The position numbers were made by a program, and so were the translations under genes. This document shows positions 1-64,000 of a stretch of 64,000 bases of DNA, in pieces (positions within the stretch are counted from its first letter, which is position 1; the number at the start of each line of letters is the position of its first letter). The notes below the pieces were generated by a model. The model was not told the DNA's origin. It saw only the letters and a program-made list of their open reading frames with translations, and ran no database searches. This DNA is from an uncultured bacterium. Lineage in GTDB: Bacteria; Nitrospirota; Thermodesulfovibrionia; Thermodesulfovibrionales; Thermodesulfovibrionaceae. The stretch lies in contig CALLBR010000015.1 in assembly GCA_937998865.1 (NCBI GenBank), positions 1-64,000 of the forward strand, given 5' to 3'.

Positions 1-104
1 AACCCAAGTAGCTGAGTAATCTCTGCATAGGAGGGCATTCTTCCCTTTTCTTGATAAAAGAGATTAATTTGATTAATCCTATCCCTGAGCTTTTCATCAT
101 GCAT
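1..104 (-). CDS. LexA/S24-family repressor, N-terminus only (runs off window)
   Basis: Reading leftward from ATG at 104-102, 34 codons are visible before the window edge. The peptide includes the stretch QEKGRMPSYAEITQLLG, which resembles the winged helix-turn-helix N-terminus of LexA and related S24 (self-cleaving) repressors, where a Met/Pro-Ser/Thr-Tyr/Arg element precedes the recognition helix. No Shine-Dalgarno sequence precedes the ATG; the promoter -10 box ends only 6 nt upstream, so the mRNA may begin at the start codon. A GAAC-N4-GTTC operator lies inside the promoter, as expected of an autoregulated SOS repressor. The catalytic Ser/Lys domain is outside the window, so true LexA cannot be told from another S24 regulator. 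Confidence 0.7.
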   Translation of the reverse strand, partial: MHDEKLRDRINQINLFYQEKGRMPSYAEITQLLG

Positions 105-110
105 AGTAAA

Positions 111-139
111 ATTATAATTGAACTTTCGTTCACTGTCAA
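111..139 (-). promoter_or_regulatory. Sigma-70 promoter with LexA-box-like operator for the LexA-like gene
   Basis: On the minus strand there is TTGACA at 139-134, a 17-nt spacer, and TATAAT at 116-111: a consensus housekeeping promoter. The spacer contains the perfect dyad GAACTTTCGTTC (120-131, + strand), which fits the GAAC-N4-GTTC core of LexA boxes known from Bacillus and other non-proteobacterial phyla. An operator between -35 and -10 would block RNA polymerase directly. The transcription start is predicted at about 104-105, on the start codon itself. Confidence 0.75.
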
Positions 140-331
140 GATGAGAATTTTATTACTTATTGGCTCATGCTCTTTGTAATTACTCTCTTTTACAACCCTT
201 TCAAATACAGAGGAAGGTGTCTTAAGTAATTTCCCTATTTCCCTTTTTAATGAAAGAGGAAAGAGGAGATTGCTTCTCCCTGGGATTCAAGGTGCAATGA
301 AAATAAAATAACCTTGGAAGCCAAAAAATAA

Positions 332-361
332 TTGGTTAAATTTGATAAGTTATTTTATAAT
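332..361 (+). promoter_or_regulatory. Candidate promoter of the ABC transporter operon
   Basis: TTGGTT (332-337), an 18-nt spacer and TATAAT (356-361) precede the permease gene by 43 nt. A purine-rich ribosome binding site (AGGAGAAAAGG) then leads into the ATG at 405. The -10 is consensus and the -35 is weak. Confidence 0.4.
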
Positions 362-404
362 TTCAAGATTATTGTTTTCCTAGTTAACTTATAGGAGAAA
401 AGGG

Positions 405-2117
405 ATGAAAATACCTATTTCTATACCTGCTGAAACTTTTAGAATTAGAGCCATTGATTTAGGAATTTTTTTTGTTATTGGTGGTATTCTGACTTTGATT
501 ATCTATATTGCCTCTCAGTGGAGTGGACCTTATGAAAGGACTGTTGAAATAGATCTAAATCCAGCAAAAATTCCAGAATACGCTGCTCAATCTTTAGTGA
601 GAATGATTCTTGCCTATATTCTCTCTTTTGCTTTTTCAATTTGGTATGGCTATACTGCTTCAAGAAGCAAGATTCATGAGAAAATAATGATTCCTTTACT
701 TGACATCCTCCAGTCAATTCCAGTCCTGTCTTTTTTACCCGGTGTTGTTTTGGCTATGATTTCTTTATTCCCAGGTCAGAGAATTGGTATTGAAATAGCG
801 TGTATAATTTTAATTTTTACTGGACAAGTATGGAATATGACCTTTAGTTTCTATCACTCAGTAAACACTATACCAAAGGAGATGGGCGAAGTGGTGAGAT
901 TACATAAACTAAATAAGTTTTCAAAATTCTTGAGACTTGATCTTCCTTTTAGTGCCATAGGACTTATTTGGAATAGCATGATGTCAGTGGCAGGAGGTTG
1001 GTTTTTTCTCGTGGCTTGTGAGATGTTTATTCTTGAGGGTAGAGATTTTCGTTTACCTGGTATAGGTTCTTATATTCAAACTGCTGCAGACATAGGAAGT
1101 ATTGAACATATTTTTTATGGACTTGGAACAATGGTTTTCTTGATAACCTTGATAGATATAATTATATGGAGGCCTCTTGTAGTATGGTCACAAAAATTCA
1201 GAATGGATACAGTTCAACCAGAAGATGAAAGAGAATCGCTTGTGCTTAATATTTTAACTACTTCTGTTTTTTTTAGGAAATTCAGTAATATTTTGATTAA
1301 AATGATTAATACTTTAGAAAAGTTGAGTTACAAGAGATTGGTAAAAATTGAAAATAAATTTACTAACCTGATAAGCAGATTATCAGGCTTTGTACTTTTG
1401 TTCTTTTTTGTAGTATTAATAGTCTGGCTATTTTTAAAAGCATTAGAAATTACCTCGGAAGTAACTTTAAATGACTGCTGGAATATACTTTCTGCAGCTT
1501 TTTTCTCTCTTCTTAGAACCTCTGCAGCAGTTCTAATTGCCCTAGCCTGGACGCTTCCTGTAGGTGTATATATTGGAATGAATCCTAAAGCTGCTAAAAT
1601 GCTTCAGGGCATGATTCAGATATTAGCAAGCATACCTGCCACGGCTGTTTTTCCTGTAATTGTTTTATTTTTAATCAGAGTGGGTGGAGGTTTGGATATA
1701 GGAGGTATATTTTTAATGTTGCTTGGTGTTCAGTGGTATCTTCTTTTTAATATAATTGCAGGAGCTTCGGCTATTCCAAAGGATTTGATAGAGATTTCAA
1801 AAGCTTATGGAATTAAGGGGATAAAGAAGTGGAAGACCTTAATTTTTCCCTGTATTTTTCCTTATTTGATCACAGGCTTAATTACTGCCTACGGTGGGGC
1901 CTGGAATTCAACAATAGTTTGTGAATATGTTTCCTTTGGAGGAGAAATTCTTTCTACCAAAGGATTAGGAGCACTTATAAGTTCATCAACTGCTGAAGGA
2001 AAATTTGGTATACTATTACTATCGACTCTTACTATGTCATTTATGGTTGTCTCAATAAATCGCCTTTTATGGAAAAGGCTTTTTATAATAGCAAAAAACA
2101 AATTTATTTTAGAATGA
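405..2117 (+). CDS. ABC transporter permease, fused double NitT/TauT-type domains
   Basis: This inner-membrane protein of 570 residues contains two copies of the binding-protein-dependent permease domain. The first has hydrophobic segments at about 15-38, 65-80, 100-120 and 185-255, with an EAA-type coupling loop near 158-180 ([11 protein letters not shown]). A new TM segment at 326-347 starts the second copy, whose coupling loop is near 458-480 ([12 protein letters not shown]). Most relatives in the nitrate/sulfonate/taurine family have about 250 residues and dimerise; here both halves are in one chain. The ATPase gene follows after 4 nt. No substrate-binding protein is adjacent, so the substrate cannot be named. 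A good ribosome binding site supports this start. Confidence 0.9.
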
Positions 2118-2121
2118 TAAA

Positions 2122-3414
2122 ATGAGCAGAGAGATAATTCACGAGACAATAGGAGTAAGTAAAACATTTCAGGTAGGTAAAAATAAGGAATTACCTGTTC
2201 TTGAGGATATAAACCTCAAAATACATGAAGGTGATTTCGTAGCTATCTTAGGTCAGTCTGGTGCTGGTAAATCAACTCTTTTGAGAATAATGGCTGGATT
2301 GATAAAGCCATCTAAGGGTAAGGTCCTTTTTAAAAATAAACCTCTAGAAGTAGAAAACCCTAAAATTGCTTTAGTATTTCAGAGTTTTGCTCTTTTTCCC
2401 TGGTATACAGTTTTAGATAACGTAAAAATAGGGTTAGTGGGCTCGGATTTGAGCGAGGAAGAGATAAACGAAAGAGCAATAAAATATATAGATTTAGTAG
2501 GACTTGATGGTTTTGAAGATGCTTATCCAAGGGAATTAAGCGGAGGAATGCGTCAGAGAGTGGGTATTGCCAGAGCTTTAGTTGTGGAGCCTGAGCTACT
2601 TCTTATGGATGAACCTTTTTCTAGTCTTGATGTTCTTACAGCAGACAACTTAAGAGGTGATATTTTAGATCTTTGGCATTTAGGTAAGATACCTGCCAAA
2701 GCAATTGTTCTTATAACTCATAATATTGAGGAGGCAGTAAGCATGGCATCTCGGGCAATAATAATGAGTCATAATCCTGGTAGAATTAAAGCAGAAATTG
2801 AGATAAATCTTCCCTATCCCCGAAATAAAAATTCTCGAGATTTTAAATTTATCTTAGACAAGATTTATACTATCCTTGTAAAACCCACAGAAGAGATTCC
2901 GAAATATCTTACAGCTGAGAAATTTCAGTTTCTTCCCCATGCAAAAGTTGGTGCTATTGCTGGACTAATTGAGCTTGTCCATGACAAAGGCGGAAGGGTT
3001 GATATTTATGCTTTAAGTTCTGAATTAAGTATGGAAATTGACGATATATTTCCTCTAATTGAAGCATCAGTAATTCTTGGCTTTGGAGAAACAAAAGAGG
3101 GAGATTTTCTTCTTACAGAAAAAGGTAAAAAATGGGCAGAAGCTGATACTCTTGAAAAGAAAGAAATATTCAAAGAATCTGCTTTACAATATGTCCAACT
3201 AATTAGACAAATTATGCATGTGCTAAGGACAATCAATAAACATCGAGTATCAGAAGATTTCTTTATAGATATTTTGAAAAATCATTTTACCGTAGATGAG
3301 GCATGGAATCAGCTGGAGACAGCTATTGATTGGGGTAGATACGCTGAATTATTTGCTTATGATTATGACTCTGGAGAACTCTACTTTGAAGAGCCTGAAT
3401 TTGTTGATAAATAG
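2122..3414 (+). CDS. ABC transporter ATPase with C-terminal AAA-associated domain
   Basis: This cytoplasmic ATPase subunit has 430 residues. Walker A is GQSGAGKS (44-51), the Q-loop is near FQSF (86-89), the signature LSGGM is at 139-143, Walker B LLMDEP ends at 165, and the switch histidine lies in ITHNIEEA. This places it in the nitrate/sulfonate/taurine (NrtD/SsuB/TauB) group. Residues from about 265 to the end form an extra domain of the type annotated as AAA-associated C-terminal domain, probably winged-helix-like and regulatory. It is paired with the fused permease 4 nt upstream, so one permease chain with two half-sites plus two ATPases would make the transporter. The substrate is unknown. 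Confidence 0.9.
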
Positions 3415-5407
3415 TTTAGCTGATCTTATTTCCCTTCTCTCTTATTATTATAATTACAAAGGTGAAAGAATAGAAATTTCAACAGATGTTAAAGCTGCAA
3501 TTCTCTCCTCAATGGGAATTGAACTTACTGAACAATCTCTGAGATATTGGATTGAATATTTTAAAAATAGCTATTGGAAAAAGGTGGTAGAACCTGTTTA
3601 TGTAACTGGAGAAAATACTCAAATTTTTCTATATGGTAAGGAGAATTTACAGAGGTATGCAGAAATAGAAATTGTTCCTTTGGAAGAAATTGGTTTTGAA
3701 AGTGAAAAATTTTACTTCCCTATTAAGATAGGGGAATCAGATATTTTAGAAAGCAAGAATATTAATGATGAGACTTATTACAAATACAAGATTTCCTTAC
3801 CCAAAATTCCCATTGGTTATTATAAAATGAAGATTTTTTTGAAAAAGAGAGATTTTAAAAGTTTTCTCATTGTTTGCCCTGAAGAGAGTTTTATTCCTAT
3901 TGGTAATAAAACTTGGGGTATGCATATAAATCTTTGGAGTCTTAGAGATGGATATAGGGAAAGTGACTTCTCTCATGTGAGAGAATTTGCAGAGTATGTT
4001 AAAGGACTTGAGGGCTTTGTAAGCTTATCTCCTCTTCACTTTAATGATCCCTTAGATCCTTATGGAAGAAGCCCTTACTCAGCTTTATCAAGGCAATTTA
4101 AAACACCTCTTTATGTCTCTGAAATCTCAGTAGATGAAAAGGACAGCAAATTTTTTGATTATGAAACCATCTGGAAAGAAAAGCTTAGCAAATTAAGAGA
4201 AAAGTTTAAAAAAATATCCTCAGAAGAATGGGAAAATTTTCAACAATATAAAAATAATCTTCCTATTCTTTTCAGAGAAGATTTAAAGTATTTTGCTGTC
4301 TTTTCTTTTCTTAGAGAAAAATTAGGAAATAATTGGCAAAGTTGGGATCTCCCTTTTAAGAACCCTGAGATTCCCCTCTTAGAGGAAATTTACAAAAAAA
4401 ATGAAGGAGAAATTTTATTTTACGAGTATCTTCAATGGCTTGTGGAAAAGGAACTAAATGATTTGAATAAATATAAACTTTGTCTGGATCTTGGATTTGG
4501 TTCTACTAAAGAGAGTTTTGATGTATGGATAAATAGGGAAATTTATGCTTTGGAGGCTGAATATGGAGCACCACCAGACGATTTCAACCCAAGAGGGCAG
4601 AAATGGGGTTTTCCTCCCATAATACCCTTTAGATTGTCAGAGAAAGCCTATTTACCCTTTATAAAAATACTTAGAGCTAATATGAAGGCTACTCTTCTAA
4701 GAATTGATCATGCCCTTGGCCTTTTTAGAGCCTTTTGGATTCCGCAGGGAAGAGATCCTTCAGAGGGAGCTTATGTAAAATATCCATGGAATGATCTTAT
4801 CTCAATTATTTGTCTTGAAAGTCATTTAAATAAGGTTGGAATAATTGGAGAAGATTTAGGTACAGCAGAAGAGTGGATGAGAGAGGAATTAATGAAGAGA
4901 AAGATAAGTTCTTGGAAAGTATTTTATTTTGAAAAAGACTTTTTGGGCTATAGAGACTATTCAGAATATCCTGAAAATTCTCTCTGTAGCATTACTACTC
5001 ATGATTTACCAACTTTTAAGGGATTCTGGCTTGGTAAAGACATTGAATTAAGAAAAAATTTTTCTCTCTTTGACGATTTATCTTTTAATAAAGCCATTGA
5101 GGAAAGAAGGAAAGATAAAAAAAGAATTATGAAGCTTCTATTAAAATATGAAAAAATTGAAGCTCACCTTGCTTCTCTTCTTCTTTCAATAATTAAGTTT
5201 CTGTCAATGACAAAATCGAAATATTTTCTTGTCTATCCTGAGGACCTTCTTCTTATAGAGGAACAGACAAATTTCCCCGGAACCACTACAGAATACCCCA
5301 ACTGGCAAAGAAAGATACCGATTACAGTGGATGAATTTCTAAATTTACCTATTATGAAAAAATTGGAAACTATTTTAAAGGAGACTGGTCGGATTCCTGC
5401 GGAGTAG
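3386..5407 (+). CDS. malQ: 4-alpha-glucanotransferase (amylomaltase, GH77)
   Basis: The enzyme transfers alpha-1,4-glucan segments between maltodextrins and so acts in glycogen/maltodextrin metabolism in the cytoplasm. The GH77 signatures are present: [10 protein letters not shown] with the nucleophile Asp, GEDLGT with the acid/base Glu, and TTHDLPT with the third catalytic Asp. The open frame extends upstream to 3296, but that part overlaps the ATPase gene and lacks a ribosome binding site; TTG at 3386 has GGAGAA 7 nt upstream and gives 673 residues, so I chose it (TTG 3401 or 3404 is also possible). The start overlaps the ATPase gene by 29 nt, and the 3' end overlaps the convergent mtgA by 38 nt. 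Confidence 0.9.
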
Positions 5408-6158
5408 ATTCAGTTTCTTTAAAAGCCGGTGTTTCTTCTTCTCTCTCAGTTTTCGTATATTCTTCCTTTATTATCCCTCTTTTTTGCATGATGAAATAAA
5501 TTAATTGAGCTCTTTTTTCAATAAATTTAGAATTTCCTGAAGGATTATATTTAATTGGATTTGGAAGAGCTGCAGCTAACCTTGCAGCTTCCCACGCAGA
5601 GAGATCCAAGGCAGATTTGCCAAAGTGATGTTGAGCAGCAGCTTCAGCTCCAAATATTCCCTCTCCCCATTCAGCTATATTCAAATATAGCTCAAGAATT
5701 CGCTTTTTTGAGAGAGTTTTTTCAATCCTCCAGGTAATTATTGCTTCTTGTATTTTTCTTATAGGATTTTTTGATGGGCTTAAATAGAGGTTTTTAGCTA
5801 ATTGTTGAGTAATAGTACTACCTCCATATTTTAATTTTCTCTCTTTAATATCTTTTTCAATGGCTTTCTTTATCCCTTCTATGTCAAAACCTGAATGGCG
5901 ATAGAATTTATCATCTTCAGCAATTAATACTGCCTTAAGGAGATAGGGAGAAATCCTGTTGAGAGGAACCCAATGCTTCTTTATATTCACTTTTTTGCCT
6001 TCTTTATGCCATTGCGCAATTCTATGTTTCATCATAGCTGTAATCTCTGGAGCTTTTCTTTTCAGTGAAGACACATCCACAGTAAAAGGGAAAATTAAAA
6101 CATAGAGAAAATAAATGATTATAATAAGAAAAATTAATCGAAATAATTTTTTAAACAT
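5370..6158 (-). CDS. mtgA: Monofunctional biosynthetic peptidoglycan glycosyltransferase (GT51)
   Basis: The protein polymerises lipid II into glycan strands on the periplasmic face of the inner membrane. It has 262 residues with one N-terminal membrane anchor (about 6-27) and then the GT51 fold without a transpeptidase domain. Visible motifs are AEDDKFYRHSGFD (catalytic Glu), KYGGSTITQQLAKNLYL, RKIQEAIITWRIEKTLSKKRIL and YLNIAEWGEGIFGAEAAA. The C-terminus is a charged Glu-rich tail that overlaps the 3' end of malQ. No Shine-Dalgarno sequence is seen; TAAAAT lies 5 nt upstream of ATG, so this is a candidate leaderless gene. Confidence 0.93.
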   Translation of the reverse strand: MFKKLFRLIFLIIIIYFLYVLIFPFTVDVSSLKRKAPEITAMMKHRIAQWHKEGKKVNIKKHWVPLNRISPYLLKAVLIAEDDKFYRHSGFDIEGIKKAIEKDIKERKLKYGGSTITQQLAKNLYLSPSKNPIRKIQEAIITWRIEKTLSKKRILELYLNIAEWGEGIFGAEAAAQHHFGKSALDLSAWEAARLAAALPNPIKYNPSGNSKFIEKRAQLIYFIMQKRGIIKEEYTKTEREEETPAFKETESTPQESDQSPLK

Positions 6159-6292
6159 TTTTCATTTTAACATTTAGAGCAAAATATCCTCCTTTAACTT
6201 TTTACGAGGAATCTCTTTTTCTATGAAAAAGTTGCTGACAAAAAACATAAATCTATCATTATGAATAAGAAATCTATTAAAATAATTAAAAA

Positions 6293-7243
6293 ATGTTTGA
6301 CAGGAAAAAGCAATTAAGCTGGGCAAAATTAAAAGTGGGGATTGTAATTTCTCTTGCTTTCTCAATTGTTTTTTTCGTTATTATTTTTTCAGGAGGAATA
6401 AAATCTCTTTTCCAAAGACAAGAGACTGTGAAAATCCTAATTCCAGATGTAAAGGGTTTGAGAGCTGGAGCACCTGTAAGAGTAGCAGGAGTAGAGGTGG
6501 GGAATGTAGAAGAAATAAAGCTAGATGAGAAATATGGCACAATTGTTACTGTTTCTATTAATAAGGATGTTTTCAATTTTCTCAGAAAAGATGCCAAAGC
6601 TTCAGTACAAACCATAGGATTATTAGGAGATAAGTATGTGGAGATTTGGCCAGGTAAGTCTCAAGATTTATTTGATAAATCTCAGTTTATGGAAGGGTAT
6701 TCTCAAATAGAGATCAAGGAAATTATTGGAGTGGCTTCAAATGCTCTTGTTCAAATGGACAGATTAATAGAGAAGATTAATACTTTAATTTCTGATATAC
6801 AAGAATCTAAGGGAACAGTTTATAGGTTTATAAAAGATCCTACTTTATATAACAACCTTACTTCCTTAGTTTCCGAATTAAAAATAACTACAAATGAAAT
6901 TAGAAGTGGCAGCTTAGGTATGATTTCCCGTGACAAAGAGATTTATCACAAACTTAACAATATATTATCAAATTTAGAAAAGATTTCTAATAAAATCAAT
7001 ACCTCTGAGGGCTCCCTTTCAAGATTAATAAATGAACCAGAGCTTTATGAAAATTTACTAAGTTTATCACAAAAAATTGACAGACTTTTAGGGCAAATTG
7101 AAAATTCAGAAGGTACACTAGCTCTTCTTCTTAGAGATAAACAAACAGCATCAGATTTAAAGCAAACCATTCAAGAGTTAAGATCTTTACTGGAAGAAAT
7201 AAAAAAAGATCCAAAGAAGTTTTTTAAGTTTAGTATATTTTAA
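6293..7243 (+). CDS. MlaD/MCE-family lipid-transport protein
   Basis: The protein has 316 residues. A TM anchor (about 16-36) is followed by one MCE/MlaD domain (about 43-120) with the motif DVKGLRAGAPVRVAGVEVGNV, and then a long helical tail of repeated SLVSEL/LSNLEKI/LLGQIE-type segments. Single-MCE proteins of this kind form hexameric rings that carry phospholipids between the inner and outer membranes. The usual partners (permease MlaE, ATPase MlaF) are not in the window; the next gene is def, 17 nt away. The ATG has no clear ribosome binding site. Confidence 0.88.
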   Translation: MFDRKKQLSWAKLKVGIVISLAFSIVFFVIIFSGGIKSLFQRQETVKILIPDVKGLRAGAPVRVAGVEVGNVEEIKLDEKYGTIVTVSINKDVFNFLRKDAKASVQTIGLLGDKYVEIWPGKSQDLFDKSQFMEGYSQIEIKEIIGVASNALVQMDRLIEKINTLISDIQESKGTVYRFIKDPTLYNNLTSLVSELKITTNEIRSGSLGMISRDKEIYHKLNNILSNLEKISNKINTSEGSLSRLINEPELYENLLSLSQKIDRLLGQIENSEGTLALLLRDKQTASDLKQTIQELRSLLEEIKKDPKKFFKFSIF

Positions 7244-7260
7244 GTTATATTATAGATGTT

Positions 7261-7761
7261 ATGGCACTATTAGAAATAAGAAAATATCCTGATGAAGTTC
7301 TTAAGAAAAGAGCAGCAGAGATAATTGACCTGGACGGACATATCCAAAAGCTTATTGATGATATGATTGAAACAATGTACAGTGCAAAGGGTGTAGGATT
7401 AGCTGCTCCTCAAGTAGGAGTTTCTCAGAGATTGATAGTGGTTGATACAAGTCTTAGGGAAAAAGATAATTCTCTAATAGTCCTGATTAATCCTCAAATC
7501 ATAGCTCAAGAAGGAGAAATTCTCTCAGAAGAAGGTTGTCTAAGTCTGCCAGGATTCATTACAAGATTAAAAAGAAGCGAAAAAGTTTTGGTAAAAGGTA
7601 TTGACAGAGTCGGGAAGGAAGTTTTAATAGAAGCTGACGGTTTGCTTGGAAGAGCTCTTCAGCACGAAATAGATCATTTAGATGGATTACTTCTTATTGA
7701 TCGAATAAGCCCTCTTAAAAGAGAGCTCTTCAGAAAAAAATATCAAAAAATAAAAAAATAA
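7261..7761 (+). CDS. def: Peptide deformylase
   Basis: The enzyme removes the N-formyl group from nascent proteins. It has 166 residues and all three metallo-active-site motifs: GVGLAAPQVG, EGCLSLP (metal-binding Cys) and QHEIDHLDG (HExxH metal ligands). It is followed after 4 nt by fmt, the classical def-fmt pair that adds and removes the formyl group. No Shine-Dalgarno sequence is visible; TATTAT at 7248-7253 sits 7 nt before ATG, so transcription may start at or next to the start codon. Confidence 0.97.
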   Translation: MALLEIRKYPDEVLKKRAAEIIDLDGHIQKLIDDMIETMYSAKGVGLAAPQVGVSQRLIVVDTSLREKDNSLIVLINPQIIAQEGEILSEEGCLSLPGFITRLKRSEKVLVKGIDRVGKEVLIEADGLLGRALQHEIDHLDGLLLIDRISPLKRELFRKKYQKIKK

Positions 7762-7765
7762 ATAA

Positions 7766-8701
7766 ATGTCTGATAAAAAAGAGGGAATAATTTTTTTTGG
7801 CACTCCAGAATTTGCAGTTCCCACTCTTAATGCATTGTTACAAAAAGGTGAGAAAATTTTATTAGTTATCACTCAAAAGGATAAACCAAAAGGTAGAGGA
7901 CAAAAATTACAACCACCACCGGTAAAATCCTTTGCATTAGCCAAGAGCCTTAAAGTTTTACAGCCAGAAAAGATAAGAGATGAGAATTTTATCTCCATGC
8001 TTGAAGCTCTCGGACCTGAATTTGCCATTGTAGTAGCCTATGGAAAAATCCTCCCAAAAGAAATTCTAGAAATTCCTAAATATGGATGTATAAATCTTCA
8101 CGCTTCTTTATTACCCAAGTACAGAGGAGCTGCTCCTATTCAAAGGGCATTAATAGATGGAGAAAGTGTAACAGGTGTGACTACTATGCTTATTGATGAA
8201 GGTTTAGACACAGGTCCAATTCTTCTTCAAAAAGAGGTTCCTATTGAAGAAGAAGACAATGGAGAGACCCTCTCTCAGAAACTTTCACTTATAGGAGCAG
8301 ATTTAGTTGTTGAAACCCTTGATAAAGTTCGTAAAGGTTTAGTCTTACCTACTCCTCAGATAGGACAAGCCACTTATGCGCCTCCACTGAAAAAGGAAGA
8401 AGGCAAGATTAATTGGAATTTATCTGCAAGAGAGATTTTTAATCTTATTAGAGGAACATATCCTTGGCCTTGTGCTTACAGTTTTCTAAAAAGAGAGAGA
8501 ATTAAAATCCTCAAAGCTCAACCCTTGGAGGGTAATTATAAAGCAGGATATATTCTAAAAGCCAAAGATGAATTGATTGTAGGGACAGGGACAGGGTTAC
8601 TCAAGATTATTATGCTTCAGCCAGAAGGGAAAAGAGTTATGACAGCAAAAGAATTTGTCTGTGGAAGAAAATTAAATGAAGGAATTGATTTTTTTTGTTA
8701 G
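7766..8701 (+). CDS. fmt: Methionyl-tRNA formyltransferase
   Basis: The enzyme formylates initiator Met-tRNA using 10-formyl-tetrahydrofolate. It has 311 residues, the usual length. The N-terminal catalytic domain contains INLHASLLPKYRGAAPIQ (catalytic Asn and His, SLLP loop) and MLIDEGLDTGPIL (catalytic Asp); the C-terminal half is the OB-like tRNA-binding domain. It lies 4 nt after def and its 3' end overlaps the DUF116 gene by 26 nt, so the three genes are probably translated from one message. Confidence 0.97.
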   Translation: MSDKKEGIIFFGTPEFAVPTLNALLQKGEKILLVITQKDKPKGRGQKLQPPPVKSFALAKSLKVLQPEKIRDENFISMLEALGPEFAIVVAYGKILPKEILEIPKYGCINLHASLLPKYRGAAPIQRALIDGESVTGVTTMLIDEGLDTGPILLQKEVPIEEEDNGETLSQKLSLIGADLVVETLDKVRKGLVLPTPQIGQATYAPPLKKEEGKINWNLSAREIFNLIRGTYPWPCAYSFLKRERIKILKAQPLEGNYKAGYILKAKDELIVGTGTGLLKIIMLQPEGKRVMTAKEFVCGRKLNEGIDFFC

Positions 8702-9224
8702 AGGCTTTGTACTTAAGGTTTACTATCCTCTTTTAATGATGTTAGGAACCTTTTTAAAGGACAAAAGAGCAAAACTGCAAACACATATCATTAACCTTAA
8801 TAATTATCTTGTAAGGCAAGGTAAATATAAAATAGAAAAAATACTCCTACTACTTCCCCATTGCATACAAAATTCTAAATGCGATATTAGACTAACTTTT
8901 AATGTACTTAAATGTAAAAGATGCGGTCTTTGCAAAATAAAAGATTTAATTGAATTGGCAGAAGGTTCAGGTATAGACATCTCAATAGCTACTGGTGGAA
9001 CCATCGCAAGGAAAGTTATTAGAGAATTGAGACCTCATGCTATAGTGGCAGTTGCTTGCGAAAGAGACCTTTCGAGTGGTATTGTAGATACCTATCCTAT
9101 TCCTGTATTAGGAATTATAAACGAAAGGCCTTTGGGTCCCTGCATAGATACGACAGTAGACTTACAAAAAGTCAAGGAAGCAATTCAATGGTTTATCAAT
9201 TCTCACCAAGACATAAAGCAGTAA
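8676..9224 (+). CDS. DUF116 family protein with Cys cluster
   Basis: This 182-residue protein matches the DUF116 family, which often sits beside fmt and rsmB. The N-terminus (about 1-25) is hydrophobic and may associate with the membrane. The central part has LPHCIQNSKC and CKRCGLCKIKDLIE, a cysteine group that could bind a metal or Fe-S cluster, followed by a Rossmann-like region with ATGGT. No function is established. It overlaps fmt by 26 nt and rsmB by 37 nt, so it is translationally coupled to translation-factor genes. GGAAGA precedes the ATG at a usable distance. Confidence 0.85.
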   Translation: MKELIFFVRGFVLKVYYPLLMMLGTFLKDKRAKLQTHIINLNNYLVRQGKYKIEKILLLLPHCIQNSKCDIRLTFNVLKCKRCGLCKIKDLIELAEGSGIDISIATGGTIARKVIRELRPHAIVAVACERDLSSGIVDTYPIPVLGIINERPLGPCIDTTVDLQKVKEAIQWFINSHQDIKQ

Positions 9225-10519
9225 AAATTCTTAAGGAGATTTTTAGGGAAAACAAACCACTAAAAAAAATACTTCAAGATGTTGAATTTGAAAACTATAG
9301 TCCTTCTGATAGAGGTTTTTTGATTGAGCTAATATATGGTGTTCTCAGAAATTTGTATTATATAGATTGGCTCCTCGAAGATTTTTATAAGGACAAAAAA
9401 AATCTCTCCCAAGAAACTATAAATAATCTTAGATGTGCAGTATATCAATTAATTTTTATGAAGTTACCTCCTTACGCTGTGACCAATGAGACCGTGAAGG
9501 TAGAAAAAAGCTTTAAGGGATTACCATCTGTAGTAAACGCTATTTTGAGAAATTTCATAAGAAAATATGTTGAGACTGAACAATTAAAAGAATTGCCAAA
9601 AGATAAACTAACTTATCTTTCTATAAAATATTCCCATCCAAAATGGCTTATTAAGAAATGGCTTCGAAGATTCTCTCAGGAAGAGACAGAGAAAATTTTA
9701 AAAATAAACAATAAAAAACCCCCTTTTACAATAGCTGTTAAACCAGAGGAAAGGGATTCTATAGAAGAATATTTGAATAAAAAGGGGCTAATAACAAGAA
9801 AAACCCTCTATGCTCCTTCAGGATTAATTATTGAAGGACAAGGGCATGAAATACGAGATTTTTTAATGGCTTCTGACTTTTTTTGGATTGTTCAAGATGA
9901 AGCCTCTCAGATTGCCTGTTTTCTTTTAGAAGCTAAGAAAGATATGTTAATATTAGATGCCTGTTCCTCACCTGGTGGAAAGGCTCTTTTAACTGCAGCT
10001 CTAATGGAGAAAGGTAAGGTTATTTGTTTGGAAAAGGATGCTGAAAGATTCAGAATTTTAAAGCAAAACATTGAAAGAGTAAAAAAGTTTTTACCTCATA
10101 TGCAAATTGAAGCCATCCATAGTGATGTCCTTAATTATTGTGAAAAAGACTCTTTTGATAGAATTATTTTAGATGCGCCTTGTTCTTCCTTAGGAGTAAT
10201 AAGAAGAAATCCTGATGTTAGATACAGAGTTAACATGAAAGAGATAGAAAGACTGGCAGAAAATCAGATGCTCCTTCTTGAAAAAGTCTCAAAATTCTTA
10301 AATAGAAGAGGGATTCTCTTATATGTTGTGTGCTCTTCTGAGCCAGAGGAGGGAGAAAAATTGATATATAACTTTTTACATAAATTTAGCGAATTTTGTA
10401 CTATAAATAGTAAGGTTTACCCCTTCAAAGACCTAAAGATTGGAGAAGGTATGTGGAGAACATACTGTCATAGAGAGGGAATGGATAGTTTTTTTATTGC
10501 CAGGTTAGGGTATAAATGA
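9188..10519 (+). CDS. rsmB: 16S rRNA (cytosine-967-C5)-methyltransferase
   Basis: RsmB (Sun/Fmu) methylates C967 of 16S rRNA with SAM. Residues about 1-140 form the NusB-like RNA-binding domain; the rest is the Rossmann methyltransferase with DACSSPGGKA (SAM site), DAPCSSLG and YVVCSS (the two conserved cysteines of the m5C chemistry). The frame is open upstream to 9056, but ATG at 9188 has AAGGAAG 7 nt upstream and gives 443 residues, the normal family length. It overlaps the DUF116 gene by 37 nt and the next gene by 4 nt. Confidence 0.95.
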   Translation: MVYQFSPRHKAVKILKEIFRENKPLKKILQDVEFENYSPSDRGFLIELIYGVLRNLYYIDWLLEDFYKDKKNLSQETINNLRCAVYQLIFMKLPPYAVTNETVKVEKSFKGLPSVVNAILRNFIRKYVETEQLKELPKDKLTYLSIKYSHPKWLIKKWLRRFSQEETEKILKINNKKPPFTIAVKPEERDSIEEYLNKKGLITRKTLYAPSGLIIEGQGHEIRDFLMASDFFWIVQDEASQIACFLLEAKKDMLILDACSSPGGKALLTAALMEKGKVICLEKDAERFRILKQNIERVKKFLPHMQIEAIHSDVLNYCEKDSFDRIILDAPCSSLGVIRRNPDVRYRVNMKEIERLAENQMLLLEKVSKFLNRRGILLYVVCSSEPEEGEKLIYNFLHKFSEFCTINSKVYPFKDLKIGEGMWRTYCHREGMDSFFIARLGYK

Positions 10520-11013
10520 AAAAATTTTTATACATTTTGATTGCTATATTTACAGGTTTTATTAGTGGTTATTTACTTTTGACTCTTATAATACTTTCTG
10601 GAAAAGTAGAAGTGCCTGATCTAAAAGGAAAAGACATTGTACAAGCAAATCAAATATTAAAAGAAAGAGGCTTATATATAAGAATAGATGGGCAAGAATA
10701 TTCTGAATATCCCTCTGGTACTATCTCCAAACAAGAACCTCCTGCTGGTATTAAAGTAAAAACAGGTAAAGAAATTGGAGTAATTGTAAGTAAAGGTTTT
10801 CAATTTAGCACAATGCCTGATGTGACAGGACTAACCTATGAAGAAGCTGAAAAGCAGCTTAGAGAATTGAACATTCCTATTGAAAGAGTTATATATATTT
10901 CTTCTGATATTTATCCACCCCTTACAGTAATATCTCAACGTCCTGAACCTCATGAAGGTGGACAATCTATTAGACTTCTTGTATCCAAAAAAAATGAGGA
11001 GGATAAAAATTGA
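10516..11013 (+). CDS. Membrane-anchored PASTA-domain protein
   Basis: The protein has 165 residues: one N-terminal TM segment (about 5-27) followed by two PASTA repeats (about 32-93 and 97-160) with motifs VPDLKGKDIVQANQIL and MPDVTGLTYEEAEKQL. PASTA domains bind peptidoglycan fragments and are usually fused to Ser/Thr kinases or penicillin-binding proteins; here they stand alone, outside the membrane. The ATGA overlap with rsmB and the TTGA overlap with rpe indicate an operon. Its partner is unknown. Confidence 0.88.
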   Translation: MKKFLYILIAIFTGFISGYLLLTLIILSGKVEVPDLKGKDIVQANQILKERGLYIRIDGQEYSEYPSGTISKQEPPAGIKVKTGKEIGVIVSKGFQFSTMPDVTGLTYEEAEKQLRELNIPIERVIYISSDIYPPLTVISQRPEPHEGGQSIRLLVSKKNEEDKN

Positions 11014-11669
11014 CATTAATAGCACCTTCCATTCTTTCTGCAGATTTTGGTAGGCTTGCTGAGGAAGTGAAGCTTGCTGAAGAAGCTGGCGCTGACCTTA
11101 TTCATGTAGATGTTATGGATGGCATTTTTGTTCCCAATATTACAATAGGACCTTTGGTAGTGGAGGCTATAAGAAAATCCACAGAGCTACCTTTAGATGT
11201 CCACTTAATGATTGTGGAGCCTCATAGATACCTCAATGATTTCATTGAGGCTGGTGCTAATATCTTAACAGTCCATGCAGAAGCATCAACTCATCTTCAT
11301 AGAACAATATGGAGCATTAAAGACAAGGGAATAAAAGCTGGTGTTTCTCTAAATCCTGCAACACCTGTTTGGACTATTGAAGAGATAATAAAAGACATAG
11401 ATTTGGTTCTATTAATGTCAGTAAATCCTGGTTTTGGTGGCCAATCCTTTATTACTTCTTCTATAGAAAAGCTTAAGAAAACAAAAAAAATAATAACTGA
11501 AAGCAATTCAATGGCACTTATTGAGGTAGATGGAGGAGTAAAGCTCTCCAATGCAAAATCTATTGTTCAAGCCGGTGCCCATATTCTTGTAATGGGCTCG
11601 GAGTTTTTCAGTCAAAAGGATTACAAGGAATTTATGAAAAAATTAAGGGAGCAATTAGATGAAAATTAA
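11010..11669 (+). CDS. rpe: Ribulose-phosphate 3-epimerase
   Basis: The enzyme interconverts ribulose-5-phosphate and xylulose-5-phosphate in the pentose phosphate pathway. It has 219 residues with a TIM barrel: APSILSADFG, HVDVMDGIFVPNITIG (metal His/Asp), DVHLMI, MSVNPGFGGQSF and EVDGG. It starts with TTG, which overlaps the TGA stop of the PASTA gene as TTGA and has GAGGAGGA upstream. Transketolase, which uses its product, is encoded about 3.5 kb downstream. Confidence 0.96.
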   Translation: MTLIAPSILSADFGRLAEEVKLAEEAGADLIHVDVMDGIFVPNITIGPLVVEAIRKSTELPLDVHLMIVEPHRYLNDFIEAGANILTVHAEASTHLHRTIWSIKDKGIKAGVSLNPATPVWTIEEIIKDIDLVLLMSVNPGFGGQSFITSSIEKLKKTKKIITESNSMALIEVDGGVKLSNAKSIVQAGAHILVMGSEFFSQKDYKEFMKKLREQLDEN

Positions 11670-12699
11670 AGAATCCATAAATAAAGCGGAAGACCTGCGA
11701 GGCAAAGGTTTTTTTAGAGAATCTCTAAGGATTTGGGAAAAGATTCACAGATATTCCTTAAATAAAAAGGATATTAAATTAGCCTTAGAGTCCTTAATTG
11801 CTTTAGGAGATTTAAACAGAATAATAGGTAAATTCCTTAAGGCTTTGGATTTCTATAGGGAGGCTATTGAAGCCTCAGAAATATTAAAGGATGAAAGAGC
11901 CTTAGCTGATAGCTTAAGTGGATCAGCCTTATGTCATAAGGCTTTAGGAAATTGGAAAGAAGGATTAGATCATATTAGAAAAGCTCGTAAAATTTATGAA
12001 AGAAATAATGACAAAAAAGGCATTGCTTTCAGCTTTTGGGCTCAGGGAGCTATTTGGCGATTTGGCGGAAGAATCAAAAATTCTTTAGAATGTTTCAGTA
12101 AGGCTCTTGAACTTTTTAAAAATCTTAAAGACAAAAGTGCTATAGCTTATACTTACTGTGGCTTAGGTGGAAGTTCCAGAGTAAATAAAAAATATCAAGA
12201 TTCCATGAGATACTACAAAAAAGCGCATGAAATATTTTCTAAATTAGATGATAGATTTGGAATTGCCTACTCTTATTGCGGAATTGGTAATGCCTACAGG
12301 ATGCTCAATAGACTTGAGGAAGCTGAAGAAAATTTTAATAAGGCTTTGGTAATTTACAAAGAAATTGGCGACATTGTTAGTTCTTCCTATACATTGTGGA
12401 GTCTTGCTATGACTCAAATTATGAAGGAACACAAAAAAGCTAATGAAGACTTCAAAAAGGCAATTACCTATATCAATCTTGCAGAGAAAAATTTTAAAAA
12501 ATGTAGTGATCCAAGAGGCTTGATATACTGTAAAATAACGAAAGCAATAATTTATTATTTGAAGGGAGAAATTTTCAAATACAGGAAATTAATGAGAAGA
12601 GCTCTCGAGACTGCTAAGAAATATGATTTTGTCTTGGAGAAAAAGTATGCTCAGGATATTTTAGGAGAAAAATATAAAATGCCTCCTAACATACCTTAA
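11659..12699 (+). CDS. Tetratricopeptide-repeat protein
   Basis: This 346-residue soluble protein is made almost entirely of TPR units of about 40 residues, for example ALDFYREAIEASEILKDERA, SLECFSKALELFKNLKDKSA and AEENFNKALVIYKEIGD, the spacing seen in Rap/LGN-type and CHAT-associated TPR proteins. No enzymatic domain is seen. It overlaps rpe by 11 nt, with GGGAG before the ATG, and lies 2 nt before pgsA. It is probably a protein-interaction scaffold; its function is not known. Confidence 0.85.
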   Translation: MKIKESINKAEDLRGKGFFRESLRIWEKIHRYSLNKKDIKLALESLIALGDLNRIIGKFLKALDFYREAIEASEILKDERALADSLSGSALCHKALGNWKEGLDHIRKARKIYERNNDKKGIAFSFWAQGAIWRFGGRIKNSLECFSKALELFKNLKDKSAIAYTYCGLGGSSRVNKKYQDSMRYYKKAHEIFSKLDDRFGIAYSYCGIGNAYRMLNRLEEAEENFNKALVIYKEIGDIVSSSYTLWSLAMTQIMKEHKKANEDFKKAITYINLAEKNFKKCSDPRGLIYCKITKAIIYYLKGEIFKYRKLMRRALETAKKYDFVLEKKYAQDILGEKYKMPPNIP

Positions 12700-12701
12700 A
12701 T

Positions 12702-13247
12702 ATGGTATCTGAAAAAATAATAACAATTCCAAATATTTTATCGTCCATAAGAATATTGCTTGTGCCTTTCTTTATATTCTCAATGAATATGAAAGATTAC
12801 TCTATGGCATTAAAAATTTTAATTTTAGCTGGTTTAACTGATTGCCTTGATGGTCTTATTGCAAGAAAATTCAATCAAATTTCAAAATTAGGCATATTTC
12901 TTGATCCCTTAGCCGATAAACTCCTTGTAATAGGTATTATGGCAACCTTTTACATTAATCAATTAGTACCCAAATGGTTCCTTTTAATAGTATTCACAAG
13001 GGATGTTTTAGTGGCTATTGGTTGGTTAGAGGCATATTTTAGAAGAAGAAAATTAATGAAACCTCTCCTTTTGGGTAAATTATGCAATGCTTCTCAAGTT
13101 ATCATATATAGTTATGTTCTTCTTGCTTTAAATTTTAATCTTCCTGAGCCCTCAACTTTTATCTATTTTTTAGTAAGTAGCCTGTCCATAATTTCTTTCC
13201 TTCAATATTCAGTAGAGAGATTAATGAATGAAAACCAAAGGAGTTAA
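12702..13247 (+). CDS. pgsA: CDP-diacylglycerol-glycerol-3-phosphate 3-phosphatidyltransferase
   Basis: This inner-membrane enzyme makes phosphatidylglycerol-phosphate. It has 181 residues with several TM helices and the CDP-alcohol phosphatidyltransferase signature: DCLDGLIARKF followed by GIFLDPLADKL, which supplies the four conserved Asp and the Gly/Ala/Arg of D-x2-DG-x2-AR-x8-G-x3-D-x3-D. The start (TIPNILSSIRILLVP) is typical of PgsA. It overlaps the next gene by 20 nt. Confidence 0.92.
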   Translation: MVSEKIITIPNILSSIRILLVPFFIFSMNMKDYSMALKILILAGLTDCLDGLIARKFNQISKLGIFLDPLADKLLVIGIMATFYINQLVPKWFLLIVFTRDVLVAIGWLEAYFRRRKLMKPLLLGKLCNASQVIIYSYVLLALNFNLPEPSTFIYFLVSSLSIISFLQYSVERLMNENQRS

Positions 13248-14520
13248 AATCGAACACATAGAAAAAGGAAGCATAGCTGAAAAGAGCGGGCTAAGAAAGG
13301 CAGATATTATAATTTCCATAAATAACAAAAGGATAAAAGATGCAATAGACTTAATGTTTTACTCAGCAGAAGAAAATCTTAAGATGGTAATTAACAGAGA
13401 TGGGCAGATAATTACAGTGAATGTGGAAAAATATGACGAACCTCTGGGTATTGAAGTGGAGCCCTTCAGGATTAAAAGATGTAGAAACAAGTGTCTCTTT
13501 TGCTTTGTTGATCAGCTTCCAAAAGGTTTAAGAAAATCGCTGTATGTAAAGGATGAAGATTACAGAGCAAGCTTTTTGTATGGAAATTATATAACTTTGA
13601 CAAATTTAACCAAAGAAGACTATGAAAGAATCGCCAAACTCCATCTGAGCCCTCTTTATGTATCTGTTCATGCAACCGATCCAGAGATAAGAAACCGCCT
13701 GTTGGGAAACTATGATGCTCTTCCTGTGTTGATAGAATTAAAAAAACTGGTTAAAAGTAGAATCAGGATTCATACTCAGATTGTATTATGTCCGGGAATT
13801 AATGACGGAGAAATTTTAGAAAAAACAATCAGAGATCTATATAAGCTCTATCCTTATGTGAATTCTATAGCTATTGTTCCCGTTGGGTTAACTAAATACC
13901 ACAAAAACAACTTAATACCTGTTGATAAAAATAAAGCTCAAGAGGTTATATCAATAGCAGAGGCTTTTCAAAAAAGATTTATTAAAAAACATGGTATTTC
14001 CATAGTTTATCTTGCCGATGAATTCTACATAAAAGCAGAAAAACCTTTCCCTAAAATCACAATATATGATGACTTCCCTCAAATAGAAAATGGTGTAGGT
14101 ATGGTCCCCCTCTTTATCAATAAAATAAGGAAAATAAGCATTCCTCAAAGGCAGATAAAAAAGAGAATTGTAACCTTCACAGGGGTTTCTTTTTATCCCT
14201 ATTTGTTAGAATTTATTGAAAAACTAAAGCTTAGAAACATTCCTATTGATCTAATTCCAATAAAAAATAATCTTTTTGGAGAGTCTGTTACTGTAACAGG
14301 ACTCTTAGCTGGAGAAGATATCATTAAGGGGCTGGCATCTTATGTAGATAAAAATGATATAGTTTTGGTACCAGAGGTTACAATTAAAGATATAGAAGAC
14401 CAATTTTTAGATGATTTAACCTTAAGTGACATAGAAAAAATTTTAGAGACAAAAACTATAAAAATTGGCACTGAACCGGAAGACTTCATATCAGCTATAA
14501 ACTCTCTAGTTTCAATTTAA
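13228..14520 (+). CDS. DUF512 radical-SAM protein with N-terminal PDZ-like domain
   Basis: This 430-residue protein has a PDZ-like segment (about 1-65, HIEKGSIAEKSGLRKADIIISINN), a radical-SAM-type cysteine cluster C85-x3-C89-x2-C92 (RCRNKCLFCFVDQLP), and the C-terminal DUF512 domain. Homologues are widespread in anaerobes and thermophiles, are described as NifB/MoaA-like Fe-S oxidoreductases, and have no established substrate. It overlaps pgsA by 20 nt, so it belongs to the same transcript. Confidence 0.88.
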   Translation: MKTKGVKIEHIEKGSIAEKSGLRKADIIISINNKRIKDAIDLMFYSAEENLKMVINRDGQIITVNVEKYDEPLGIEVEPFRIKRCRNKCLFCFVDQLPKGLRKSLYVKDEDYRASFLYGNYITLTNLTKEDYERIAKLHLSPLYVSVHATDPEIRNRLLGNYDALPVLIELKKLVKSRIRIHTQIVLCPGINDGEILEKTIRDLYKLYPYVNSIAIVPVGLTKYHKNNLIPVDKNKAQEVISIAEAFQKRFIKKHGISIVYLADEFYIKAEKPFPKITIYDDFPQIENGVGMVPLFINKIRKISIPQRQIKKRIVTFTGVSFYPYLLEFIEKLKLRNIPIDLIPIKNNLFGESVTVTGLLAGEDIIKGLASYVDKNDIVLVPEVTIKDIEDQFLDDLTLSDIEKILETKTIKIGTEPEDFISAINSLVSI

Positions 14521-14524
14521 AGGT

Positions 14525-14551
14525 TTGACTTTTTTTGTCTTTAATGATAAT
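14525..14551 (+). promoter_or_regulatory. Candidate promoter of the MOSC gene
   Basis: TTGACT (14525-14530) and GATAAT (14546-14551) are separated by 15 nt, shorter than ideal. The -10 ends 8 nt before the ATG at 14560 and no Shine-Dalgarno sequence intervenes, so the message would have almost no leader. Confidence 0.4.
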
Positions 14552-14559
14552 CTTTTTAC

Positions 14560-15000
14560 ATGGCAAAAATTGTATCAATAAATATAAGTGGACAAAAAGG
14601 AACGAGAAAAAAACCTTTGCAGGTGGCTAGAGTTCGAGAGAATTTTGGAATTGAAGGCGATGCCCATGCATCTGAACAGTGGCATAGACAGATAAGCTTA
14701 CTGGCTATGGAAAGTATTGAGAAAATGAGACAATTAGGATTGAAGGTAAATCCAGGTGATTTTGCTGAAAACATTACTACTGAAGGAATTGATCTTCAGA
14801 ATTTAGCTGTGGGGACAAAGCTCAAAGTCGGTTCTATTATTGTAGAAGTAACTCAAATAGGTAAAGAATGTCATACTCGCTGTGCCATATACAGAAAGGT
14901 TGGCGACTGCATTATGCCAAAAGAGGGCATTTTCGTTAAAATTCTAAAAGGAGGCTTTATTAAAGTAGGTGATTCAATAGAAATTTTAAAAGATGAGTGA
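14560..15000 (+). CDS. MOSC domain protein
   Basis: The 146-residue protein is a stand-alone MOSC (molybdenum cofactor sulfurase C-terminal) domain: the N-terminal basic GTRKKPLQVARV, then FGIEGDAHA, QISLLAMESI and FAENITTEGIDL, and the conserved cysteine in IGKECHTRCAIY. Small proteins of this kind are thought to carry or transfer sulfur to molybdenum or tungsten cofactors. moeA, also a molybdenum cofactor gene, lies at 29701 but not in the same operon. It has no ribosome binding site. Confidence 0.9.
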   Translation: MAKIVSINISGQKGTRKKPLQVARVRENFGIEGDAHASEQWHRQISLLAMESIEKMRQLGLKVNPGDFAENITTEGIDLQNLAVGTKLKVGSIIVEVTQIGKECHTRCAIYRKVGDCIMPKEGIFVKILKGGFIKVGDSIEILKDE

Positions 15001-15036
15001 AAAGATAATTAATTCCTCTTTTTGACTTATCTTTCT

Positions 15037-15123
15037 ATGAGAGTAAAATTTAGCTTTACCAAGAATGATAAATTAAGCCTCCAAAGAGACCACAGACTAT
15101 TAACAGAGAATCCTAGGAAATGA
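15037..15123 (+). pseudogene. Possible decayed N-terminal fragment resembling RNase P protein
   Basis: A 28-codon frame starting ATG at 15037 encodes a peptide containing KFSFTKNDKLSLQRDHRLL, which resembles the N-terminus of RnpA proteins (FxxxKxxRLxxxxxFxxv). After its stop, the +1 frame reads GNEKFVFYTAE and then stops, resembling the next part of RnpA (G-x-x-F-V-x-Y). No ribosome binding site is seen. It could be a frameshifted relic or chance similarity. The rest of 15001-15228 holds TTGACT (15022-15027) with TAAAAT 16 nt later, and TATAAT at 15195-15200 near the transketolase gene. Confidence 0.2.
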
Positions 15124-15228
15124 AAAATTTGTTTTTTATACAGCAGAATAGCTTGAATTTGTATAAGAAGATGTAATTTTTAAAATTTTTGATTTATAAT
15201 TAAAAGATTAATATTTTAAGGAGGAAAA

Positions 15229-16053
15229 GTGGCTGATTTATCATTTCTCAGGGAAATGGCAAGAAAACTTAGAGTGGAAATTTTGAAAATGCTAACGAAA
15301 GCTGGGTCTGGCCATACAGGAGGAAGTCTTTCTGCTGTTGATATAGTCACAGCTCTTTATTTTTACAAAATGAGACATGATCCAAAAAATCCTAAGTGGG
15401 AGGGAAGAGATAGATTTGTTCTTTCAAAAGGTCATGCAGCACCTCTTCTATATGCAGTCCTTGCTTTGTGTGGTTATTTTGATTTATCTGTCTTGCAAAC
15501 TTTAAGACAGATAAACTCACCCCTTCAAGGTCATCCCTGCTGCAAAAGCCTTCCTGGCATAGAAGTCTCAACTGGTTCTTTAGGCCAAGGTCTCTCAGTG
15601 GCTAACGGTTTGGCATTAGGATTAAAGTTAAACAGGAGCTTATCAAGAGTTTATTGTTTACTTGGTGATGGTGAAATTCAAGAAGGACAAGTATGGGAAG
15701 CCGCCATGACTGCTTCTCATTATAAATTGGATAATCTTTGCGCTATTATTGATAACAATGACTTGCAAATTGACGGAGCCTGCCGAGAAGTAATGAATAT
15801 TTACCCCATTGATGAAAAATTCAAGGCTTTTGGCTGGCATGTTATAAAAATTGATGGTCACAATATGGAGGAAATTATCACCGCCCTTGATGAGGCAGAA
15901 CAAATAATGAACAAACCATCCTTAATTTTAGCTAAAACAATTAAAGGTAAAGGAGTTTCAATATTTGAGGGAAAAGCAAAATATCATGGTGTAGCTCCCA
16001 CCTCAGAGGAGTTGGAAATTGCACTAAAGGAGCTTAATAATGGGAAAAACTGA
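15229..16053 (+). CDS. Transketolase, N-terminal (TPP pyrophosphate-binding) subunit
   Basis: This is the first half of a split transketolase of the non-oxidative pentose phosphate pathway (274 residues). It contains GHTGGSLSAVDIVTALYF, SKGHAAPLLYAVL, and the thiamine-diphosphate motif GDGEIQEGQVWEAAM followed by DNNDLQ. It starts with GTG, preceded by a strong AAGGAGG. The C-terminal half follows with a 14-nt overlap, as in other organisms with two-gene transketolases. A closely related alternative is a 1-deoxyxylulose-5-phosphate-synthase-like enzyme, but both halves fit the split transketolase pattern better. Confidence 0.93.
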   Translation: MADLSFLREMARKLRVEILKMLTKAGSGHTGGSLSAVDIVTALYFYKMRHDPKNPKWEGRDRFVLSKGHAAPLLYAVLALCGYFDLSVLQTLRQINSPLQGHPCCKSLPGIEVSTGSLGQGLSVANGLALGLKLNRSLSRVYCLLGDGEIQEGQVWEAAMTASHYKLDNLCAIIDNNDLQIDGACREVMNIYPIDEKFKAFGWHVIKIDGHNMEEIITALDEAEQIMNKPSLILAKTIKGKGVSIFEGKAKYHGVAPTSEELEIALKELNNGKN

Positions 16054-17026
16054 ATGCACCTTAAGCATGTCAAAAGTTAGCTTAAAAGATTTTTTTGGGA
16101 AAGATATGGCAACAAGAGATGCCTATGGTCATATTCTCGTAGAATTAGGGAAAAATAATCCACACATAGTGGTATTAGATGCTGACTTAAGCTGTTCCAC
16201 TAAAACAGCACTTTTTGCAAAAAACTTTCCGGAAAGATTTTTTAACATGGGCATTGCCGAACAGGATATGATGGGAACAGCTGCTGGATTGGCTTTATCC
16301 GGAAAGATTCCTTTTGCATCAACTTTTGCAATTTTCGCTACAGGAAGAGCTTGGGAGCAAATTCGTCAAACTATCTGTTACTCTAATGCTAATGTAAAGA
16401 TTGTTGCTACTCACGGTGGAATTACTGTGGGAGAGGACGGAGCCACTCATCAAGCTTTAGAAGATGTTGCTCTTATGAGAGTTATTCCTACTATGACTGT
16501 TATAGTACCCGCTGATGCTTATGAAACAGCCCAATGTATTGTTTCAGCTTCAGAGTATTATGGGCCTGTCTATATAAGGCTTGGCAGAGCTAAGGTTCCT
16601 TCAATTTTACCGGAAGAGTATAATTTCAAAATAGGAAAGGCTTATATATTTAAAATGGGTAAGGAGGTAAACATAATTGCCAATGGAATAATGTTGGCTG
16701 AGGCGTTAAAAGCTTCAGAAATACTAAATAAAGATGGAATAAGCACAGGAGTAATAAATTTTTCTACAGTAAAACCCCTTGATGAAGAATCATTATTAGA
16801 GATTGCAAAGAGTTCAAAACTTATAATAACAGCTGAAGAACATTCTGTAATAGGAGGACTTGGCTCTGCTGTATCAGAATTTCTCTCTGAGAATTATCCT
16901 GTAAAAATAAAAAGAATAGGTGTAAAAGATACTTTCGGATGTTCTGGATCTTGGAAAGAACTTCTGAAGCACTATGGACTTACTGCGGAAAATATAGTTA
17001 AAGTTGTCAGAGAAAATCTCAAATGA
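16040..17026 (+). CDS. Transketolase, C-terminal (pyrimidine-binding) subunit
   Basis: The 328-residue second half of the split enzyme has the pyrimidine-binding domain (GIAEQDMMGTAAGLALSG, with the conserved catalytic Glu; THGGITVGEDGATHQALED) and the C-terminal swivel domain (ITAEEHSVIGGLG). AAGGAG precedes ATG 16040, inside the end of the N-subunit gene; ATG 16070 is an alternative start. Its stop overlaps ftsE as ATGA, which links central metabolism and the division genes in one message. Confidence 0.93.
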   Translation: MGKTECTLSMSKVSLKDFFGKDMATRDAYGHILVELGKNNPHIVVLDADLSCSTKTALFAKNFPERFFNMGIAEQDMMGTAAGLALSGKIPFASTFAIFATGRAWEQIRQTICYSNANVKIVATHGGITVGEDGATHQALEDVALMRVIPTMTVIVPADAYETAQCIVSASEYYGPVYIRLGRAKVPSILPEEYNFKIGKAYIFKMGKEVNIIANGIMLAEALKASEILNKDGISTGVINFSTVKPLDEESLLEIAKSSKLIITAEEHSVIGGLGSAVSEFLSENYPVKIKRIGVKDTFGCSGSWKELLKHYGLTAENIVKVVRENLK

Positions 17027-17673
17027 TTGAGTTTTCTGGAGTATATAAATACTATGACTCCTTAGCAGTTTTACAGAACATAAATCTAAAAATTGAAAAG
17101 GGAGAGTTTGTCTTTATAACAGGTCCTTCTGGTGCTGGAAAAACAACTCTTTTGAGATTAATTTTTGGTAGTGAAAAAGCCGATGAAGGAGAAATAAAAG
17201 TAGGTGATTTTGTACTCTCAAAAATAAAGCAATCTAAAATTCCTTATCTTAGAAGATTTGTTACTTTTGTCTTTCAGGATTTCAAGCTAAGGCAAGATCT
17301 TACAGTATATGATAATGTGGCTTTACCCCTTTTAATTTCCGGGCAGAAAGAAAGAGATATAAAGCAAAAAGTATATGACACTCTTAAGAATGTTAATTTA
17401 AGGCACAGGGCAGACTATATTGTTAGAACTCTCTCTGGTGGTGAGCAACAAAGAGTAGCTATAGCAAGAGCAATAATTACCAATCCTAGAGTAATTCTCG
17501 CTGACGAACCTACTGGAAATCTTGATCCTGACACAGCTAATGATGTTATGAACCTATTCAAAAGTGTTAATGCTTTAGGGTGTACTCTGATAATTGCCAC
17601 ACATAATCCTGAGATTTTCAGAAACACTCCATACAGAGTATTCCATTTGAAGGAGGGTAAAATTTCTCAATGA
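17023..17673 (+). CDS. ftsE: Cell division ATP-binding protein FtsE
   Basis: FtsE is the cytoplasmic ATPase of the FtsEX complex, which transmits ATP hydrolysis across the membrane to activate peptidoglycan hydrolases at the septum. The 216-residue protein has Walker A GPSGAGKTT, Q-loop FQDF, signature LSGGEQQRVAIARA, Walker B VILADEPTGNLD and H-loop ATHN. Its 4-nt overlaps with the transketolase gene and with ftsX indicate tight co-translation. Confidence 0.95.
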   Translation: MIEFSGVYKYYDSLAVLQNINLKIEKGEFVFITGPSGAGKTTLLRLIFGSEKADEGEIKVGDFVLSKIKQSKIPYLRRFVTFVFQDFKLRQDLTVYDNVALPLLISGQKERDIKQKVYDTLKNVNLRHRADYIVRTLSGGEQQRVAIARAIITNPRVILADEPTGNLDPDTANDVMNLFKSVNALGCTLIIATHNPEIFRNTPYRVFHLKEGKISQ

Positions 17674-18533
17674 ATAATCCCGTCTCCTATGCAATAAAAA
17701 GTTTGTGGGGTAATAAATGGTCATCTTTAATTGCGATGGTTAGTATTGGAGTGTGCTTTTTTATAATTACCATAATTGCTATAGGTCTCTATAATCTGAA
17801 TGTTTTCACCAAAAATCTCTCTAACAAAGCTGCTTTAGTAATATCTTTGAAAAATAATACATCTCAGAAAGATACTTTTCAGTTTATAGAAGATTTAAAT
17901 AAAAAGGATATTTTTTCAAAAATTAAATTTATCTCAAAAGAAGAAGCCCTAAAGGAAATGAAAGATTTAGTAGAACCATCTTTAATTGAATTAATTGGAT
18001 TTAATCCTCTTCCTGATACTATTGAGGGTTTTATAAAAGATGAAAAATTAAATAAATTAGAAGAAATCACAAAAGAATTAAAAAATCATCCCTATGTGGA
18101 GGATGTTTACTATCCCTCCAAAATAATTTATGCTCTTAAAACTTTAAAAATAACCATATGGAATTCAGGCATTTTAGTTCTATCACTTTTGAGCATTTCT
18201 ATTCTATTTATTGTATATGCTACTGTTAAGAATCATTACTGGCAAAAGGAAGAAGAAATAGAAATTCTTAAACTTCTGGGAGCTACACCTTCCTACATAA
18301 GATATCCTTTTTTAACAGAAGGTGCCTTATTAGGTTTTGGGGGCTCTTTTTTAGCTCTCCTATTAATAATTTTTCTGTTTTTTATTCTTTATTCAAAGGA
18401 AACATTTAGTTACATTCCAGCGATAAAAAATATTATTCTACCCTTTGAAGTTTTCTATCTTCTACCCTTTGGAGGTTTACTTTTAGGTGTTTTCTCTGCC
18501 TTTATTGCTTTAGGTAAAATAAAATATCAATGA
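17670..18533 (+). CDS. ftsX: Cell division permease-like protein FtsX
   Basis: This 287-residue membrane protein has a TM segment near 21-43, a periplasmic domain (about 45-165) with the FtsX element FISKEEALKEMKDL, and three C-terminal TM segments (about 170-190, 215-240, 262-283) of the FtsX/MacB permease type. The periplasmic loop recruits a coiled-coil hydrolase activator, and the next gene encodes exactly such a protein with a 4-nt overlap. Confidence 0.94.
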   Translation: MNNPVSYAIKSLWGNKWSSLIAMVSIGVCFFIITIIAIGLYNLNVFTKNLSNKAALVISLKNNTSQKDTFQFIEDLNKKDIFSKIKFISKEEALKEMKDLVEPSLIELIGFNPLPDTIEGFIKDEKLNKLEEITKELKNHPYVEDVYYPSKIIYALKTLKITIWNSGILVLSLLSISILFIVYATVKNHYWQKEEEIEILKLLGATPSYIRYPFLTEGALLGFGGSFLALLLIIFLFFILYSKETFSYIPAIKNIILPFEVFYLLPFGGLLLGVFSAFIALGKIKYQ

Positions 18534-19687
18534 TGTCTTTTGTAAGATACATATTTATAATTTTGATTTCTATTTTAATTGCTTTAAATGTATACTCTGC
18601 TCAACCTAAAGAAGAGCTTAAGGAATTAAAAAAAGAAATTGAGAGCCATAAAAAGAAACTTCAAGATATTAAAAAAACAGAAAAAAATTTAATAGAGGAA
18701 CTTCAAAGGGTTACAAGAGAGCTAAATGAAATAGAGAAAAAAATAACACAAAAAAGAGAAAAGATAAAATCACTACAATTAAAAATTACAGCAACAGAAA
18801 AGGAAATAAAACTATATAGTTATCAATTAGAAAACAGAAAGCAATATCTTGCCTTTAGAATCAGAGAAATTCATAAATTATCCTATCAACCTGAGACCCT
18901 TTTTATAATATTGACTGAAGATGATCTAAACAAGGCATTAAGAAAAATAAGAAACAGTCAAAAAATAATAAGCCTTGACAAAGAGCTTATAGCTCAATAC
19001 AGGTCTGAATTAAATAATTTAGCCATCCAACAAACACAGTTGAAAAATCTTCTTTATTCGCTAAAAAAGGAAGAAGAAGAATTAAAAGAGACAGAAAGAG
19101 CTCAAATTCAAAAAAGAAAGGAAAGGGAAGCACTTCTGGTAAAGATACAAAAAGACAAAACAGCCTATGAGAGAAAAATTAAAGAACTTGAAGAAAATGC
19201 CAGAAGACTTACAAGACTTCTTCAGGAGACAGAAAAAAAGGAGAAAAGAGCAGGAAAGTCTGACATAACTATATTAGAGGGTGAATTTACCAAAAGAAAA
19301 GGCAATCTTTTATGGCCTGTGTCAGGTAAAATCGTGGCTCATTTTGGAAATCAAAGAGACCCTGTTTTTAATGTTCCAATGTTTAGAAGTGGTATTTATA
19401 TTCAAGCTTCTCCAGGGACTCCGGTAAAAGCTGCTGCAGAAGGAAAAACTGTATATGCAAATTATTTCAAAGGTTATGAAAACCTTGTTATAATAAGTCA
19501 TGGAGAGGGTTATTATACAGTCTACGGAAACCTTTCTAACTTAAGTGTGAAGGAGGGTAATTTTGTTAAAAGTGGTCAAATTATTGGAATTGTTAGTGAT
19601 AAGTCAAACATTGATACATCAGCACTCTATTTTGAAATAAGATATAGAGGAAAGCCACTTAATCCTGAGCAGTGGCTTAAGAGATAA
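18530..19687 (+). CDS. EnvC-like murein hydrolase activator (degenerate M23/LytM)
   Basis: The 385-residue exported protein has a signal peptide (about 1-24), a long coiled coil (about 25-245) and a C-terminal M23/LytM domain (about 260-385). The catalytic zinc ligands appear lost: the usual HxGxD element reads FRSGIYI and the usual YAHL element reads VYGNL. Degenerate LytM domains are the mark of EnvC/NlpD-type activators that switch on amidases rather than cut the wall themselves. The position directly after ftsEX, with overlapping stop and start, supports the EnvC role. Confidence 0.9.
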   Translation: MMSFVRYIFIILISILIALNVYSAQPKEELKELKKEIESHKKKLQDIKKTEKNLIEELQRVTRELNEIEKKITQKREKIKSLQLKITATEKEIKLYSYQLENRKQYLAFRIREIHKLSYQPETLFIILTEDDLNKALRKIRNSQKIISLDKELIAQYRSELNNLAIQQTQLKNLLYSLKKEEEELKETERAQIQKRKEREALLVKIQKDKTAYERKIKELEENARRLTRLLQETEKKEKRAGKSDITILEGEFTKRKGNLLWPVSGKIVAHFGNQRDPVFNVPMFRSGIYIQASPGTPVKAAAEGKTVYANYFKGYENLVIISHGEGYYTVYGNLSNLSVKEGNFVKSGQIIGIVSDKSNIDTSALYFEIRYRGKPLNPEQWLKR

Positions 19688-19707
19688 AAAAGGAGGAATC
19701 AAAGAAA

Positions 19708-20976
19708 ATGAGGAAATTTTTCTATATTATTTTAATTTTAATTATTGCTTTCTGTGGAGTTTCTTTAGGACGTTGGTCTGCTGCTCAAAATAGTGATTTA
19801 GTATATGAAGATTTGAGAATTTTTACAGAAGTATTCCATAAAATTCAGAAAAATTATGTGGATGAAATAAACTCTAAAGAACTCATTAGGGCTGCCTTGA
19901 AAGGAATGATAAATACCTTGGATCCCCATTCAGCTTATTTAACTCCTGAGGCATATAAAGAATTTCAAACAGAAACAAAAGGAGAATTTGGAGGAATAGG
20001 TATACAAATAGGTATTAAAGATGGAGCACTGACAGTTATCGCACCTCTTGAGGATACTCCTGCCTTTAAATCAGGAATAAAAGCTGGTGACAAGATTATA
20101 AAGATCGACGGTCAGCCTACAAAGGATATGAATATAAATGACGCAGTTTCAAAAATGAGAGGGCCTAAGGGTAAACCCGTGACCTTGACAATTCAAAGAG
20201 AGGGATGGAATCAACCGAAAGACATTACAATAATAAGAGACATCATAAAGATCAAAAGTGTTAAGCATAAAATGATAGACAAAGAAATTGGGTATATAAA
20301 GCTTGTTCAATTTCAGGAAAGCACAGCTCAAGATTTAGCAAACTCTCTAAAGGAACTCAAAGAAAAAGGGATGGAATTTTTAATTCTTGATTTAAGAAAC
20401 AATCCTGGTGGTCTCCTAAACAGTGCTGTGGAGGTAACAGAACAGTTTTTACCTCCAAAACATCTTGTAGTATCAATAAAAGGGCGAACAGGTGAAAAAA
20501 TAGACTACTACACTGCAGGATTAAAACCTATTTATGATAAGATTCCCATGATTGTCCTTGTAAATCAAGGATCTGCTTCAGCTTCTGAAATTGTAGCAGG
20601 TGCTCTTCAGGATTGGGGAAGAGCTCCCATTCTGGGAGTGCAAACTTTTGGTAAAGGCTCTGTTCAGAGTCTTATTCCTTTAAGTGATGGTTCAGCTCTT
20701 AAGCTTACTACTGCCAAGTATTATACTCCCAAGGGTAGAAGTATTCATGCTGTTGGAATTATACCAGATATAGTAGTGAAATTAGACACTAAGAATGGAA
20801 AAGAAATCCCAGTTATAAGAGAGAAGGATCTGGAACAGCATCATAGAGGTGAAAAAATTGAAACAGAAGAAAAAGCTCCCCACGAGGTAGATGAAAAAGA
20901 TGATAATCAGCTTCAGAGAGCTATTGATATACTAAAAAGCTGGAAAATAATTGATAAGCTTAAAAGAGCTGCTTAA
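19708..20976 (+). CDS. ctpA: Carboxyl-terminal processing protease (S41)
   Basis: The 422-residue periplasmic serine protease has an N-terminal signal anchor (about 3-20), a PDZ domain (about 95-175) and the S41 catalytic domain with the nucleophile Ser in NQGSASASEIVAGAL and the general-base Lys in GKGSVQSLIPL. Such proteases trim periplasmic proteins, including cell-wall enzymes, and follow an envC-like gene in many genomes. AAGGAGG lies 11 nt upstream of ATG. The C-terminal tail (about 375-422) is charged. Confidence 0.94.
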   Translation: MRKFFYIILILIIAFCGVSLGRWSAAQNSDLVYEDLRIFTEVFHKIQKNYVDEINSKELIRAALKGMINTLDPHSAYLTPEAYKEFQTETKGEFGGIGIQIGIKDGALTVIAPLEDTPAFKSGIKAGDKIIKIDGQPTKDMNINDAVSKMRGPKGKPVTLTIQREGWNQPKDITIIRDIIKIKSVKHKMIDKEIGYIKLVQFQESTAQDLANSLKELKEKGMEFLILDLRNNPGGLLNSAVEVTEQFLPPKHLVVSIKGRTGEKIDYYTAGLKPIYDKIPMIVLVNQGSASASEIVAGALQDWGRAPILGVQTFGKGSVQSLIPLSDGSALKLTTAKYYTPKGRSIHAVGIIPDIVVKLDTKNGKEIPVIREKDLEQHHRGEKIETEEKAPHEVDEKDDNQLQRAIDILKSWKIIDKLKRAA

Positions 20977-20982
20977 ATTAAT

Positions 20983-21066
20983 GCCGAAGTGGCGGAATTG
21001 GCAGACGCGCCAGATTCAGGATCTGGTGGTGGAAACGCCGTGCGGGTTCGAATCCCGCCTTCGGCA
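20983..21066 (+). tRNA. tRNA-Leu (anticodon CAG)
   Basis: This is an 84-nt type II tRNA. The acceptor GCCGAAG pairs with CTTCGGC (21059-21065) and the discriminator is A (21066). The anticodon stem CCAGA/TCTGG encloses the loop TTCAGGA with anticodon CAG, which reads CUG. A long variable arm (GGTGGAAACGCC) and the T-arm GCGGGTTCGAATCCCGC are present. CCA is not encoded. It lies 6 nt after ctpA and 15 nt before a convergent glycosyltransferase gene. Confidence 0.97.
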
Positions 21067-21081
21067 TATGAATAAATCTTC

Positions 21082-22197
21082 TTAAAAGGAATTGATATGA
21101 TTAATCTTGTCTGAAGTTTTCATCAAGTTTTCTTGAGTTACTCTCTCTAAAAATTTTTCATACTCTTGAACAATTCTGTCCCAAGTAAAATGCAATGCAT
21201 AAGTTTTTCCACGCTTTCCCATTTCTTCTAAAAGAAGTTCATTTTTTAGAAGATATTCAATAGTTTCCTTAAGGGACCATTCATCCTCGGAGCGAAAACT
21301 TATTCCAAAACCATTTTCTTTTACAAATCTTAATTCTGGGATGTCACTTACAATAATGGGTTTTCCAATTGCTGCTGCTTCTAAAGCAACAATGCCTTGT
21401 CCCTCGAAACGGGATGGCAGTAAAATAAATTTAACATTAGAAAGAAATTTTAATTTCTCTGCTTCTGATAAATAGCCAATATAGTAGACTCTTTCAGAAA
21501 TATTCATCCTTTTTATCATTACTTGCAGTTTTTTTACCTCTTTTCCTCTCCCAGCAATCAACACTTTCACATTTAATTTTTTGATAGCTTTAATGAGAAT
21601 GTCTAATCCTTTGTTGTAAATATCAATTCTTCCTACAAAACCTAAATAGTCACCCCCTTTAGTCTCTAACTTCAGTAATTTTTCTGAAATGCCGTTTGGA
21701 ATTACTTTCGCATCAAAGCCAAATTTACGATTAGTTTCTTCAGAAACAGAGATTTTGTGTGTGAACTTTTTAGGATAAAATTTTTCTATTAGATAAAAAG
21801 GAATACCTGCAATAAAGTATTTTTTTAAAATGTTTATTCCCTCTTTATGATGCAACTGTAAAACCACATTTTTATGAAAAAATCTTGAAAAAACAGGATT
21901 CCACGGTGCAAAGTCCTCTATTACTATGTCATAATCTTTGGCATGTTTTTTTAAAAAGTGGATTGCCTTAAGAGCATAAGAAAATACGCTTAAAATGTAA
22001 TTTCTACTAATACCTAAAAATTTAAAATTGACACCTTCTTCTTCATAATCCTTTGCTTTTGGATAATTTCCAGAGATTACAGTAATTTCATGTCCCTTTT
22101 TCGCAAGTCTTCTATTAATTTCAAAACACCTAACGGCTCCACCTCCACCTACCCAAGGGTTGTTAATATGATCATAAATAAGATGTAGTATTTTCAT
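21082..22197 (-). CDS. Glycosyltransferase family 4
   Basis: The 371-residue GT-B enzyme opens with HLIYDHINNPWVGGGGAVRCFEINRRL (acceptor domain) and has a donor domain with LGFVGRIDIYNKGLDILIKAI and the retaining-GT4 motif E-x7-E in EGQGIVALEAAAIGKPIIVSD. It transfers an activated sugar, at the cytoplasmic face, to a growing glycan; the sugar cannot be told from sequence. It is the last gene of the minus-strand glycan cluster and overlaps the next GT gene by 4 nt. Confidence 0.9.
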   Translation of the reverse strand: MKILHLIYDHINNPWVGGGGAVRCFEINRRLAKKGHEITVISGNYPKAKDYEEEGVNFKFLGISRNYILSVFSYALKAIHFLKKHAKDYDIVIEDFAPWNPVFSRFFHKNVVLQLHHKEGINILKKYFIAGIPFYLIEKFYPKKFTHKISVSEETNRKFGFDAKVIPNGISEKLLKLETKGGDYLGFVGRIDIYNKGLDILIKAIKKLNVKVLIAGRGKEVKKLQVMIKRMNISERVYYIGYLSEAEKLKFLSNVKFILLPSRFEGQGIVALEAAAIGKPIIVSDIPELRFVKENGFGISFRSEDEWSLKETIEYLLKNELLLEEMGKRGKTYALHFTWDRIVQEYEKFLERVTQENLMKTSDKINHINSF

Positions 22198-23321
22198 AAT
22201 CTATATGTTGTGGATAAAGAGGATTTAAAAAGTTTTCCAAATTTTTCAATTATAATCTCCTTTTTAAACAATTCTACTTTTTCCTTACCTGTCTGAGCAT
22301 ATCCTTTCATTTCTTCGTAATTGTTAAATGCATACTCAATTGCTTCCTTAATAAGCTCTGTGCTTCCAGGTTTAATTAAAATTCCATTCCTTTTATGTAT
22401 AATAATTTCAGGTATTCCATCAACATCCGTTGCTACAATTGGCGTTTCACAGGCTAATGCCTCAATAAGTACATTGGGGATACCTTCACTAAAAGAGGGA
22501 AGAACAAACAGATGTGAAGCTTTTATGTATGATATGGCATTCTCTTTATAGCCTAAAAATTCTATTCTTAAATCTTCTTTGGCAATTTCTCTTAATGCAG
22601 GTTCTAAATCTCCTTGACCTAAAATCAAAAGTCTTAGATTTTCACTTTTTAGCTTTTTGAAAGCTTCAATAAGTAAATCAACACCTTTCCTTTTAACTAA
22701 GCTACCCACATAAATTATGTAAAATAAGTTTTCTCTAAAGTTTAATTTTTTTCTAATCTCTTCTTTTGACGGCAATTGACTGACTCTTTCAATGGGAAAA
22801 ATATTGTAGATTACAAAACATTTCTTATTATCAAGCCATTTAATCCTTTTTGCTACTTCATTGGAATTAAAAAGCAGTATATGAGCTTTTTTATAGGCAA
22901 ATTTTAAAAGCAACTTTTTTAAAGATCCGCACTTAACTTCCTTAGCATATATATAGTCAAGATTTCCAAGGATATTTGCAATGTGAGGCTTTTTTATGGT
23001 CATTAGCACTAAAGAAGTCAGAAAGGTCGAATACTCAAGCCAAGATATGATTAGGTGAGGATTTAATTTTTTTATTGTTTTTCTTAGTTCTAAAAGGGCT
23101 CGGAGAGTTTTTCTTCTTCTATCACCTATAAATCCGAAAATTTTTATATCATTATTTAGATCTTTTAATCTAACCCCACATCCCTCAGTTAGAAAAAGAT
23201 TTAACTCAAAAATTTCCCTTTTTAAACCATTCAGAAGCTCTATAAGTTGATACTCTGCACCTCCAGTGCCAAGATGATCTATTACAAAGAGAAGATTTAT
23301 TCTATCCATTTTAGGTACCAT
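22194..23321 (-). CDS. Glycosyltransferase family 4
   Basis: The 375-residue GT-B glycosyltransferase has the N-terminal DHLGTGGAEYQLIELLNGL, IYVGSLVKRKGVDLLIEAFKKL in the donor domain, and the E-x7-E motif in EGIPNVLIEALACETPIVATD. The TGGAEYQL-type start is common in capsule, exopolysaccharide and O-antigen transferases. It overlaps asnB by 25 nt at its start and the next GT gene by 4 nt at its end. Confidence 0.9.
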   Translation of the reverse strand: MVPKMDRINLLFVIDHLGTGGAEYQLIELLNGLKREIFELNLFLTEGCGVRLKDLNNDIKIFGFIGDRRRKTLRALLELRKTIKKLNPHLIISWLEYSTFLTSLVLMTIKKPHIANILGNLDYIYAKEVKCGSLKKLLLKFAYKKAHILLFNSNEVAKRIKWLDNKKCFVIYNIFPIERVSQLPSKEEIRKKLNFRENLFYIIYVGSLVKRKGVDLLIEAFKKLKSENLRLLILGQGDLEPALREIAKEDLRIEFLGYKENAISYIKASHLFVLPSFSEGIPNVLIEALACETPIVATDVDGIPEIIIHKRNGILIKPGSTELIKEAIEYAFNNYEEMKGYAQTGKEKVELFKKEIIIEKFGKLFKSSLSTTYRL

Positions 23322-25135
23322 CTTTTAAAGAAATATATGGCAAAAAGCTTGTTCCATAGATTTCCTTTGCCTTTTTGTTGAAGAACAAGGAGATTAGTTA
23401 TGTATTTTTCATTTAGAAAATTAACATGAGGTAGTTCCTTTAATTTAGCCATAAGATTAGTCTTTACTAAAAAATCCTTTGGAATATCAAAGCCTTGCTT
23501 TCTGTCTACAGGAAAGTTTGGTGGAAACTTAGATTTAGCCAGTTTTTTCAACATATATTTAGTTTTGTTCTCCTTAAGTTTTAAGTCACCACTTATGTTT
23601 CTAAAGGAAAGTTCTATCAAGTCTTTATTCAAAAAGGGAGTTCTTACTTCAAGAGAATTCATCATGCTTGCTCTGTCTACTTTTACAAGTATTTGTTGAA
23701 GATTTATATGATAGTCAGCATAACTCATTTTGTTTATAAAATCTCCACTGTATTTTTCCATTAGAGCTTTCTTTAATCTCAATGGAGTTTCATGCTCATT
23801 TAGATAGGGAATTAGCTTTTTTCTCTCCCCTTCCTTGAATATCTGAGTTTGATTAGTGTAACAGCCATAATTTCCCTCTCCAATTCCCATTAGAGTGTTC
23901 TTACCAAAATAACCTTCTGGCAAAAAACTGCCCATAAAATAAAAGATTTTTCTTAAAAAACATGGCATATATTGAGATAGTTTGCTACATAACTTTGAAG
24001 AGAGATAATGAATATAACCTGCGAACAATTCATCTCCGCCGTCACCTGAAAGGGCTACTGTTAAATAATTCTTTACATACTTACAGAGATAATATGTGGG
24101 AATTAAGGAAGAATCATAGATAGGTTCGTCAATAGTATCTGCAATTTCTTCAAGGGCTTTTTCAAAGTCTGGTTCAATGATGATTTCTGTGTGATCTGTT
24201 CCCAAAGAATTAGCAACAATCTTTGAATACTCTGTTTCATTTTTGCTACTGCCCTCAAATCCTACTGTAAAAGTCTTAATCTTTTGTGCTCCTGCTTCTT
24301 TCATGAAATAAACCGTTAGGCTTGAGTCTATTCCACCACTTAAAAAAGCACCAAGAGGAACATCACTTATCATCCTTCTTTTTACAGACTTCTTTAAGAT
24401 TTCAGAGATGGACTCCATTAACTCCTTTTCAGGCATAGATTTTTCAAAGGAAGGTATTTCCCAAAAAGGTTGTAAATGAAGAGAGTTTGATTCGAAGTCA
24501 AAAATCATCATGTGAGCTGGAGGGAGTTTATAGGTGTTTTTGAAAAAACTCATATCATGAGGTAAATAACCTAAAGCAAAATAGAAGTTTACTTTGCTAA
24601 AATCGAAAATTGGTCTAATTTGTTGTATTAAAATCTGTTTTAGCTCCGAGGAAAAGATGAAGTTTTTACCATCAAAGTAATAAAAGAGGGGTTTTTCTCC
24701 TGCTATATCCCTTGCGAGGATAAGTTTTCTTTTCTGCAAATCTAATAAACAAAAGGCAAACATGCCATCAAACTTTTTAACAAACTCATATCCATACTCT
24801 TTGTAGGCTTTAAGTATGACCTCTGTATCAGATTTTGAGAAGAATCTATAGCCCTTATTTATTAAGTCTTCCCTTATTTCTAAGTAGTTGTATATTTCTC
24901 CATTGAAAACTATCCAAAGACTTTTATCCTCTGTTCCCATAGGCTGATTTGCTTTAGGACTAAGATCAATTATTGAAAGTCTGTTGTGACCTAAGGCAAG
25001 ATTTAATTTGTCAAAATAGAGATAATCTGAAAAATCAGGACCTCTGTATTTGGTTATCTCCAAAGCTCTTTTTGTTCCATCAATTATATGTGCCTTTTGC
25101 CACTTCTTTGAATAGTATCCAAAAATGCTACACAT
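23297..25135 (-). CDS. asnB: Asparagine synthase (glutamine-hydrolysing), AsnB family
   Basis: The enzyme uses glutamine nitrogen and ATP to make asparagine, or amidates a sugar acid when it sits in a glycan cluster. I start it at ATG 25135 rather than TTG 25138 because the catalytic Cys must be residue 2 (MCSIFGYYSK). The 612-residue protein has an N-terminal class II glutaminase (NRLSIIDLSPKANQPM, FNGEIYNYLEIR) and a C-terminal synthetase with the pyrophosphate loop SGGIDSS. The start ATG overlaps the TGA of the upstream methyltransferase by one nucleotide. Its position among glycosyltransferases suggests a role in surface glycan modification. Confidence 0.92.
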   Translation of the reverse strand: MCSIFGYYSKKWQKAHIIDGTKRALEITKYRGPDFSDYLYFDKLNLALGHNRLSIIDLSPKANQPMGTEDKSLWIVFNGEIYNYLEIREDLINKGYRFFSKSDTEVILKAYKEYGYEFVKKFDGMFAFCLLDLQKRKLILARDIAGEKPLFYYFDGKNFIFSSELKQILIQQIRPIFDFSKVNFYFALGYLPHDMSFFKNTYKLPPAHMMIFDFESNSLHLQPFWEIPSFEKSMPEKELMESISEILKKSVKRRMISDVPLGAFLSGGIDSSLTVYFMKEAGAQKIKTFTVGFEGSSKNETEYSKIVANSLGTDHTEIIIEPDFEKALEEIADTIDEPIYDSSLIPTYYLCKYVKNYLTVALSGDGGDELFAGYIHYLSSKLCSKLSQYMPCFLRKIFYFMGSFLPEGYFGKNTLMGIGEGNYGCYTNQTQIFKEGERKKLIPYLNEHETPLRLKKALMEKYSGDFINKMSYADYHINLQQILVKVDRASMMNSLEVRTPFLNKDLIELSFRNISGDLKLKENKTKYMLKKLAKSKFPPNFPVDRKQGFDIPKDFLVKTNLMAKLKELPHVNFLNEKYITNLLVLQQKGKGNLWNKLFAIYFFKRWYLKWIE

Positions 25136-25788
25136 CAAGGTTTTCTCGCTATAAGATAATAACCACTGGCAAAAAGTTTATTGTTTTTTTTATTCCTTAG
25201 AATTATATCAAAATACTTCAAATAGAAAAATAAAAACCTTGCCAATATGCCTAAGAATTCAGAAAGCTTTTTATTATCTGAAAATGCTCTAAAAAAATCA
25301 TTTATAGCCCATGAAAGCCCAGATCCGCTACCCATGATAACTCCAACTTCTTCAATATGATAATCTTTAAATAAAATCTTTAATCCATCCATTGTAAATC
25401 TCCAATAATCATGGGGGTCTTGATGGTAACCCTGCATAAAAGGAACACTTACATAACAGTATCCCTTGCTTTTCAAAATTCTTTTAAATTCTGAAACTGC
25501 AAGCCAAGGATTTTCAATATGTTCTAAAGTGCCTGTGCATATTATAAGATCAACTGAATTATTTTTGAAAGGTAGAGAGTGAATATCTGCAATTACTCTT
25601 GTATTTAAAGTTTGGTATTTATCAAGAGTAATTATATTTTTACTTATTAGTCTACCCCCAGATCCAATATCTAAGATTATGCTATTTTCGTTGAAATTTT
25701 TAAGGAAATCCATTAAATGTTTCTCATTAGGTAGTGTAACTTGCGGAAAATATTTCCATATGGAGAAACTGGCTTTATAGTAAGGCAT
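25135..25788 (-). CDS. SAM-dependent methyltransferase (class I)
   Basis: The 217-residue enzyme has the Rossmann SAM motif SIILDIGSGGRLISKN, an acidic loop (VIADIHSLPF), CTGTLEHIENP and VSVPFMQGYHQDPHDYWRFT, of the Methyltransf_11 type common in polysaccharide clusters. The substrate is unknown and is probably a sugar or lipid intermediate. It overlaps its neighbours on both sides by a single nucleotide (TGATG), so it is tightly coupled. Confidence 0.85.
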   Translation of the reverse strand: MPYYKASFSIWKYFPQVTLPNEKHLMDFLKNFNENSIILDIGSGGRLISKNIITLDKYQTLNTRVIADIHSLPFKNNSVDLIICTGTLEHIENPWLAVSEFKRILKSKGYCYVSVPFMQGYHQDPHDYWRFTMDGLKILFKDYHIEEVGVIMGSGSGLSWAINDFFRAFSDNKKLSEFLGILARFLFFYLKYFDIILRNKKNNKLFASGYYLIARKP

Positions 25789-26906
25789 CAGCCATAAACC
25801 TCAAGAATAGCCTCTTCGTAATACTTCACGATTTTTTTTACATCATATTTTTCGGCGGATTCGATCCCATTTTTAATCATTTCGGTTCTTAATTTTGAAT
25901 CATAAATCATTCTATTCAAAGCATTCTTCAATGCTTCTACATCATCTACAGGAACTAAGAATCCGTTTTTTTCATTCTCTATTATTTCTGAAGGTCCAAA
26001 GGAACAATCAGTGGAAACAACAGGGCATCCTGATGCCATAGCTTCAACCAAAACATTTGCAAAAGCCTCAAAGTTCGATGGCAAAACTAATGAGATAGCC
26101 TTTTTCATGTATTTATAAGGATTTTTTTGGAAACCCTTAAAAAGGATTTTTTCTATAATTCCTAATTTTTTGGCAAGATTTATCAAATTTTCTTTCTCCT
26201 CTCCTTCTCCTAAAATTAGAAGCCTCAAATCTTCCCTTCTCAACTCTCTAAAAGCCTTTAAAAGAAGAGGGATATTTTTTTGCTCATGAAGCCTACCTAC
26301 AAAAAGAATATAGGGATCTTTAATATCAATCTCCTCTTGAGAAAGCTTTTTTATCTCTTCTAAATCTATGGGATTCGGTATTACTCTTATAAGGCAATCC
26401 TTTATTTTGAAATCACCAATGAGCTGACTTTTAACACCTTGAGAGGGAGATATTATCATATTAGTTCTTTTGTAGAGAAATTTAGTCAAAATTTTTGCAA
26501 AATGTTTCTTAGTATTAGAAAAAATTGAATTAAGATAATAAGATAAATTTATTCGCTCACTTATGATCCTTTTCTTTTTAGAGAATAAAGAAGCCATTAA
26601 ATTAACTATGTTTGACTCCCACATGAAGGAAAATACTATATCATACTTTTTTTCAATTTTTGTTAATCTATTAACAGCTCTTAAAAGATACCTTCTGATT
26701 TTTTCACCCTTTACTCCAAGGTCAAAGATTTTGATATTAGAAGGCAAATGATCAATATAAATACCCTTTTTTTTAAGTAGGGAAAGATCAAAGGAGAATA
26801 GTTCGCTACTTAATCCATTCAAAGTTTTCATTAATACTTTCTCAGCTCCTCCACCCTCTAAAGAGTTTATAAGAAAGAGAATTCTAACTTTTCCATGCAA
26901 TGGCAT
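25788..26906 (-). CDS. Glycosyltransferase family 4
   Basis: The 372-residue GT-B enzyme has the N-terminal INSLEGGGAEKVLMKTLNGL, donor motif ILFVGRLHEQKNIPLLLKAF, and E-x7-E in EAFANVLVEAMASGCPVVSTD followed by FGPSEII. This pattern is typical of N-acetylgalactosamine- or glucosamine-adding transferases such as the PglJ/H group, but specificity cannot be assigned. It overlaps the upstream methyltransferase gene by 23 nt. Confidence 0.9.
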   Translation of the reverse strand: MPLHGKVRILFLINSLEGGGAEKVLMKTLNGLSSELFSFDLSLLKKKGIYIDHLPSNIKIFDLGVKGEKIRRYLLRAVNRLTKIEKKYDIVFSFMWESNIVNLMASLFSKKKRIISERINLSYYLNSIFSNTKKHFAKILTKFLYKRTNMIISPSQGVKSQLIGDFKIKDCLIRVIPNPIDLEEIKKLSQEEIDIKDPYILFVGRLHEQKNIPLLLKAFRELRREDLRLLILGEGEEKENLINLAKKLGIIEKILFKGFQKNPYKYMKKAISLVLPSNFEAFANVLVEAMASGCPVVSTDCSFGPSEIIENEKNGFLVPVDDVEALKNALNRMIYDSKLRTEMIKNGIESAEKYDVKKIVKYYEEAILEVYG

Positions 26907-27591
26907 ATATTTCGCCCTCTATATAAATATCCTTTGTAAACCTAGAATGGAGGAAGAAATTAATAATATTAAAAACAAATCTTGACTTAAAAGACAAACC
27001 TTTTATAGGATAAACAGTCACATTTTTAAATCCCGTTACCAAAATAACCTCTCTAAGGCTTGAGGGAGTAAAACCAATCTCGTGGGTAAAATCTATGAAT
27101 CTATTGCTTGATCCGAAAAGTGGAGATCCAGCATTAGGAACTTCAATTATTAATATACCCTTTTCTGATAATCTGTCATAGATGAGCTCCAACAATTCTA
27201 AAACCTCTTCTTTGAATAAATGCTCAAGGACATGGAAAAGTATAATTAAATCAAACTCTTCAGAACATTTCTTTAAATAATTAAACATATCATCAGGCAC
27301 TATAAGTTCTTTTATATCAGGCAAAGCTGATGAGATTTGAGATGAGGATTTTTCAACTCCTTTTATGTTAAAGTAGCCTTTTTCTTTAAGATACTTAAGG
27401 AAAAATCCTTTACCACAACCAAGCTCAACAATTTTAGAGTTTTTATCAGTAGGGAGAAACTTTTCATAATTTAAATCATACAGTCTCTTTCTTCTTTCGT
27501 ATTCCTTTAAAGGATTAAGGTTTTCTGAATATTTCGTTAGGGTTTCTACATATTGACTGTATATTTTTTCTCTGTATCTTGCTGAACCCAT
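26884..27591 (-). CDS. SAM-dependent methyltransferase (class I)
   Basis: The 235-residue methyltransferase has SKIVELGCGKGFFLKYLKEKG (SAM-binding loop), LIILFHVLEHLFKEEVLELLE and ILIIEVPNAGSPLFGSSNRF. Proteins with this VPN-x-F-type element usually act on sugars or glycan ends. It is the first gene of the tightly overlapped six-gene block ending at 21082. The ATG is preceded by AAAGGCAAAGG. The 143 nt upstream (27592-27734) show no gene. Confidence 0.85.
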   Translation of the reverse strand: MGSARYREKIYSQYVETLTKYSENLNPLKEYERRKRLYDLNYEKFLPTDKNSKIVELGCGKGFFLKYLKEKGYFNIKGVEKSSSQISSALPDIKELIVPDDMFNYLKKCSEEFDLIILFHVLEHLFKEEVLELLELIYDRLSEKGILIIEVPNAGSPLFGSSNRFIDFTHEIGFTPSSLREVILVTGFKNVTVYPIKGLSFKSRFVFNIINFFLHSRFTKDIYIEGEIYAIAWKS

Positions 27592-27734
27592 CCTTTGCCT
27601 TTCAATATTACTAAAGCTTCTTTTTTTGCAATCTACTACTGGAACCCTGTGAGTCTTTTATTTTATAAGTTTTTCTTAGCACCATAGATATGCTTGATGA
27701 AATTTTTCATTGGCATATTATCAAAAGAAAAACT

Positions 27735-28436
27735 TCAACCTCCTAATCTTAATCTCCAAACCATCAGAGCAGCTTCACGGACGATTTTTTTGTCCATCTT
27801 TGATGAACCGCTGTTTCGTTCATAAAATATAATGGGAATTTCCCCTATTTTAAACCCTTTCTTGAAAGCTCTATAGACCATCTCAATCTGAAAAGCATAG
27901 CCATTTGATTTAATTTTATCAAGCTCAATGCTTTCAAGAACACTTCTTCTGTAACAACGATATCCACTTGTTACATCTGTGAGAAAGCCAAGTCCTAATA
28001 TTGTTGTGGCATATTTATTTGCAAATTTTGAAAGAAGTAGCCTTCTGAAGTCCCATCCTACAACACTTATTGTTCCATGGGTATATCTTGAGCCAATTAC
28101 AAGGTCGTAACCTTCTTCACTTTTTTCAATAAATCTTGGTATATCAGAAGGATCATGGGATAAATCTGCATCCATCTCAAAAACATATTGATAATCCCTT
28201 TTAAGCGCCCATTTAAAACCTGTCAGATAGGCTGTGCCAAGCCCAAGCTTTGCTGGTCTCTGTATTAGATTAATTTTACCATCCTTTGTAAGATACTTTT
28301 TAATTATATCAGGAGTGCCATCATTAGAATTATCATCAATGATGAGAATATCTACTTTTTGTTTTAAAGTTAATGGAATTATTTTTTTTATATTCTCTGC
28401 TTCATTGTAAGTAGGAAGCACCACTAGGATTTTCAT
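27735..28436 (-). CDS. Polyprenol-phosphate mannosyltransferase-like GT2 (Dpm1 type)
   Basis: The 233-residue GT-A enzyme has VVLPTYNEAENI, ILIIDDNSNDGTPDII, FEMDADLSHDP (the metal-binding DxD-like site), VIGSRYTHG and TSGYRCYRRSVL. It matches dolichol/polyprenol-phosphate mannose synthases, which load a sugar on a lipid carrier for transfer outside the membrane. It lacks the C-terminal TM domain that some bacterial versions carry. No Shine-Dalgarno sequence: an extended -10 (TGTTATAAT) ends 5 nt before ATG. Confidence 0.92.
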   Translation of the reverse strand: MKILVVLPTYNEAENIKKIIPLTLKQKVDILIIDDNSNDGTPDIIKKYLTKDGKINLIQRPAKLGLGTAYLTGFKWALKRDYQYVFEMDADLSHDPSDIPRFIEKSEEGYDLVIGSRYTHGTISVVGWDFRRLLLSKFANKYATTILGLGFLTDVTSGYRCYRRSVLESIELDKIKSNGYAFQIEMVYRAFKKGFKIGEIPIIFYERNSGSSKMDKKIVREAALMVWRLRLGG

Positions 28437-28441
28437 GAAAA

Positions 28442-28450
28442 ATTATAACA
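28442..28450 (-). promoter_or_regulatory. Extended -10 promoter directly before the Dpm1-like gene
   Basis: TGTTATAAT reads leftward at 28450-28442 and leaves 5 nt to the ATG at 28436. No good -35 box is seen, as expected for an extended -10 promoter. This predicts a leaderless or nearly leaderless transcript. Confidence 0.45.
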
Positions 28451-28497
28451 TTTTACACCCTCTTATTCATGAAAAAAACATGAAAAGGTTTAATTTT

Positions 28498-29562
28498 TCA
28501 TAAGATTGCTTTTTCTTTCAGATATGATAGGAATTCAGATTTTGTTTTATTCCAAGAGAAGCTTTTTGCCCATTTAGTGGCATTAATTGCCATTTTCTGG
28601 TATTCTTCCCTATTTTGCCAAAGTTTAATTACAGCTATTGCCATATCTTCGGGATTCTTAACAAGTACTCCTGTGATGCCATTGATTATGCTATCCTTAA
28701 GTCCAGCCACATCGTATCCAATAGCTGGTGTTCCCAGGGCATTTGCTTGAATCACAACTTGTCCCCATCCTTCCCTTATGCTTGGGACTAACAGAAAGTG
28801 AGCTTTCCGAAGAATAGTCTCTTTAACATCCTCCTCTACATATCCGTAAAAAATTAATCCCTCTTGTTCACTGTATTTTTTCCGTAAATTATTGAATAAG
28901 GGTCCACTTCCTAAAATTCTTAGCTTAGCCTCTTTTATATGTTTTTTTATAAGCTTAAAAGCTTTTATAGCATCTTCAGGATTTTTAGTTTTTTTTAATC
29001 TTCCCAGATACACTAAGGAAAGGTAAATGTCCTTTTCAGGTAAAACACTTAAAGGTTCAATTTCAAGACCATTACTTATGATTTTAATATCTCTAAATTT
29101 TAACCTCCTTAAATCCTCTGCCGTAGAGTTTGATACAGTTATAACGGGCTTTTCTCTGTAGAATTTCAATAATAATTTTTCAATAAATTTGAGAGGATAG
29201 CCTAAAAGACCAAACTCTGCAGTCCAAAAATTATCGTAAAGTTGATGAATTAGGAGGATGGAATTTGTTAGAGAAAAAGTAAAAAAACCAACGCCATTAA
29301 ATTCATCAATTATAAGAAAGGGGTTACTTTTAAGAGCATACATAAATCCTAAGAAATGTGTGGTAAGTTCATTGCCTTTTCTTATAAACTTAATTCCCTC
29401 TATGATTTCATAAGATGGAGCTTTCTTGAATTTACAGCAGAACCATTCAACTTCCATACCACTATTGAAAAGTGCTTTAGCTAAATGATAGGTATATATT
29501 TCAGCACCGCCTTTTTCAGGATGCCTGATGCAGCGTCTATTAAGTATGAGAACTTTTTTCAT
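28498..29562 (-). CDS. Glycosyltransferase family 4 with altered EX7E motif
   Basis: The 354-residue GT-B protein has RRCIRHPEKGGAEIYTYHLAKAL at the start, SLVYLGRLKKTKNPEDAIKAF in the donor domain and PSIREGWGQVVIQANALGTPAIGYD. The usual second Glu of the GT4 E-x7-E motif is Gln here (EGWGQVVIQ), which is uncommon and might alter donor handling. It is separated from the Dpm1-like gene by 61 nt and may have its own promoter (TATAAT 11 nt before ATG). Confidence 0.88.
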   Translation of the reverse strand: MKKVLILNRRCIRHPEKGGAEIYTYHLAKALFNSGMEVEWFCCKFKKAPSYEIIEGIKFIRKGNELTTHFLGFMYALKSNPFLIIDEFNGVGFFTFSLTNSILLIHQLYDNFWTAEFGLLGYPLKFIEKLLLKFYREKPVITVSNSTAEDLRRLKFRDIKIISNGLEIEPLSVLPEKDIYLSLVYLGRLKKTKNPEDAIKAFKLIKKHIKEAKLRILGSGPLFNNLRKKYSEQEGLIFYGYVEEDVKETILRKAHFLLVPSIREGWGQVVIQANALGTPAIGYDVAGLKDSIINGITGVLVKNPEDMAIAVIKLWQNREEYQKMAINATKWAKSFSWNKTKSEFLSYLKEKAIL

Positions 29563-29687
29563 GTTTCTCTCAAATTATATCAAGGAGGAAAAATTCCATA
29601 CAAATTGCCTTATTCCGTTATAAAACTTTTCTTCTCACAAAAAGTAAGACTATCAAAGAAAATTGGAAATAAATCTTTTCATCTTTG

Positions 29688-29693
29688 TATAAT
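29688..29693 (+). promoter_or_regulatory. -10 box directly before moeA
   Basis: TATAAT ends 7 nt before the ATG at 29701. TTGGAA at 29663-29668 could be a -35 at a long spacing of 19. No Shine-Dalgarno sequence lies between, so a leaderless message is likely. Confidence 0.45.
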
Positions 29694-29700
29694 CAATTTT

Positions 29701-30936
29701 ATGCTTGATAAAAGATACTTACTCTCTCAAGAGGCCCTAAAACTAATCATAGGAAATATAGAATTTCGTTGCCTTCCCAAGGAGAAAGTCTCTTTACAGG
29801 AAGCTTATTATAGGATAACCTATGAAGATGTCTTAGCTCCTGAGGATCTTCCCGGCTTTAATCGTTCAACTGTGGATGGTTTTGCTGTAAAAGCAATGGA
29901 CACTTTTGGTGCCAAAGAGAGTTCACCTGCTTATTTAACAATAAAAGGTGAAATTCCAATGGGAGGTATTCCCGCTTTCTCTATTTTTAATGGCCAGTGC
30001 GCTTCTATTGCCACTGGAGGAATGCTTCCAGAGGGAGCTGATGCTGTTGTTATGATTGAGCATGTAAATATAGTATCAGAGGATTTAATCGAAGTTTTAA
30101 GAGCTGTTTCGCCCTGGGAGAACGTGATTTTCAAGGATGAGGATGTTAGGAAAGGAGAAGTTGTTATAAGGGCAGGGAAAAGACTCAAACCGCAGGACAT
30201 AGGAGCTTTAGCAGGTCTTGGAATTACAGAGGTGATAGTATCAAAAAAGCCCATAGTATCAATAATTCTTACGGGAGATGAAATTGTTCCTCATACTGAA
30301 AGAGTTTCTCCTGGACAAGTAAGAGATGTAAATTCTTTTACTTTGGCAGGATTAGCCCAAAAAGCAGGTGCTATACCGATAAAGTTTGGGATAGTAAAAG
30401 ATAACTACTCCGAGATAAAAGCCACAGTTCAGGAAGCCTACAGGGTTGGAGATATAATCATTATAACGGGCGGAACGAGTGCCGGCATAAAAGATATGAC
30501 AGCAAGAATAATAGATGAACTTGGCTCTCCAGGTGTGCTTTTCCATGGCGCATCTATAAAGCCAGGAAAGCCAATTATAGGCGGTGTTTGTAATGGTAAA
30601 CCTGTTTTTGGTTTACCAGGACATCCTGTAGCAGTTTATCTTTGTTTTGAATTATTTGTGAGACCTCTTATTGAACATATGATGGGTTTAGAGGAAAAAA
30701 GTTTTAAAAGGGTAGTAAAAGCTAAAATGGCAAGAAGTATTCATTCCCAATCTGGACGAGAAGATTTTATAAGAGTAAGCCTTGAGGAAAGAAATGGGCA
30801 ACTATGGGCTGTCCCACTTTTGAGTAAGTCAGGATTAATAATGAGTCTTGTAAAAGCAGATGGAATTGTCCATATAACCTCTCAATTGCTCGGAGTTGAG
30901 GAAGGACAAGAAGTCTATGTTGAGATTATAGATTAG
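29701..30936 (+). CDS. moeA: Molybdopterin molybdenumtransferase MoeA
   Basis: MoeA inserts molybdenum into adenylylated molybdopterin. The frame is open from 29485, but ATG 29701 gives 411 residues, the standard length, and follows a consensus -10. Visible signatures are LPGFNRSTVDGFAVKA, ATGGMLPEGADAVVMIEH, ILTGDEIV, GQVRDVNSFTLAGL, TGGTSAGIKDM and FGLPGHPVAVYLCFELFV. The 3' end overlaps the convergent epimerase gene by 11 nt. Other molybdenum cofactor genes are not adjacent, apart from the MOSC gene 15 kb away. Confidence 0.95.
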   Translation: MLDKRYLLSQEALKLIIGNIEFRCLPKEKVSLQEAYYRITYEDVLAPEDLPGFNRSTVDGFAVKAMDTFGAKESSPAYLTIKGEIPMGGIPAFSIFNGQCASIATGGMLPEGADAVVMIEHVNIVSEDLIEVLRAVSPWENVIFKDEDVRKGEVVIRAGKRLKPQDIGALAGLGITEVIVSKKPIVSIILTGDEIVPHTERVSPGQVRDVNSFTLAGLAQKAGAIPIKFGIVKDNYSEIKATVQEAYRVGDIIIITGGTSAGIKDMTARIIDELGSPGVLFHGASIKPGKPIIGGVCNGKPVFGLPGHPVAVYLCFELFVRPLIEHMMGLEEKSFKRVVKAKMARSIHSQSGREDFIRVSLEERNGQLWAVPLLSKSGLIMSLVKADGIVHITSQLLGVEEGQEVYVEIID

Positions 30937-31810
30937 AAAAGGCACTCCATCTAATGGACTCTCTGTAAGGAATAGGTTTTCTACCTATTAATTTTTGAAT
31001 AGGGTATACACCCTCTTTATCTTCGCAAATATTATGACGCCACATCATTTTATATTGTTCAGAGGCAAAAATTTTTAGGATGAACTTGGGTAGGGGCATA
31101 AGGATAACTTTTTTACCAAAGGAGCTAACAAAATCACGAACAATTTCGCCAATAGTTACCTTTTCATCTCCGCAAAGTTCAAAAATATTATTATTGCCTA
31201 CTTCCACAGCTCTAATAAAGCCTTCAGCTACATCTCTTACATCTATGGGTTGGAATTTATATCCTTTGATGTTAGGGAAAAAGAAAAGGGGTGTTTTTTT
31301 TATAAGGGGTGTAATTTTAGCAAAAAGCAGTTGTTCAGGTCCTAAAATAAAGGACGGACGTATGATCACATAGGGAATATGACTATCTTTAAGTTCTTTT
31401 TCAGCCATAAGTTTGGTTCTATGATATTTTGATGGAGCTTTTTCATCTACTCCCAAAGCGCTCATATGAACTATTTTTTTGGGAGGGATTTGCTTTAAAG
31501 CCTCATAGAGATTTTTTGAATATTCATAGTGAACTTTTTCAAAGGTGATACCTTTAGATTTTATCTCCTGAATAATACCAATAAGATGAATAACATAATC
31601 TGGTTTTATCTTTGATATGATCTTTGAAAGCTCTATTTTGTTTGTAAAATCATGGAGTTGATGTAATCTCAAACTTTCAGAGAAGAATATTTTTTGAGCC
31701 TTTGAAGGATTTCTAATAATTAAGTGAATCTCATAACCTTTTTTTAATCCTTCCCTTACTACATATCTTCCAACAAAACCTGTTCCTCCTGTTATTAAAA
31801 TTTTTTCCAT
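30926..31810 (-). CDS. NAD(P)-dependent epimerase/dehydratase (NDUFA9-like SDR)
   Basis: The 294-residue atypical short-chain dehydrogenase has the dinucleotide motif TGGTGFVGRYV, the acidic/basic strand-2 region HLIIRNPSKA, and SALGVDEKAPSKYHRTKLMAEKELKDS, in which the usual YxxxK active site is replaced by YHRTK. This pattern fits the NDUFA9/complex-I-associated or NmrA-like SDRs that bind NADPH and may not be enzymes. It lies 12 nt after uvrC on the same strand. Confidence 0.85.
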   Translation of the reverse strand: MEKILITGGTGFVGRYVVREGLKKGYEIHLIIRNPSKAQKIFFSESLRLHQLHDFTNKIELSKIISKIKPDYVIHLIGIIQEIKSKGITFEKVHYEYSKNLYEALKQIPPKKIVHMSALGVDEKAPSKYHRTKLMAEKELKDSHIPYVIIRPSFILGPEQLLFAKITPLIKKTPLFFFPNIKGYKFQPIDVRDVAEGFIRAVEVGNNNIFELCGDEKVTIGEIVRDFVSSFGKKVILMPLPKFILKIFASEQYKMMWRHNICEDKEGVYPIQKLIGRKPIPYRESIRWSAFSNL

Positions 31811-31822
31811 TTTTTTATTTTA

Positions 31823-33592
31823 TCATTTTTTAAGACAATCTATTACTTTTTGAGCTAATTTTTCATTAAAACTTGGTAAAGAGGAGATTTCATCTAAGGA
31901 TGCCTCTTTTATGTTTTTTAAACTTCCAAAATGTCTGAGTAAAATAAGCCTTCTTTTTTTACCAATTCCAGGAATTTGTTCTAGGATTGAAGAAAATTGT
32001 GAGCTTCTTCTTATTTTTTTATGATAAGTTATGGCAAACCTATGAGCTTCATCTCTTATTTTTCTAAGAAGAATTGAGGAGGGTCTTTTATCTTCAAGGG
32101 AAATTTCTTCCCCTTCATGAGAGATTATTCTGTTGGGATCTTTTGCTATGGCAAAAACATTTAATTTTTCTCTTATTTCTTTGATTATATCAAGCACTGT
32201 AAAGAGATGTCCTTTGCCTCCGTCAATTAATATTATGTCTGGTTTTGGAATACCTCCATCCTCTTCAAAATATTTAACTATTCTGGAAACTATCTCTATC
32301 ATCGAGGCATAGTCATCTATGGTATTTCTTTCTCTAATCTTAAGATGGCGATAATATCTTTTATTAAATGAGCCATCTTCCCAGTAGATAAAACTGCCTA
32401 CTGAATATTCACCAAAGAGGGTAGACACATCAAAAGCAGCTATACTTTTAGGAGTTTCCTCCAAATTAAGTCTGTCTTTTAATTCTTTTAGAATATTTTC
32501 AGTGGGAGATAAGTGTTGTTTTATATGAATTTCCGCATTTTTTTCAGCCAATTCCAGAAGTGCCTTTTCCTCTTTGCTTTGAGGTGTTCTTATATGAATG
32601 TCCTTTTCACTGATTTGCTTTAGCCATTTACCTATGTCTTCATGATTTTCAGGTTGCTTTGCCACAAGAATTAATTTTGGAGGTAAGAGTGTTTCTTTCA
32701 TATAGAGAGATTGAATAATGGAAAGAGTCAGATCTGACAAGTTTTCATAGAAGGCACTTTTAATCAGATAATTTTTTGATCCCACTAATAGACCATTTCT
32801 GATAAAGAGGACATTTACGGATAAGGCTTTTTGGTCTTCATGAATTCCCACTACATCCATATCCTCTATGTTTTGGGATACCACTCTTTGAAATTGAAAA
32901 ATTTTTTCAAGCCTTTTAATCTGATCTCTTATTTCTGCTGCTTCCTCGAATTTTAGATTTTCACTGAGTTTATACATTTTATCTCTTAATTTTTCAATAA
33001 GTTCCTTTTTTTGTCCCTTGAGAAACATTATCACAGACTCCACCTCTTTCATATATTCTTCTTTAGAAATCTTACCAGCGCAAGGGGCATAACATCTCCT
33101 CATTTGGAATTGAATACAGGGTCTTAATGGTTTATTTAGACGATACTTACATGTCCTTATTAAGAAATTTTTTCTAATAAAGGAGAGAGCTTCCCACATA
33201 GATTGAGCTGGAACATACGGTCCAAAGTATAGATTACCGTCTTTCTTTATTTTACGAACTACTTCTATTTTAGGCCACTCCTCTTTTATTGCAACTCTTA
33301 TATAGGGGAAACTTTTATCATCTCTTAGGAGAATATTAAAAGGAGGTTTATATTTTTTTATTAAATTTGCTTCAAGCACTAAGGCTTCATACTCACTAGA
33401 TGTTACTATATATGAAACATCATGAACTATTTCCATCATCTTTGCTTTTCTTGGATGGAGCTCTTTTTTGTTCAGATAGCTACGAAGACGGTTTTTTAGA
33501 TTCTTTGCCTTTCCAATGTATAGAACTTTGCCTTTTTTGTCTTTAAAGACGTATACTCCCGGAAGTTCACAAATTTTGGAAATTTCTAACAT
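31823..33592 (-). CDS. uvrC: Excinuclease ABC subunit C
   Basis: UvrC makes both incisions in nucleotide excision repair. The 589-residue protein has an N-terminal GIY-YIG nuclease (PGVYVFKDKKGKVLYIGKAKNLKNRL), a cysteine cluster (CKYRLNKPLRPC, MRRCYAPC) matching the reported Fe-S-binding cysteines of UvrC, a UVR motif near 200-235, the RNase H-like endonuclease core (AAFDVS, LIDGGKGH) and C-terminal helix-hairpin-helix motifs (LEQIPGIGKKR). No ribosome binding site is visible; TATAAT lies 6 nt before ATG. It is divergent from atpB. Confidence 0.96.
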   Translation of the reverse strand: MLEISKICELPGVYVFKDKKGKVLYIGKAKNLKNRLRSYLNKKELHPRKAKMMEIVHDVSYIVTSSEYEALVLEANLIKKYKPPFNILLRDDKSFPYIRVAIKEEWPKIEVVRKIKKDGNLYFGPYVPAQSMWEALSFIRKNFLIRTCKYRLNKPLRPCIQFQMRRCYAPCAGKISKEEYMKEVESVIMFLKGQKKELIEKLRDKMYKLSENLKFEEAAEIRDQIKRLEKIFQFQRVVSQNIEDMDVVGIHEDQKALSVNVLFIRNGLLVGSKNYLIKSAFYENLSDLTLSIIQSLYMKETLLPPKLILVAKQPENHEDIGKWLKQISEKDIHIRTPQSKEEKALLELAEKNAEIHIKQHLSPTENILKELKDRLNLEETPKSIAAFDVSTLFGEYSVGSFIYWEDGSFNKRYYRHLKIRERNTIDDYASMIEIVSRIVKYFEEDGGIPKPDIILIDGGKGHLFTVLDIIKEIREKLNVFAIAKDPNRIISHEGEEISLEDKRPSSILLRKIRDEAHRFAITYHKKIRRSSQFSSILEQIPGIGKKRRLILLRHFGSLKNIKEASLDEISSLPSFNEKLAQKVIDCLKK

Positions 33593-33598
33593 AGATAT

Positions 33599-33604
33599 AT
33601 TATA
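33599..33604 (-). promoter_or_regulatory. -10 box directly before uvrC
   Basis: TATAAT reads leftward at 33604-33599 and leaves 6 nt to the uvrC ATG at 33592. The -35 region is weak. It shares an 84-nt intergenic region with the atpB promoter on the other strand. Confidence 0.45.
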
Positions 33605-33616
33605 TTAACTTGCCTC

Positions 33617-33645
33617 TTGACTTTTGAAAAATTTTTATGTATTAT
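33617..33645 (+). promoter_or_regulatory. Sigma-70 promoter of atpB-atpE
   Basis: TTGACT (33617-33622), a 17-nt spacer and TATTAT (33640-33645). The predicted start near 33652 leaves a 25-nt leader with AAAGGAGG before the GTG start of atpB. Confidence 0.65.
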
Positions 33646-33676
33646 AACTTAAACTATTTTAGAAAGGAGGCTTAGC

Positions 33677-34354
33677 GTGGAAGCACCAACTTTTTTACAC
33701 ATGATATTCCCCTCTATTCCACCTTATGTGAGCTACTCCTGGTTAGCAATGGCGGTTATTATTGTTGTAGCTTTTATTGTGAAAGGTAGTCTCAAAATGG
33801 TACCAGCAGGAGTTCAGAATGTTATGGAAGTTTTAGTGGAGTTTCTAAGGGGACAGGCATTGATTAGCATTGGACAGCACTGGGGAGATAAATTTTTGCC
33901 ACTTTTAGGTACTCTTTTTATTTATATTTTAGTATGCAATCTTTTTGGTCTTATTCCTGGCTTTGAATCCCCAACTTCCAATGTGAATGTAACTTTCTCC
34001 ATGGCAATTCCGGTCTTTTTCATCTATCAGTTTATGGGCTTTAAGGTGCATGGAATTCGTTATCTTGAACATTTCCTTGGTCCCATAAGAAGTATTTATG
34101 CAATTCCCTTCATGATGTTTATGTTTGTAGTGGAGTGGATAACTCACTTGGCAAGACCATTAACTCTTGGTGTCCGACTTTTTGGTAATATGGTTGGTAA
34201 ACATCTTCTATTAATGGTTTTAGGAATTCTTGCTCCATTAATAGTTCCAGTGGCATTTCTATGTTTAGGTACTTTAGTGAGTGTGCTTCAAGCTTATGTT
34301 TTTATGTTGCTTACTGCTGTTTACATAGCAGGCTCTGTTGAAGAGTCGCACTAA
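33677..34354 (+). CDS. atpB: F0F1 ATP synthase subunit a
   Basis: Subunit a forms the ion half-channels beside the c-ring. The 225-residue integral membrane protein has five or more TM helices and the key element LARPLTLGVRLFGNMVGKHLL with the essential Arg that faces the c-ring glutamate. It starts with GTG after AAAGGAGG. atpE follows after 28 nt, and the F1 genes are not in this window, so the synthase genes are split as in several deltaproteobacteria and Nitrospirota. Confidence 0.95.
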   Translation: MEAPTFLHMIFPSIPPYVSYSWLAMAVIIVVAFIVKGSLKMVPAGVQNVMEVLVEFLRGQALISIGQHWGDKFLPLLGTLFIYILVCNLFGLIPGFESPTSNVNVTFSMAIPVFFIYQFMGFKVHGIRYLEHFLGPIRSIYAIPFMMFMFVVEWITHLARPLTLGVRLFGNMVGKHLLLMVLGILAPLIVPVAFLCLGTLVSVLQAYVFMLLTAVYIAGSVEESH

Positions 34355-34382
34355 ATATCATTAAAAGAAAGGAGGGACCAGA

Positions 34383-34715
34383 ATGAGAAAGTTTTTCGTA
34401 GTTCTTATGGCTGCCTTGGTTGTGGTATTAACTGCATCCGCAGTATTTGCAGCTGAGTCAGATCCTGCAAAGCTTAACTATTATGGTTGGGCAACTGCAG
34501 GTGCCTTAATTGGTCTTGGAGTAGCTGCTGGTCTTGGTGGAGCTGGAATGGGACAGGGTCTTAGAGGTATTCTTGAAGGTTCTGCAAGAAATCCTGGCGT
34601 TACTGGAAAACTCATGACACTCTTCATTGTAGGTCTTGCCTTAATTGAGTCTTTGGTCATTTATGTTCTTGTATTTGTTCTTATTACCTTCTATGCAAAT
34701 CCTTTTGTGAAGTAA
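34383..34715 (+). CDS. atpE: F0F1 ATP synthase subunit c, with N-terminal signal peptide
   Basis: The 110-residue protein carries a signal-peptide-like start (about 1-23, ending SAVFA) not found in most c subunits, then the two-helix hairpin. Helix 1 contains GGAGMGQG with Gln58, the polar loop is RGILEGSARNPG, and helix 2 contains LALIESLVIY with Glu89 as ion-binding residue. Gln58, Glu89, Ser90 and Tyr94 match the sodium-binding positions Gln32, Glu65, Ser66 and Tyr70 of the Ilyobacter tartaricus c-ring; the Thr67 position is Leu. This suggests Na+ coupling, but that is an inference. A strong terminator follows. Confidence 0.95.
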   Translation: MRKFFVVLMAALVVVLTASAVFAAESDPAKLNYYGWATAGALIGLGVAAGLGGAGMGQGLRGILEGSARNPGVTGKLMTLFIVGLALIESLVIYVLVFVLITFYANPFVK

Positions 34716-34731
34716 TTTTTTTTATTTTTTC

Positions 34732-34767
34732 AAAGGAGGGGCAAAAGCTCCTCCTTTTTTTATTCTT
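34732..34767 (+). terminator. Rho-independent terminator after atpE
   Basis: An 11-bp stem (34732-34742 with 34747-34757, one G-T wobble) closes an AAAA loop and runs into seven T residues. Confidence 0.9.
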
Positions 34768-34792
34768 TTAAGTCGTTCTTAGTTAGTTTCAT

Positions 34793-34800
34793 GCTATAAT
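34793..34800 (+). promoter_or_regulatory. Extended -10 promoter before the GAF/HD-GYP gene
   Basis: TGCTATAAT (34792-34800) is an extended -10 consensus. It leaves 8 nt to the ATG at 34809 with no Shine-Dalgarno sequence between, so the transcript would be leaderless or have a leader of about 2 nt. The terminator of atpE lies just upstream, which makes this a new transcription unit. Confidence 0.55.
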
Positions 34801-34808
34801 AAATTTCA

Positions 34809-35909
34809 ATGGAAAAGGAAAAAGTTAATCCAGAACATCTAAGACAACTTCTTGAATTTTCTGCCTTAATTAATTCTTCCATGGAGATAGAAAATATACG
34901 AAAAAGAACTATAGAAGCTTCTATGAAAGTAACAAACAGTGAAGCTGGAAGCCTTCTTCTATATGATAGTGATACTAAGGAACTCTATTTTGATGTTACT
35001 ATGGGTGAAAAAGCAGAGAAAATTAAAACAATTAGGCTAAAACTAGGACAAGGAATTGCAGGTTGGGTAGCTTTAACTAAGGAGGTTTTAATAGTAAATG
35101 ATGTACAGAATGATAGAAGATTTTTCAGAGAAGCTGATGAAAAGAGCGGTTTTACTACTAAGTCGATGATTTGTGTACCAATTCTCTCAAAAGAAAGGCT
35201 TTTGGGAGTTTTGCAAGTGATAAATAAAATCGATAGTCCCTTTACTGATTACGATGCAGAATTATTAAAAGCACTTTCTAATCAGGTTGCTGTTGCAATA
35301 GAAAATGCAAGACTTTATAGTGATATGAAAGAAACTTTTTACGAGATTGTTTTTGCTTTGGCAGATACAATTGAAAAAAGAGATCCTTACACAGGTGGTC
35401 ATACAAAGAGAGTCATGAATTACAGCCTTGCTATAGGAGCAGAGATGGGGCTCGAAAAGGAAGAATTTGAAAGGCTAAAGCTCGGAGCTATTCTTCATGA
35501 TATTGGGAAAATTGGCATAAGAGATAGGATTTTACTTAAGGAGGGAGAACTTACACAGGATGAATTTGAGATGATTAAAGCTCATACAATATATGGTGCA
35601 GAAATACTTCAGCATGTAAAAAAACTAGATGTTATTCTTCCCTGTGTAAAATACCATCATGAAAAATTTGACGGAACAGGTTATCCTGAAAGACTTAAGG
35701 GAGAGGAAATTCCTCTTATTGCAAGAATTATTGCAGTTGCTGATACCTTTGATGCAATGACAACGGATAGACCTTATAGAAAGGGTCTTTCCTTTGAAGA
35801 AGCAATTGCAGAATTAAAAAATAAAGCTGGCACTCAATTTGATCCTGTTGTTGTAGAAGCTTTCCTTAGAGCTTTTAAAAAAGGAGATTTATTGGGAATT
35901 GAAAATTAA
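34809..35909 (+). CDS. GAF and HD-GYP domain phosphodiesterase
   Basis: The 366-residue cytoplasmic protein has a GAF sensor domain (about 15-170) and an HD-GYP domain (about 180-360). Conserved residues are GGHTKRV, LHDIGKIGI (metal-binding HD), HTIYGAEIL, YHHEKFDGTGYPERL (the HHE...GYP signature) and ADTFDAMTTDRPYR. HD-GYP domains hydrolyse cyclic di-GMP; the GAF domain could bind a cyclic nucleotide or another small ligand. It heads an operon with cyclic-nucleotide enzymes and overlaps the next gene by 11 nt. Confidence 0.92.
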   Translation: MEKEKVNPEHLRQLLEFSALINSSMEIENIRKRTIEASMKVTNSEAGSLLLYDSDTKELYFDVTMGEKAEKIKTIRLKLGQGIAGWVALTKEVLIVNDVQNDRRFFREADEKSGFTTKSMICVPILSKERLLGVLQVINKIDSPFTDYDAELLKALSNQVAVAIENARLYSDMKETFYEIVFALADTIEKRDPYTGGHTKRVMNYSLAIGAEMGLEKEEFERLKLGAILHDIGKIGIRDRILLKEGELTQDEFEMIKAHTIYGAEILQHVKKLDVILPCVKYHHEKFDGTGYPERLKGEEIPLIARIIAVADTFDAMTTDRPYRKGLSFEEAIAELKNKAGTQFDPVVVEAFLRAFKKGDLLGIEN

Positions 35910-36666
35910 GGTTCTTGGATCATCAGGCTCAGATTTACCTGGACATAATCTTACCTCTTTTCTCTTAGATAATACTATCCTTTTTGATGCTGGAGGAGTC
36001 ACTAATTCCCTTAATTTAAAAGAACAGCAAAAGGTTAAGTATATTTTTATAACTCATGCCCATCTTGATCACATAAGAGACATACCTTTTCTTGCAGATA
36101 ACATTATTATTAGTGGTAACAAAAAAGTCCAGATAAAAGTTTTTTCAATAGATGAAGTTATTGAAGACATTAAAAAACATTTGCTTAACCAAAAACTTTG
36201 GCCTGATTTTACTGTAATTCCTAATGAAAAAGATTCCTTAATAAAGCTTGAAAAAATAAATCTGCAACAATCATTTGAAGTTGAAGGTTTTAAAATAACT
36301 GCTTTACCAGTGAATCATACTGTTCCAGCAGTAGGATATTTTATCCAAAAAGGTAAGAAGTTTTTGTTTTTTACAGGAGATACAGGACCAACAAAAAAGA
36401 CATGGGAATTGTTATCAAATGTTGTTTTAGATGTATTAATTATCGAATGTTCTTTCCCGGATAAAATGAAAAGAATTGCTAAGATGACAGGCCATTTAAC
36501 GCCTTATTTACTTTTCAAAGACATAGAAAATTTAAGGTTTCCTCCTAAAAAAATATATATAACTCACCTGAAGCCTCTCTATCGAAAAGCCATTGAGAGG
36601 GATTTAAAGAAAAATAAAAACTACCAATTAGAGATTTTAAGAGATGGTGATATTTTAGTAATATAA
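35899..36666 (+). CDS. Metallo-beta-lactamase-fold 3',5'-cyclic-nucleotide phosphodiesterase-like protein
   Basis: The 255-residue protein starts with TTG and reads MKIKVLGSSGSDLPGHNLTSFLLD, then THAHLDHIRDIPFLADNI (metal ligands HxHxDH), LPVNHTVPAVGYFI, FTGDTGPT and ITHLKP. This is the arrangement of class II cAMP phosphodiesterases (PDE1/CpdP type) rather than of glyoxalase II. It overlaps the HD-GYP gene and precedes an adenylate-cyclase-type gene by 12 nt, which supports a role in degrading cAMP or cGMP. The substrate has not been shown. Confidence 0.8.
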   Translation: MKIKVLGSSGSDLPGHNLTSFLLDNTILFDAGGVTNSLNLKEQQKVKYIFITHAHLDHIRDIPFLADNIIISGNKKVQIKVFSIDEVIEDIKKHLLNQKLWPDFTVIPNEKDSLIKLEKINLQQSFEVEGFKITALPVNHTVPAVGYFIQKGKKFLFFTGDTGPTKKTWELLSNVVLDVLIIECSFPDKMKRIAKMTGHLTPYLLFKDIENLRFPPKKIYITHLKPLYRKAIERDLKKNKNYQLEILRDGDILVI

Positions 36667-36678
36667 AATTAAAAAACC

Positions 36679-38766
36679 ATGAATAATTTAAGAAAAAGTT
36701 ACCTTGTTACTTCTCTTGCAGCCTTTATCTTTTCAATGGCAGTCTTTATCTCAGGTATTTTAAATCCCTTCGAGCTTAAATTTTACGATTTGCTTACTAA
36801 ATTTTTAGGTTCAGAAGAGAAAAAAGACAATATTTTTATTATTTATATAGATCAGAATAGTATAGAGGCATTAAGCAAAGAAGGAATAGTTTGGCCGTGG
36901 CCCAGACAGGTTTATGCTCCTGTAATTGAGTATCTTTCTGAGGCTGAGGCAATTTTCTTAGATATAATTTTTTCTGAGCATTCTTCCTATGGGGTTGATG
37001 ATGATAGAATTTTGTCTGAAGCAATCAAAAAGGCTGGTAATGTTTATTTGCCCATAGTTTTATCCAATCGTGAAGGAGAATTAAATGAAGAGGATATAAA
37101 GAAAATAAGCCTTTCCATTAAAGGGCTTTCAAAAAATGAATATAAATCTGTTATTTTTCCTATTAATGATTTTAAAAATGTCTGCAAAGGACTGGGAAAT
37201 GTAACCATCTTACCTGATGAAGATGGAGTTTACAGAAGACTTCCTCTATTTTCTAATGTTAAGGAATTTACAGTACCTAATTTTGTAATGAGTTATTTCC
37301 TCAATGGATTTAATCTCCAAATAAAATCTGATCACATAAAAATTCAAGGGGAAAAAATACCTTTGAATGAGAGCTCTCTTCTGTTGAAATACCCTAAGAG
37401 AAAAAATTTCTTCCCTACTTTATCTTTTTTAGAAATCCTGGAGGCATCTATTAAAAAACAGAACAATTTAATCAGCAAAATCAAGAAAGACAACTTCCGA
37501 GGCAAAATTGTTTTTATAGGTTTTTCTGCGGCAGGTCTTTTTGATCTAAAACCTACACCTATTTCTTCAAGTACTCCAGGAGTCTTTATTCATGCCACTG
37601 CTTTTGAGAATTTAGTAAATAAGAATTTTATAAGGAAAGTTCCTTCTTATGTGGTTTTAGCTATAATTTTTCTAATATCTTTTTTAATGCCATATCTATT
37701 ATTAAGGCAAACTTCAATTAAAATAAATCTCTTTGTCTTTTTAATAATGGTGTTGCTTTTGCTTACTGCTGTGATAATATTTTTCAAGTTTTCAATTTAT
37801 ATGGAATTTTTGCCTTCCTTCAGCGCTATTATATTCAGCTCACTCATTACTCTCTTTTATTCCTATGCCATAGTAGGAAGGGAAAGAAGGTTTATAGCAA
37901 GAACTTTTAGTCAATACATGGATAAAAAAATAGTGGATTATCTAATTGCTAACCCCAAAGCCATAGCACCAGGAGGTACAAAAAAGAGGGTAACAGTCTT
38001 TTTTGCAGACATAGAGGGTTTCACTAACATTTCAGAAAGATTATCAGCGGAAAATACCGCTATTTTACTTCACAGAGTGTTTAATGTCTTAACAGAGGTT
38101 GTAATTAATCATTCAGGTGTAATAGATAAGTATATTGGTGACTCCTTGATGGCTTTTTGGGGAGCTCCTTTAGAGTCAGAATTCGATGAATTAAATGCTT
38201 GCAATGCTGCCTTGCAAAGTATTAAAAGACTTGAAGAGTTGAATTTATATTTTTCAGAAAAAGGGTTACCGAATATTAGAATAAGAATTGGAATTCACAC
38301 AGGAGAAGCCATAGCTGGCAATATAGGAAGTGACAGGTTATATAATTACACAGTAATAGGCGATACAGTAAACACAGCTTCCAGACTGGAATCAGTAAAT
38401 AAATTTTTTAAATCAAATATTATAGTAAGTGAAGAGACTTACCTGAAAATTTCAAAAGTTTTCATTGCAAGACCACTTGGTATTGTAAGAGTGAAAGGAA
38501 GATTTCAACCGATTAAAATATTTGAGATTTTGGGAAAAGCCACAGAAGAATCAAGGGAGAGGATCCTCTTTGCAGAAAAATTTAATTATGCTTATTCCCT
38601 TTTCAGAGAGAAAAAATGGAAAGAGTCAAGAGAAATTTTTGAAAACCTCTTGAAGGATTATCCAGAGGATTTTCCGACAAAAATTTATTTAAATCTTATT
38701 GAAAAATACAGTATGGTAAATGAATTGACAGAAGACTGGTTTATTGTTAAAATTGAAAGTAAATGA
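36679..38766 (+). CDS. CHASE2-sensor adenylate/guanylate cyclase
   Basis: The 695-residue membrane protein has an N-terminal TM segment (about 9-28), an extracytoplasmic CHASE2 sensor (about 30-310), three TM helices (about 318-400) and a class III cyclase domain (about 434-600) with FFADIEGFTNISERLS and IDKYIGDSLMAFWG, which supply the two metal-binding Asp, and a TPR-like tail from about 630. It converts ATP (or GTP) to the cyclic nucleotide in response to an outside signal. The upstream gene encodes a likely phosphodiesterase. The stop overlaps the next gene by 4 nt. Confidence 0.93.
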   Translation: MNNLRKSYLVTSLAAFIFSMAVFISGILNPFELKFYDLLTKFLGSEEKKDNIFIIYIDQNSIEALSKEGIVWPWPRQVYAPVIEYLSEAEAIFLDIIFSEHSSYGVDDDRILSEAIKKAGNVYLPIVLSNREGELNEEDIKKISLSIKGLSKNEYKSVIFPINDFKNVCKGLGNVTILPDEDGVYRRLPLFSNVKEFTVPNFVMSYFLNGFNLQIKSDHIKIQGEKIPLNESSLLLKYPKRKNFFPTLSFLEILEASIKKQNNLISKIKKDNFRGKIVFIGFSAAGLFDLKPTPISSSTPGVFIHATAFENLVNKNFIRKVPSYVVLAIIFLISFLMPYLLLRQTSIKINLFVFLIMVLLLLTAVIIFFKFSIYMEFLPSFSAIIFSSLITLFYSYAIVGRERRFIARTFSQYMDKKIVDYLIANPKAIAPGGTKKRVTVFFADIEGFTNISERLSAENTAILLHRVFNVLTEVVINHSGVIDKYIGDSLMAFWGAPLESEFDELNACNAALQSIKRLEELNLYFSEKGLPNIRIRIGIHTGEAIAGNIGSDRLYNYTVIGDTVNTASRLESVNKFFKSNIIVSEETYLKISKVFIARPLGIVRVKGRFQPIKIFEILGKATEESRERILFAEKFNYAYSLFREKKWKESREIFENLLKDYPEDFPTKIYLNLIEKYSMVNELTEDWFIVKIESK

Positions 38767-39230
38767 ACTTTAAATTTTTATTAAAAATATTTGTTCTTAG
38801 TCTTTTGTTTTGTAATTTTTCTTGGGCACAAACAATTACTGTGATCACAAAAAGTAATGCTATACGAGAATCACCAAAATTCCTCTCTCCTGTAAAAGTC
38901 TTTGTAAAATACGGTGACATACTCAATGTCTTGAGCATAGAAAGAGATTGGTATAAGGTAAAATTTAAAAATTATACAGGATATATACATAAAACGGCTG
39001 TTGAAAAGAGAGTCTTATCTCCTAAAGCTGAATCTTATCAGAGAGGTTCTACTTCTGAAGGGGAGATAACACTTGCTGGTAAAGGATTTAATCCACAGGT
39101 TGAAAGGGTTTACAAAGATAAGAACCCTCAACTTAGATATGACCTTGTTGAAAAAATTGAAAAAAACGAAGTAACTGAAATGGAGATATTATCTTTCATT
39201 AAGGCAGGAGGGCTCACAGAACCTCAATGA
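38763..39230 (+). CDS. Exported SH3-domain protein
   Basis: The 155-residue protein has a signal peptide (about 1-19, ending SWA) and a bacterial SH3 domain (about 22-85: VITKSNAIRESPKFLSPVKVFVKYGDIL...WYKVKFKNYTGYIHKTAV). The C-terminal half has no recognisable domain. Bacterial SH3 domains bind peptides or cell wall. It is joined by 4-nt overlaps to the cyclase gene before and the M48 peptidase gene after. Confidence 0.85.
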   Translation: MNFKFLLKIFVLSLLFCNFSWAQTITVITKSNAIRESPKFLSPVKVFVKYGDILNVLSIERDWYKVKFKNYTGYIHKTAVEKRVLSPKAESYQRGSTSEGEITLAGKGFNPQVERVYKDKNPQLRYDLVEKIEKNEVTEMEILSFIKAGGLTEPQ

Positions 39231-40081
39231 TAATAAAAATATTTTTTTATTTAAGCTTAATATTTTCTCTTTTTGCCTGCAAAACAGTTGATGTTCACAA
39301 AGCTATGGATATGACTTTTACTACTTTACAAGCTACTGAGAAAGTATTAAGACCCATTTCTGATGAAGAGGAATACTTTATAGGCAAGGCTGTAGCTGCA
39401 AGACTTTTACAATACTATTCCCTATACGATAATCAAAGATTAATAAAATACATAAATTTAATTGGCCAAACAATTGCGCTTCATTCCGAAAAACCCCTTA
39501 CTTTCGGAGGTTATCATTTTGCCATTTTAAATACTGAAGAATTGAATGCCTTTGCCTGTCCTGGAGGCATAATATTAATAACAAGAGGAATGATTGAGCT
39601 TGCCCAAACAGAAGATGAGATTGCCTCCATACTTGCCCATGAAATAGCTCACATAAATCACCGGGATGGAATTAATTCCATTAAACAAGCAAGATGGACG
39701 GAAGCCCTTACAATAATAGGTAAAAAAGCAGTAAGTCAATTTGGTTCTGAAGAATTAGTTAAACTTACAAATATTTTTGAAGGCACTGTAGAAGATGTTG
39801 TAAAAACTCTTATTTTAAATGGTTATAGCAAAACACAAGAATTTTCAGCTGATGAAAAAGCTTTACTTTATCTTAAAAAAGCTGGTTATAACCCCTATGC
39901 TTTAATAAGTGTACTTGAAAGAATGAAGAAATATAGTTTTAAGGAGGGTATTTTTAAAACACATCCTAAAGCAGAGGATAGAATCAACAATCTAAAAGAA
40001 AAAGTTCCAACAAGTGATGTGGACAGGAATTTCTTAAAAGTACGATTCAACCGATTTAGGGATTTTACAAGAAAATACTGA
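39227..40081 (+). CDS. M48-family metallopeptidase, predicted lipoprotein
   Basis: The 284-residue protein has a lipoprotein signal (LIFSLFAC, Cys17) and the M48 zinc motif HEIAHINHRDG, with AFACPGGIILITRGMIEL before it and FSADEKALLYL with the third zinc ligand after it. Related BepA/LoiP-type peptidases handle outer-membrane protein quality control in the periplasm. It is the last gene of the signalling operon. The 96 nt that follow separate it from a convergent gene and show no clear terminator. Confidence 0.9.
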   Translation: MIIKIFFYLSLIFSLFACKTVDVHKAMDMTFTTLQATEKVLRPISDEEEYFIGKAVAARLLQYYSLYDNQRLIKYINLIGQTIALHSEKPLTFGGYHFAILNTEELNAFACPGGIILITRGMIELAQTEDEIASILAHEIAHINHRDGINSIKQARWTEALTIIGKKAVSQFGSEELVKLTNIFEGTVEDVVKTLILNGYSKTQEFSADEKALLYLKKAGYNPYALISVLERMKKYSFKEGIFKTHPKAEDRINNLKEKVPTSDVDRNFLKVRFNRFRDFTRKY

Positions 40082-40177
40082 GAGTTACCCTTAAAGAAGA
40101 AGTAAAAATTTTTTATGTCAATACAAAATTAAAAAAATTAGAACTTTTTAAGCTTACTATTAAAAGGCTCTATTAGA

Positions 40178-40855
40178 TTAATGATGAGGTGGAAGATTTA
40201 TTATTTTTGCCTTCTCACCATAATTTAACATTTCTAACATAGCGGTGAGAGATTTCAAGTGAAAATTTTCAAAAAATTTAGGATTTTTTAGCTCACCCAC
40301 ATTGAAGGCAGATAGAAAAATTAAGGATTTATAAATTTTATTTGATGTCTTAATGGGGAAAAAAGTATTTTCCAGGGTTTGTTCAAGGAAATTATCACTT
40401 AATTTTCTGACTTTTTTGTTAATACTCATTATTTTGAACCAATAAATTCTGTTAACAATTCTATCCGCTTTTAGTTCAAAAATCATATGTTGAAGAGGAT
40501 TAAGATTTTTTATATCATGATGAAGTATTGCATCAGCTGCTAAGTGAGTTAAGTACCCATAAGCAAAAGCCTTTTCTTCACAAGTTTTTGCTTCTTGTAG
40601 AAGATTCAAACCTATTTTCCAAGAATGGGGATTTTTCTCTTCAGGAAGATATTTTTTACCAATAGCAGAGTCAGGAAGAATGTTTCCGTAAATAAAATAA
40701 TCTTTAAAATTTTTAATGAGGGCAAGTAAGGTTACAGGAATAAGATGGGAAAAATTAAATACTTGTTGAGCAAGATAGGCATGTGTTAAAGGTCCCCATC
40801 CATAAGAAACATCAGGATAAATGAAGAGAATTAAGAAAACAATATACACAAACAT
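40178..40855 (-). CDS. Zinc-dependent phospholipase C-like protein
   Basis: About 225 residues with a signal peptide (about 1-20) directly followed by WGPLTHAYLAQQVF, then YGNILPDSAIG, HSWKIGLNLL and AYGYLTHLAADAILHHD, the metal-binding His/Asp pattern of the Zn_dep_PLPC family. Signal-peptide presence and family place it outside the cytoplasm; substrate and role are unknown. I place the start at ATG 40855 with GAGAGA upstream; TTG 40861 overlaps the pth stop by 4 nt and is the alternative. Confidence 0.8.
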   Translation of the reverse strand: MFVYIVFLILFIYPDVSYGWGPLTHAYLAQQVFNFSHLIPVTLLALIKNFKDYFIYGNILPDSAIGKKYLPEEKNPHSWKIGLNLLQEAKTCEEKAFAYGYLTHLAADAILHHDIKNLNPLQHMIFELKADRIVNRIYWFKIMSINKKVRKLSDNFLEQTLENTFFPIKTSNKIYKSLIFLSAFNVGELKNPKFFENFHLKSLTAMLEMLNYGEKAKIINLPPHH

Positions 40856-40857
40856 GG

Positions 40858-41424
40858 TCAATTCTCTCTGTTATAGAGATTCATGGCTTTTTCAACACCT
40901 TCACTTAGAATTATAGCAATTGCATCAACTGCTTGTAAAATTTTTTCTTTTATAAGAGCTTTTTGTTCTTTTGAAAAAGGGCTTAATACATATTCAGAAA
41001 TATCAATTCCTTTTATTTTGTCTATTCCAATCTTAATGCGAAGAAAATTTTTAGTTCCCAAATGCTCAATTATGGATTGGATTCCTTTATGTCCTCCTGA
41101 GGAACCGTTTTTTTTTATTTTTATTTTCCCTACAGGTAAATCTAAATCATCATGGATTACTATGATTGAATTAGGGAGATTGTCCAAAATCTCTTTGTTA
41201 ACCAATTTTTTTACTGCTATTCCACTAAGATTCATATAAGTTAAAGGTTTTATTAAGGCTATTTTTTTCCCTTCAATAAATCCTTCGCTAATTAAGTAAT
41301 CAGTCCTTTCATTAAATTTTAAGGCATATTTATTTGCTAATTTATCTACCACCATAAATCCTACATTATGTTTTGTTTGACTGTATTTTTTACCCGGATT
41401 GCCTAAACCCACTATAAGAGTCAT
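40858..41424 (-). CDS. pth: Peptidyl-tRNA hydrolase
   Basis: The enzyme frees tRNA from prematurely released peptidyl-tRNA. The 188-residue protein has VGLGNPGKKYSQTKHNVGFMVVD (catalytic His), KPLTYMNLSG, VIHDDLDLPVGKIKIKKNGSSGGHKGIQSI and FLRIKIGI. It follows rplY by 8 nt, the usual rplY-pth pairing. No Shine-Dalgarno sequence precedes the ATG, so it is probably coupled to rplY translation. Confidence 0.96.
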   Translation of the reverse strand: MTLIVGLGNPGKKYSQTKHNVGFMVVDKLANKYALKFNERTDYLISEGFIEGKKIALIKPLTYMNLSGIAVKKLVNKEILDNLPNSIIVIHDDLDLPVGKIKIKKNGSSGGHKGIQSIIEHLGTKNFLRIKIGIDKIKGIDISEYVLSPFSKEQKALIKEKILQAVDAIAIILSEGVEKAMNLYNREN

Positions 41425-41432
41425 TTAATTTA

Positions 41433-42074
41433 TTAATCTTGTTCTTCTTTAGCCTTTTTACCTTTCTTTATAACTTCTGGTTCCACAATTTCTTCAGTGG
41501 AAGGTGTAATTTCACCCTCTTCAGCTTCAACAGTTACTGTTGCTATAACATCGTCAAGATCTGAGATAACTTTTATGCCTTCTTCAAATTTTATGTCTCT
41601 TACATGTATAGAATCACCTACCTCTAATTTAGAAACATCTACTTCTATATGGCCTGGTATTTTTTCTGGAATAGCTTCAATTTCAATTTCAGAGATACCA
41701 TGTTGAAGAATACCCTTGTCTTGCTTTACACCGACAGGTTCTCCTACTAAAATAATTGGTACACTTACTCTAATTTTTTCTGTTGCGCTTACTTCCATAA
41801 AATCCACATGTAATAATCTACCTGTAACTGGATCAACTTGATAATCTTGTAGGATGGCTTGTTTTTCTGAATCATCCAATTTTAGAGTAACAAAAAGCTT
41901 TTCTTTTGTAGCAATATTCATGAAAGGTAGGATTTCTTTTGAACCTATTTGAATAGGTACAGAATTGCCACCTTTATAAATGATACAAGGAATGAAACCT
42001 TGATTTCTTAATTGTCTTGCTGCGCCTTTTCCTATTTTGTCTCTCTTTAAAGCGTTAAGAACAAATTTTTCCAT
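41433..42074 (-). CDS. rplY: Ribosomal protein bL25, CTC form
   Basis: The 213-residue protein starts with the 5S-rRNA-binding L25 domain (LNALKRDKIGKGAARQLRNQGFIPCIIYKG) and continues with the beta-rich TL5/CTC C-terminal domain (LVGEPVGVKQDKGILQHGISEIEIEAIPEKIPGHIEVDVSKL) and an acidic/lysine tail. The start has GGAGGGATAAG before it. It sits between prs and pth, the common bacterial order. Confidence 0.96.
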   Translation of the reverse strand: MEKFVLNALKRDKIGKGAARQLRNQGFIPCIIYKGGNSVPIQIGSKEILPFMNIATKEKLFVTLKLDDSEKQAILQDYQVDPVTGRLLHVDFMEVSATEKIRVSVPIILVGEPVGVKQDKGILQHGISEIEIEAIPEKIPGHIEVDVSKLEVGDSIHVRDIKFEEGIKVISDLDDVIATVTVEAEEGEITPSTEEIVEPEVIKKGKKAKEEQD

Positions 42075-42088
42075 ATCTTATCCCTCCT

Positions 42089-43033
42089 TTAAACAAATAG
42101 TGAACTTATAGTTGTTTCTTCATTAATTCTTCTTATTGCCTCACCTAAAAGATGAGCTACAGTTAATATCTCTATTTTCTCACATTTTTCTTTTTTAGAT
42201 TTTGCTGGAATTGTGTCAGTAATTATAACTTTCTCTAGAACTGAAGCATTTAGTCTATCAATGGCAGGACCAGACAGCACTCCATGAGTTGCTGCAGCAA
42301 AAACTCTATTAGCTCCTTTTTCTTTTAAAGCCAGGGCAGCTTGAGTAATTGTACCTGCTGTATCTATCATATCATCAATCAATAAAGCATCTTTATCTTT
42401 CACATCACCGATAACATGCATTACTTTTGAAACATTTGGAGCATCTCTTCTTTTATCAACAATGGCAAGAGGAGCATCAATTTTTTTTGCAAAAACTCTC
42501 GCTCTTTCAGTTCCTCCAGCATCAGGGGACACTACAATTATATTTTCTAATAAGTTATTTCTCCTTAAGTAATCCAGGATTACAGGTATTGCAAAGAGGT
42601 GATCAACAGGAATATCAAAGAAACCTTGAATTTGTCCTGCATGGAGATCTATTGTAAGCACTCTGTTTGCTCCAGCAACAGTAATCAAATTTGCCACTAA
42701 TTTTGCTGAAATAGGGACACGTGGTTGAACCTTTCTGTCTTGTCTTGCATATCCATAGTAGGGAATTACTGCTGTAATTCTTCTTGCAGAGGCTCTTTTC
42801 AGAGCATCAATAATTAAAAGAAGTTCCATGAGATTTTTATTGACAGGAGTACAGGTTGATTGAATTACAAAGGCATCGGAACCTCTTATATTTTCCTTAA
42901 TCTGAACCATTATTTCACCATCACTAAAGGTTGTAACAGTAGTTTCTGTAAGAGGTATTTTTAAATAATCACTTACTTTTTTTGCAAGGTCAGGATTAGC
43001 ATTTCCCGTAATCAATCGAATTCCATCAGGCAT
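42089..43033 (-). CDS. prs: Ribose-phosphate pyrophosphokinase
   Basis: The enzyme makes PRPP from ribose-5-phosphate and ATP for nucleotide, His and Trp synthesis. The 314-residue protein has FSDGEIMVQIKENIRGSDAF, the ATP loop YYGYARQDRK, DLHAGQIQGFFDIPVDHL, the flexible loop VDKRR and the PRPP motif LIDDMIDTAGTI. AGGAGAG precedes ATG. The tRNA-Gln gene and an intervening hairpin lie just upstream on the same strand. Confidence 0.97.
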   Translation of the reverse strand: MPDGIRLITGNANPDLAKKVSDYLKIPLTETTVTTFSDGEIMVQIKENIRGSDAFVIQSTCTPVNKNLMELLLIIDALKRASARRITAVIPYYGYARQDRKVQPRVPISAKLVANLITVAGANRVLTIDLHAGQIQGFFDIPVDHLFAIPVILDYLRRNNLLENIIVVSPDAGGTERARVFAKKIDAPLAIVDKRRDAPNVSKVMHVIGDVKDKDALLIDDMIDTAGTITQAALALKEKGANRVFAAATHGVLSGPAIDRLNASVLEKVIITDTIPAKSKKEKCEKIEILTVAHLLGEAIRRINEETTISSLFV

Positions 43034-43045
43034 ATTAACTCTCCT

Positions 43046-43074
43046 AAAATAAAAATTACCCTCTTTAAGAGGGT
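43046..43074 (-). terminator. Terminator/attenuator between tRNA-Gln and prs
   Basis: On the minus strand the 7-bp hairpin ACCCTCT-TAA-AGAGGGT (43074-43058) is followed by AATTTTTATTTT. It would end most tRNA transcripts while allowing some readthrough into prs, whose ribosome binding site follows at once. Confidence 0.65.
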
Positions 43075-43081
43075 ATTTAAG

Positions 43082-43153
43082 CTGGGGAGGCAGGATTCGA
43101 ACCTGCGAATGGCGGATCCAAAATCCGCTGCCTTGCCGCTTGGCGACTCCCCA
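43082..43153 (-). tRNA. tRNA-Gln (anticodon TTG)
   Basis: This 72-nt tRNA begins with the U1-A72 pair usual for tRNA-Gln: acceptor TGGGGAG (43153-43147) pairs with CTCCCCA (43089-43083), discriminator G. The anticodon stem GCGGA/TCCGC carries the loop TTTTGGA with anticodon TTG, which reads CAA. The T-arm is GCAGGTTCGAATCCTGC. CCA is not encoded. It sits between ispE and prs, a conserved location in several phyla. Confidence 0.96.
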
Positions 43154-43162
43154 AGTCTCTAT

Positions 43163-44011
43163 TCAAGATACAAGAGTTTGTGCAAACTTTACCCAATAGC
43201 CGTTAAAATTTTTAGCTGCTGCTAATGCCTCTTCTCTATTTCTGAAGAGACCAAATACTGTGGAACCACTTCCACTCATCAGACTAACAATAGCACCAAC
43301 TTTTAATAATCTCTTTTTTATTAACTCAATTTCCTTATATTTACTTATAACTACCTTTTCAAGGTCATTCCACAGATAAATACTCTGGGAAAAACCTTCA
43401 CACAGCATGTTATACAATTGCCAAATATTATTATTAATTTTTTTATAATTTTCTGTCAATTCAGTTTTTATTTTTAAGGATTCATAAGCCCATTTTGTGG
43501 AGATATTGAAGGGTGGTTTTACTACTAGAAGATTGTAAGATTTTTTGATTTGGAGGGGGCTTACCATTTCACCTTTTCCTTCTACAATGGCAATAGGAGG
43601 ATAGAAGAAAAAAGGTATATCACTACCCAAAGATTTACCCAATTGAATAAGTTCTTCTTTAGATAAATTTAATTTCCAAAAGTCATTTAAAGCTTTAAGT
43701 GTTGCTGCCGCGTCAGAGCTGCCGCCAGCTAATCCTGCTGCAATGGGAATTTCTTTTTTGATTGTTATCTTAACGCCCTTTTTTATCCCTACATATTCTG
43801 AAATTGCTCTTACTGCTTTATAAACAAGATTATTTTCCATTTTAATGAGGAAATTGCAGATTATTTCTATTTTTTCCGATTCTTCAAATATTAATGTATC
43901 ATATAAATCTATTGCTTGAAGAAGAGAGATTATATCGTGATAACCATCTTCTCTTTTTCTTAATACAGAGAGAGCCCAATTTATCTTAGCGGGAGTTTTT
44001 ACTATAAGCAT
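43163..44011 (-). CDS. ispE: 4-diphosphocytidyl-2-C-methyl-D-erythritol kinase
   Basis: This GHMP-family kinase of the MEP isoprenoid pathway has 282 residues. It shows TPAKINWALSVLRKREDGYHDI (catalytic Lys), the phosphate loop IPIAAGLAGGSSDAAATL, and the C-terminal MSGSGSTVFGLF. Its start overlaps the TPR gene stop by one nucleotide and tRNA-Gln follows 9 nt after its end. The product would feed undecaprenyl phosphate needed by the surface-glycan cluster. Confidence 0.96.
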   Translation of the reverse strand: MLIVKTPAKINWALSVLRKREDGYHDIISLLQAIDLYDTLIFEESEKIEIICNFLIKMENNLVYKAVRAISEYVGIKKGVKITIKKEIPIAAGLAGGSSDAAATLKALNDFWKLNLSKEELIQLGKSLGSDIPFFFYPPIAIVEGKGEMVSPLQIKKSYNLLVVKPPFNISTKWAYESLKIKTELTENYKKINNNIWQLYNMLCEGFSQSIYLWNDLEKVVISKYKEIELIKKRLLKVGAIVSLMSGSGSTVFGLFRNREEALAAAKNFNGYWVKFAQTLVS

Positions 44012-45672
44012 TATTTTTTGAGAAAAGGCAATAAATTTCTAATTTTTTCCTCTACTCTCTCTTTTAATCCCTGTTCTTTTTCGTGATATTTTAAGGCTTC
44101 TTGCCATGCTTCTAAAGCATTCTCATACTGTTTTAAACTCATATATACATCTCCAAGGTGTTCAAGAATAACAGGATCATCTTTTACATATTTAACTGCT
44201 TCAAGCATGAACTGTAGAGCCTTCTTAAGATTTCCCATTTTGTAGTAAGTCCAAGCTAAACTGTCAAGGTAATAGCCATTCTGAGGCTTAATACTAAGTG
44301 CTCTTTCAATTAATTGAAGTGCTTCTTCAAGATTGATTCCCCTGTCAGCATAACTATATCCAAGATAGTTAAGAGCTTCTGCATGATCAGGCTTAAGAGA
44401 AATAACTTTTTTTATGTATCTTTCAGCTTCAGGGAAGTTACCCACTTTATCAAATAAAACACCTGCCAAGAAATTTATATCAATGTTATCAGGGAATATC
44501 GAAAGAGCCTTCTCTATATATACTTTTGCCTTCTCGTAATTTTTTAAATCCATTGAAGTTTCTATGGCATACAAATAAATATCTGGTATTTCCTGGGTAA
44601 ATTGAAGAATTTCATCATAAATGTCCAAGGCTTCCTTAAGTTTTTTTTGTTTAAGATAAACATTGGCAAGATTTAAAAAAGCATTAACTTGTTTAGGATT
44701 AGTTTGTATTATTTTCTTAAGTAGGTTTTCTGCTTCATTATATTTTTCCATTTCAACATAAATAAGCGACTGATAATAAATTAGATTTAAATCTTCAGGA
44801 TTTTTTGATAGTAAGTAGTTTATTTCTTCTAAGGCTTTATCATATTGCTTAGTCTGAAGATACAAAATAGCAAGTCTTTCATGAATCTGTAATAAAGATG
44901 TTTTTTGTTTTTTTAAAGTTTCAAGCTCTTCTATAGCTTGAGTATAAGATTTTTGAGATAGATATAAATTTATTAATCTTTCTCTTGCCGAAATATTTTC
45001 TGGGTTTATCTGCAAAGCCTTTTTATAGTAGTTCTCTGCCTCCTTAAAATTATTTGACATCTCTTCTATTAAGCCAAGATTAACGTAGGCTGGTTCATAA
45101 TCAGAATTCTTACTAATGATTTTTCTGAATATTTCTTTAGCATTGTGAAAATCTTTTTTTTCAATGTAGATTACTCCTGAAAAATAAAGAGCCATTAAAT
45201 TTTCGTCATTATCTTCCAGGATTTTTTTAAAACTCTCTAAGGCTTTATCAAGGTTACCAATAGAGAGATAGAGATCTCCTATTCTTGTTAAAATTTCTAT
45301 TTTGTTTTTTGATGTGGCGAGGATTTTTTCATAAATTTCAATTGCATTTTCAATTTTTCTTTCTCTTATATGAATTGAAGCAAGAACTTTTAAGGCTTCT
45401 ATATTTTCAGGAGCTTTAAGGAGTACTTCTTCAATATTTTTTTTTGCATTTTCTAGGTCATTTAACTTTAAATAAGTATCTGCAAGCATAATTTTTAAAA
45501 AATTTGAAGAAGGATTATTTTTTATTGCTTCTTCATAGAATTTCAAAGCAGTATTGAAATCTCCATTAATACCGGAGTAATACCCAGCTATAAAGTAAAA
45601 ATAGGAATCTTCCTCCTCAGCAAAAGCTGAAAAGGGAATGAAAAAGATACAAAATAAGAGAATTAAAAACAT
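44011..45672 (-). CDS. Exported multi-TPR protein
   Basis: A signal peptide (MFLILLFCIFFIPFSAFA) is followed by about 14 tetratricopeptide repeats of 34 residues (for example AEKYFKKALQINPEN-type units; ALEEINYLLSKNPEDLNLIYYQ) up to the C-terminus. The frame opens with GTG at 45690, but ATG 45672 begins a clean signal peptide, so I use it (553 residues). No ribosome binding site is seen before either start. Such proteins serve as periplasmic scaffolds; the partner is unknown. It is followed without gap by ispE. Confidence 0.85.
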   Translation of the reverse strand: MFLILLFCIFFIPFSAFAEEEDSYFYFIAGYYSGINGDFNTALKFYEEAIKNNPSSNFLKIMLADTYLKLNDLENAKKNIEEVLLKAPENIEALKVLASIHIRERKIENAIEIYEKILATSKNKIEILTRIGDLYLSIGNLDKALESFKKILEDNDENLMALYFSGVIYIEKKDFHNAKEIFRKIISKNSDYEPAYVNLGLIEEMSNNFKEAENYYKKALQINPENISARERLINLYLSQKSYTQAIEELETLKKQKTSLLQIHERLAILYLQTKQYDKALEEINYLLSKNPEDLNLIYYQSLIYVEMEKYNEAENLLKKIIQTNPKQVNAFLNLANVYLKQKKLKEALDIYDEILQFTQEIPDIYLYAIETSMDLKNYEKAKVYIEKALSIFPDNIDINFLAGVLFDKVGNFPEAERYIKKVISLKPDHAEALNYLGYSYADRGINLEEALQLIERALSIKPQNGYYLDSLAWTYYKMGNLKKALQFMLEAVKYVKDDPVILEHLGDVYMSLKQYENALEAWQEALKYHEKEQGLKERVEEKIRNLLPFLKK

Positions 45673-45701
45673 ATAGATATTATTACACACTATGAAGGAA
45701 T

Positions 45702-45728
45702 AAAAAAAGGGGAGAGTCTCTCCCCCCC
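45702..45728 (-). terminator. Strong terminator of the 19-codon mini-gene
   Basis: On the minus strand GGGGAGAG-A-CTCTCCCC (a perfect 8-bp inverted repeat around one base, flanked by more G residues) is followed by seven T residues. It begins about 12 nt after the mini-gene stop codon and ends before the TPR gene, so it isolates the mini-gene transcript. Confidence 0.88.
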
Positions 45729-45739
45729 TTCTTTAAATA

Positions 45740-45799
45740 TTAGCAAGAACCTTTGCATTTACAGGTGGGCATAGCCTTTCCTGATACCTTCTTGATCAT
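45740..45799 (-). CDS. 19-residue cysteine-rich peptide of unknown function
   Basis: The frame encodes MIKKVSGKAMPTCKCKGSC and then TAA. It is supported as a real gene by an excellent Shine-Dalgarno sequence (GGGAGGTG, 5 nt before ATG), an extended -10 promoter (TGCTATAAT, about 65 nt upstream of the start codon), a leader hairpin (45827-45845) and a dedicated terminator. Three cysteines occur in the last seven residues as CKCKGSC, which suggests metal binding, a redox or thioether motif, or a RiPP core after a short leader. No membrane segment is seen. I do not recognise the family, and no modifying enzyme or transporter is adjacent: radA is divergent and a TPR gene lies downstream. A regulatory leader peptide is an alternative. 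Confidence 0.7.
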   Translation of the reverse strand: MIKKVSGKAMPTCKCKGSC

Positions 45800-45826
45800 G
45801 GGGGCACCTCCCTTTCATAGGGATTT

Positions 45827-45849
45827 AAACCTCTTCATGAGGTTTTTTT
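45827..45849. promoter_or_regulatory. Hairpin in the mini-gene leader
   Basis: AAACCTC (45827-45833) pairs with GAGGTTT (45839-45845) around a TTCAT loop. On the minus strand it lies in the 5' leader of the mini-gene. On the plus strand it is followed by a T-run and looks like a terminator, although no plus-strand gene precedes it. Confidence 0.5.
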
Positions 45850-45869
45850 AAGCTTCATGCTCTAACTTA

Positions 45870-45878
45870 ATTATAGCA
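45870..45878 (-). promoter_or_regulatory. Extended -10 promoter of the 19-codon mini-gene
   Basis: TGCTATAAT reads leftward at 45878-45870. A start near 45863 gives a leader of about 64 nt that contains the hairpin and the strong ribosome binding site. No good -35 box is visible. The radA start region lies divergently about 35 nt away. Confidence 0.55.
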
Positions 45879-45909
45879 AAAAAATTAAAAAATAAATTAT
45901 CATAACTTC

Positions 45910-47277
45910 ATGAAGCAAAAAATAAAGAGAGTTTTCCAATGTCAAAGCTGTGGTTTTATCTCTCCCAAATGGCTTGGAAAGTGTCCTGACTGCGGTGCTT
46001 GGAATAGTTTTGTAGAGGAAACTCTTATGGAAGGCAAACATTCTCATGGTTTTACCGATCTAGAATCAGTCTCACCTCTTCCCCTAAGTTCAATTGAAAT
46101 TAACAATTCAGAGAGGATCTCTACTCACATAGGTGAGCTTGATAGAGTGCTTGGAGGTGGAATAGTAAAGGGTTCACTTATTTTAATTGGTGGTGATCCT
46201 GGAATTGGAAAATCTACATTACTCCTTCAAGCTACTAATAACATTGCAAGAAAATATGGAAAAGTTCTCTATGTTTCAGGAGAAGAATCTTCTGTCCAGA
46301 TTAAATTAAGGGCAGAGAGAGTTGGAGCCATTTCAGAGAATATACTTCTTTTAAGTGAGACTCTTGTAGAAAAAATACTTAATTGCGCTTCAGAGATCCA
46401 GTTAACAGCTCTTGTAATCGATTCCATTCAAACAGTTTATACGGAAGAGGCTATTTCTGCACCAGGCTCAGTAAGTCAGATAAGAGAGTCAGCAGTAAAG
46501 TTTATGAATTTTGCTAAAAGAACAGGAGTTCCTGTTTTTCTCATAGGACATGTTACAAAAGAAGGAGCAATTGCAGGACCTAGGGTTCTTGAACATCTGG
46601 TTGATACAGTTTTATATTTTGAAGGTGACAGAGGCTATGCCTACAGAGTTTTGCGAAGCGTTAAAAATAGATTCGGTCCCACCAATGAAATAGGAGTTTT
46701 TGAAATGAGTTCTTCAGGATTAATTGAGGTAGAAAATCCTTCTTTGATTTTTCTCTCAGAACACACTCAAAACAGCGGATCGGCTATAACTGCCACTGTT
46801 GAAGGAACAAGAGCTATACTTGCTGAGATTCAGGCACTTGTGGCACCTTCAAATTTTGGCATGCCAAGAAGAAACTTTATTGGTGTAGATTATCAGAGGG
46901 TAAATTTATTGGTAGCAGTTTTGGAGAAAAGAGGGAGGATAAATCTTGCAGGAGCAGACGTTTTTGTAAATGTGGTAGGAGGACTTAAAATTACTGAGCC
47001 TGCCATGGATTTAGCTGTTATTTCAGCAATAGTCTCTTCTTTTAGAGACATTCCTTTACCTGAAGGCTTGGTTATTTTTGGAGAATTGGGTTTGAGTGGT
47101 GAGGTTAGAGCAATATCACAACCAGAATTGAGGCTTAAAGAAGCATCCCGCATTGGAATGAAAGAAGCTATTATTCCAAAAAGCAATTTTGAAAGGCTTA
47201 AAGAAAGTTTTAATTTAAAAATACAAGGAGTGAGATCTATTAATGAAATTATTGAAATTATTGGCAATAATTCTTAG
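45910..47277 (+). CDS. radA: DNA repair protein RadA
   Basis: RadA is a RecA-like ATPase that processes recombination intermediates. The 455-residue protein has a C4 zinc finger (C11, C14, C25, C28), Walker A GGDPGIGKST, the RadA-specific KNRFGPTNEIG motif and a C-terminal Lon-protease-like domain (about 270-455). The ATG lacks a Shine-Dalgarno sequence, and TATCAT (45898-45903) ends 6 nt before it, so a leaderless mRNA is possible. It overlaps the lipoprotein gene by 35 nt. Confidence 0.96.
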   Translation: MKQKIKRVFQCQSCGFISPKWLGKCPDCGAWNSFVEETLMEGKHSHGFTDLESVSPLPLSSIEINNSERISTHIGELDRVLGGGIVKGSLILIGGDPGIGKSTLLLQATNNIARKYGKVLYVSGEESSVQIKLRAERVGAISENILLLSETLVEKILNCASEIQLTALVIDSIQTVYTEEAISAPGSVSQIRESAVKFMNFAKRTGVPVFLIGHVTKEGAIAGPRVLEHLVDTVLYFEGDRGYAYRVLRSVKNRFGPTNEIGVFEMSSSGLIEVENPSLIFLSEHTQNSGSAITATVEGTRAILAEIQALVAPSNFGMPRRNFIGVDYQRVNLLVAVLEKRGRINLAGADVFVNVVGGLKITEPAMDLAVISAIVSSFRDIPLPEGLVIFGELGLSGEVRAISQPELRLKEASRIGMKEAIIPKSNFERLKESFNLKIQGVRSINEIIEIIGNNS

Positions 47278-47920
47278 TGTTTTTTTATTTTTTGGTTGTG
47301 CAGAAAAAAAGCCTTTAATTATCAAGGATTTTATTGCTCAAGATTTGGAAGATTTCCTTAATAAAATGAAAACATATGACTCCCTTGAGGGAGTTTTAAA
47401 TCTTCAATATGAAGCTAAAAATAGTATACTCTTGGGTGATGCTTCTTTAAAAATCTCAAAGGATGAACTTCTTTTAAGGGTTTACTATATGGGCTTTCCA
47501 ACAGGTGAGCTTTATGAAGAAAAGGGTGAAGTTCTTTCAAATCTTCCTATTGAAAAGGACAGACTTAGACAGCTAGCTATAGGGATAAGAAAGGGTTTTA
47601 TCTGGTGGGATGGAGATTTTTCCATAGAGGATAAGGGAGAGAACTACCTTTTAAAGGATAGAGAAATGGAAAGAAATATTGTTTTAAATAAAGATAGTTT
47701 TATACCTTTAAGCCAAAGTTTAAATGTGGAAGGACAGACAATATTGATTACATACAACAACTTAAGTAAGATTCAAAGTGAAGATGGAACGCTCCTAAAA
47801 ATACCATTGGAAATGATTGTGTTTTATAAAAACAGAACGCTCAAAATAAAAATAGAGAGAATAAAATTTAAAAATGCCAAAAAAAACACCTCCTTTAGGT
47901 CAGCATTTTCTCAGAAATAG
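47243..47920 (+). CDS. Predicted lipoprotein, LolB/DUF4292-like
   Basis: The 225-residue protein has a lipobox signal (LSVFLFFGC, Cys19). The remainder is beta-rich (LKISKDELLLRVYYMGFPTGELY...), as in the LolB/LppX-like half-barrel fold that binds lipids, and I use that as a loose structural comparison only. It lies between radA (35-nt overlap) and rsmA (47-nt overlap). A role in outer-membrane lipid or lipoprotein handling is an inference. Confidence 0.75.
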   Translation: MKLLKLLAIILSVFLFFGCAEKKPLIIKDFIAQDLEDFLNKMKTYDSLEGVLNLQYEAKNSILLGDASLKISKDELLLRVYYMGFPTGELYEEKGEVLSNLPIEKDRLRQLAIGIRKGFIWWDGDFSIEDKGENYLLKDREMERNIVLNKDSFIPLSQSLNVEGQTILITYNNLSKIQSEDGTLLKIPLEMIVFYKNRTLKIKIERIKFKNAKKNTSFRSAFSQK

Positions 47921-48650
47921 AGAAATTCTAGAAAGAATTGTAAAGGTTTCTGAAATCACATCTTCAGACAAAGTTGTAGAAGTAGGACCAGGCATGGGTG
48001 ATTTAACAGAAATTCTTTTAAATAATGCAAAGGAAGTTATTGCCATTGAAATAGATCCGAATCTCTATAAAATTTTAAATGAGAGATTTTATGGTAGAGA
48101 AAATCTAAAGATTTACAATCAAGATGCTTTGAATTTTCCCTATGAAGAGTTGGGAGAGTTTAAGGTTGTCTCGAATATACCCTACTACATAACAAAGCCA
48201 ATTATTTTTAGACTAATAGAAGTAAGAGCTTTAAAGTCAATGACGCTTACAATTCAAAAGGAAGTGGCAGAAAGACTTACAGCAAAACCCTCTACAAAAG
48301 CTTATTCAGCCTTAAGCATAATAGCTCAGTATTACACTGAGGCGGAGATTAAATTTTATATCCCTGCAAAGTTTTTTAGCCCTCCACCTAAGGTAGACTC
48401 AGCAGTGGTAAAAATGGACAAAAGAATCAGTGTTCCCGTAAATGTCTTAGATGAGAAGGTTTTCTTTAGAGTAGTAAAAGCAGCATTTGGGCAAAGAAGA
48501 AAGATGATAAGTAATTCTCTAAAGTCAATAATTGAAGAGCCTAAGGATTTTTTAATTAAGATTGGCATAGATCCCATGAAGAGACCTGAGGAACTTTCCA
48601 TTAAGGATTTTGCTTACCTTACGAATGAACTCTGCAAAATTTGCAAGTAA
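47874..48650 (+). CDS. rsmA: 16S rRNA (adenine-1518/1519-N6)-dimethyltransferase
   Basis: RsmA (KsgA) dimethylates the two adenines near the 3' end of 16S rRNA in late 30S assembly. The 258-residue protein has PPLGQHFLRNREIL, the SAM motif VVEVGPGMGDLTEILL, VVSNIPYYITKPI (NxPY catalytic motif) and the C-terminal helical domain (FFRVVKAAFGQRRKMISNSL). The start overlaps the lipoprotein gene by 47 nt. Confidence 0.96.
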   Translation: MPKKTPPLGQHFLRNREILERIVKVSEITSSDKVVEVGPGMGDLTEILLNNAKEVIAIEIDPNLYKILNERFYGRENLKIYNQDALNFPYEELGEFKVVSNIPYYITKPIIFRLIEVRALKSMTLTIQKEVAERLTAKPSTKAYSALSIIAQYYTEAEIKFYIPAKFFSPPPKVDSAVVKMDKRISVPVNVLDEKVFFRVVKAAFGQRRKMISNSLKSIIEEPKDFLIKIGIDPMKRPEELSIKDFAYLTNELCKICK

Positions 48651-48731
48651 TAATGCAATTTTTGCAAAAGTATTAGCTTCTTTTAAGCCTTAATCTTCAA
48701 AAAATCTTTTAAATTCAATCCATTTTATTTT

Positions 48732-48747
48732 TGGCACACAAATTGTT
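48732..48747 (+). promoter_or_regulatory. Sigma-54 (RpoN) type promoter for the Spy/ZraP-like pair
   Basis: TGGCACACAAATTGTT fits the -24/-12 consensus TGGCAC-R-N4-TTGCW, with the only departure at the GC of the -12 element (GT here). Spacing is exact. A start near 48757 leaves a 38-nt leader with AAAGGAGGTGA before the ATG at 48795. In enterobacteria the related zraP gene is sigma-54 dependent. Confidence 0.65.
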
Positions 48748-48794
48748 CTACTATTAATTAAATAAAAAACTCAATGAAAGGAGGTGAGGAAAAT

Positions 48795-49145
48795 ATGAGA
48801 AAAACTATGACACTCTTGATGGCAATAGCAATTGTATTTGTTCTTATTGGGGGTGTAGCTTATGCGTGGAAAGGTGGTGGTTGGGTTGGCAGTGGTCCTT
48901 ATTATGCTTCAGTAGATCCAGCAAAGGCGCAAAAATTTTACAATGACACCTTACCATTAAGACAGAAACAGCTTCAAATAAGGAGTGAGTTAATGCAACT
49001 TTATGGACAGCCAAATCCTAACTGGGATGCTATTGCAAAAAAACAACAGGAAATGCTTCAGATAAGGAACGAGATTCAAAAAAGAGCCTATGAATATGGT
49101 CTTCCCTATGGCAGAGGTATGAAAAGGTTTGGTAGAGGATGGTAA
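48795..49145 (+). CDS. Spy/ZraP-like periplasmic protein 1
   Basis: The 116-residue exported protein has a signal peptide (about 1-25, ending AYA) and a helical, Gln/Arg-rich hairpin (VDPAKAQKFYNDTLPLRQKQLQIRSEL...QQEMLQIRNEIQKRAYEYGLPYG). Layout and composition match the Spy/CpxP/ZraP family of periplasmic chaperones and metal sensors. The open frame begins at 48774, but ATG 48795 has the full Shine-Dalgarno sequence. A paralogue follows 45 nt downstream, and a sigma-54-type promoter precedes it. Confidence 0.82.
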   Translation: MRKTMTLLMAIAIVFVLIGGVAYAWKGGGWVGSGPYYASVDPAKAQKFYNDTLPLRQKQLQIRSELMQLYGQPNPNWDAIAKKQQEMLQIRNEIQKRAYEYGLPYGRGMKRFGRGW

Positions 49146-49190
49146 AATTAGTTAGGCATAAGCCCAAAATTATCAAAAGGAGGTTTAATT

Positions 49191-49544
49191 ATGAAAAGGG
49201 TTGTAAGTTTATTAGTAGTAGTGGCAGTAGTTATGACTTTTGTTGGTGTTTCATTGGCTCAAAGAGGTGCTGGTCCTGTGCAGTATCCAATTGGAGTTGA
49301 TCCTGCCAAAGCTCAACAGTATTGTAAGGAAATTCAACCACTTTGGCAAAAAGATTTACAGTTAAGAGGCGAGCTTTTAACTCTTTGGGCACAGCAAAAT
49401 CCGGATTGGAATGCCATTAAACAGAAAGAACAGGAAAGAGTATCACTTAAAGTAGATATGCAAAAAAAAGCCTATGAAATGGGTCTTCCTTATGGAAGCG
49501 GTGGTAAGAGAGCATTAAATATTAGAAGAATCTGTGGTTGGTAA
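49191..49544 (+). CDS. Spy/ZraP-like periplasmic protein 2 (tandem paralogue)
   Basis: The 117-residue protein is a clear paralogue of its upstream neighbour: both share VDPAKAQ, a QLQxRxEL/DLQLRGEL helix, NPxWxAI and the end AYExGLPYG. It has a signal peptide (about 1-23) and, unlike protein 1, cysteines in the helix start (YCKE) and at the very end (ICGW), which could bind metal or form a disulfide. AAAGGAGG precedes ATG. A terminator hairpin follows 6 nt after the stop. Confidence 0.82.
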   Translation: MKRVVSLLVVVAVVMTFVGVSLAQRGAGPVQYPIGVDPAKAQQYCKEIQPLWQKDLQLRGELLTLWAQQNPDWNAIKQKEQERVSLKVDMQKKAYEMGLPYGSGGKRALNIRRICGW

Positions 49545-49550
49545 AAAACA

Positions 49551-49574
49551 AGGGGGTGAAAGCCCCCTTTTTAA
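49551..49574 (+). terminator. Terminator/attenuator after the Spy/ZraP-like pair
   Basis: AAGGGGG (49551-49557) pairs with CCCCCTT (49564-49570) around TGAAAG, with a GAAA-type tetraloop closed by a T-G pair, followed by a run of T. It lies between the second Spy-like gene and the OB-fold-like gene, so expression of the latter may depend on readthrough. Confidence 0.8.
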
Positions 49575-49587
49575 AGGACTTAGAAAA

Positions 49588-50004
49588 ATGAAAGAGAGAA
49601 TTTTTTTAACATTTTCCTTATTATTACTAATAAATACTGGCATAGGGGCTCAGAACTGGGAAGAGTACTATGATGTTAATACAGAGATTTCCTTAAAAGG
49701 AAAAATTGTTGAAATTATTGAAAATAAGCAAGGACTTGTAATTATAGGTGTTTTGCAAAAAGATAAAATCTATAATGTTTTGACTGCACCTCGGTGGTTT
49801 ATGGAACAACAAAACATTAATCTTCATCTTAATGATGAAATTGTAGTGCACGGTGCAAAGTTCTTTTCAAGAAGAGGAGAATTTTTCATCTTTGCAAGAG
49901 CAATTCATAATATCTCAAATGGTATGACTTACACTTTCAGGGAATCCTCTACTATGAAACCTAAATGGCGTGGAAAAGGTAAAGGCCAATGGATGCAGCC
50001 TTAA
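49588..50004 (+). CDS. Exported OB-fold-like protein of unknown function
   Basis: The protein has a signal peptide (about 1-20, ending GIGA) and a small beta-rich domain (about 25-115: EISLKGKIVEIIENKQGLVIIGVLQ...LNDEIVVHGAKFF...FIFARAI), of the sort seen in periplasmic OB-fold proteins, ending in a basic Gly/Lys tail. Upstream frame extends to 49534, but ATG 49588 follows AAGGA and starts the signal peptide; it gives 138 residues. The company of the Spy-like pair suggests envelope or metal stress; function is not known. Its stop overlaps the convergent M16 gene by 4 nt. Confidence 0.7.
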   Translation: MKERIFLTFSLLLLINTGIGAQNWEEYYDVNTEISLKGKIVEIIENKQGLVIIGVLQKDKIYNVLTAPRWFMEQQNINLHLNDEIVVHGAKFFSRRGEFFIFARAIHNISNGMTYTFRESSTMKPKWRGKGKGQWMQP

Positions 50005-51230
50005 ATGTCCAACTTTTCTCTTTCCATAGGTCCTAAAAGTGTCAATGAAAAAGCATTGTTCAGAATATAATCTCTAACCCTTTGTATATCATTCATTTTA
50101 ATAGCATTAATAAGAGATATTTGTTCTCTTGTTTTGTAAATTCCATTTAAATAAATATATTGAAAGGCAAGGTTTTGCATTATAGAAGAGAGAGATTCGG
50201 AAGAATATAAAATCTGTGCAGTCATTTGAGTTTTTGCTCTTTCCATTTCTTCATCTTTTATTTTACTAAGCTTTTTTAGAGTACTATTAATGCTTTTGAG
50301 CATCTCATTAACCTTAGATGGTTCGCAGGCAGTATAGATTCCAAATATTCCTGTATCAGAATAAAAGGAAACAAAGGAATAAATATTATAGGCTAATCCT
50401 TTTTTTTCTCTAATCTCTTGAAAAAGCCTTGAACTAACACTGCCACCCAATATACAATTTAGTAATGTAAGTCTATTTCTATCCTCATGTTTAAAAGGAA
50501 CAGCTTGAAAGCCTAAGCAAATATGAACTTCGTTAAGTTCCTTTTGAAAAACATGAACACCAGAAGAAAACTTTGCTTTAGGCTTTTCACAAGAAAGCTG
50601 TATACCTTTTCTGTAGGTAAGATGTTCTTCTAAATCGCTTACGAGTTTTTCCACGTCAAAATTCCCCGCACAACTAATAAGGCAATTATTGGTTCCATAG
50701 TAATTTTTAAAACATTCTAATATATCTTTCCTAATTATTTTTTCAACAGTATGTTCCTTCCCTAATATGGGTGATCCTAAGTTATTATTGAAGGCTTTTT
50801 CCATGAATAGGTCATGAACAAGTTCTTCAGGATTGTCATTTACCATTCTTATTTCCTCTAAGATAATGGCCCTTTCTTTTTCAATCTCCTTTGCTGGGAA
50901 AAGAGGATTGGAAAAAATATCACTAATTAATTCAATAGCTTTTGACATATTATGTTTTAAGCTCTTTATATAGATAGATGTAAACTCTCTTCCAGTAAAA
51001 GCATTTAAATCACCGCCAATAGAATCTATTTGTAGAGATATCTCTTTAGCAGTTCTTTTTTTTGTTCCTTGAAAAAATAGATGTTCTATGAAATGGGATA
51101 GTCCATTTTTATTGGAAGGTTCATGACGAGAACCATGTTTAATCCATATTCCTAAAACAAAGGAATTAAAATTACTTAATTTATGAATGATTAGAGGGAT
51201 ACCAGAGGAAAGGTAAAGTATTTTCGGCAT
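50001..51230 (-). CDS. M16-family zinc peptidase
   Basis: The 409-residue protein is a processing-peptidase-like M16 (pitrilysin/insulinase) member: HFIEH at 46-50 is the inverted zinc motif HxxEH, with the distal Glu in the ERAIILEEIRMV region, followed by the second, inactive M16 domain (about 185-400). Proteins of this group follow pnp in many bacteria. It lies 12 nt after pnp with no Shine-Dalgarno sequence. A role in protein turnover is probable; the substrate is unknown. Confidence 0.92.
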   Translation of the reverse strand: MPKILYLSSGIPLIIHKLSNFNSFVLGIWIKHGSRHEPSNKNGLSHFIEHLFFQGTKKRTAKEISLQIDSIGGDLNAFTGREFTSIYIKSLKHNMSKAIELISDIFSNPLFPAKEIEKERAIILEEIRMVNDNPEELVHDLFMEKAFNNNLGSPILGKEHTVEKIIRKDILECFKNYYGTNNCLISCAGNFDVEKLVSDLEEHLTYRKGIQLSCEKPKAKFSSGVHVFQKELNEVHICLGFQAVPFKHEDRNRLTLLNCILGGSVSSRLFQEIREKKGLAYNIYSFVSFYSDTGIFGIYTACEPSKVNEMLKSINSTLKKLSKIKDEEMERAKTQMTAQILYSSESLSSIMQNLAFQYIYLNGIYKTREQISLINAIKMNDIQRVRDYILNNAFSLTLLGPMEREKLDI

Positions 51231-51242
51231 TTTTATGTTTTT

Positions 51243-53363
51243 TTAGTTTTTTTTCTCTATTTCTTTAATGGCTTCTTTTCTACTAAGACGGGGCCTTCCT
51301 AATTCATCAATTTCAATAACTTTTACAGGAACTTGCTCGCCTATTTTAAGTACATCAGTAACTTTTTGAATTCTTTTTTCAGCAATCTGAGATATATGCA
51401 ATAACCCTTCAACTCCAGGTAGTATTTCTACAAAAGCTCCAAAATCTACAATTTTAGATACTTTCCCTATGTAAATTTTTCCTACCTCTGCTTCTTGAGT
51501 TATACCCTTTATTATTTCAATAGCTTTGAGGGCTGAGGATTCATTAGTGGAAGCTATTTTTACAATGCCTTCTTTATCTTGTATATCGATCTTAACACCA
51601 GTCTCCTCAATGATGCTTTTTATGACTTTACCTCCTACACCGATAATATCCCTAATTTTTTCAGGTTTAACGTGTAATTTATAGATTCTTGGGGCAAAAG
51701 GAGAAAGTTCTTTTTTAGGTTCAGGTAAAACTTCTGTCATTTTTTTAAGTATGTAGAGCCTTGCATTTTTTGCTTTTTGGAGGGCCCTTTCAAAAATTTC
51801 ATAACTAATTCCATGAATTTTAACATCCATTTGAAAGGCTGTAATTCCTTTTTCTGTTCCAGCTACCTTAAAATCCATATCTCCATAATGGTCTTCTATA
51901 CCTAGTATATCAGTGAGAATTACAGTCTTATCTTGCTCTTGGATTAATCCCATGGCAACACCAGCAACGGGAGCTTTTATTGGTACTCCAGCATCCATTA
52001 GGGAGAGAGTTGCTCCACATACTGTTGCCATGGAAGAAGAACCGTTTGACTCCAGGATGTCCGATACCACTCTGATTGTATAGGGAAACTCTTCTTTTGA
52101 AGGAATCACATAACTCAATGCTCTTTCCGCTAAGTATCCATGACCTATCTCTCTTCTTCCTGGTCCTCTTAGAGGCTTCACCTCTCCAACGCTGAAAGGA
52201 AGAAAATTATAATGAAGCATAAATGTTTTAAATGCTTCTCCTTCTAGGGAGTCAATTTTTTGTTCATCTTCTGATGTTCCGAGGGTTGTGGCTACTAAGG
52301 CTTGAGTTTCTCCTCTTGTAAATACAGCTGAACCATGGACTCTTGGAAGAATTCCTACTTTACAAGTAATTGGTCTGATTTCATCAGGCTTCCTACCATC
52401 AACTCTTAATTCTTTTTCAACTATGTTCTTACGAATTATAAATGAAAGAAGATTGTCAAAAATTTTTATTATTGTTGAGGTAAGATCTGAGGAAGGCTCA
52501 ACATAAAGCTTTATCTTCATTTCTTCTGTGTTTAAAGAGGTTATTACTTCATTGAGAAGCTCATTTAGAGCTTGTTGCCTTTCTTGTTTATTTTTAATAA
52601 AAATAGCATCTTCTATCCGATTATTCATTATTGATGCTATAGCCTCTTTTAAGGTTTCATTTTCTTCTTTTGGGATAAAAGGTCTTTTTTCTATTGCTAC
52701 TTTTTTTTGTAGCTGTCGCTGAAGATTTGCTATTTTTTTAATATGCTCATGGGCAAATTTTAATGCTTCTGTTAAAGTTTCCTCTGAGATTTCCTCTCCA
52801 CCGCCTTCTACCATTGTAACAGCCTTTTCAGTTCCTGCTACAACAAAATTCATATCACTTTTTTCGATTTCTTCGTTATCAGGATTAATAACAAATTCAT
52901 TATTAATTCTCCCAACTCTAACTGCACCAACCGGCTCTTCAAAGGGTATATCTGAGATGATTAAGGCTGAGGAAATTCCTATTATGCTCAGGATATCAGC
53001 AATGTTTTCATCCCCATAGGATAAAACAGAAGCTATGCCTTGAGTTTCAAAATTAAAACCTACAGGGAATAAAGGTCTTATGGGTCTGTCAATAAGCCTG
53101 GATATTAAAATTTCTCTATCCGATGGTTTACCTTCTCTTTTGAAGAAACCACCAGGAATTTTACCTGCAGCATATGCCTTTTCTTGATAATCAATTGTTA
53201 AAGGAACAAAATCTAAATTATCTTTTGCATTTTTCTCAGCTACTACAGTGCATAGGACATGAGTGTCACCATATTTTACTAATACCGAACCATCTGCTTG
53301 TTTTGCTAAAAAACCAGTCTCTAAGTAAAGCTTTTTACCTTTTAGTTCAATTTCTACTTCCAC
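51243..53363 (-). CDS. pnp: Polyribonucleotide nucleotidyltransferase
   Basis: PNPase degrades RNA 3'-5' with phosphate and belongs to the RNA degradosome. The roughly 706-residue protein has two RNase PH domains, with FKREGKPSDREILISRLIDRPIRPLFP, RGETQALVATTLGT and DHYGDMDFKVAGTEKGITAFQMDVK (catalytic Asp), then a KH domain (IIGVGGKVIKSIIEETG) and an S1 domain (VGKIYIGKVSKIVDFGAFVEILPGVEGLLHIS). I use GTG 53363, with GAGG 5 nt upstream; GTG 53369 is also in frame. It is 21 nt after rpsO, the standard rpsO-pnp order. Confidence 0.96.
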   Translation of the reverse strand: MEVEIELKGKKLYLETGFLAKQADGSVLVKYGDTHVLCTVVAEKNAKDNLDFVPLTIDYQEKAYAAGKIPGGFFKREGKPSDREILISRLIDRPIRPLFPVGFNFETQGIASVLSYGDENIADILSIIGISSALIISDIPFEEPVGAVRVGRINNEFVINPDNEEIEKSDMNFVVAGTEKAVTMVEGGGEEISEETLTEALKFAHEHIKKIANLQRQLQKKVAIEKRPFIPKEENETLKEAIASIMNNRIEDAIFIKNKQERQQALNELLNEVITSLNTEEMKIKLYVEPSSDLTSTIIKIFDNLLSFIIRKNIVEKELRVDGRKPDEIRPITCKVGILPRVHGSAVFTRGETQALVATTLGTSEDEQKIDSLEGEAFKTFMLHYNFLPFSVGEVKPLRGPGRREIGHGYLAERALSYVIPSKEEFPYTIRVVSDILESNGSSSMATVCGATLSLMDAGVPIKAPVAGVAMGLIQEQDKTVILTDILGIEDHYGDMDFKVAGTEKGITAFQMDVKIHGISYEIFERALQKAKNARLYILKKMTEVLPEPKKELSPFAPRIYKLHVKPEKIRDIIGVGGKVIKSIIEETGVKIDIQDKEGIVKIASTNESSALKAIEIIKGITQEAEVGKIYIGKVSKIVDFGAFVEILPGVEGLLHISQIAEKRIQKVTDVLKIGEQVPVKVIEIDELGRPRLSRKEAIKEIEKKN

Positions 53364-53384
53364 TAACACCTCTTTAATGAAATA

Positions 53385-53654
53385 TTATTTTCTTAGATTG
53401 AGTCTCTCAAGAACTTTGTTGTATCTGTCTCTATCAATCTTTTTCAAGTAATTTAAAAGTTTTCTTCTTTGTGCAACCAATTTTAAAAGGCCTCTTCTTG
53501 AATGATGATCTTTTTTATGAATTTTGAAGTGTTCTGTTAAATATATAATTCTTTCAGTCATTAATGCAATTTGAACCTCTGGTGAACCAGTATCTGTAGG
53601 ATGTGTTTTAAAATTTTCAATTATTTGTCTTTTTCTCTCTGAGGATATACCCAT
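53385..53654 (-). CDS. rpsO: Ribosomal protein uS15
   Basis: S15 binds 16S rRNA in the central domain of the 30S subunit. From ATG 53654 the protein has 89 residues, the standard length: [36 protein letters not shown] with the family signature GSPEVQI and the C-terminal [23 protein letters not shown]. The frame also opens at GTG 53666, but GGTGGTGA precedes the chosen ATG. A near-perfect inverted repeat (53680-53698) lies in the leader. Confidence 0.96.
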
Positions 53655-53679
53655 TAGTATCACCACCTTTCATTTAAGA

Positions 53680-53698
53680 GTTAATTTTAAAAATTAAC
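53680..53698. repeat. Inverted repeat in the rpsO leader
   Basis: GTTAATTTTAAAAATTAAC is a 9+9 inverted repeat, 26 nt upstream of the rpsO start. It could be a leader hairpin for S15 autoregulation, but it is AT-only in its core and may be incidental. The rest of 53699-53867 shows no gene. Confidence 0.35.
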
Positions 53699-53867
53699 AT
53701 AATTTTAGGATTTTAGTAAAGTTCTTATCTTTTTTATGAGTTTTCCTTTTAAAAATATTAAAGATCATTAATTTTCCATATTAAAAATATTCAATGCTAT
53801 TTTAAGTCAAAATGCCGACATGGAAGATATTATGGACTACTCATCAATTAGAGATTAAAATTTTACA

Positions 53868-53897
53868 TTGACAAAATAAAAAATTTTTCATTAATAT
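53868..53897 (+). promoter_or_regulatory. Sigma-70 promoter of speD-speE
   Basis: TTGACA (53868-53873), an 18-nt spacer and TAATAT (53892-53897). The predicted start near 53904 gives a 49-nt leader that contains two small hairpins before the TTG start of speD. Confidence 0.6.
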
Positions 53898-53907
53898 ATA
53901 AAGTTTG

Positions 53908-53946
53908 CAGGGACTTTGTCTCTGGTTTATCTCCTTGGGAGGAGGG
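53908..53946 (+). promoter_or_regulatory. Structured leader before speD
   Basis: The leader has the hairpin CAGGGAC-TTT-GTCTCTG (53908-53924, one G-T pair) and then CTCC-TTG-GGAG, whose 3' arm is the start of the purine-rich ribosome binding site GGGAGGAGGG. The second hairpin could hide the ribosome binding site. No known riboswitch class is recognised. Confidence 0.4.
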
Positions 53947-53952
53947 AGAAAA

Positions 53953-54360
53953 TTGTATGCTTTAGGGACCCATCTTTTAATTGAATTGAAAGACTGCAAT
54001 CCCGAGATCCTCAAAGATCTCGAAAGTGTTCAAAAGATTTTAGTAGATGCCGCAAAAAAGGCCAATGCAACAATAATCAATATCAATTTCCACGAATTTA
54101 GTCCTTTTGGTATTAGTGGGGTAGTTGTTATTGCTGAATCACACCTCACTATTCATACTTGGCCTGAATATGGTTTTGCAGCTGTTGATGTTTTTACCTG
54201 TGGAGACACGATCAAGCCTGAAATAGCAGCTCAATATATTGTTGAAGCTTTTGAATGCAAAAATCCATCAATTGTTGAGATGAAAAGGGGTATAATATCT
54301 CACAAGAACGAAAAATTACCTCATAAGATTTGTTATGAAGAATACCAAGTGGTATATTGA
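53953..54360 (+). CDS. speD: S-adenosylmethionine decarboxylase proenzyme
   Basis: SpeD makes decarboxylated SAM for polyamine synthesis after self-cleavage to a pyruvoyl enzyme. I start at TTG 53953, which has GGGAGGAGGG upstream and gives 135 residues (YALGTHLLIELKDC...), the usual size of the small bacterial proenzyme. The cleavage site lies in VIAESHLTIHTWPEYGFAAVDVFTCGD: the Ser of ESH becomes the pyruvoyl group, and His and Cys further on are catalytic. It overlaps speE by 26 nt. Confidence 0.95.
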   Translation: MYALGTHLLIELKDCNPEILKDLESVQKILVDAAKKANATIININFHEFSPFGISGVVVIAESHLTIHTWPEYGFAAVDVFTCGDTIKPEIAAQYIVEAFECKNPSIVEMKRGIISHKNEKLPHKICYEEYQVVY

Positions 54361-55228
54361 GGAAAACACAGAAAATGAAATTATACTTCATTCTCTGAAG
54401 GAGATAATTTATGCAGGTAATTCTCCTTATCAGAGAATAGAAGTAATTAGGACAGGTAACATGGGTAAATGCCTTTTTCTGGATGGGAAAATACAGTCAT
54501 CCGAGTTAGATGAATTTATATATCACGAAGCATTAGTCCATCCAGCCATGTTCTTGTCTAACAGACCTGATCGTGTACTTATCGCTGGCGGTGGAGAGGG
54601 TGCCACTATTAGAGAAGTTTTAAAGCACCCTGTAAGTGAAGTGGTTATGGTAGATCTTGATGAAGAAGTGGTGAAGATTTGTAAAAAGATTCTTCCTGAA
54701 TGGAGTAATGGCGCTTTCGATGATCCACGGGTAAAATTAATAATAGATGATGCAAGAGCTTATTTAGAAAAGATAGAGGATTATTTTCATGTCATAATAA
54801 TTGATTTACCAGAGCCTACAGAGGGTGGACCTTCCTATTTATTATACACAAAGGAATTTTATGAAAAAATATACAAAGCATTAAAAAGTGACGGGATTAT
54901 GGTAACTCAAGCAACTTCAACTTCCATAAATAATCTCCTTGTTTTTGTCTCAATATTTAAAACTATTAAGGAAGTCTTTCCATATGTAAAACCATACATT
55001 GCTAACATTCCATCTTTTTTTGCACCTTGGGGATTTGTACTTGGCTCTAAATCAATAGATCCAGATAGAGTTAACTTAAAGGAGAAATTGTCAAAATTTA
55101 ATGGTTTTTTGAAATTTTTTGATTACGACACTTATATTGGAATGTTTAGCCTGCCTAAATACATCAAAGAAGCCATCAAAGAAAGAGGGGTTATAATTCG
55201 CGATAATTCCCCTCTTTCTTTTTATTAA
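54335..55228 (+). CDS. speE: Spermidine synthase (polyamine aminopropyltransferase)
   Basis: SpeE transfers the aminopropyl group from decarboxylated SAM, made by SpeD next door, to putrescine or agmatine. The 297-residue protein has GKCLFLDGKIQSSELDEFIYHEALVHPAM, the nucleotide motif IAGGGEGATIREVLKHP, MVDLDEEVV, DDARAYL and IIIDLPEPTEGGPSYLLYTKEFY. The 26-nt overlap with speD indicates translational coupling. Its last codons form part of a strong terminator hairpin, and the stop overlaps the convergent pgk by 4 nt. Confidence 0.96.
   Translation: MKNTKWYIEENTENEIILHSLKEIIYAGNSPYQRIEVIRTGNMGKCLFLDGKIQSSELDEFIYHEALVHPAMFLSNRPDRVLIAGGGEGATIREVLKHPVSEVVMVDLDEEVVKICKKILPEWSNGAFDDPRVKLIIDDARAYLEKIEDYFHVIIIDLPEPTEGGPSYLLYTKEFYEKIYKALKSDGIMVTQATSTSINNLLVFVSIFKTIKEVFPYVKPYIANIPSFFAPWGFVLGSKSIDPDRVNLKEKLSKFNGFLKFFDYDTYIGMFSLPKYIKEAIKERGVIIRDNSPLSFY
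55178..55227. terminator. Terminator inside the 3' end of speE, shared with pgk
   Basis: AAAGAAAGAGGGG (55178-55190) pairs perfectly with CCCCTCTTTCTTT (55209-55221), and inner TTAT/ATAA can extend the stem. T-rich sequence follows on the plus strand. The hairpin is within the coding part of speE and just beyond the pgk stop, so it can end transcripts from both convergent genes. Confidence 0.8.
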
Positions 55229-56439
55229 TCTTTTTTCTTATTTGGCAAAACAGATAATCCTACCAATTCTTTACCCTCAAGAAGCTGTAGCGCAGCTCCA
55301 CCACCAGTAGATATGAATGAAATAGAATCGCTTACTCCTGCTTTGTGAACAGCATAGTCTGTATCGCCTCCGCCTACAATGCTAAAAGCATAGGAGTCTG
55401 CTACAGCATGGGCAATAGCAAAAGTACCACGAGAAAATGCATCTATTTCAAACACTCCCATAGGTCCATTCCAAAGAATTGTCTTGACATCATGGAGTGC
55501 TTCAGTAAAAAGTTTTACCGATGCAGGCCCGATATCTAATCCTCTCCAGCCAGGCGGTATCTCTTGAACTGGAACAATTTTAGTTTCCGCCCCTGGTTCA
55601 ATGCTCTGAGCAATTACCACATCCACAGGTAAATAAAATTTCACTTTGTTTGTACGGAGCTTTTCCATTATTTTTATGGCAAACTCAATCATTTCTTCTT
55701 CTACAAGGGAATTACCTACTTCATAACCCATGGCCTTTATGAAGGTAAAAGCCATACCACCTCCTACTATGACCTTATCAGCTTTATCAGCAAGATTTTC
55801 AAGAACTCCTATTTTCCCACCCACCTTAGCTCCTCCAAGAATTACTATAAAGGGTCTAATAGGTGCTTCGATAGCTCCTTTTAAGTATTCTATTTCTTTC
55901 CTTAATAAAAATCCTGCTGCAGCAGGAATAAATTTTGGGATACCTACTATTGATGCATGTGCTCTATGAGAAGCACCAAAAGCATCATTTACATAAAAAT
56001 CAGCTAATGAAGCAAGAGATTTAGCAAATTTCTCATCATTTTTTTCTTCTTCAATATGAAACCTTAGGTTTTCAAGTAATACCACATCTCCTTCTTTCAT
56101 TTTTGAAATGATGTTTTCTACCTGAGAGCCTACGCAATCTGGAGCAAATATGACTTCTTTATTTAGAAGCCTTTGAAGTCTTCTAGCCACAGGAGCTAAA
56201 GAGTATTTAGGGTCTACTTTACCTTTCGGTCGTCCCAGATGGGAAGCTAAAATTACCTTTGCTCCTTCATCAATGGCGTAATTAATGGTGGGTAAGGTTG
56301 AACGAATTCGTCTGTCATCAGTTATCATTAAATTAGCATCAAGAGGAACATTAAAGTCTACTCTTATGAAGACTCTCTTACCTTTTAGGGGTAAATCCTC
56401 AATAGTTAACTTACAGAAAGAATTATTAAAAGGTGCCAT
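55225..56439 (-). CDS. pgk: Phosphoglycerate kinase
   Basis: The enzyme interconverts 1,3-bisphosphoglycerate and 3-phosphoglycerate with ATP gain in glycolysis. The 404-residue protein has KRVFIRVDFNVPLD, LASHLGRPKGK, LLENLRFH, NDAFGASHRAHAS, VILGGAKVGGKIGVLENL, WNGPMGVFEI and SIVGGGDTDYAV. AGGAGG precedes ATG. It follows gap by 14 nt in the usual gap-pgk order. Confidence 0.97.
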   Translation of the reverse strand: MAPFNNSFCKLTIEDLPLKGKRVFIRVDFNVPLDANLMITDDRRIRSTLPTINYAIDEGAKVILASHLGRPKGKVDPKYSLAPVARRLQRLLNKEVIFAPDCVGSQVENIISKMKEGDVVLLENLRFHIEEEKNDEKFAKSLASLADFYVNDAFGASHRAHASIVGIPKFIPAAAGFLLRKEIEYLKGAIEAPIRPFIVILGGAKVGGKIGVLENLADKADKVIVGGGMAFTFIKAMGYEVGNSLVEEEMIEFAIKIMEKLRTNKVKFYLPVDVVIAQSIEPGAETKIVPVQEIPPGWRGLDIGPASVKLFTEALHDVKTILWNGPMGVFEIDAFSRGTFAIAHAVADSYAFSIVGGGDTDYAVHKAGVSDSISFISTGGGAALQLLEGKELVGLSVLPNKKKD

Positions 56440-56453
56440 ATTTAACCTCCTGA

Positions 56454-58705
<2,252 letters not shown>

Positions 58706-58712
58706 AGGTTTT

Positions 58713-58721
58713 ATGATAACA
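58713..58721 (-). promoter_or_regulatory. Extended -10 promoter before the DUF1015 gene
   Basis: TGTTATCAT reads leftward at 58721-58713 and leaves 7 nt to the ATG at 58705. This would start transcription of DUF1015-gap-pgk separately from bioD. Confidence 0.45.
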
Positions 58722-58751
58722 TTTAATTTTGAATGAGCTCAACTAAATTTC

Positions 58752-59474
58752 CTATTTAATGAGACTTTCGAAGTCTATATTTTTCAAAGCAGTCTCTCCT
58801 ATCCTGTCTTTGTTTAATTCTGTAAGATAAGGCATAGTTCCCAAAAAGGGAATTTCAAGTATTTCTCTAAGAATATCAGGATTAGTTTTCTCCGATATAT
58901 CGTTCTTTATTAGGTTTGAGTAATTTATAATGAAGCCTTTAATTGGAATCTTCTTATTATTTAATGCCTCTACAGTAAGCAAAGTATGATTTATTGTTCC
59001 TAGAGTTGGTCTACATACAACTATAGCATCTAAATTCATGTCTTTAATAAGATCTCTAACAAAATAAAAGGATTTTGTTTTTTTTCTCTTTACTTGTGTA
59101 ATAGGAACCATCAAACCACCCACTCCCTCTACTAGAAGATAATCATATTTTTTCTTAAGTGTTTCAAAAATTTTGAAAATTCTATCCATATCAATTTCAA
59201 TATCTTCCAACCTTGATGCTACTAAGGGGCTGACAGGATTTTCAAACTTTATTGGGGTAACAAGTTCCAAAGAATCATTCATTTCAGCCATATCTCTAAG
59301 AAACATGCCATCAGAGGGCAGTAGAATTCCATCTTTATTCAGACAACCTGTTTCAATAGGTTTCATAGCCCCGATTTTTAGTCCTTTTTTGATGAATCCT
59401 CTTAATATGGCAGCACTCACAATTGTCTTACCAACCGCGGTATCAGTACCCGTTATAAAATAACCAGCTTTCAT
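58752..59474 (-). CDS. bioD: Dethiobiotin synthetase
   Basis: The enzyme closes the ureido ring of dethiobiotin with CO2 and ATP. The 240-residue protein has the P-loop GTDTAVGKTIVSAAIL, KPIETGC, the VEGVGGLMVPI element and VVCRPTLGTINHTLLTVEAL. AGGAGGTT precedes ATG. No other biotin gene is in the window; it shares an 82-nt divergent intergenic region with the next gene. Confidence 0.95.
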   Translation of the reverse strand: MKAGYFITGTDTAVGKTIVSAAILRGFIKKGLKIGAMKPIETGCLNKDGILLPSDGMFLRDMAEMNDSLELVTPIKFENPVSPLVASRLEDIEIDMDRIFKIFETLKKKYDYLLVEGVGGLMVPITQVKRKKTKSFYFVRDLIKDMNLDAIVVCRPTLGTINHTLLTVEALNNKKIPIKGFIINYSNLIKNDISEKTNPDILREILEIPFLGTMPYLTELNKDRIGETALKNIDFESLIK

Positions 59475-59509
59475 AGGAGAACCTCCTTTTAAAGATTTAT
59501 ATCGTTATA

Positions 59510-59518
59510 TGGTATAAT
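59510..59518 (+). promoter_or_regulatory. Extended -10 promoter of the acidic-protein/nucleotidase pair
   Basis: TGGTATAAT (59510-59518) gives a start near 59525 and a leader of about 32 nt with AAGGAGG before the GTG at 59557. No clear -35. Confidence 0.5.
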
Positions 59519-59556
59519 GTTGTATGAGTTAAAGGCAACCTTAAAAGGAGGAAGAG

Positions 59557-60126
59557 GTGATAAGATTTGAAGAATTACAGATGAAAATTATGGATGCTTC
59601 CAAGAATTATCTGGAAGTTTTTGATATGTCTACTCTTATAGAACAGTATACTTTAAATAAAGAGAGCAGATTATCCATGACATTACCAGATTTAAGAGCC
59701 CCTTATCCTTTTTTAGCAACAGTTACATTTTCCTATGATGCTCAACAAACAAGCTATTCTTTAATTGATGAAGATGAAGAAGGCAGTGAGTCTCTTTCAG
59801 AAATGGTGGAAATTGATATAAATATAAGTCTTCCTTTTCTTGAGGGTTATAACAATATTTCTGAACTATTCGAAGAGATTTCCAATACCTATCCAGACAT
59901 TGATGCTGTTCTGGTTAAAAAGGAATTTTTTAGAAAAGACGGCATTAATGGAGAAGAATATGAAATATTGTATTCCTATATTTTGGACAATGAAGAGATA
60001 AAGGATGAACAGACTTATGAGGATATCTTTTTCGAGCTAAGTAATATTTTAAGAACAATATATGAAAAGACAAAATTTTACATTGAAATGAGTTGGTATA
60101 CAGAGAATGAAGATGATAGATTTTGA
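59557..60126 (+). CDS. Uncharacterised acidic protein
   Basis: The 189-residue protein starts with GTG after AAGGAGGAAGAG. It is rich in Asp/Glu, has no signal peptide or TM segment, and alternates predicted strands (LATVTFSYDAQQTSYSLI, VEIDINISLP) with an acidic C-terminal helix (IFFELSNILRTIYEKTKFYIEM). I do not recognise the family; the layout is reminiscent of YbjN-like or type-III-chaperone-like folds, but that is weak. It overlaps the nucleotidase gene by 20 nt, so the two are probably made together. Confidence 0.75.
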   Translation: MIRFEELQMKIMDASKNYLEVFDMSTLIEQYTLNKESRLSMTLPDLRAPYPFLATVTFSYDAQQTSYSLIDEDEEGSESLSEMVEIDINISLPFLEGYNNISELFEEISNTYPDIDAVLVKKEFFRKDGINGEEYEILYSYILDNEEIKDEQTYEDIFFELSNILRTIYEKTKFYIEMSWYTENEDDRF

Positions 60127-60769
60127 TAAAATTGACATTATACTTTTAGACATGGATGGAACTATATTGGATAAGTATTTCGATGACTATTTTTGGGAAA
60201 ATTATGTGCCGGAAAAGTTTGCCCAAAAAAATCAAATCTCTCTTGAAGAAGCAAAAAAAGTTCTTTTTTCTATGTATAAAGCTGAAGAAGGAACTCTCAA
60301 CTGGACTGATATTGATTTCTGGTCTCAAAAAACCGGATTAGACATTTTAGCTCTAAAAGAGGAACTTAAAGAATTGATAAGACCACATCCTGATTCTGAA
60401 GAATTTTTGAAGAAAGTTACTCAAAAGTCTAAAAAAATCTATCTTGTCACAAATGCTCATAATAAAGTAATGGAACTAAAACTAAATAAAACGGGACTTC
60501 ATAAATATTTCTATGCATGTATTACCTCTTTTGATTTAGGCTTTCCTAAGGAAAACATTAATTTTTGGGAAAAGTTTAAATCCCATTATGGAATAAAAGA
60601 AAATAAAACTCTTTTCATAGATGATACAGAAGAAGTCCTCCACACTGCGTGGCTTTCTGGTATTAGGTATCCTGTTTTAAGATCTCTCTCCAGTTCACAG
60701 GGTAGAGCAAAGAAGTCTCATAAATTTCTCACTATTAACAATTTTCATGAATTGATTAATGTTTTATAA
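60107..60769 (+). CDS. HAD-family nucleotidase, YrfG-like (GMP/IMP)
   Basis: The 220-residue HAD phosphatase has motif 1 LLDMDGTILD (nucleophile Asp), motif 2 LVTNAHN, and motif 3/4 GFPKENINFWEKF with LFIDDTEEVL. The cap region FDDYFWENYVPEKFAQKN followed by LNWTDIDFWSQKTGLDI closely resembles E. coli YrfG, a GMP/IMP nucleotidase, so that specificity is a reasonable guess. Its stop codon lies in a 15-bp tandem duplication shared with the convergent gene. Confidence 0.88.
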   Translation: MKMIDFDKIDIILLDMDGTILDKYFDDYFWENYVPEKFAQKNQISLEEAKKVLFSMYKAEEGTLNWTDIDFWSQKTGLDILALKEELKELIRPHPDSEEFLKKVTQKSKKIYLVTNAHNKVMELKLNKTGLHKYFYACITSFDLGFPKENINFWEKFKSHYGIKENKTLFIDDTEEVLHTAWLSGIRYPVLRSLSSSQGRAKKSHKFLTINNFHELINVL

Positions 60770-60784
60770 ATTAATGTTTTATAA
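60755..60784. repeat. 15-bp perfect tandem duplication
   Basis: ATTAATGTTTTATAA occurs twice in direct succession (60755-60769 and 60770-60784). The first copy contains the stop of the nucleotidase gene and the second the stop of the convergent gene. Confidence 0.9.
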
Positions 60785-61150
60785 AACGCCTAATTCTTTT
60801 TTAAGCCAATTTTTAATTTTTTCATTTATCGGGCACATTCCATATTTTATTTTATTTCTATTTTCCTCTAAAGCCTCCTGAATTAACTCTGAGGGAATTT
60901 CATCTATTTTTGCAATAGTCTCACCAAAACAATTGCTCTTATGTTTCATAAGAAATAGTTGGGGTTTTTTCCCTGAAGTTTCAATATAAAAAACATAGCC
61001 CTTTATGGGCTCTTTGCAAACAATCTTTGAACCATCCTGAACAACTGTTGGTTCCATAACTTTAGTAGGATCGTAATCCCAAAGAATGTGCTTAATATAG
61101 TAAGCATCTTTCTTTATGTCTTCAAAGGTTAAAAGTTCCTCCCAAATCAT
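60779..61150 (-). CDS. Uncharacterised protein of the redox operon
   Basis: The 123-residue soluble protein has no domain I recognise. It contains three cysteines (IVCKEP, KSNCFGETIAKI, GMCPINEKI), basic and aromatic patches and a Lys-rich C-terminal helix. GGAGGTGTAAG before ATG is a good ribosome binding site. It follows ftrB by 3 nt and is probably co-expressed, so a partner or substrate role in thiol redox chemistry is possible but not shown. Confidence 0.75.
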   Translation of the reverse strand: MIWEELLTFEDIKKDAYYIKHILWDYDPTKVMEPTVVQDGSKIVCKEPIKGYVFYIETSGKKPQLFLMKHKSNCFGETIAKIDEIPSELIQEALEENRNKIKYGMCPINEKIKNWLKKELGVL

Positions 61151-61153
61151 TTC

Positions 61154-61477
61154 TTACACCTCCTTTTTTCTTCTTTCTGGCACAGAAACTTTAGGTATCT
61201 TATCTTCATTATATTCCTTAGAGACGAACAACCCACAATAGCATCTTCCAAATTCTTTAATGTCTGCCTCACTGTAAATACAAGGACATATTATATCCCT
61301 ATCTTTTTCTTTATCTGATGAGGCAAGCCTGCAAGGGCACGAACGATATCCGTATCTAGCTTCATTCTTTAATAAACCTCTAATTAAATCAAAAACCAGT
61401 TCTTTGTCTTTATTAAGCTCTATGCCCTTCATAGAGGCATATCTTTTAAGATTTTCATAAATTTTTTCTAAATCCAT
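61154..61477 (-). CDS. ftrB: Ferredoxin-thioredoxin reductase catalytic subunit
   Basis: The 107-residue protein has the three cysteine pairs of the FTR catalytic chain: CPC at 47-49, CPC at 64-66 and CYCGLF at 79-84, which hold a 4Fe-4S cluster next to a redox disulfide. It passes electrons from ferredoxin to a thioredoxin-type partner. Spacing (14 and 12 residues) differs from the plant/cyanobacterial X16/X8 form, as in non-photosynthetic homologues. No variable (alpha) subunit gene is nearby. The glutaredoxin gene immediately upstream is the likely partner. Confidence 0.9.
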   Translation of the reverse strand: MDLEKIYENLKRYASMKGIELNKDKELVFDLIRGLLKNEARYGYRSCPCRLASSDKEKDRDIICPCIYSEADIKEFGRCYCGLFVSKEYNEDKIPKVSVPERRKKEV

Positions 61478-61478
61478 C

Positions 61479-61727
61479 TTATAATTCCAAAATTTTCTTC
61501 AAATTTTCTTCATCAAAGCCAACTACCGCTTTTTCTACCACCAAAGTAGGAAAAGTCTCTTGAGGATTTATCTTTTTTAGCTCTTTCAAAGCAACCCATT
61601 GCTCACCACCCTCTAAGGTATCTACTTCAATCATTTCATATTCTATATTGTTATTCTTTAAAAATTCCTTAACTTTTTTACATACAGGGCAAGTACTCAA
61701 AGAGTACAATTTTATTTTTCTACGCAT
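61479..61727 (-). CDS. Glutaredoxin-like protein (CPVC)
   Basis: The 82-residue thioredoxin-fold protein reads KIKLYSLSTCPVCKKVKEFL with the CxxC active site, then FPTLVVEKAVVGFDEENL with the cis-Pro. It belongs to the NrdH/glutaredoxin-3 group. I start at ATG 61727 with GGAG upstream, not at the frame opening at 61775. It lies 1 nt before ftrB, so FtrB probably reduces it instead of a classical thioredoxin. Confidence 0.92.
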   Translation of the reverse strand: MRRKIKLYSLSTCPVCKKVKEFLKNNNIEYEMIEVDTLEGGEQWVALKELKKINPQETFPTLVVEKAVVGFDEENLKKILEL

Positions 61728-62070
61728 TGCCACTCCTTTCATTTTTGTTAAAGGTATTATTGAGAGTGTTCTCAATGTCTTCTAACATCTCAAAATTAGC
61801 TTTTCTTATAACCTCCAAGGGCAGATCGAGCATTTTGGCAAGTTCTTCAAAGGGGATCTTTGATACATAACACAATTCAGCAATTAAAACCTTTAAGGCA
61901 TCATCAGCAATTAAAGATTTTAGATTCTTATCCGATACTTCAACATTATCAATTGCATTATTAAAGGTCATTCCATTTTTAATGTGCGTTAAGATTTCAG
62001 TCATAGCCTTTTCATAAATGACACTTTCTTCTTCAGAATATTGACGGTAGACAAAATCAAAATCCTTCAT
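61720..62070 (-). CDS. Uncharacterised helical protein
   Basis: The 116-residue acidic protein is predicted almost entirely helical (FVYRQYSEEESVIYEKAMTEILTHIKNGMTFNNAIDN...ALKVLIAELCYVSKIPFEELAKMLDLPLEVIRKAN). I recognise no family. The last part (ELAKMLDLPLEVIRKA) resembles a helix-turn-helix-like step but is too short to call. It overlaps the DciA-like gene by 14 nt and the glutaredoxin gene by 8 nt, so it is part of the operon. Confidence 0.78.
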   Translation of the reverse strand: MKDFDFVYRQYSEEESVIYEKAMTEILTHIKNGMTFNNAIDNVEVSDKNLKSLIADDALKVLIAELCYVSKIPFEELAKMLDLPLEVIRKANFEMLEDIENTLNNTFNKNERSGNA

Positions 62071-62521
62071 TTTTATCTCCTCTCATTTTTTCATTCATCT
62101 GTAAAAAATGTTTTTCTATTAAGTTTTTAAACAACACTCTCATCTCTTCGTCTCTTAATTTTGAGGTAATATTAAATATCCACTGTCGTTGTTCCTGAGA
62201 TAATTTAGTATCTTTTTGCTTTTTAAAATTTGAAATTTTAGGTTTATAAATTCTCCCAAACTTAAAGGCTACATCTTTTATTCCATAGGGAGTAAGTTTT
62301 TCAAGGAAATTTTCTTTCAATAACATAAGTTCATTAAGCCAAGCATGGGAATTAACTATCACCAATAGTCGATCTTCTTTTATTTCCCTAGGAAAAGTAT
62401 GTTCACACAAAGGAGCTGGAAAAATATCTCGCCAGCTCTTCCTGAGAAATTGAACTTTAACAGCCTGAGCTAATCCTAATTCGTCTAAAAAGGATGATAA
62501 AAAAACACCAATCTTATACAT
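62057..62521 (-). CDS. DUF721 protein, DciA-like replicative helicase loader
   Basis: The 154-residue protein has a DUF721/DciA-type domain (about 10-100): LDELGLAQAVKVQFLRKSWRDIF, then HTFPREIKEDRLLVIVNSHAWLNELMLLKENFLEKL and a C-terminal basic tail. DciA proteins help load the replicative helicase DnaB in bacteria lacking DnaC/DnaI. It lies 5 nt after rpmB. It is shorter and more diverged than proteobacterial DciA, so the helicase role is inferred. Confidence 0.8.
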   Translation of the reverse strand: MYKIGVFLSSFLDELGLAQAVKVQFLRKSWRDIFPAPLCEHTFPREIKEDRLLVIVNSHAWLNELMLLKENFLEKLTPYGIKDVAFKFGRIYKPKISNFKKQKDTKLSQEQRQWIFNITSKLRDEEMRVLFKNLIEKHFLQMNEKMRGDKNEGF

Positions 62522-62526
62522 CCCAT

Positions 62527-62715
62527 TTATAAGGCTTTTTTTACTAAACCAGATCTAAGGCATCTAGTACAAACTGATACTCTCTTTGGTCCTGATTCTG
62601 TAATGATTTTCATTCTTTGAAGATTAGGATAAAAATACCTTTTTGTTTTGTTATTAGCATGACTTACATTATGACCTACAACCTTTTTTTTTCCACAAAC
62701 ATAACAACTTGCCAT
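62527..62715 (-). CDS. rpmB: Ribosomal protein bL28 (zinc-binding form)
   Basis: From ATG 62715 (GGAGGAATC upstream) the protein has 62 residues: [36 protein letters not shown] and [10 protein letters not shown]. The four cysteines in two CxxC pairs mark the zinc-ribbon (C+) form of L28. It begins the operon that continues with the DciA-like, glutaredoxin and ftrB genes. Confidence 0.96.
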
Positions 62716-62750
62716 GATTCCTCCTTTCATTTGCATATACTTATTTATTT

Positions 62751-62779
62751 ATGATAACATTTTATTGATTTGTTCACAA
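62751..62779 (-). promoter_or_regulatory. Promoter of the rpmB operon
   Basis: TTGTGA (62779-62774), a 17-nt spacer and TATCAT (62756-62751) preceded by TG, read leftward. The spacing is ideal and a normal leader with GGAGGAATC follows before ATG 62715. Confidence 0.6.
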
Positions 62780-62799
62780 AGAGGGAGGTACTTTAATTT

Positions 62800-64000
62800 A
62801 TGTCAGATAAATCTATAAGAAGTATTGAATTAGCAAAACAATTAGGTGTAAAACCAATAGAAATTGTAAAAATTATTGAACAAATAAGAAATGTTCAGTT
62901 TAAGAAAGGAACTTCCAATATAAAAATTGAAGAAGAGGAAATTGAAAAAGTAAAGGAAGCTTTTAGTAAAGAAAAGAAGAGGGAAAGGGTAGAAAAAATA
63001 GCCGAAATTCCAAAAACAGAGGTAGAAAAAAAGGAAGAAGTAAAAATCGAAAAACCCGTAGTACCTGAAAAAGCAAGGGAAAAAATTGATGAAAATAAGG
63101 TGGAGACGTCCCCAAAAACTGAAGCTTTTCAAGAGGATATGAAAGTTGAGGAAGAAGAAATCTCTCTTCCTGGAAGGTTTAGAAGAGAAATATCTTTTGA
63201 AAAAATTGAAAAAATCAAAACTAAACCTCTTTTAACAAAAATACCACCAAAAAAAATAGAACCTAAAAAATGGCTTGATTTAAAAGAGCAAAAGAAACAT
63301 AAAGAAAAAAATAAAAAAGAAGAACCATTACCTACCCTTACAACTGCCCCAAGAAAAAAATCCATAAAACTTCAGGAAGGAACAACAGTTAAGGAATTTG
63401 CTGAATTAATAGGACAAAAGGTAGCAGATGTAATAAAAAAATTTATGGAACTTGGTTATATGCCCACAATTAATCAACCTGTTGATCCTGACGCGGCAGT
63501 TCTTGTAGCTGAAAGTTTTGGTATAAAGGTTGAACTTGCCCAGGCACAGGAAATAGACATAATTGAAGAAGAAACTCAAGATGCTCCTGAGAATCTCCAA
63601 TTAAGACCACCAATAGTTACTGTTATGGGGCATGTAGATCATGGTAAAACTTCTCTTTTAGATGCTATAAGAAAAACGCGAGTTATTGAACAAGAAGCTG
63701 GTGGAATTACTCAACACATTGGTGCATATAAGGTGACACTACAAGGAAGAGATATTACTTTTCTTGATACCCCTGGGCATGAAGCTTTCACAGCCCTAAG
63801 GGCAAGAGGAGCAAAAGTAACAGATATAGTAGTATTAGTTGTAGCTGCCGATGATGGAGTAATGCCGCAGACAATAGAAGCCATAAATCATGCCAAAGCT
63901 GCTGGAGTTCCGATTATTGTTGCAGTTAATAAAATAGATAAACCAGAGGCAAATCCTCAAAGAGTGAGAACTCAATTAAGTGAATATGGAGTAATTCCTG
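62800..64000 (+). CDS. infB: Translation initiation factor IF-2 (3' end beyond window)
   Basis: ATG 62800 is preceded by GGGAGGT. The 400 visible codons contain two IF2-N-type domains (about 1-50, [20 protein letters not shown]; about 190-245, [21 protein letters not shown]) linked by a Lys/Glu-rich region, and the GTPase core with G1 GHVDHGKTS (about 277-285), [18 protein letters not shown] and NKID (about 376). IF-2 positions initiator tRNA on the 30S subunit. Domains II-IV lie outside the window. Confidence 0.96.

Follow-up and report, generated by a model that had tools for sequence, protein, structure and literature searches.

A conserved 19-codon cysteine-rich gene of the Thermodesulfovibrionaceae as a probable RiPP precursor with a distant radical SAM/SPASM maturase

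The window analysed here is a 64,000-nucleotide stretch of DNA from an uncultured bacterium of the Thermodesulfovibrionaceae. On its minus strand, a frame of 19 codons is enclosed by expression signals, which raises the questions of whether so short a frame is a gene and what its product might do. An initial annotation had described an extended -10, a near-ideal ribosome binding site, an ATG, a 19-codon frame ending in CKCKGSC, a TAA and a strong terminator, all of which are present. The leader hairpin that it had also described is present too, with the number to be corrected from one to three, each with an AUGAA loop. The features are as follows:

45870..45878, minus strand: extended -10 promoter TGCTATAAT, with TATAAT kept in 16/16 members of the window's genus
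45850..45862, minus strand: leader hairpin 1, GAGC-AUGAA-GCUU, found in the window's genus
45827..45845, minus strand: leader hairpin 2, AAACCUC-AUGAA-GAGGUUU, the counterpart of a covarying hairpin in other families
45809..45823, minus strand: leader hairpin 3, UCCCU-AUGAA-AGGGA, overlapping the ribosome binding site and covered by the covariance-model match
45805..45812, minus strand: ribosome binding site GGGAGGTG, partly within leader hairpin 3
45799 and 45742-45740, minus strand: start codon ATG and stop codon TAA, respectively
45740..45799, minus strand: predicted precursor peptide gene, 19 codons, MIKKVSGKAMPTCKCKGSC plus stop, with leader MIKKVSGKAMPT and core CKCKGSC
45703..45734, minus strand: intrinsic terminator, a GC-rich stem of 13 pairs followed by a T run

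A consensus scanner reported no two-hexamer sigma-70 site at the peptide gene, so the promoter call rests on the extended -10. Folding of the transcript beats 200/200 shuffles (z -3.6), with the terminator contributing much of that value. The neighbouring genes are a divergent radA and a gene for a tetratricopeptide-repeat protein. A tandem pair of similar secreted proteins (PYYASVDPAKAQKFYNDTLPLRQKQLQIRSEL and YPIGVDPAKAQQYCKEIQPLWQKDLQLRGEL) is encoded near the peptide gene, at 48774-49145 and 49191-49544.

The frame is present in 16/16 genomes of the window's genus at 79-100% identity, and it is also kept in most other families of the order. Within the genus, dS is ~1.8 and dN ~0.05 over the 19 codons (dN/dS ~0.03), a selection bias that vanishes when the peptide region is read in another frame. 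In the core CKCK-x-SC, x (G, S or N) is the one variable position among 65 distinct copies of the CKCK type, although the pattern behind these copies admits only those three residues and leaves out others. Cysteines are invariant in the same copies, while the Cys and Lys codons vary and all three stop codons are in use. The window contains the core motif once, and 100 shuffles never contain it; across the phylum it is found in 123/396 genomes, where a reversed control pattern matched once. Judged by sequence conservation, the 19-codon frame is a genuine gene, as the initial annotation had proposed, and one far under usual annotation limits and thus invisible to annotation. The initial annotation had also reasoned that hairpins conserved without the frame would indicate a small RNA. 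Frame and hairpins are both conserved, and the frame is under selection, with amino acids kept while codons vary, which speaks against that reading.

The leaders of CKCK-type genes contain a hairpin with a constant closing pair and loop, C-A[UCA]GAA-G. At least three further pairs accompany 52/55 such heptamers in these leaders, compared with 47/411 in background DNA. Selection of the sequences in the leader alignment (A6) for three or more such pairs inflates the share that it shows as paired, and the variety of compensatory changes is the stronger point: they occur at 5/6 pairs of helix 1, with a covariation of 0.614 versus 0.173 in shuffles. A second conserved hairpin, CCCU-AUGAA-AGGG, overlaps the ribosome binding site. 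The covariance model (R1) has one match in the window's genome, at the peptide gene itself (45797-45845, E 1.5e-15), and in 61 genomes every match with E up to 1.2e-8 sits at peptide loci. A weaker match (E 1.1e-5; L312 1500-1550) lies upstream of a ferredoxin gene in genome G052 and is probably due to chance. No Rfam family matched the leader at gathering score, the sub-threshold matches being chance-level only. We infer that the leader provides dedicated translational control responding to a ligand.

A candidate partner is visible in other families of the order, where the same peptide is encoded directly behind a predicted RRE-radical SAM-SPASM enzyme on the same strand. The frame 5′ of the peptide there encodes a radical SAM protein of ~375-400 residues that ends in a SPASM-like CDC...CRGGCRYRA segment. 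The window's genome encodes an ortholog of this enzyme on another contig (G000:C39:32284-33426), beside a gene of the metallo-beta-lactamase fold. Enzyme and peptide lie within ~200 bases on one strand in 18/31 enzyme-bearing genomes outside the window's genus, by our reading of the coordinates. They are never adjacent within the genus, where orthology and co-occurrence provide the link. Across 61 genomes, orthologs of the enzyme were found in nearly all peptide-bearing genomes and in none without the peptide. Among 396 genomes of the phylum, 114 contain both, nine the peptide motif only, three the enzyme only and 270 neither (odds ratio 1140; Fisher p 4e-84, a value that overstates independence, the counted genomes being related). 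Some of the nine motif-only genomes are probably chance motif matches or assembly gaps. Presence and absence of peptide and enzyme track each other across families. Besides a metal or redox peptide and a stand-alone signal, the initial annotation had considered a modified peptide with a distant maturase, and the ortholog, the adjacency elsewhere and the co-occurrence all support this last option. The gene is thus well supported as a RiPP precursor whose maturase is encoded at a distance, and modification would take place in trans. No dedicated protease or exporter was identified for the peptide.

The cysteines of the SAM-cluster motif CxxxCxxC and those of the SPASM region are conserved in the maturase alignment. 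Its radical SAM core has the sactisynthase SkfB as best PDB sequence relative (4.6e-22). The first 80 residues were modelled from 21 relatives (pLDDT 86), and the top-ranked PDB matches to this model in Foldseek are leader-binding RREs and RRE-bearing RiPP enzymes, namely TbiB1 with leader peptide, SuiB, a lasso-peptide B1 protein and cyanobactin heterocyclases. The best E is only 4.5e-3 (probability 1.00), and it is the consistency of the top matches by which the modelled N-terminal domain looks RRE-like. The maturase falls below the NCBIfam cut-off of every named peptide-maturase model listed, matching only the Radical_SAM superfamily, and the precursors have no match in Pfam or NCBIfam. By these profile comparisons, peptide and maturase form a family apart from every named family tested.

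A paralogous subtype with the core CKCH[SQNK]SC is found in copper/heavy-metal operons, sometimes with two peptides per operon (L099 1913 and 3640; L107 4032; L113 3952; L263-L281). Pfam families among the neighbours of CKCHxSC peptides (n=110) include YHS domains (13), E1-E2 ATPases (7) and heavy-metal-binding domains (4), and Met-rich secreted proteins and a multicopper oxidase were seen nearby by eye. Among the neighbours of CKCK-type peptides (n=111), radical SAM was found in 24, and the YHS, E1-E2 ATPase and heavy-metal-binding families are absent from the 25 commonest. The paralogs' copper operons suggest a metal-binding product, and a metal role is a reasonable extrapolation from them, although the copper link concerns the CKCHxSC subtype and the neighbours of CKCK-type peptides show no copper context. 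Of the metal or redox peptide that the initial annotation had considered, it is the metal part that gains from these paralogs, whose relative in the window may bind metal as well. Because both subtypes have the leader-like N-terminus in common, a single maturase may act on the two in trans. Genome G025 (93% complete) is a counter-example: it has two CKCHxSC peptides, but a maturase was not found there. Given this genome and several other motif-bearing genomes without the enzyme, modification may be dispensable, at least for the CKCHxSC subtype.

Other genes recur at these loci. A Fe/Mn superoxide dismutase gene adjoins the CKCK peptide at four loci (including L117 5356-5931 and L112 3152-3727), some of them also with peroxiredoxin, nitroreductase or rubrerythrin-like genes. 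Dissimilatory sulfite reductase (dsrA) was rejected as a linked function: it is nearly universal in the order, and no convincing dsrA was found in genomes G016, G032 and G054, which carry both peptide and maturase. No link to the peptide follows. A cupin near the enzyme in Desulfobacteraceae was likewise rejected as a partner, being patchy and unspecific. In many lineages the maturase has next to it a small Cys protein (CxxC...CGG) that matches nothing in Pfam or NCBIfam (L117 3583-3993, L136 4595-4987, L145 4555-4968, L147 4826-4990), and this protein also co-occurs (40/2/2/12 in the better genomes). We do not count it as a fixed third component, as its homolog in the window's genus is beside cutA (G000:C17:65851-66141 in the window's genome) and its model is poor (pLDDT 67). 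In L068 and L077 it is fused to a cupin.

The enzyme extends well beyond the phylum. When genome contigs were scanned with the maturase alignment (A1), it was detected in Desulfobacterales, Desulfarculaceae, Rokubacteriota, Actinobacteria, Methanoperedens, Archaeoglobus and Lokiarchaeota, and enzyme and precursor were found together in Archaeoglobus, Methanoperedens, Desulfobacterota, Rokubacteria, an actinobacterium and Lokiarchaeota. Short frames of the same build lie near the enzyme in Methanoperedens (MKIRKIKKTARGTCKCHSSCA), Archaeoglobus (MKIEKVRKESGICKCNASCA and VKIKKVERKKTGVCKCGTSC) and Desulfarculaceae (MKIKKIERTKRGLCKCKSSC), and the family-wide build in bacteria and archaea is MxI[KR]K…CxCxxxC in 19-21 residues. 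The Lokiarchaeota precursor (L156 near 1612), ~3 kb from the enzyme gene, has two cores, SCKCGGDAC...SCKCGGDAC; core repeats are frequent among RiPP precursors. In Methanoperedens, the maturase is followed by a phytoene-desaturase-like FAD enzyme (L147 6155-7717), and a fragment of a similar protein is found in Lokiarchaeota (L156 6309-6719). A literature search found the motif string in no relevant paper and a description of the family in no open paper, subscription journals and most preprints lying outside the search; the peptide family is apparently undescribed so far.

Given the selection on the gene, its pairing with the enzyme, the RRE-like/SPASM architecture, the RNA element and the copper context of the paralogs, the gene is very likely a RiPP precursor modified in trans by a radical SAM/SPASM maturase, which would yield a small intracellular thiol/metal peptide. 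The strong-looking promoter would give a short monocistronic RNA, whose AUGAA-loop hairpins could adjust translation. The N-terminal MxI[KR]K leader would then dock on the RRE domain of the maturase, which in the window's genome is encoded on contig C39 and would act in trans. The C-terminal CKCKGSC core would be modified, most likely via its cysteines, a thioether link being the commonest precedent. The resulting thiol or metal peptide would have a conserved housekeeping role, while the paralogous CKCHxSC subtype would serve in copper-resistance operons.

Three other explanations may be considered. The peptide could stay unmodified, as a tiny metal-binding thiol peptide of the mini-metallothionein or copper/iron chaperone kind, with the radical SAM enzyme acting elsewhere and merely co-occurring. 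CxCxxxC with a neighbouring His makes a plausible thiolate metal site, the CKCHxSC paralogs lie in copper operons, and G025 has two such peptides with the maturase not detected. Nevertheless, the adjacency of peptide and enzyme in both bacteria and archaea, the strength of their co-occurrence, the modelled RRE-like domain and the leader-like N-terminus of both subtypes make this improbable. An explanation that deserves somewhat more credit, though still unlikely, is a special form of the preferred one with its first steps in common: the peptide could be the source of a small redox cofactor in the fashion of PqqA or MftA, with the enzyme and partners rearranging and excising part of the core. 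Consistent with this are a very short, highly conserved, cytoplasmic peptide shared across phyla and domains with no exporter recognised, the small Cys protein that often travels with the enzyme, and the phytoene-desaturase-like oxidoreductase after the enzyme in Methanoperedens. Yet a conserved set of processing enzymes and a consuming dehydrogenase family were not identified, the window's genus lacks a pathway cluster, and the copper-operon paralogs point to metal handling.

The transcript could also be mainly a regulatory RNA or attenuator, its frame encoding a leader peptide that responds to Cys or Lys charging, as conserved hairpins and a terminator flank the frame. This is very improbable: it is the amino acids and not the codons that are conserved, the downstream genes differ among lineages, the conserved hairpins lie entirely upstream of the frame, and the CKCHxSC paralogs have no AUGAA-loop hairpin, the heptamer being altogether absent from their leaders. 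On balance, the locus is best read as encoding the precursor of a new RiPP family, cofactor-like or metal-handling, that would be modified in trans in the window's genome.

A wider proposal, which we hold to be about evenly balanced, is that of an unrecognised RiPP family of bacteria and archaea in which one RRE-radical SAM-SPASM maturase serves several 19-21-residue CxCxxxC precursors in trans. The housekeeping form would be controlled by a dedicated RNA hairpin element, and the copper-linked form would belong to metal-resistance operons, the modified core being a new peptide metal ligand or cofactor. The family spans Nitrospirota to Archaeoglobus and Lokiarchaeota, with a maturase outside every named family tested. 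The present case shows that a precursor gene may end up far from that of its maturase, where RiPP mining based on clusters overlooks it. Enzyme, precursor and paralogs make a directly testable system.

Several known systems offer comparisons. PqqA and MftA, the precursors of PQQ and mycofactocin, are very short, conserved, cytoplasmic and used by a SPASM radical SAM enzyme. The present core differs in its three cysteines, their partner set was not seen, and the maturase is under the MftC and PqqE cut-offs. Sactipeptide synthases share the radical SAM core, for which SkfB is the best PDB match and which the StsB and AlbA models match in the same region; however, the present maturase is far under the SkfB, AlbA and StsB family cut-offs, and an export/immunity cluster is absent. 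Bacteriocin precursors are diversified, whereas the present precursor is conserved.

The SCIFF ranthipeptide resembles the present family in that a whole bacterial group keeps a Cys-rich precursor together with a radical SAM-SPASM maturase bearing an RRE, a domain that is predicted in the present enzyme, and its wide conservation argues against an antimicrobial role (PMC8326336). SCIFF has six cysteines in about 45 residues, unlike the three (CxCxxxC) in 19-21 residues here. The SCIFF-maturase model (TIGR03974) gives an Archaeoglobus member 55 of 425 bits, far under its cut-off, and for the window's enzyme it does not appear among the 25 best models. By analogy, the peptide may work as a SPASM RiPP that is conserved but not antimicrobial, the role proposed for SCIFF, without being a SCIFF member. 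Metal binding, if true, would account for such a role. Bufferins, oxazolins and methanobactins are Cys-based peptides tied to copper homeostasis (PMC12452194), and the CKCHxSC paralogs resemble them in a copper link that comes from gene context. Those peptides use MNIO enzymes, however. MNIO (PF05114) is absent from the window's genome, while control genomes gave matches, and the peptide is therefore not a bufferin or methanobactin. Bufferins also carry Sec signal peptides, for which a 19-residue peptide is too short. Should the product be a metal binder, it would stand beside the copper RiPPs made by MNIO enzymes as a counterpart made by a radical SAM enzyme.
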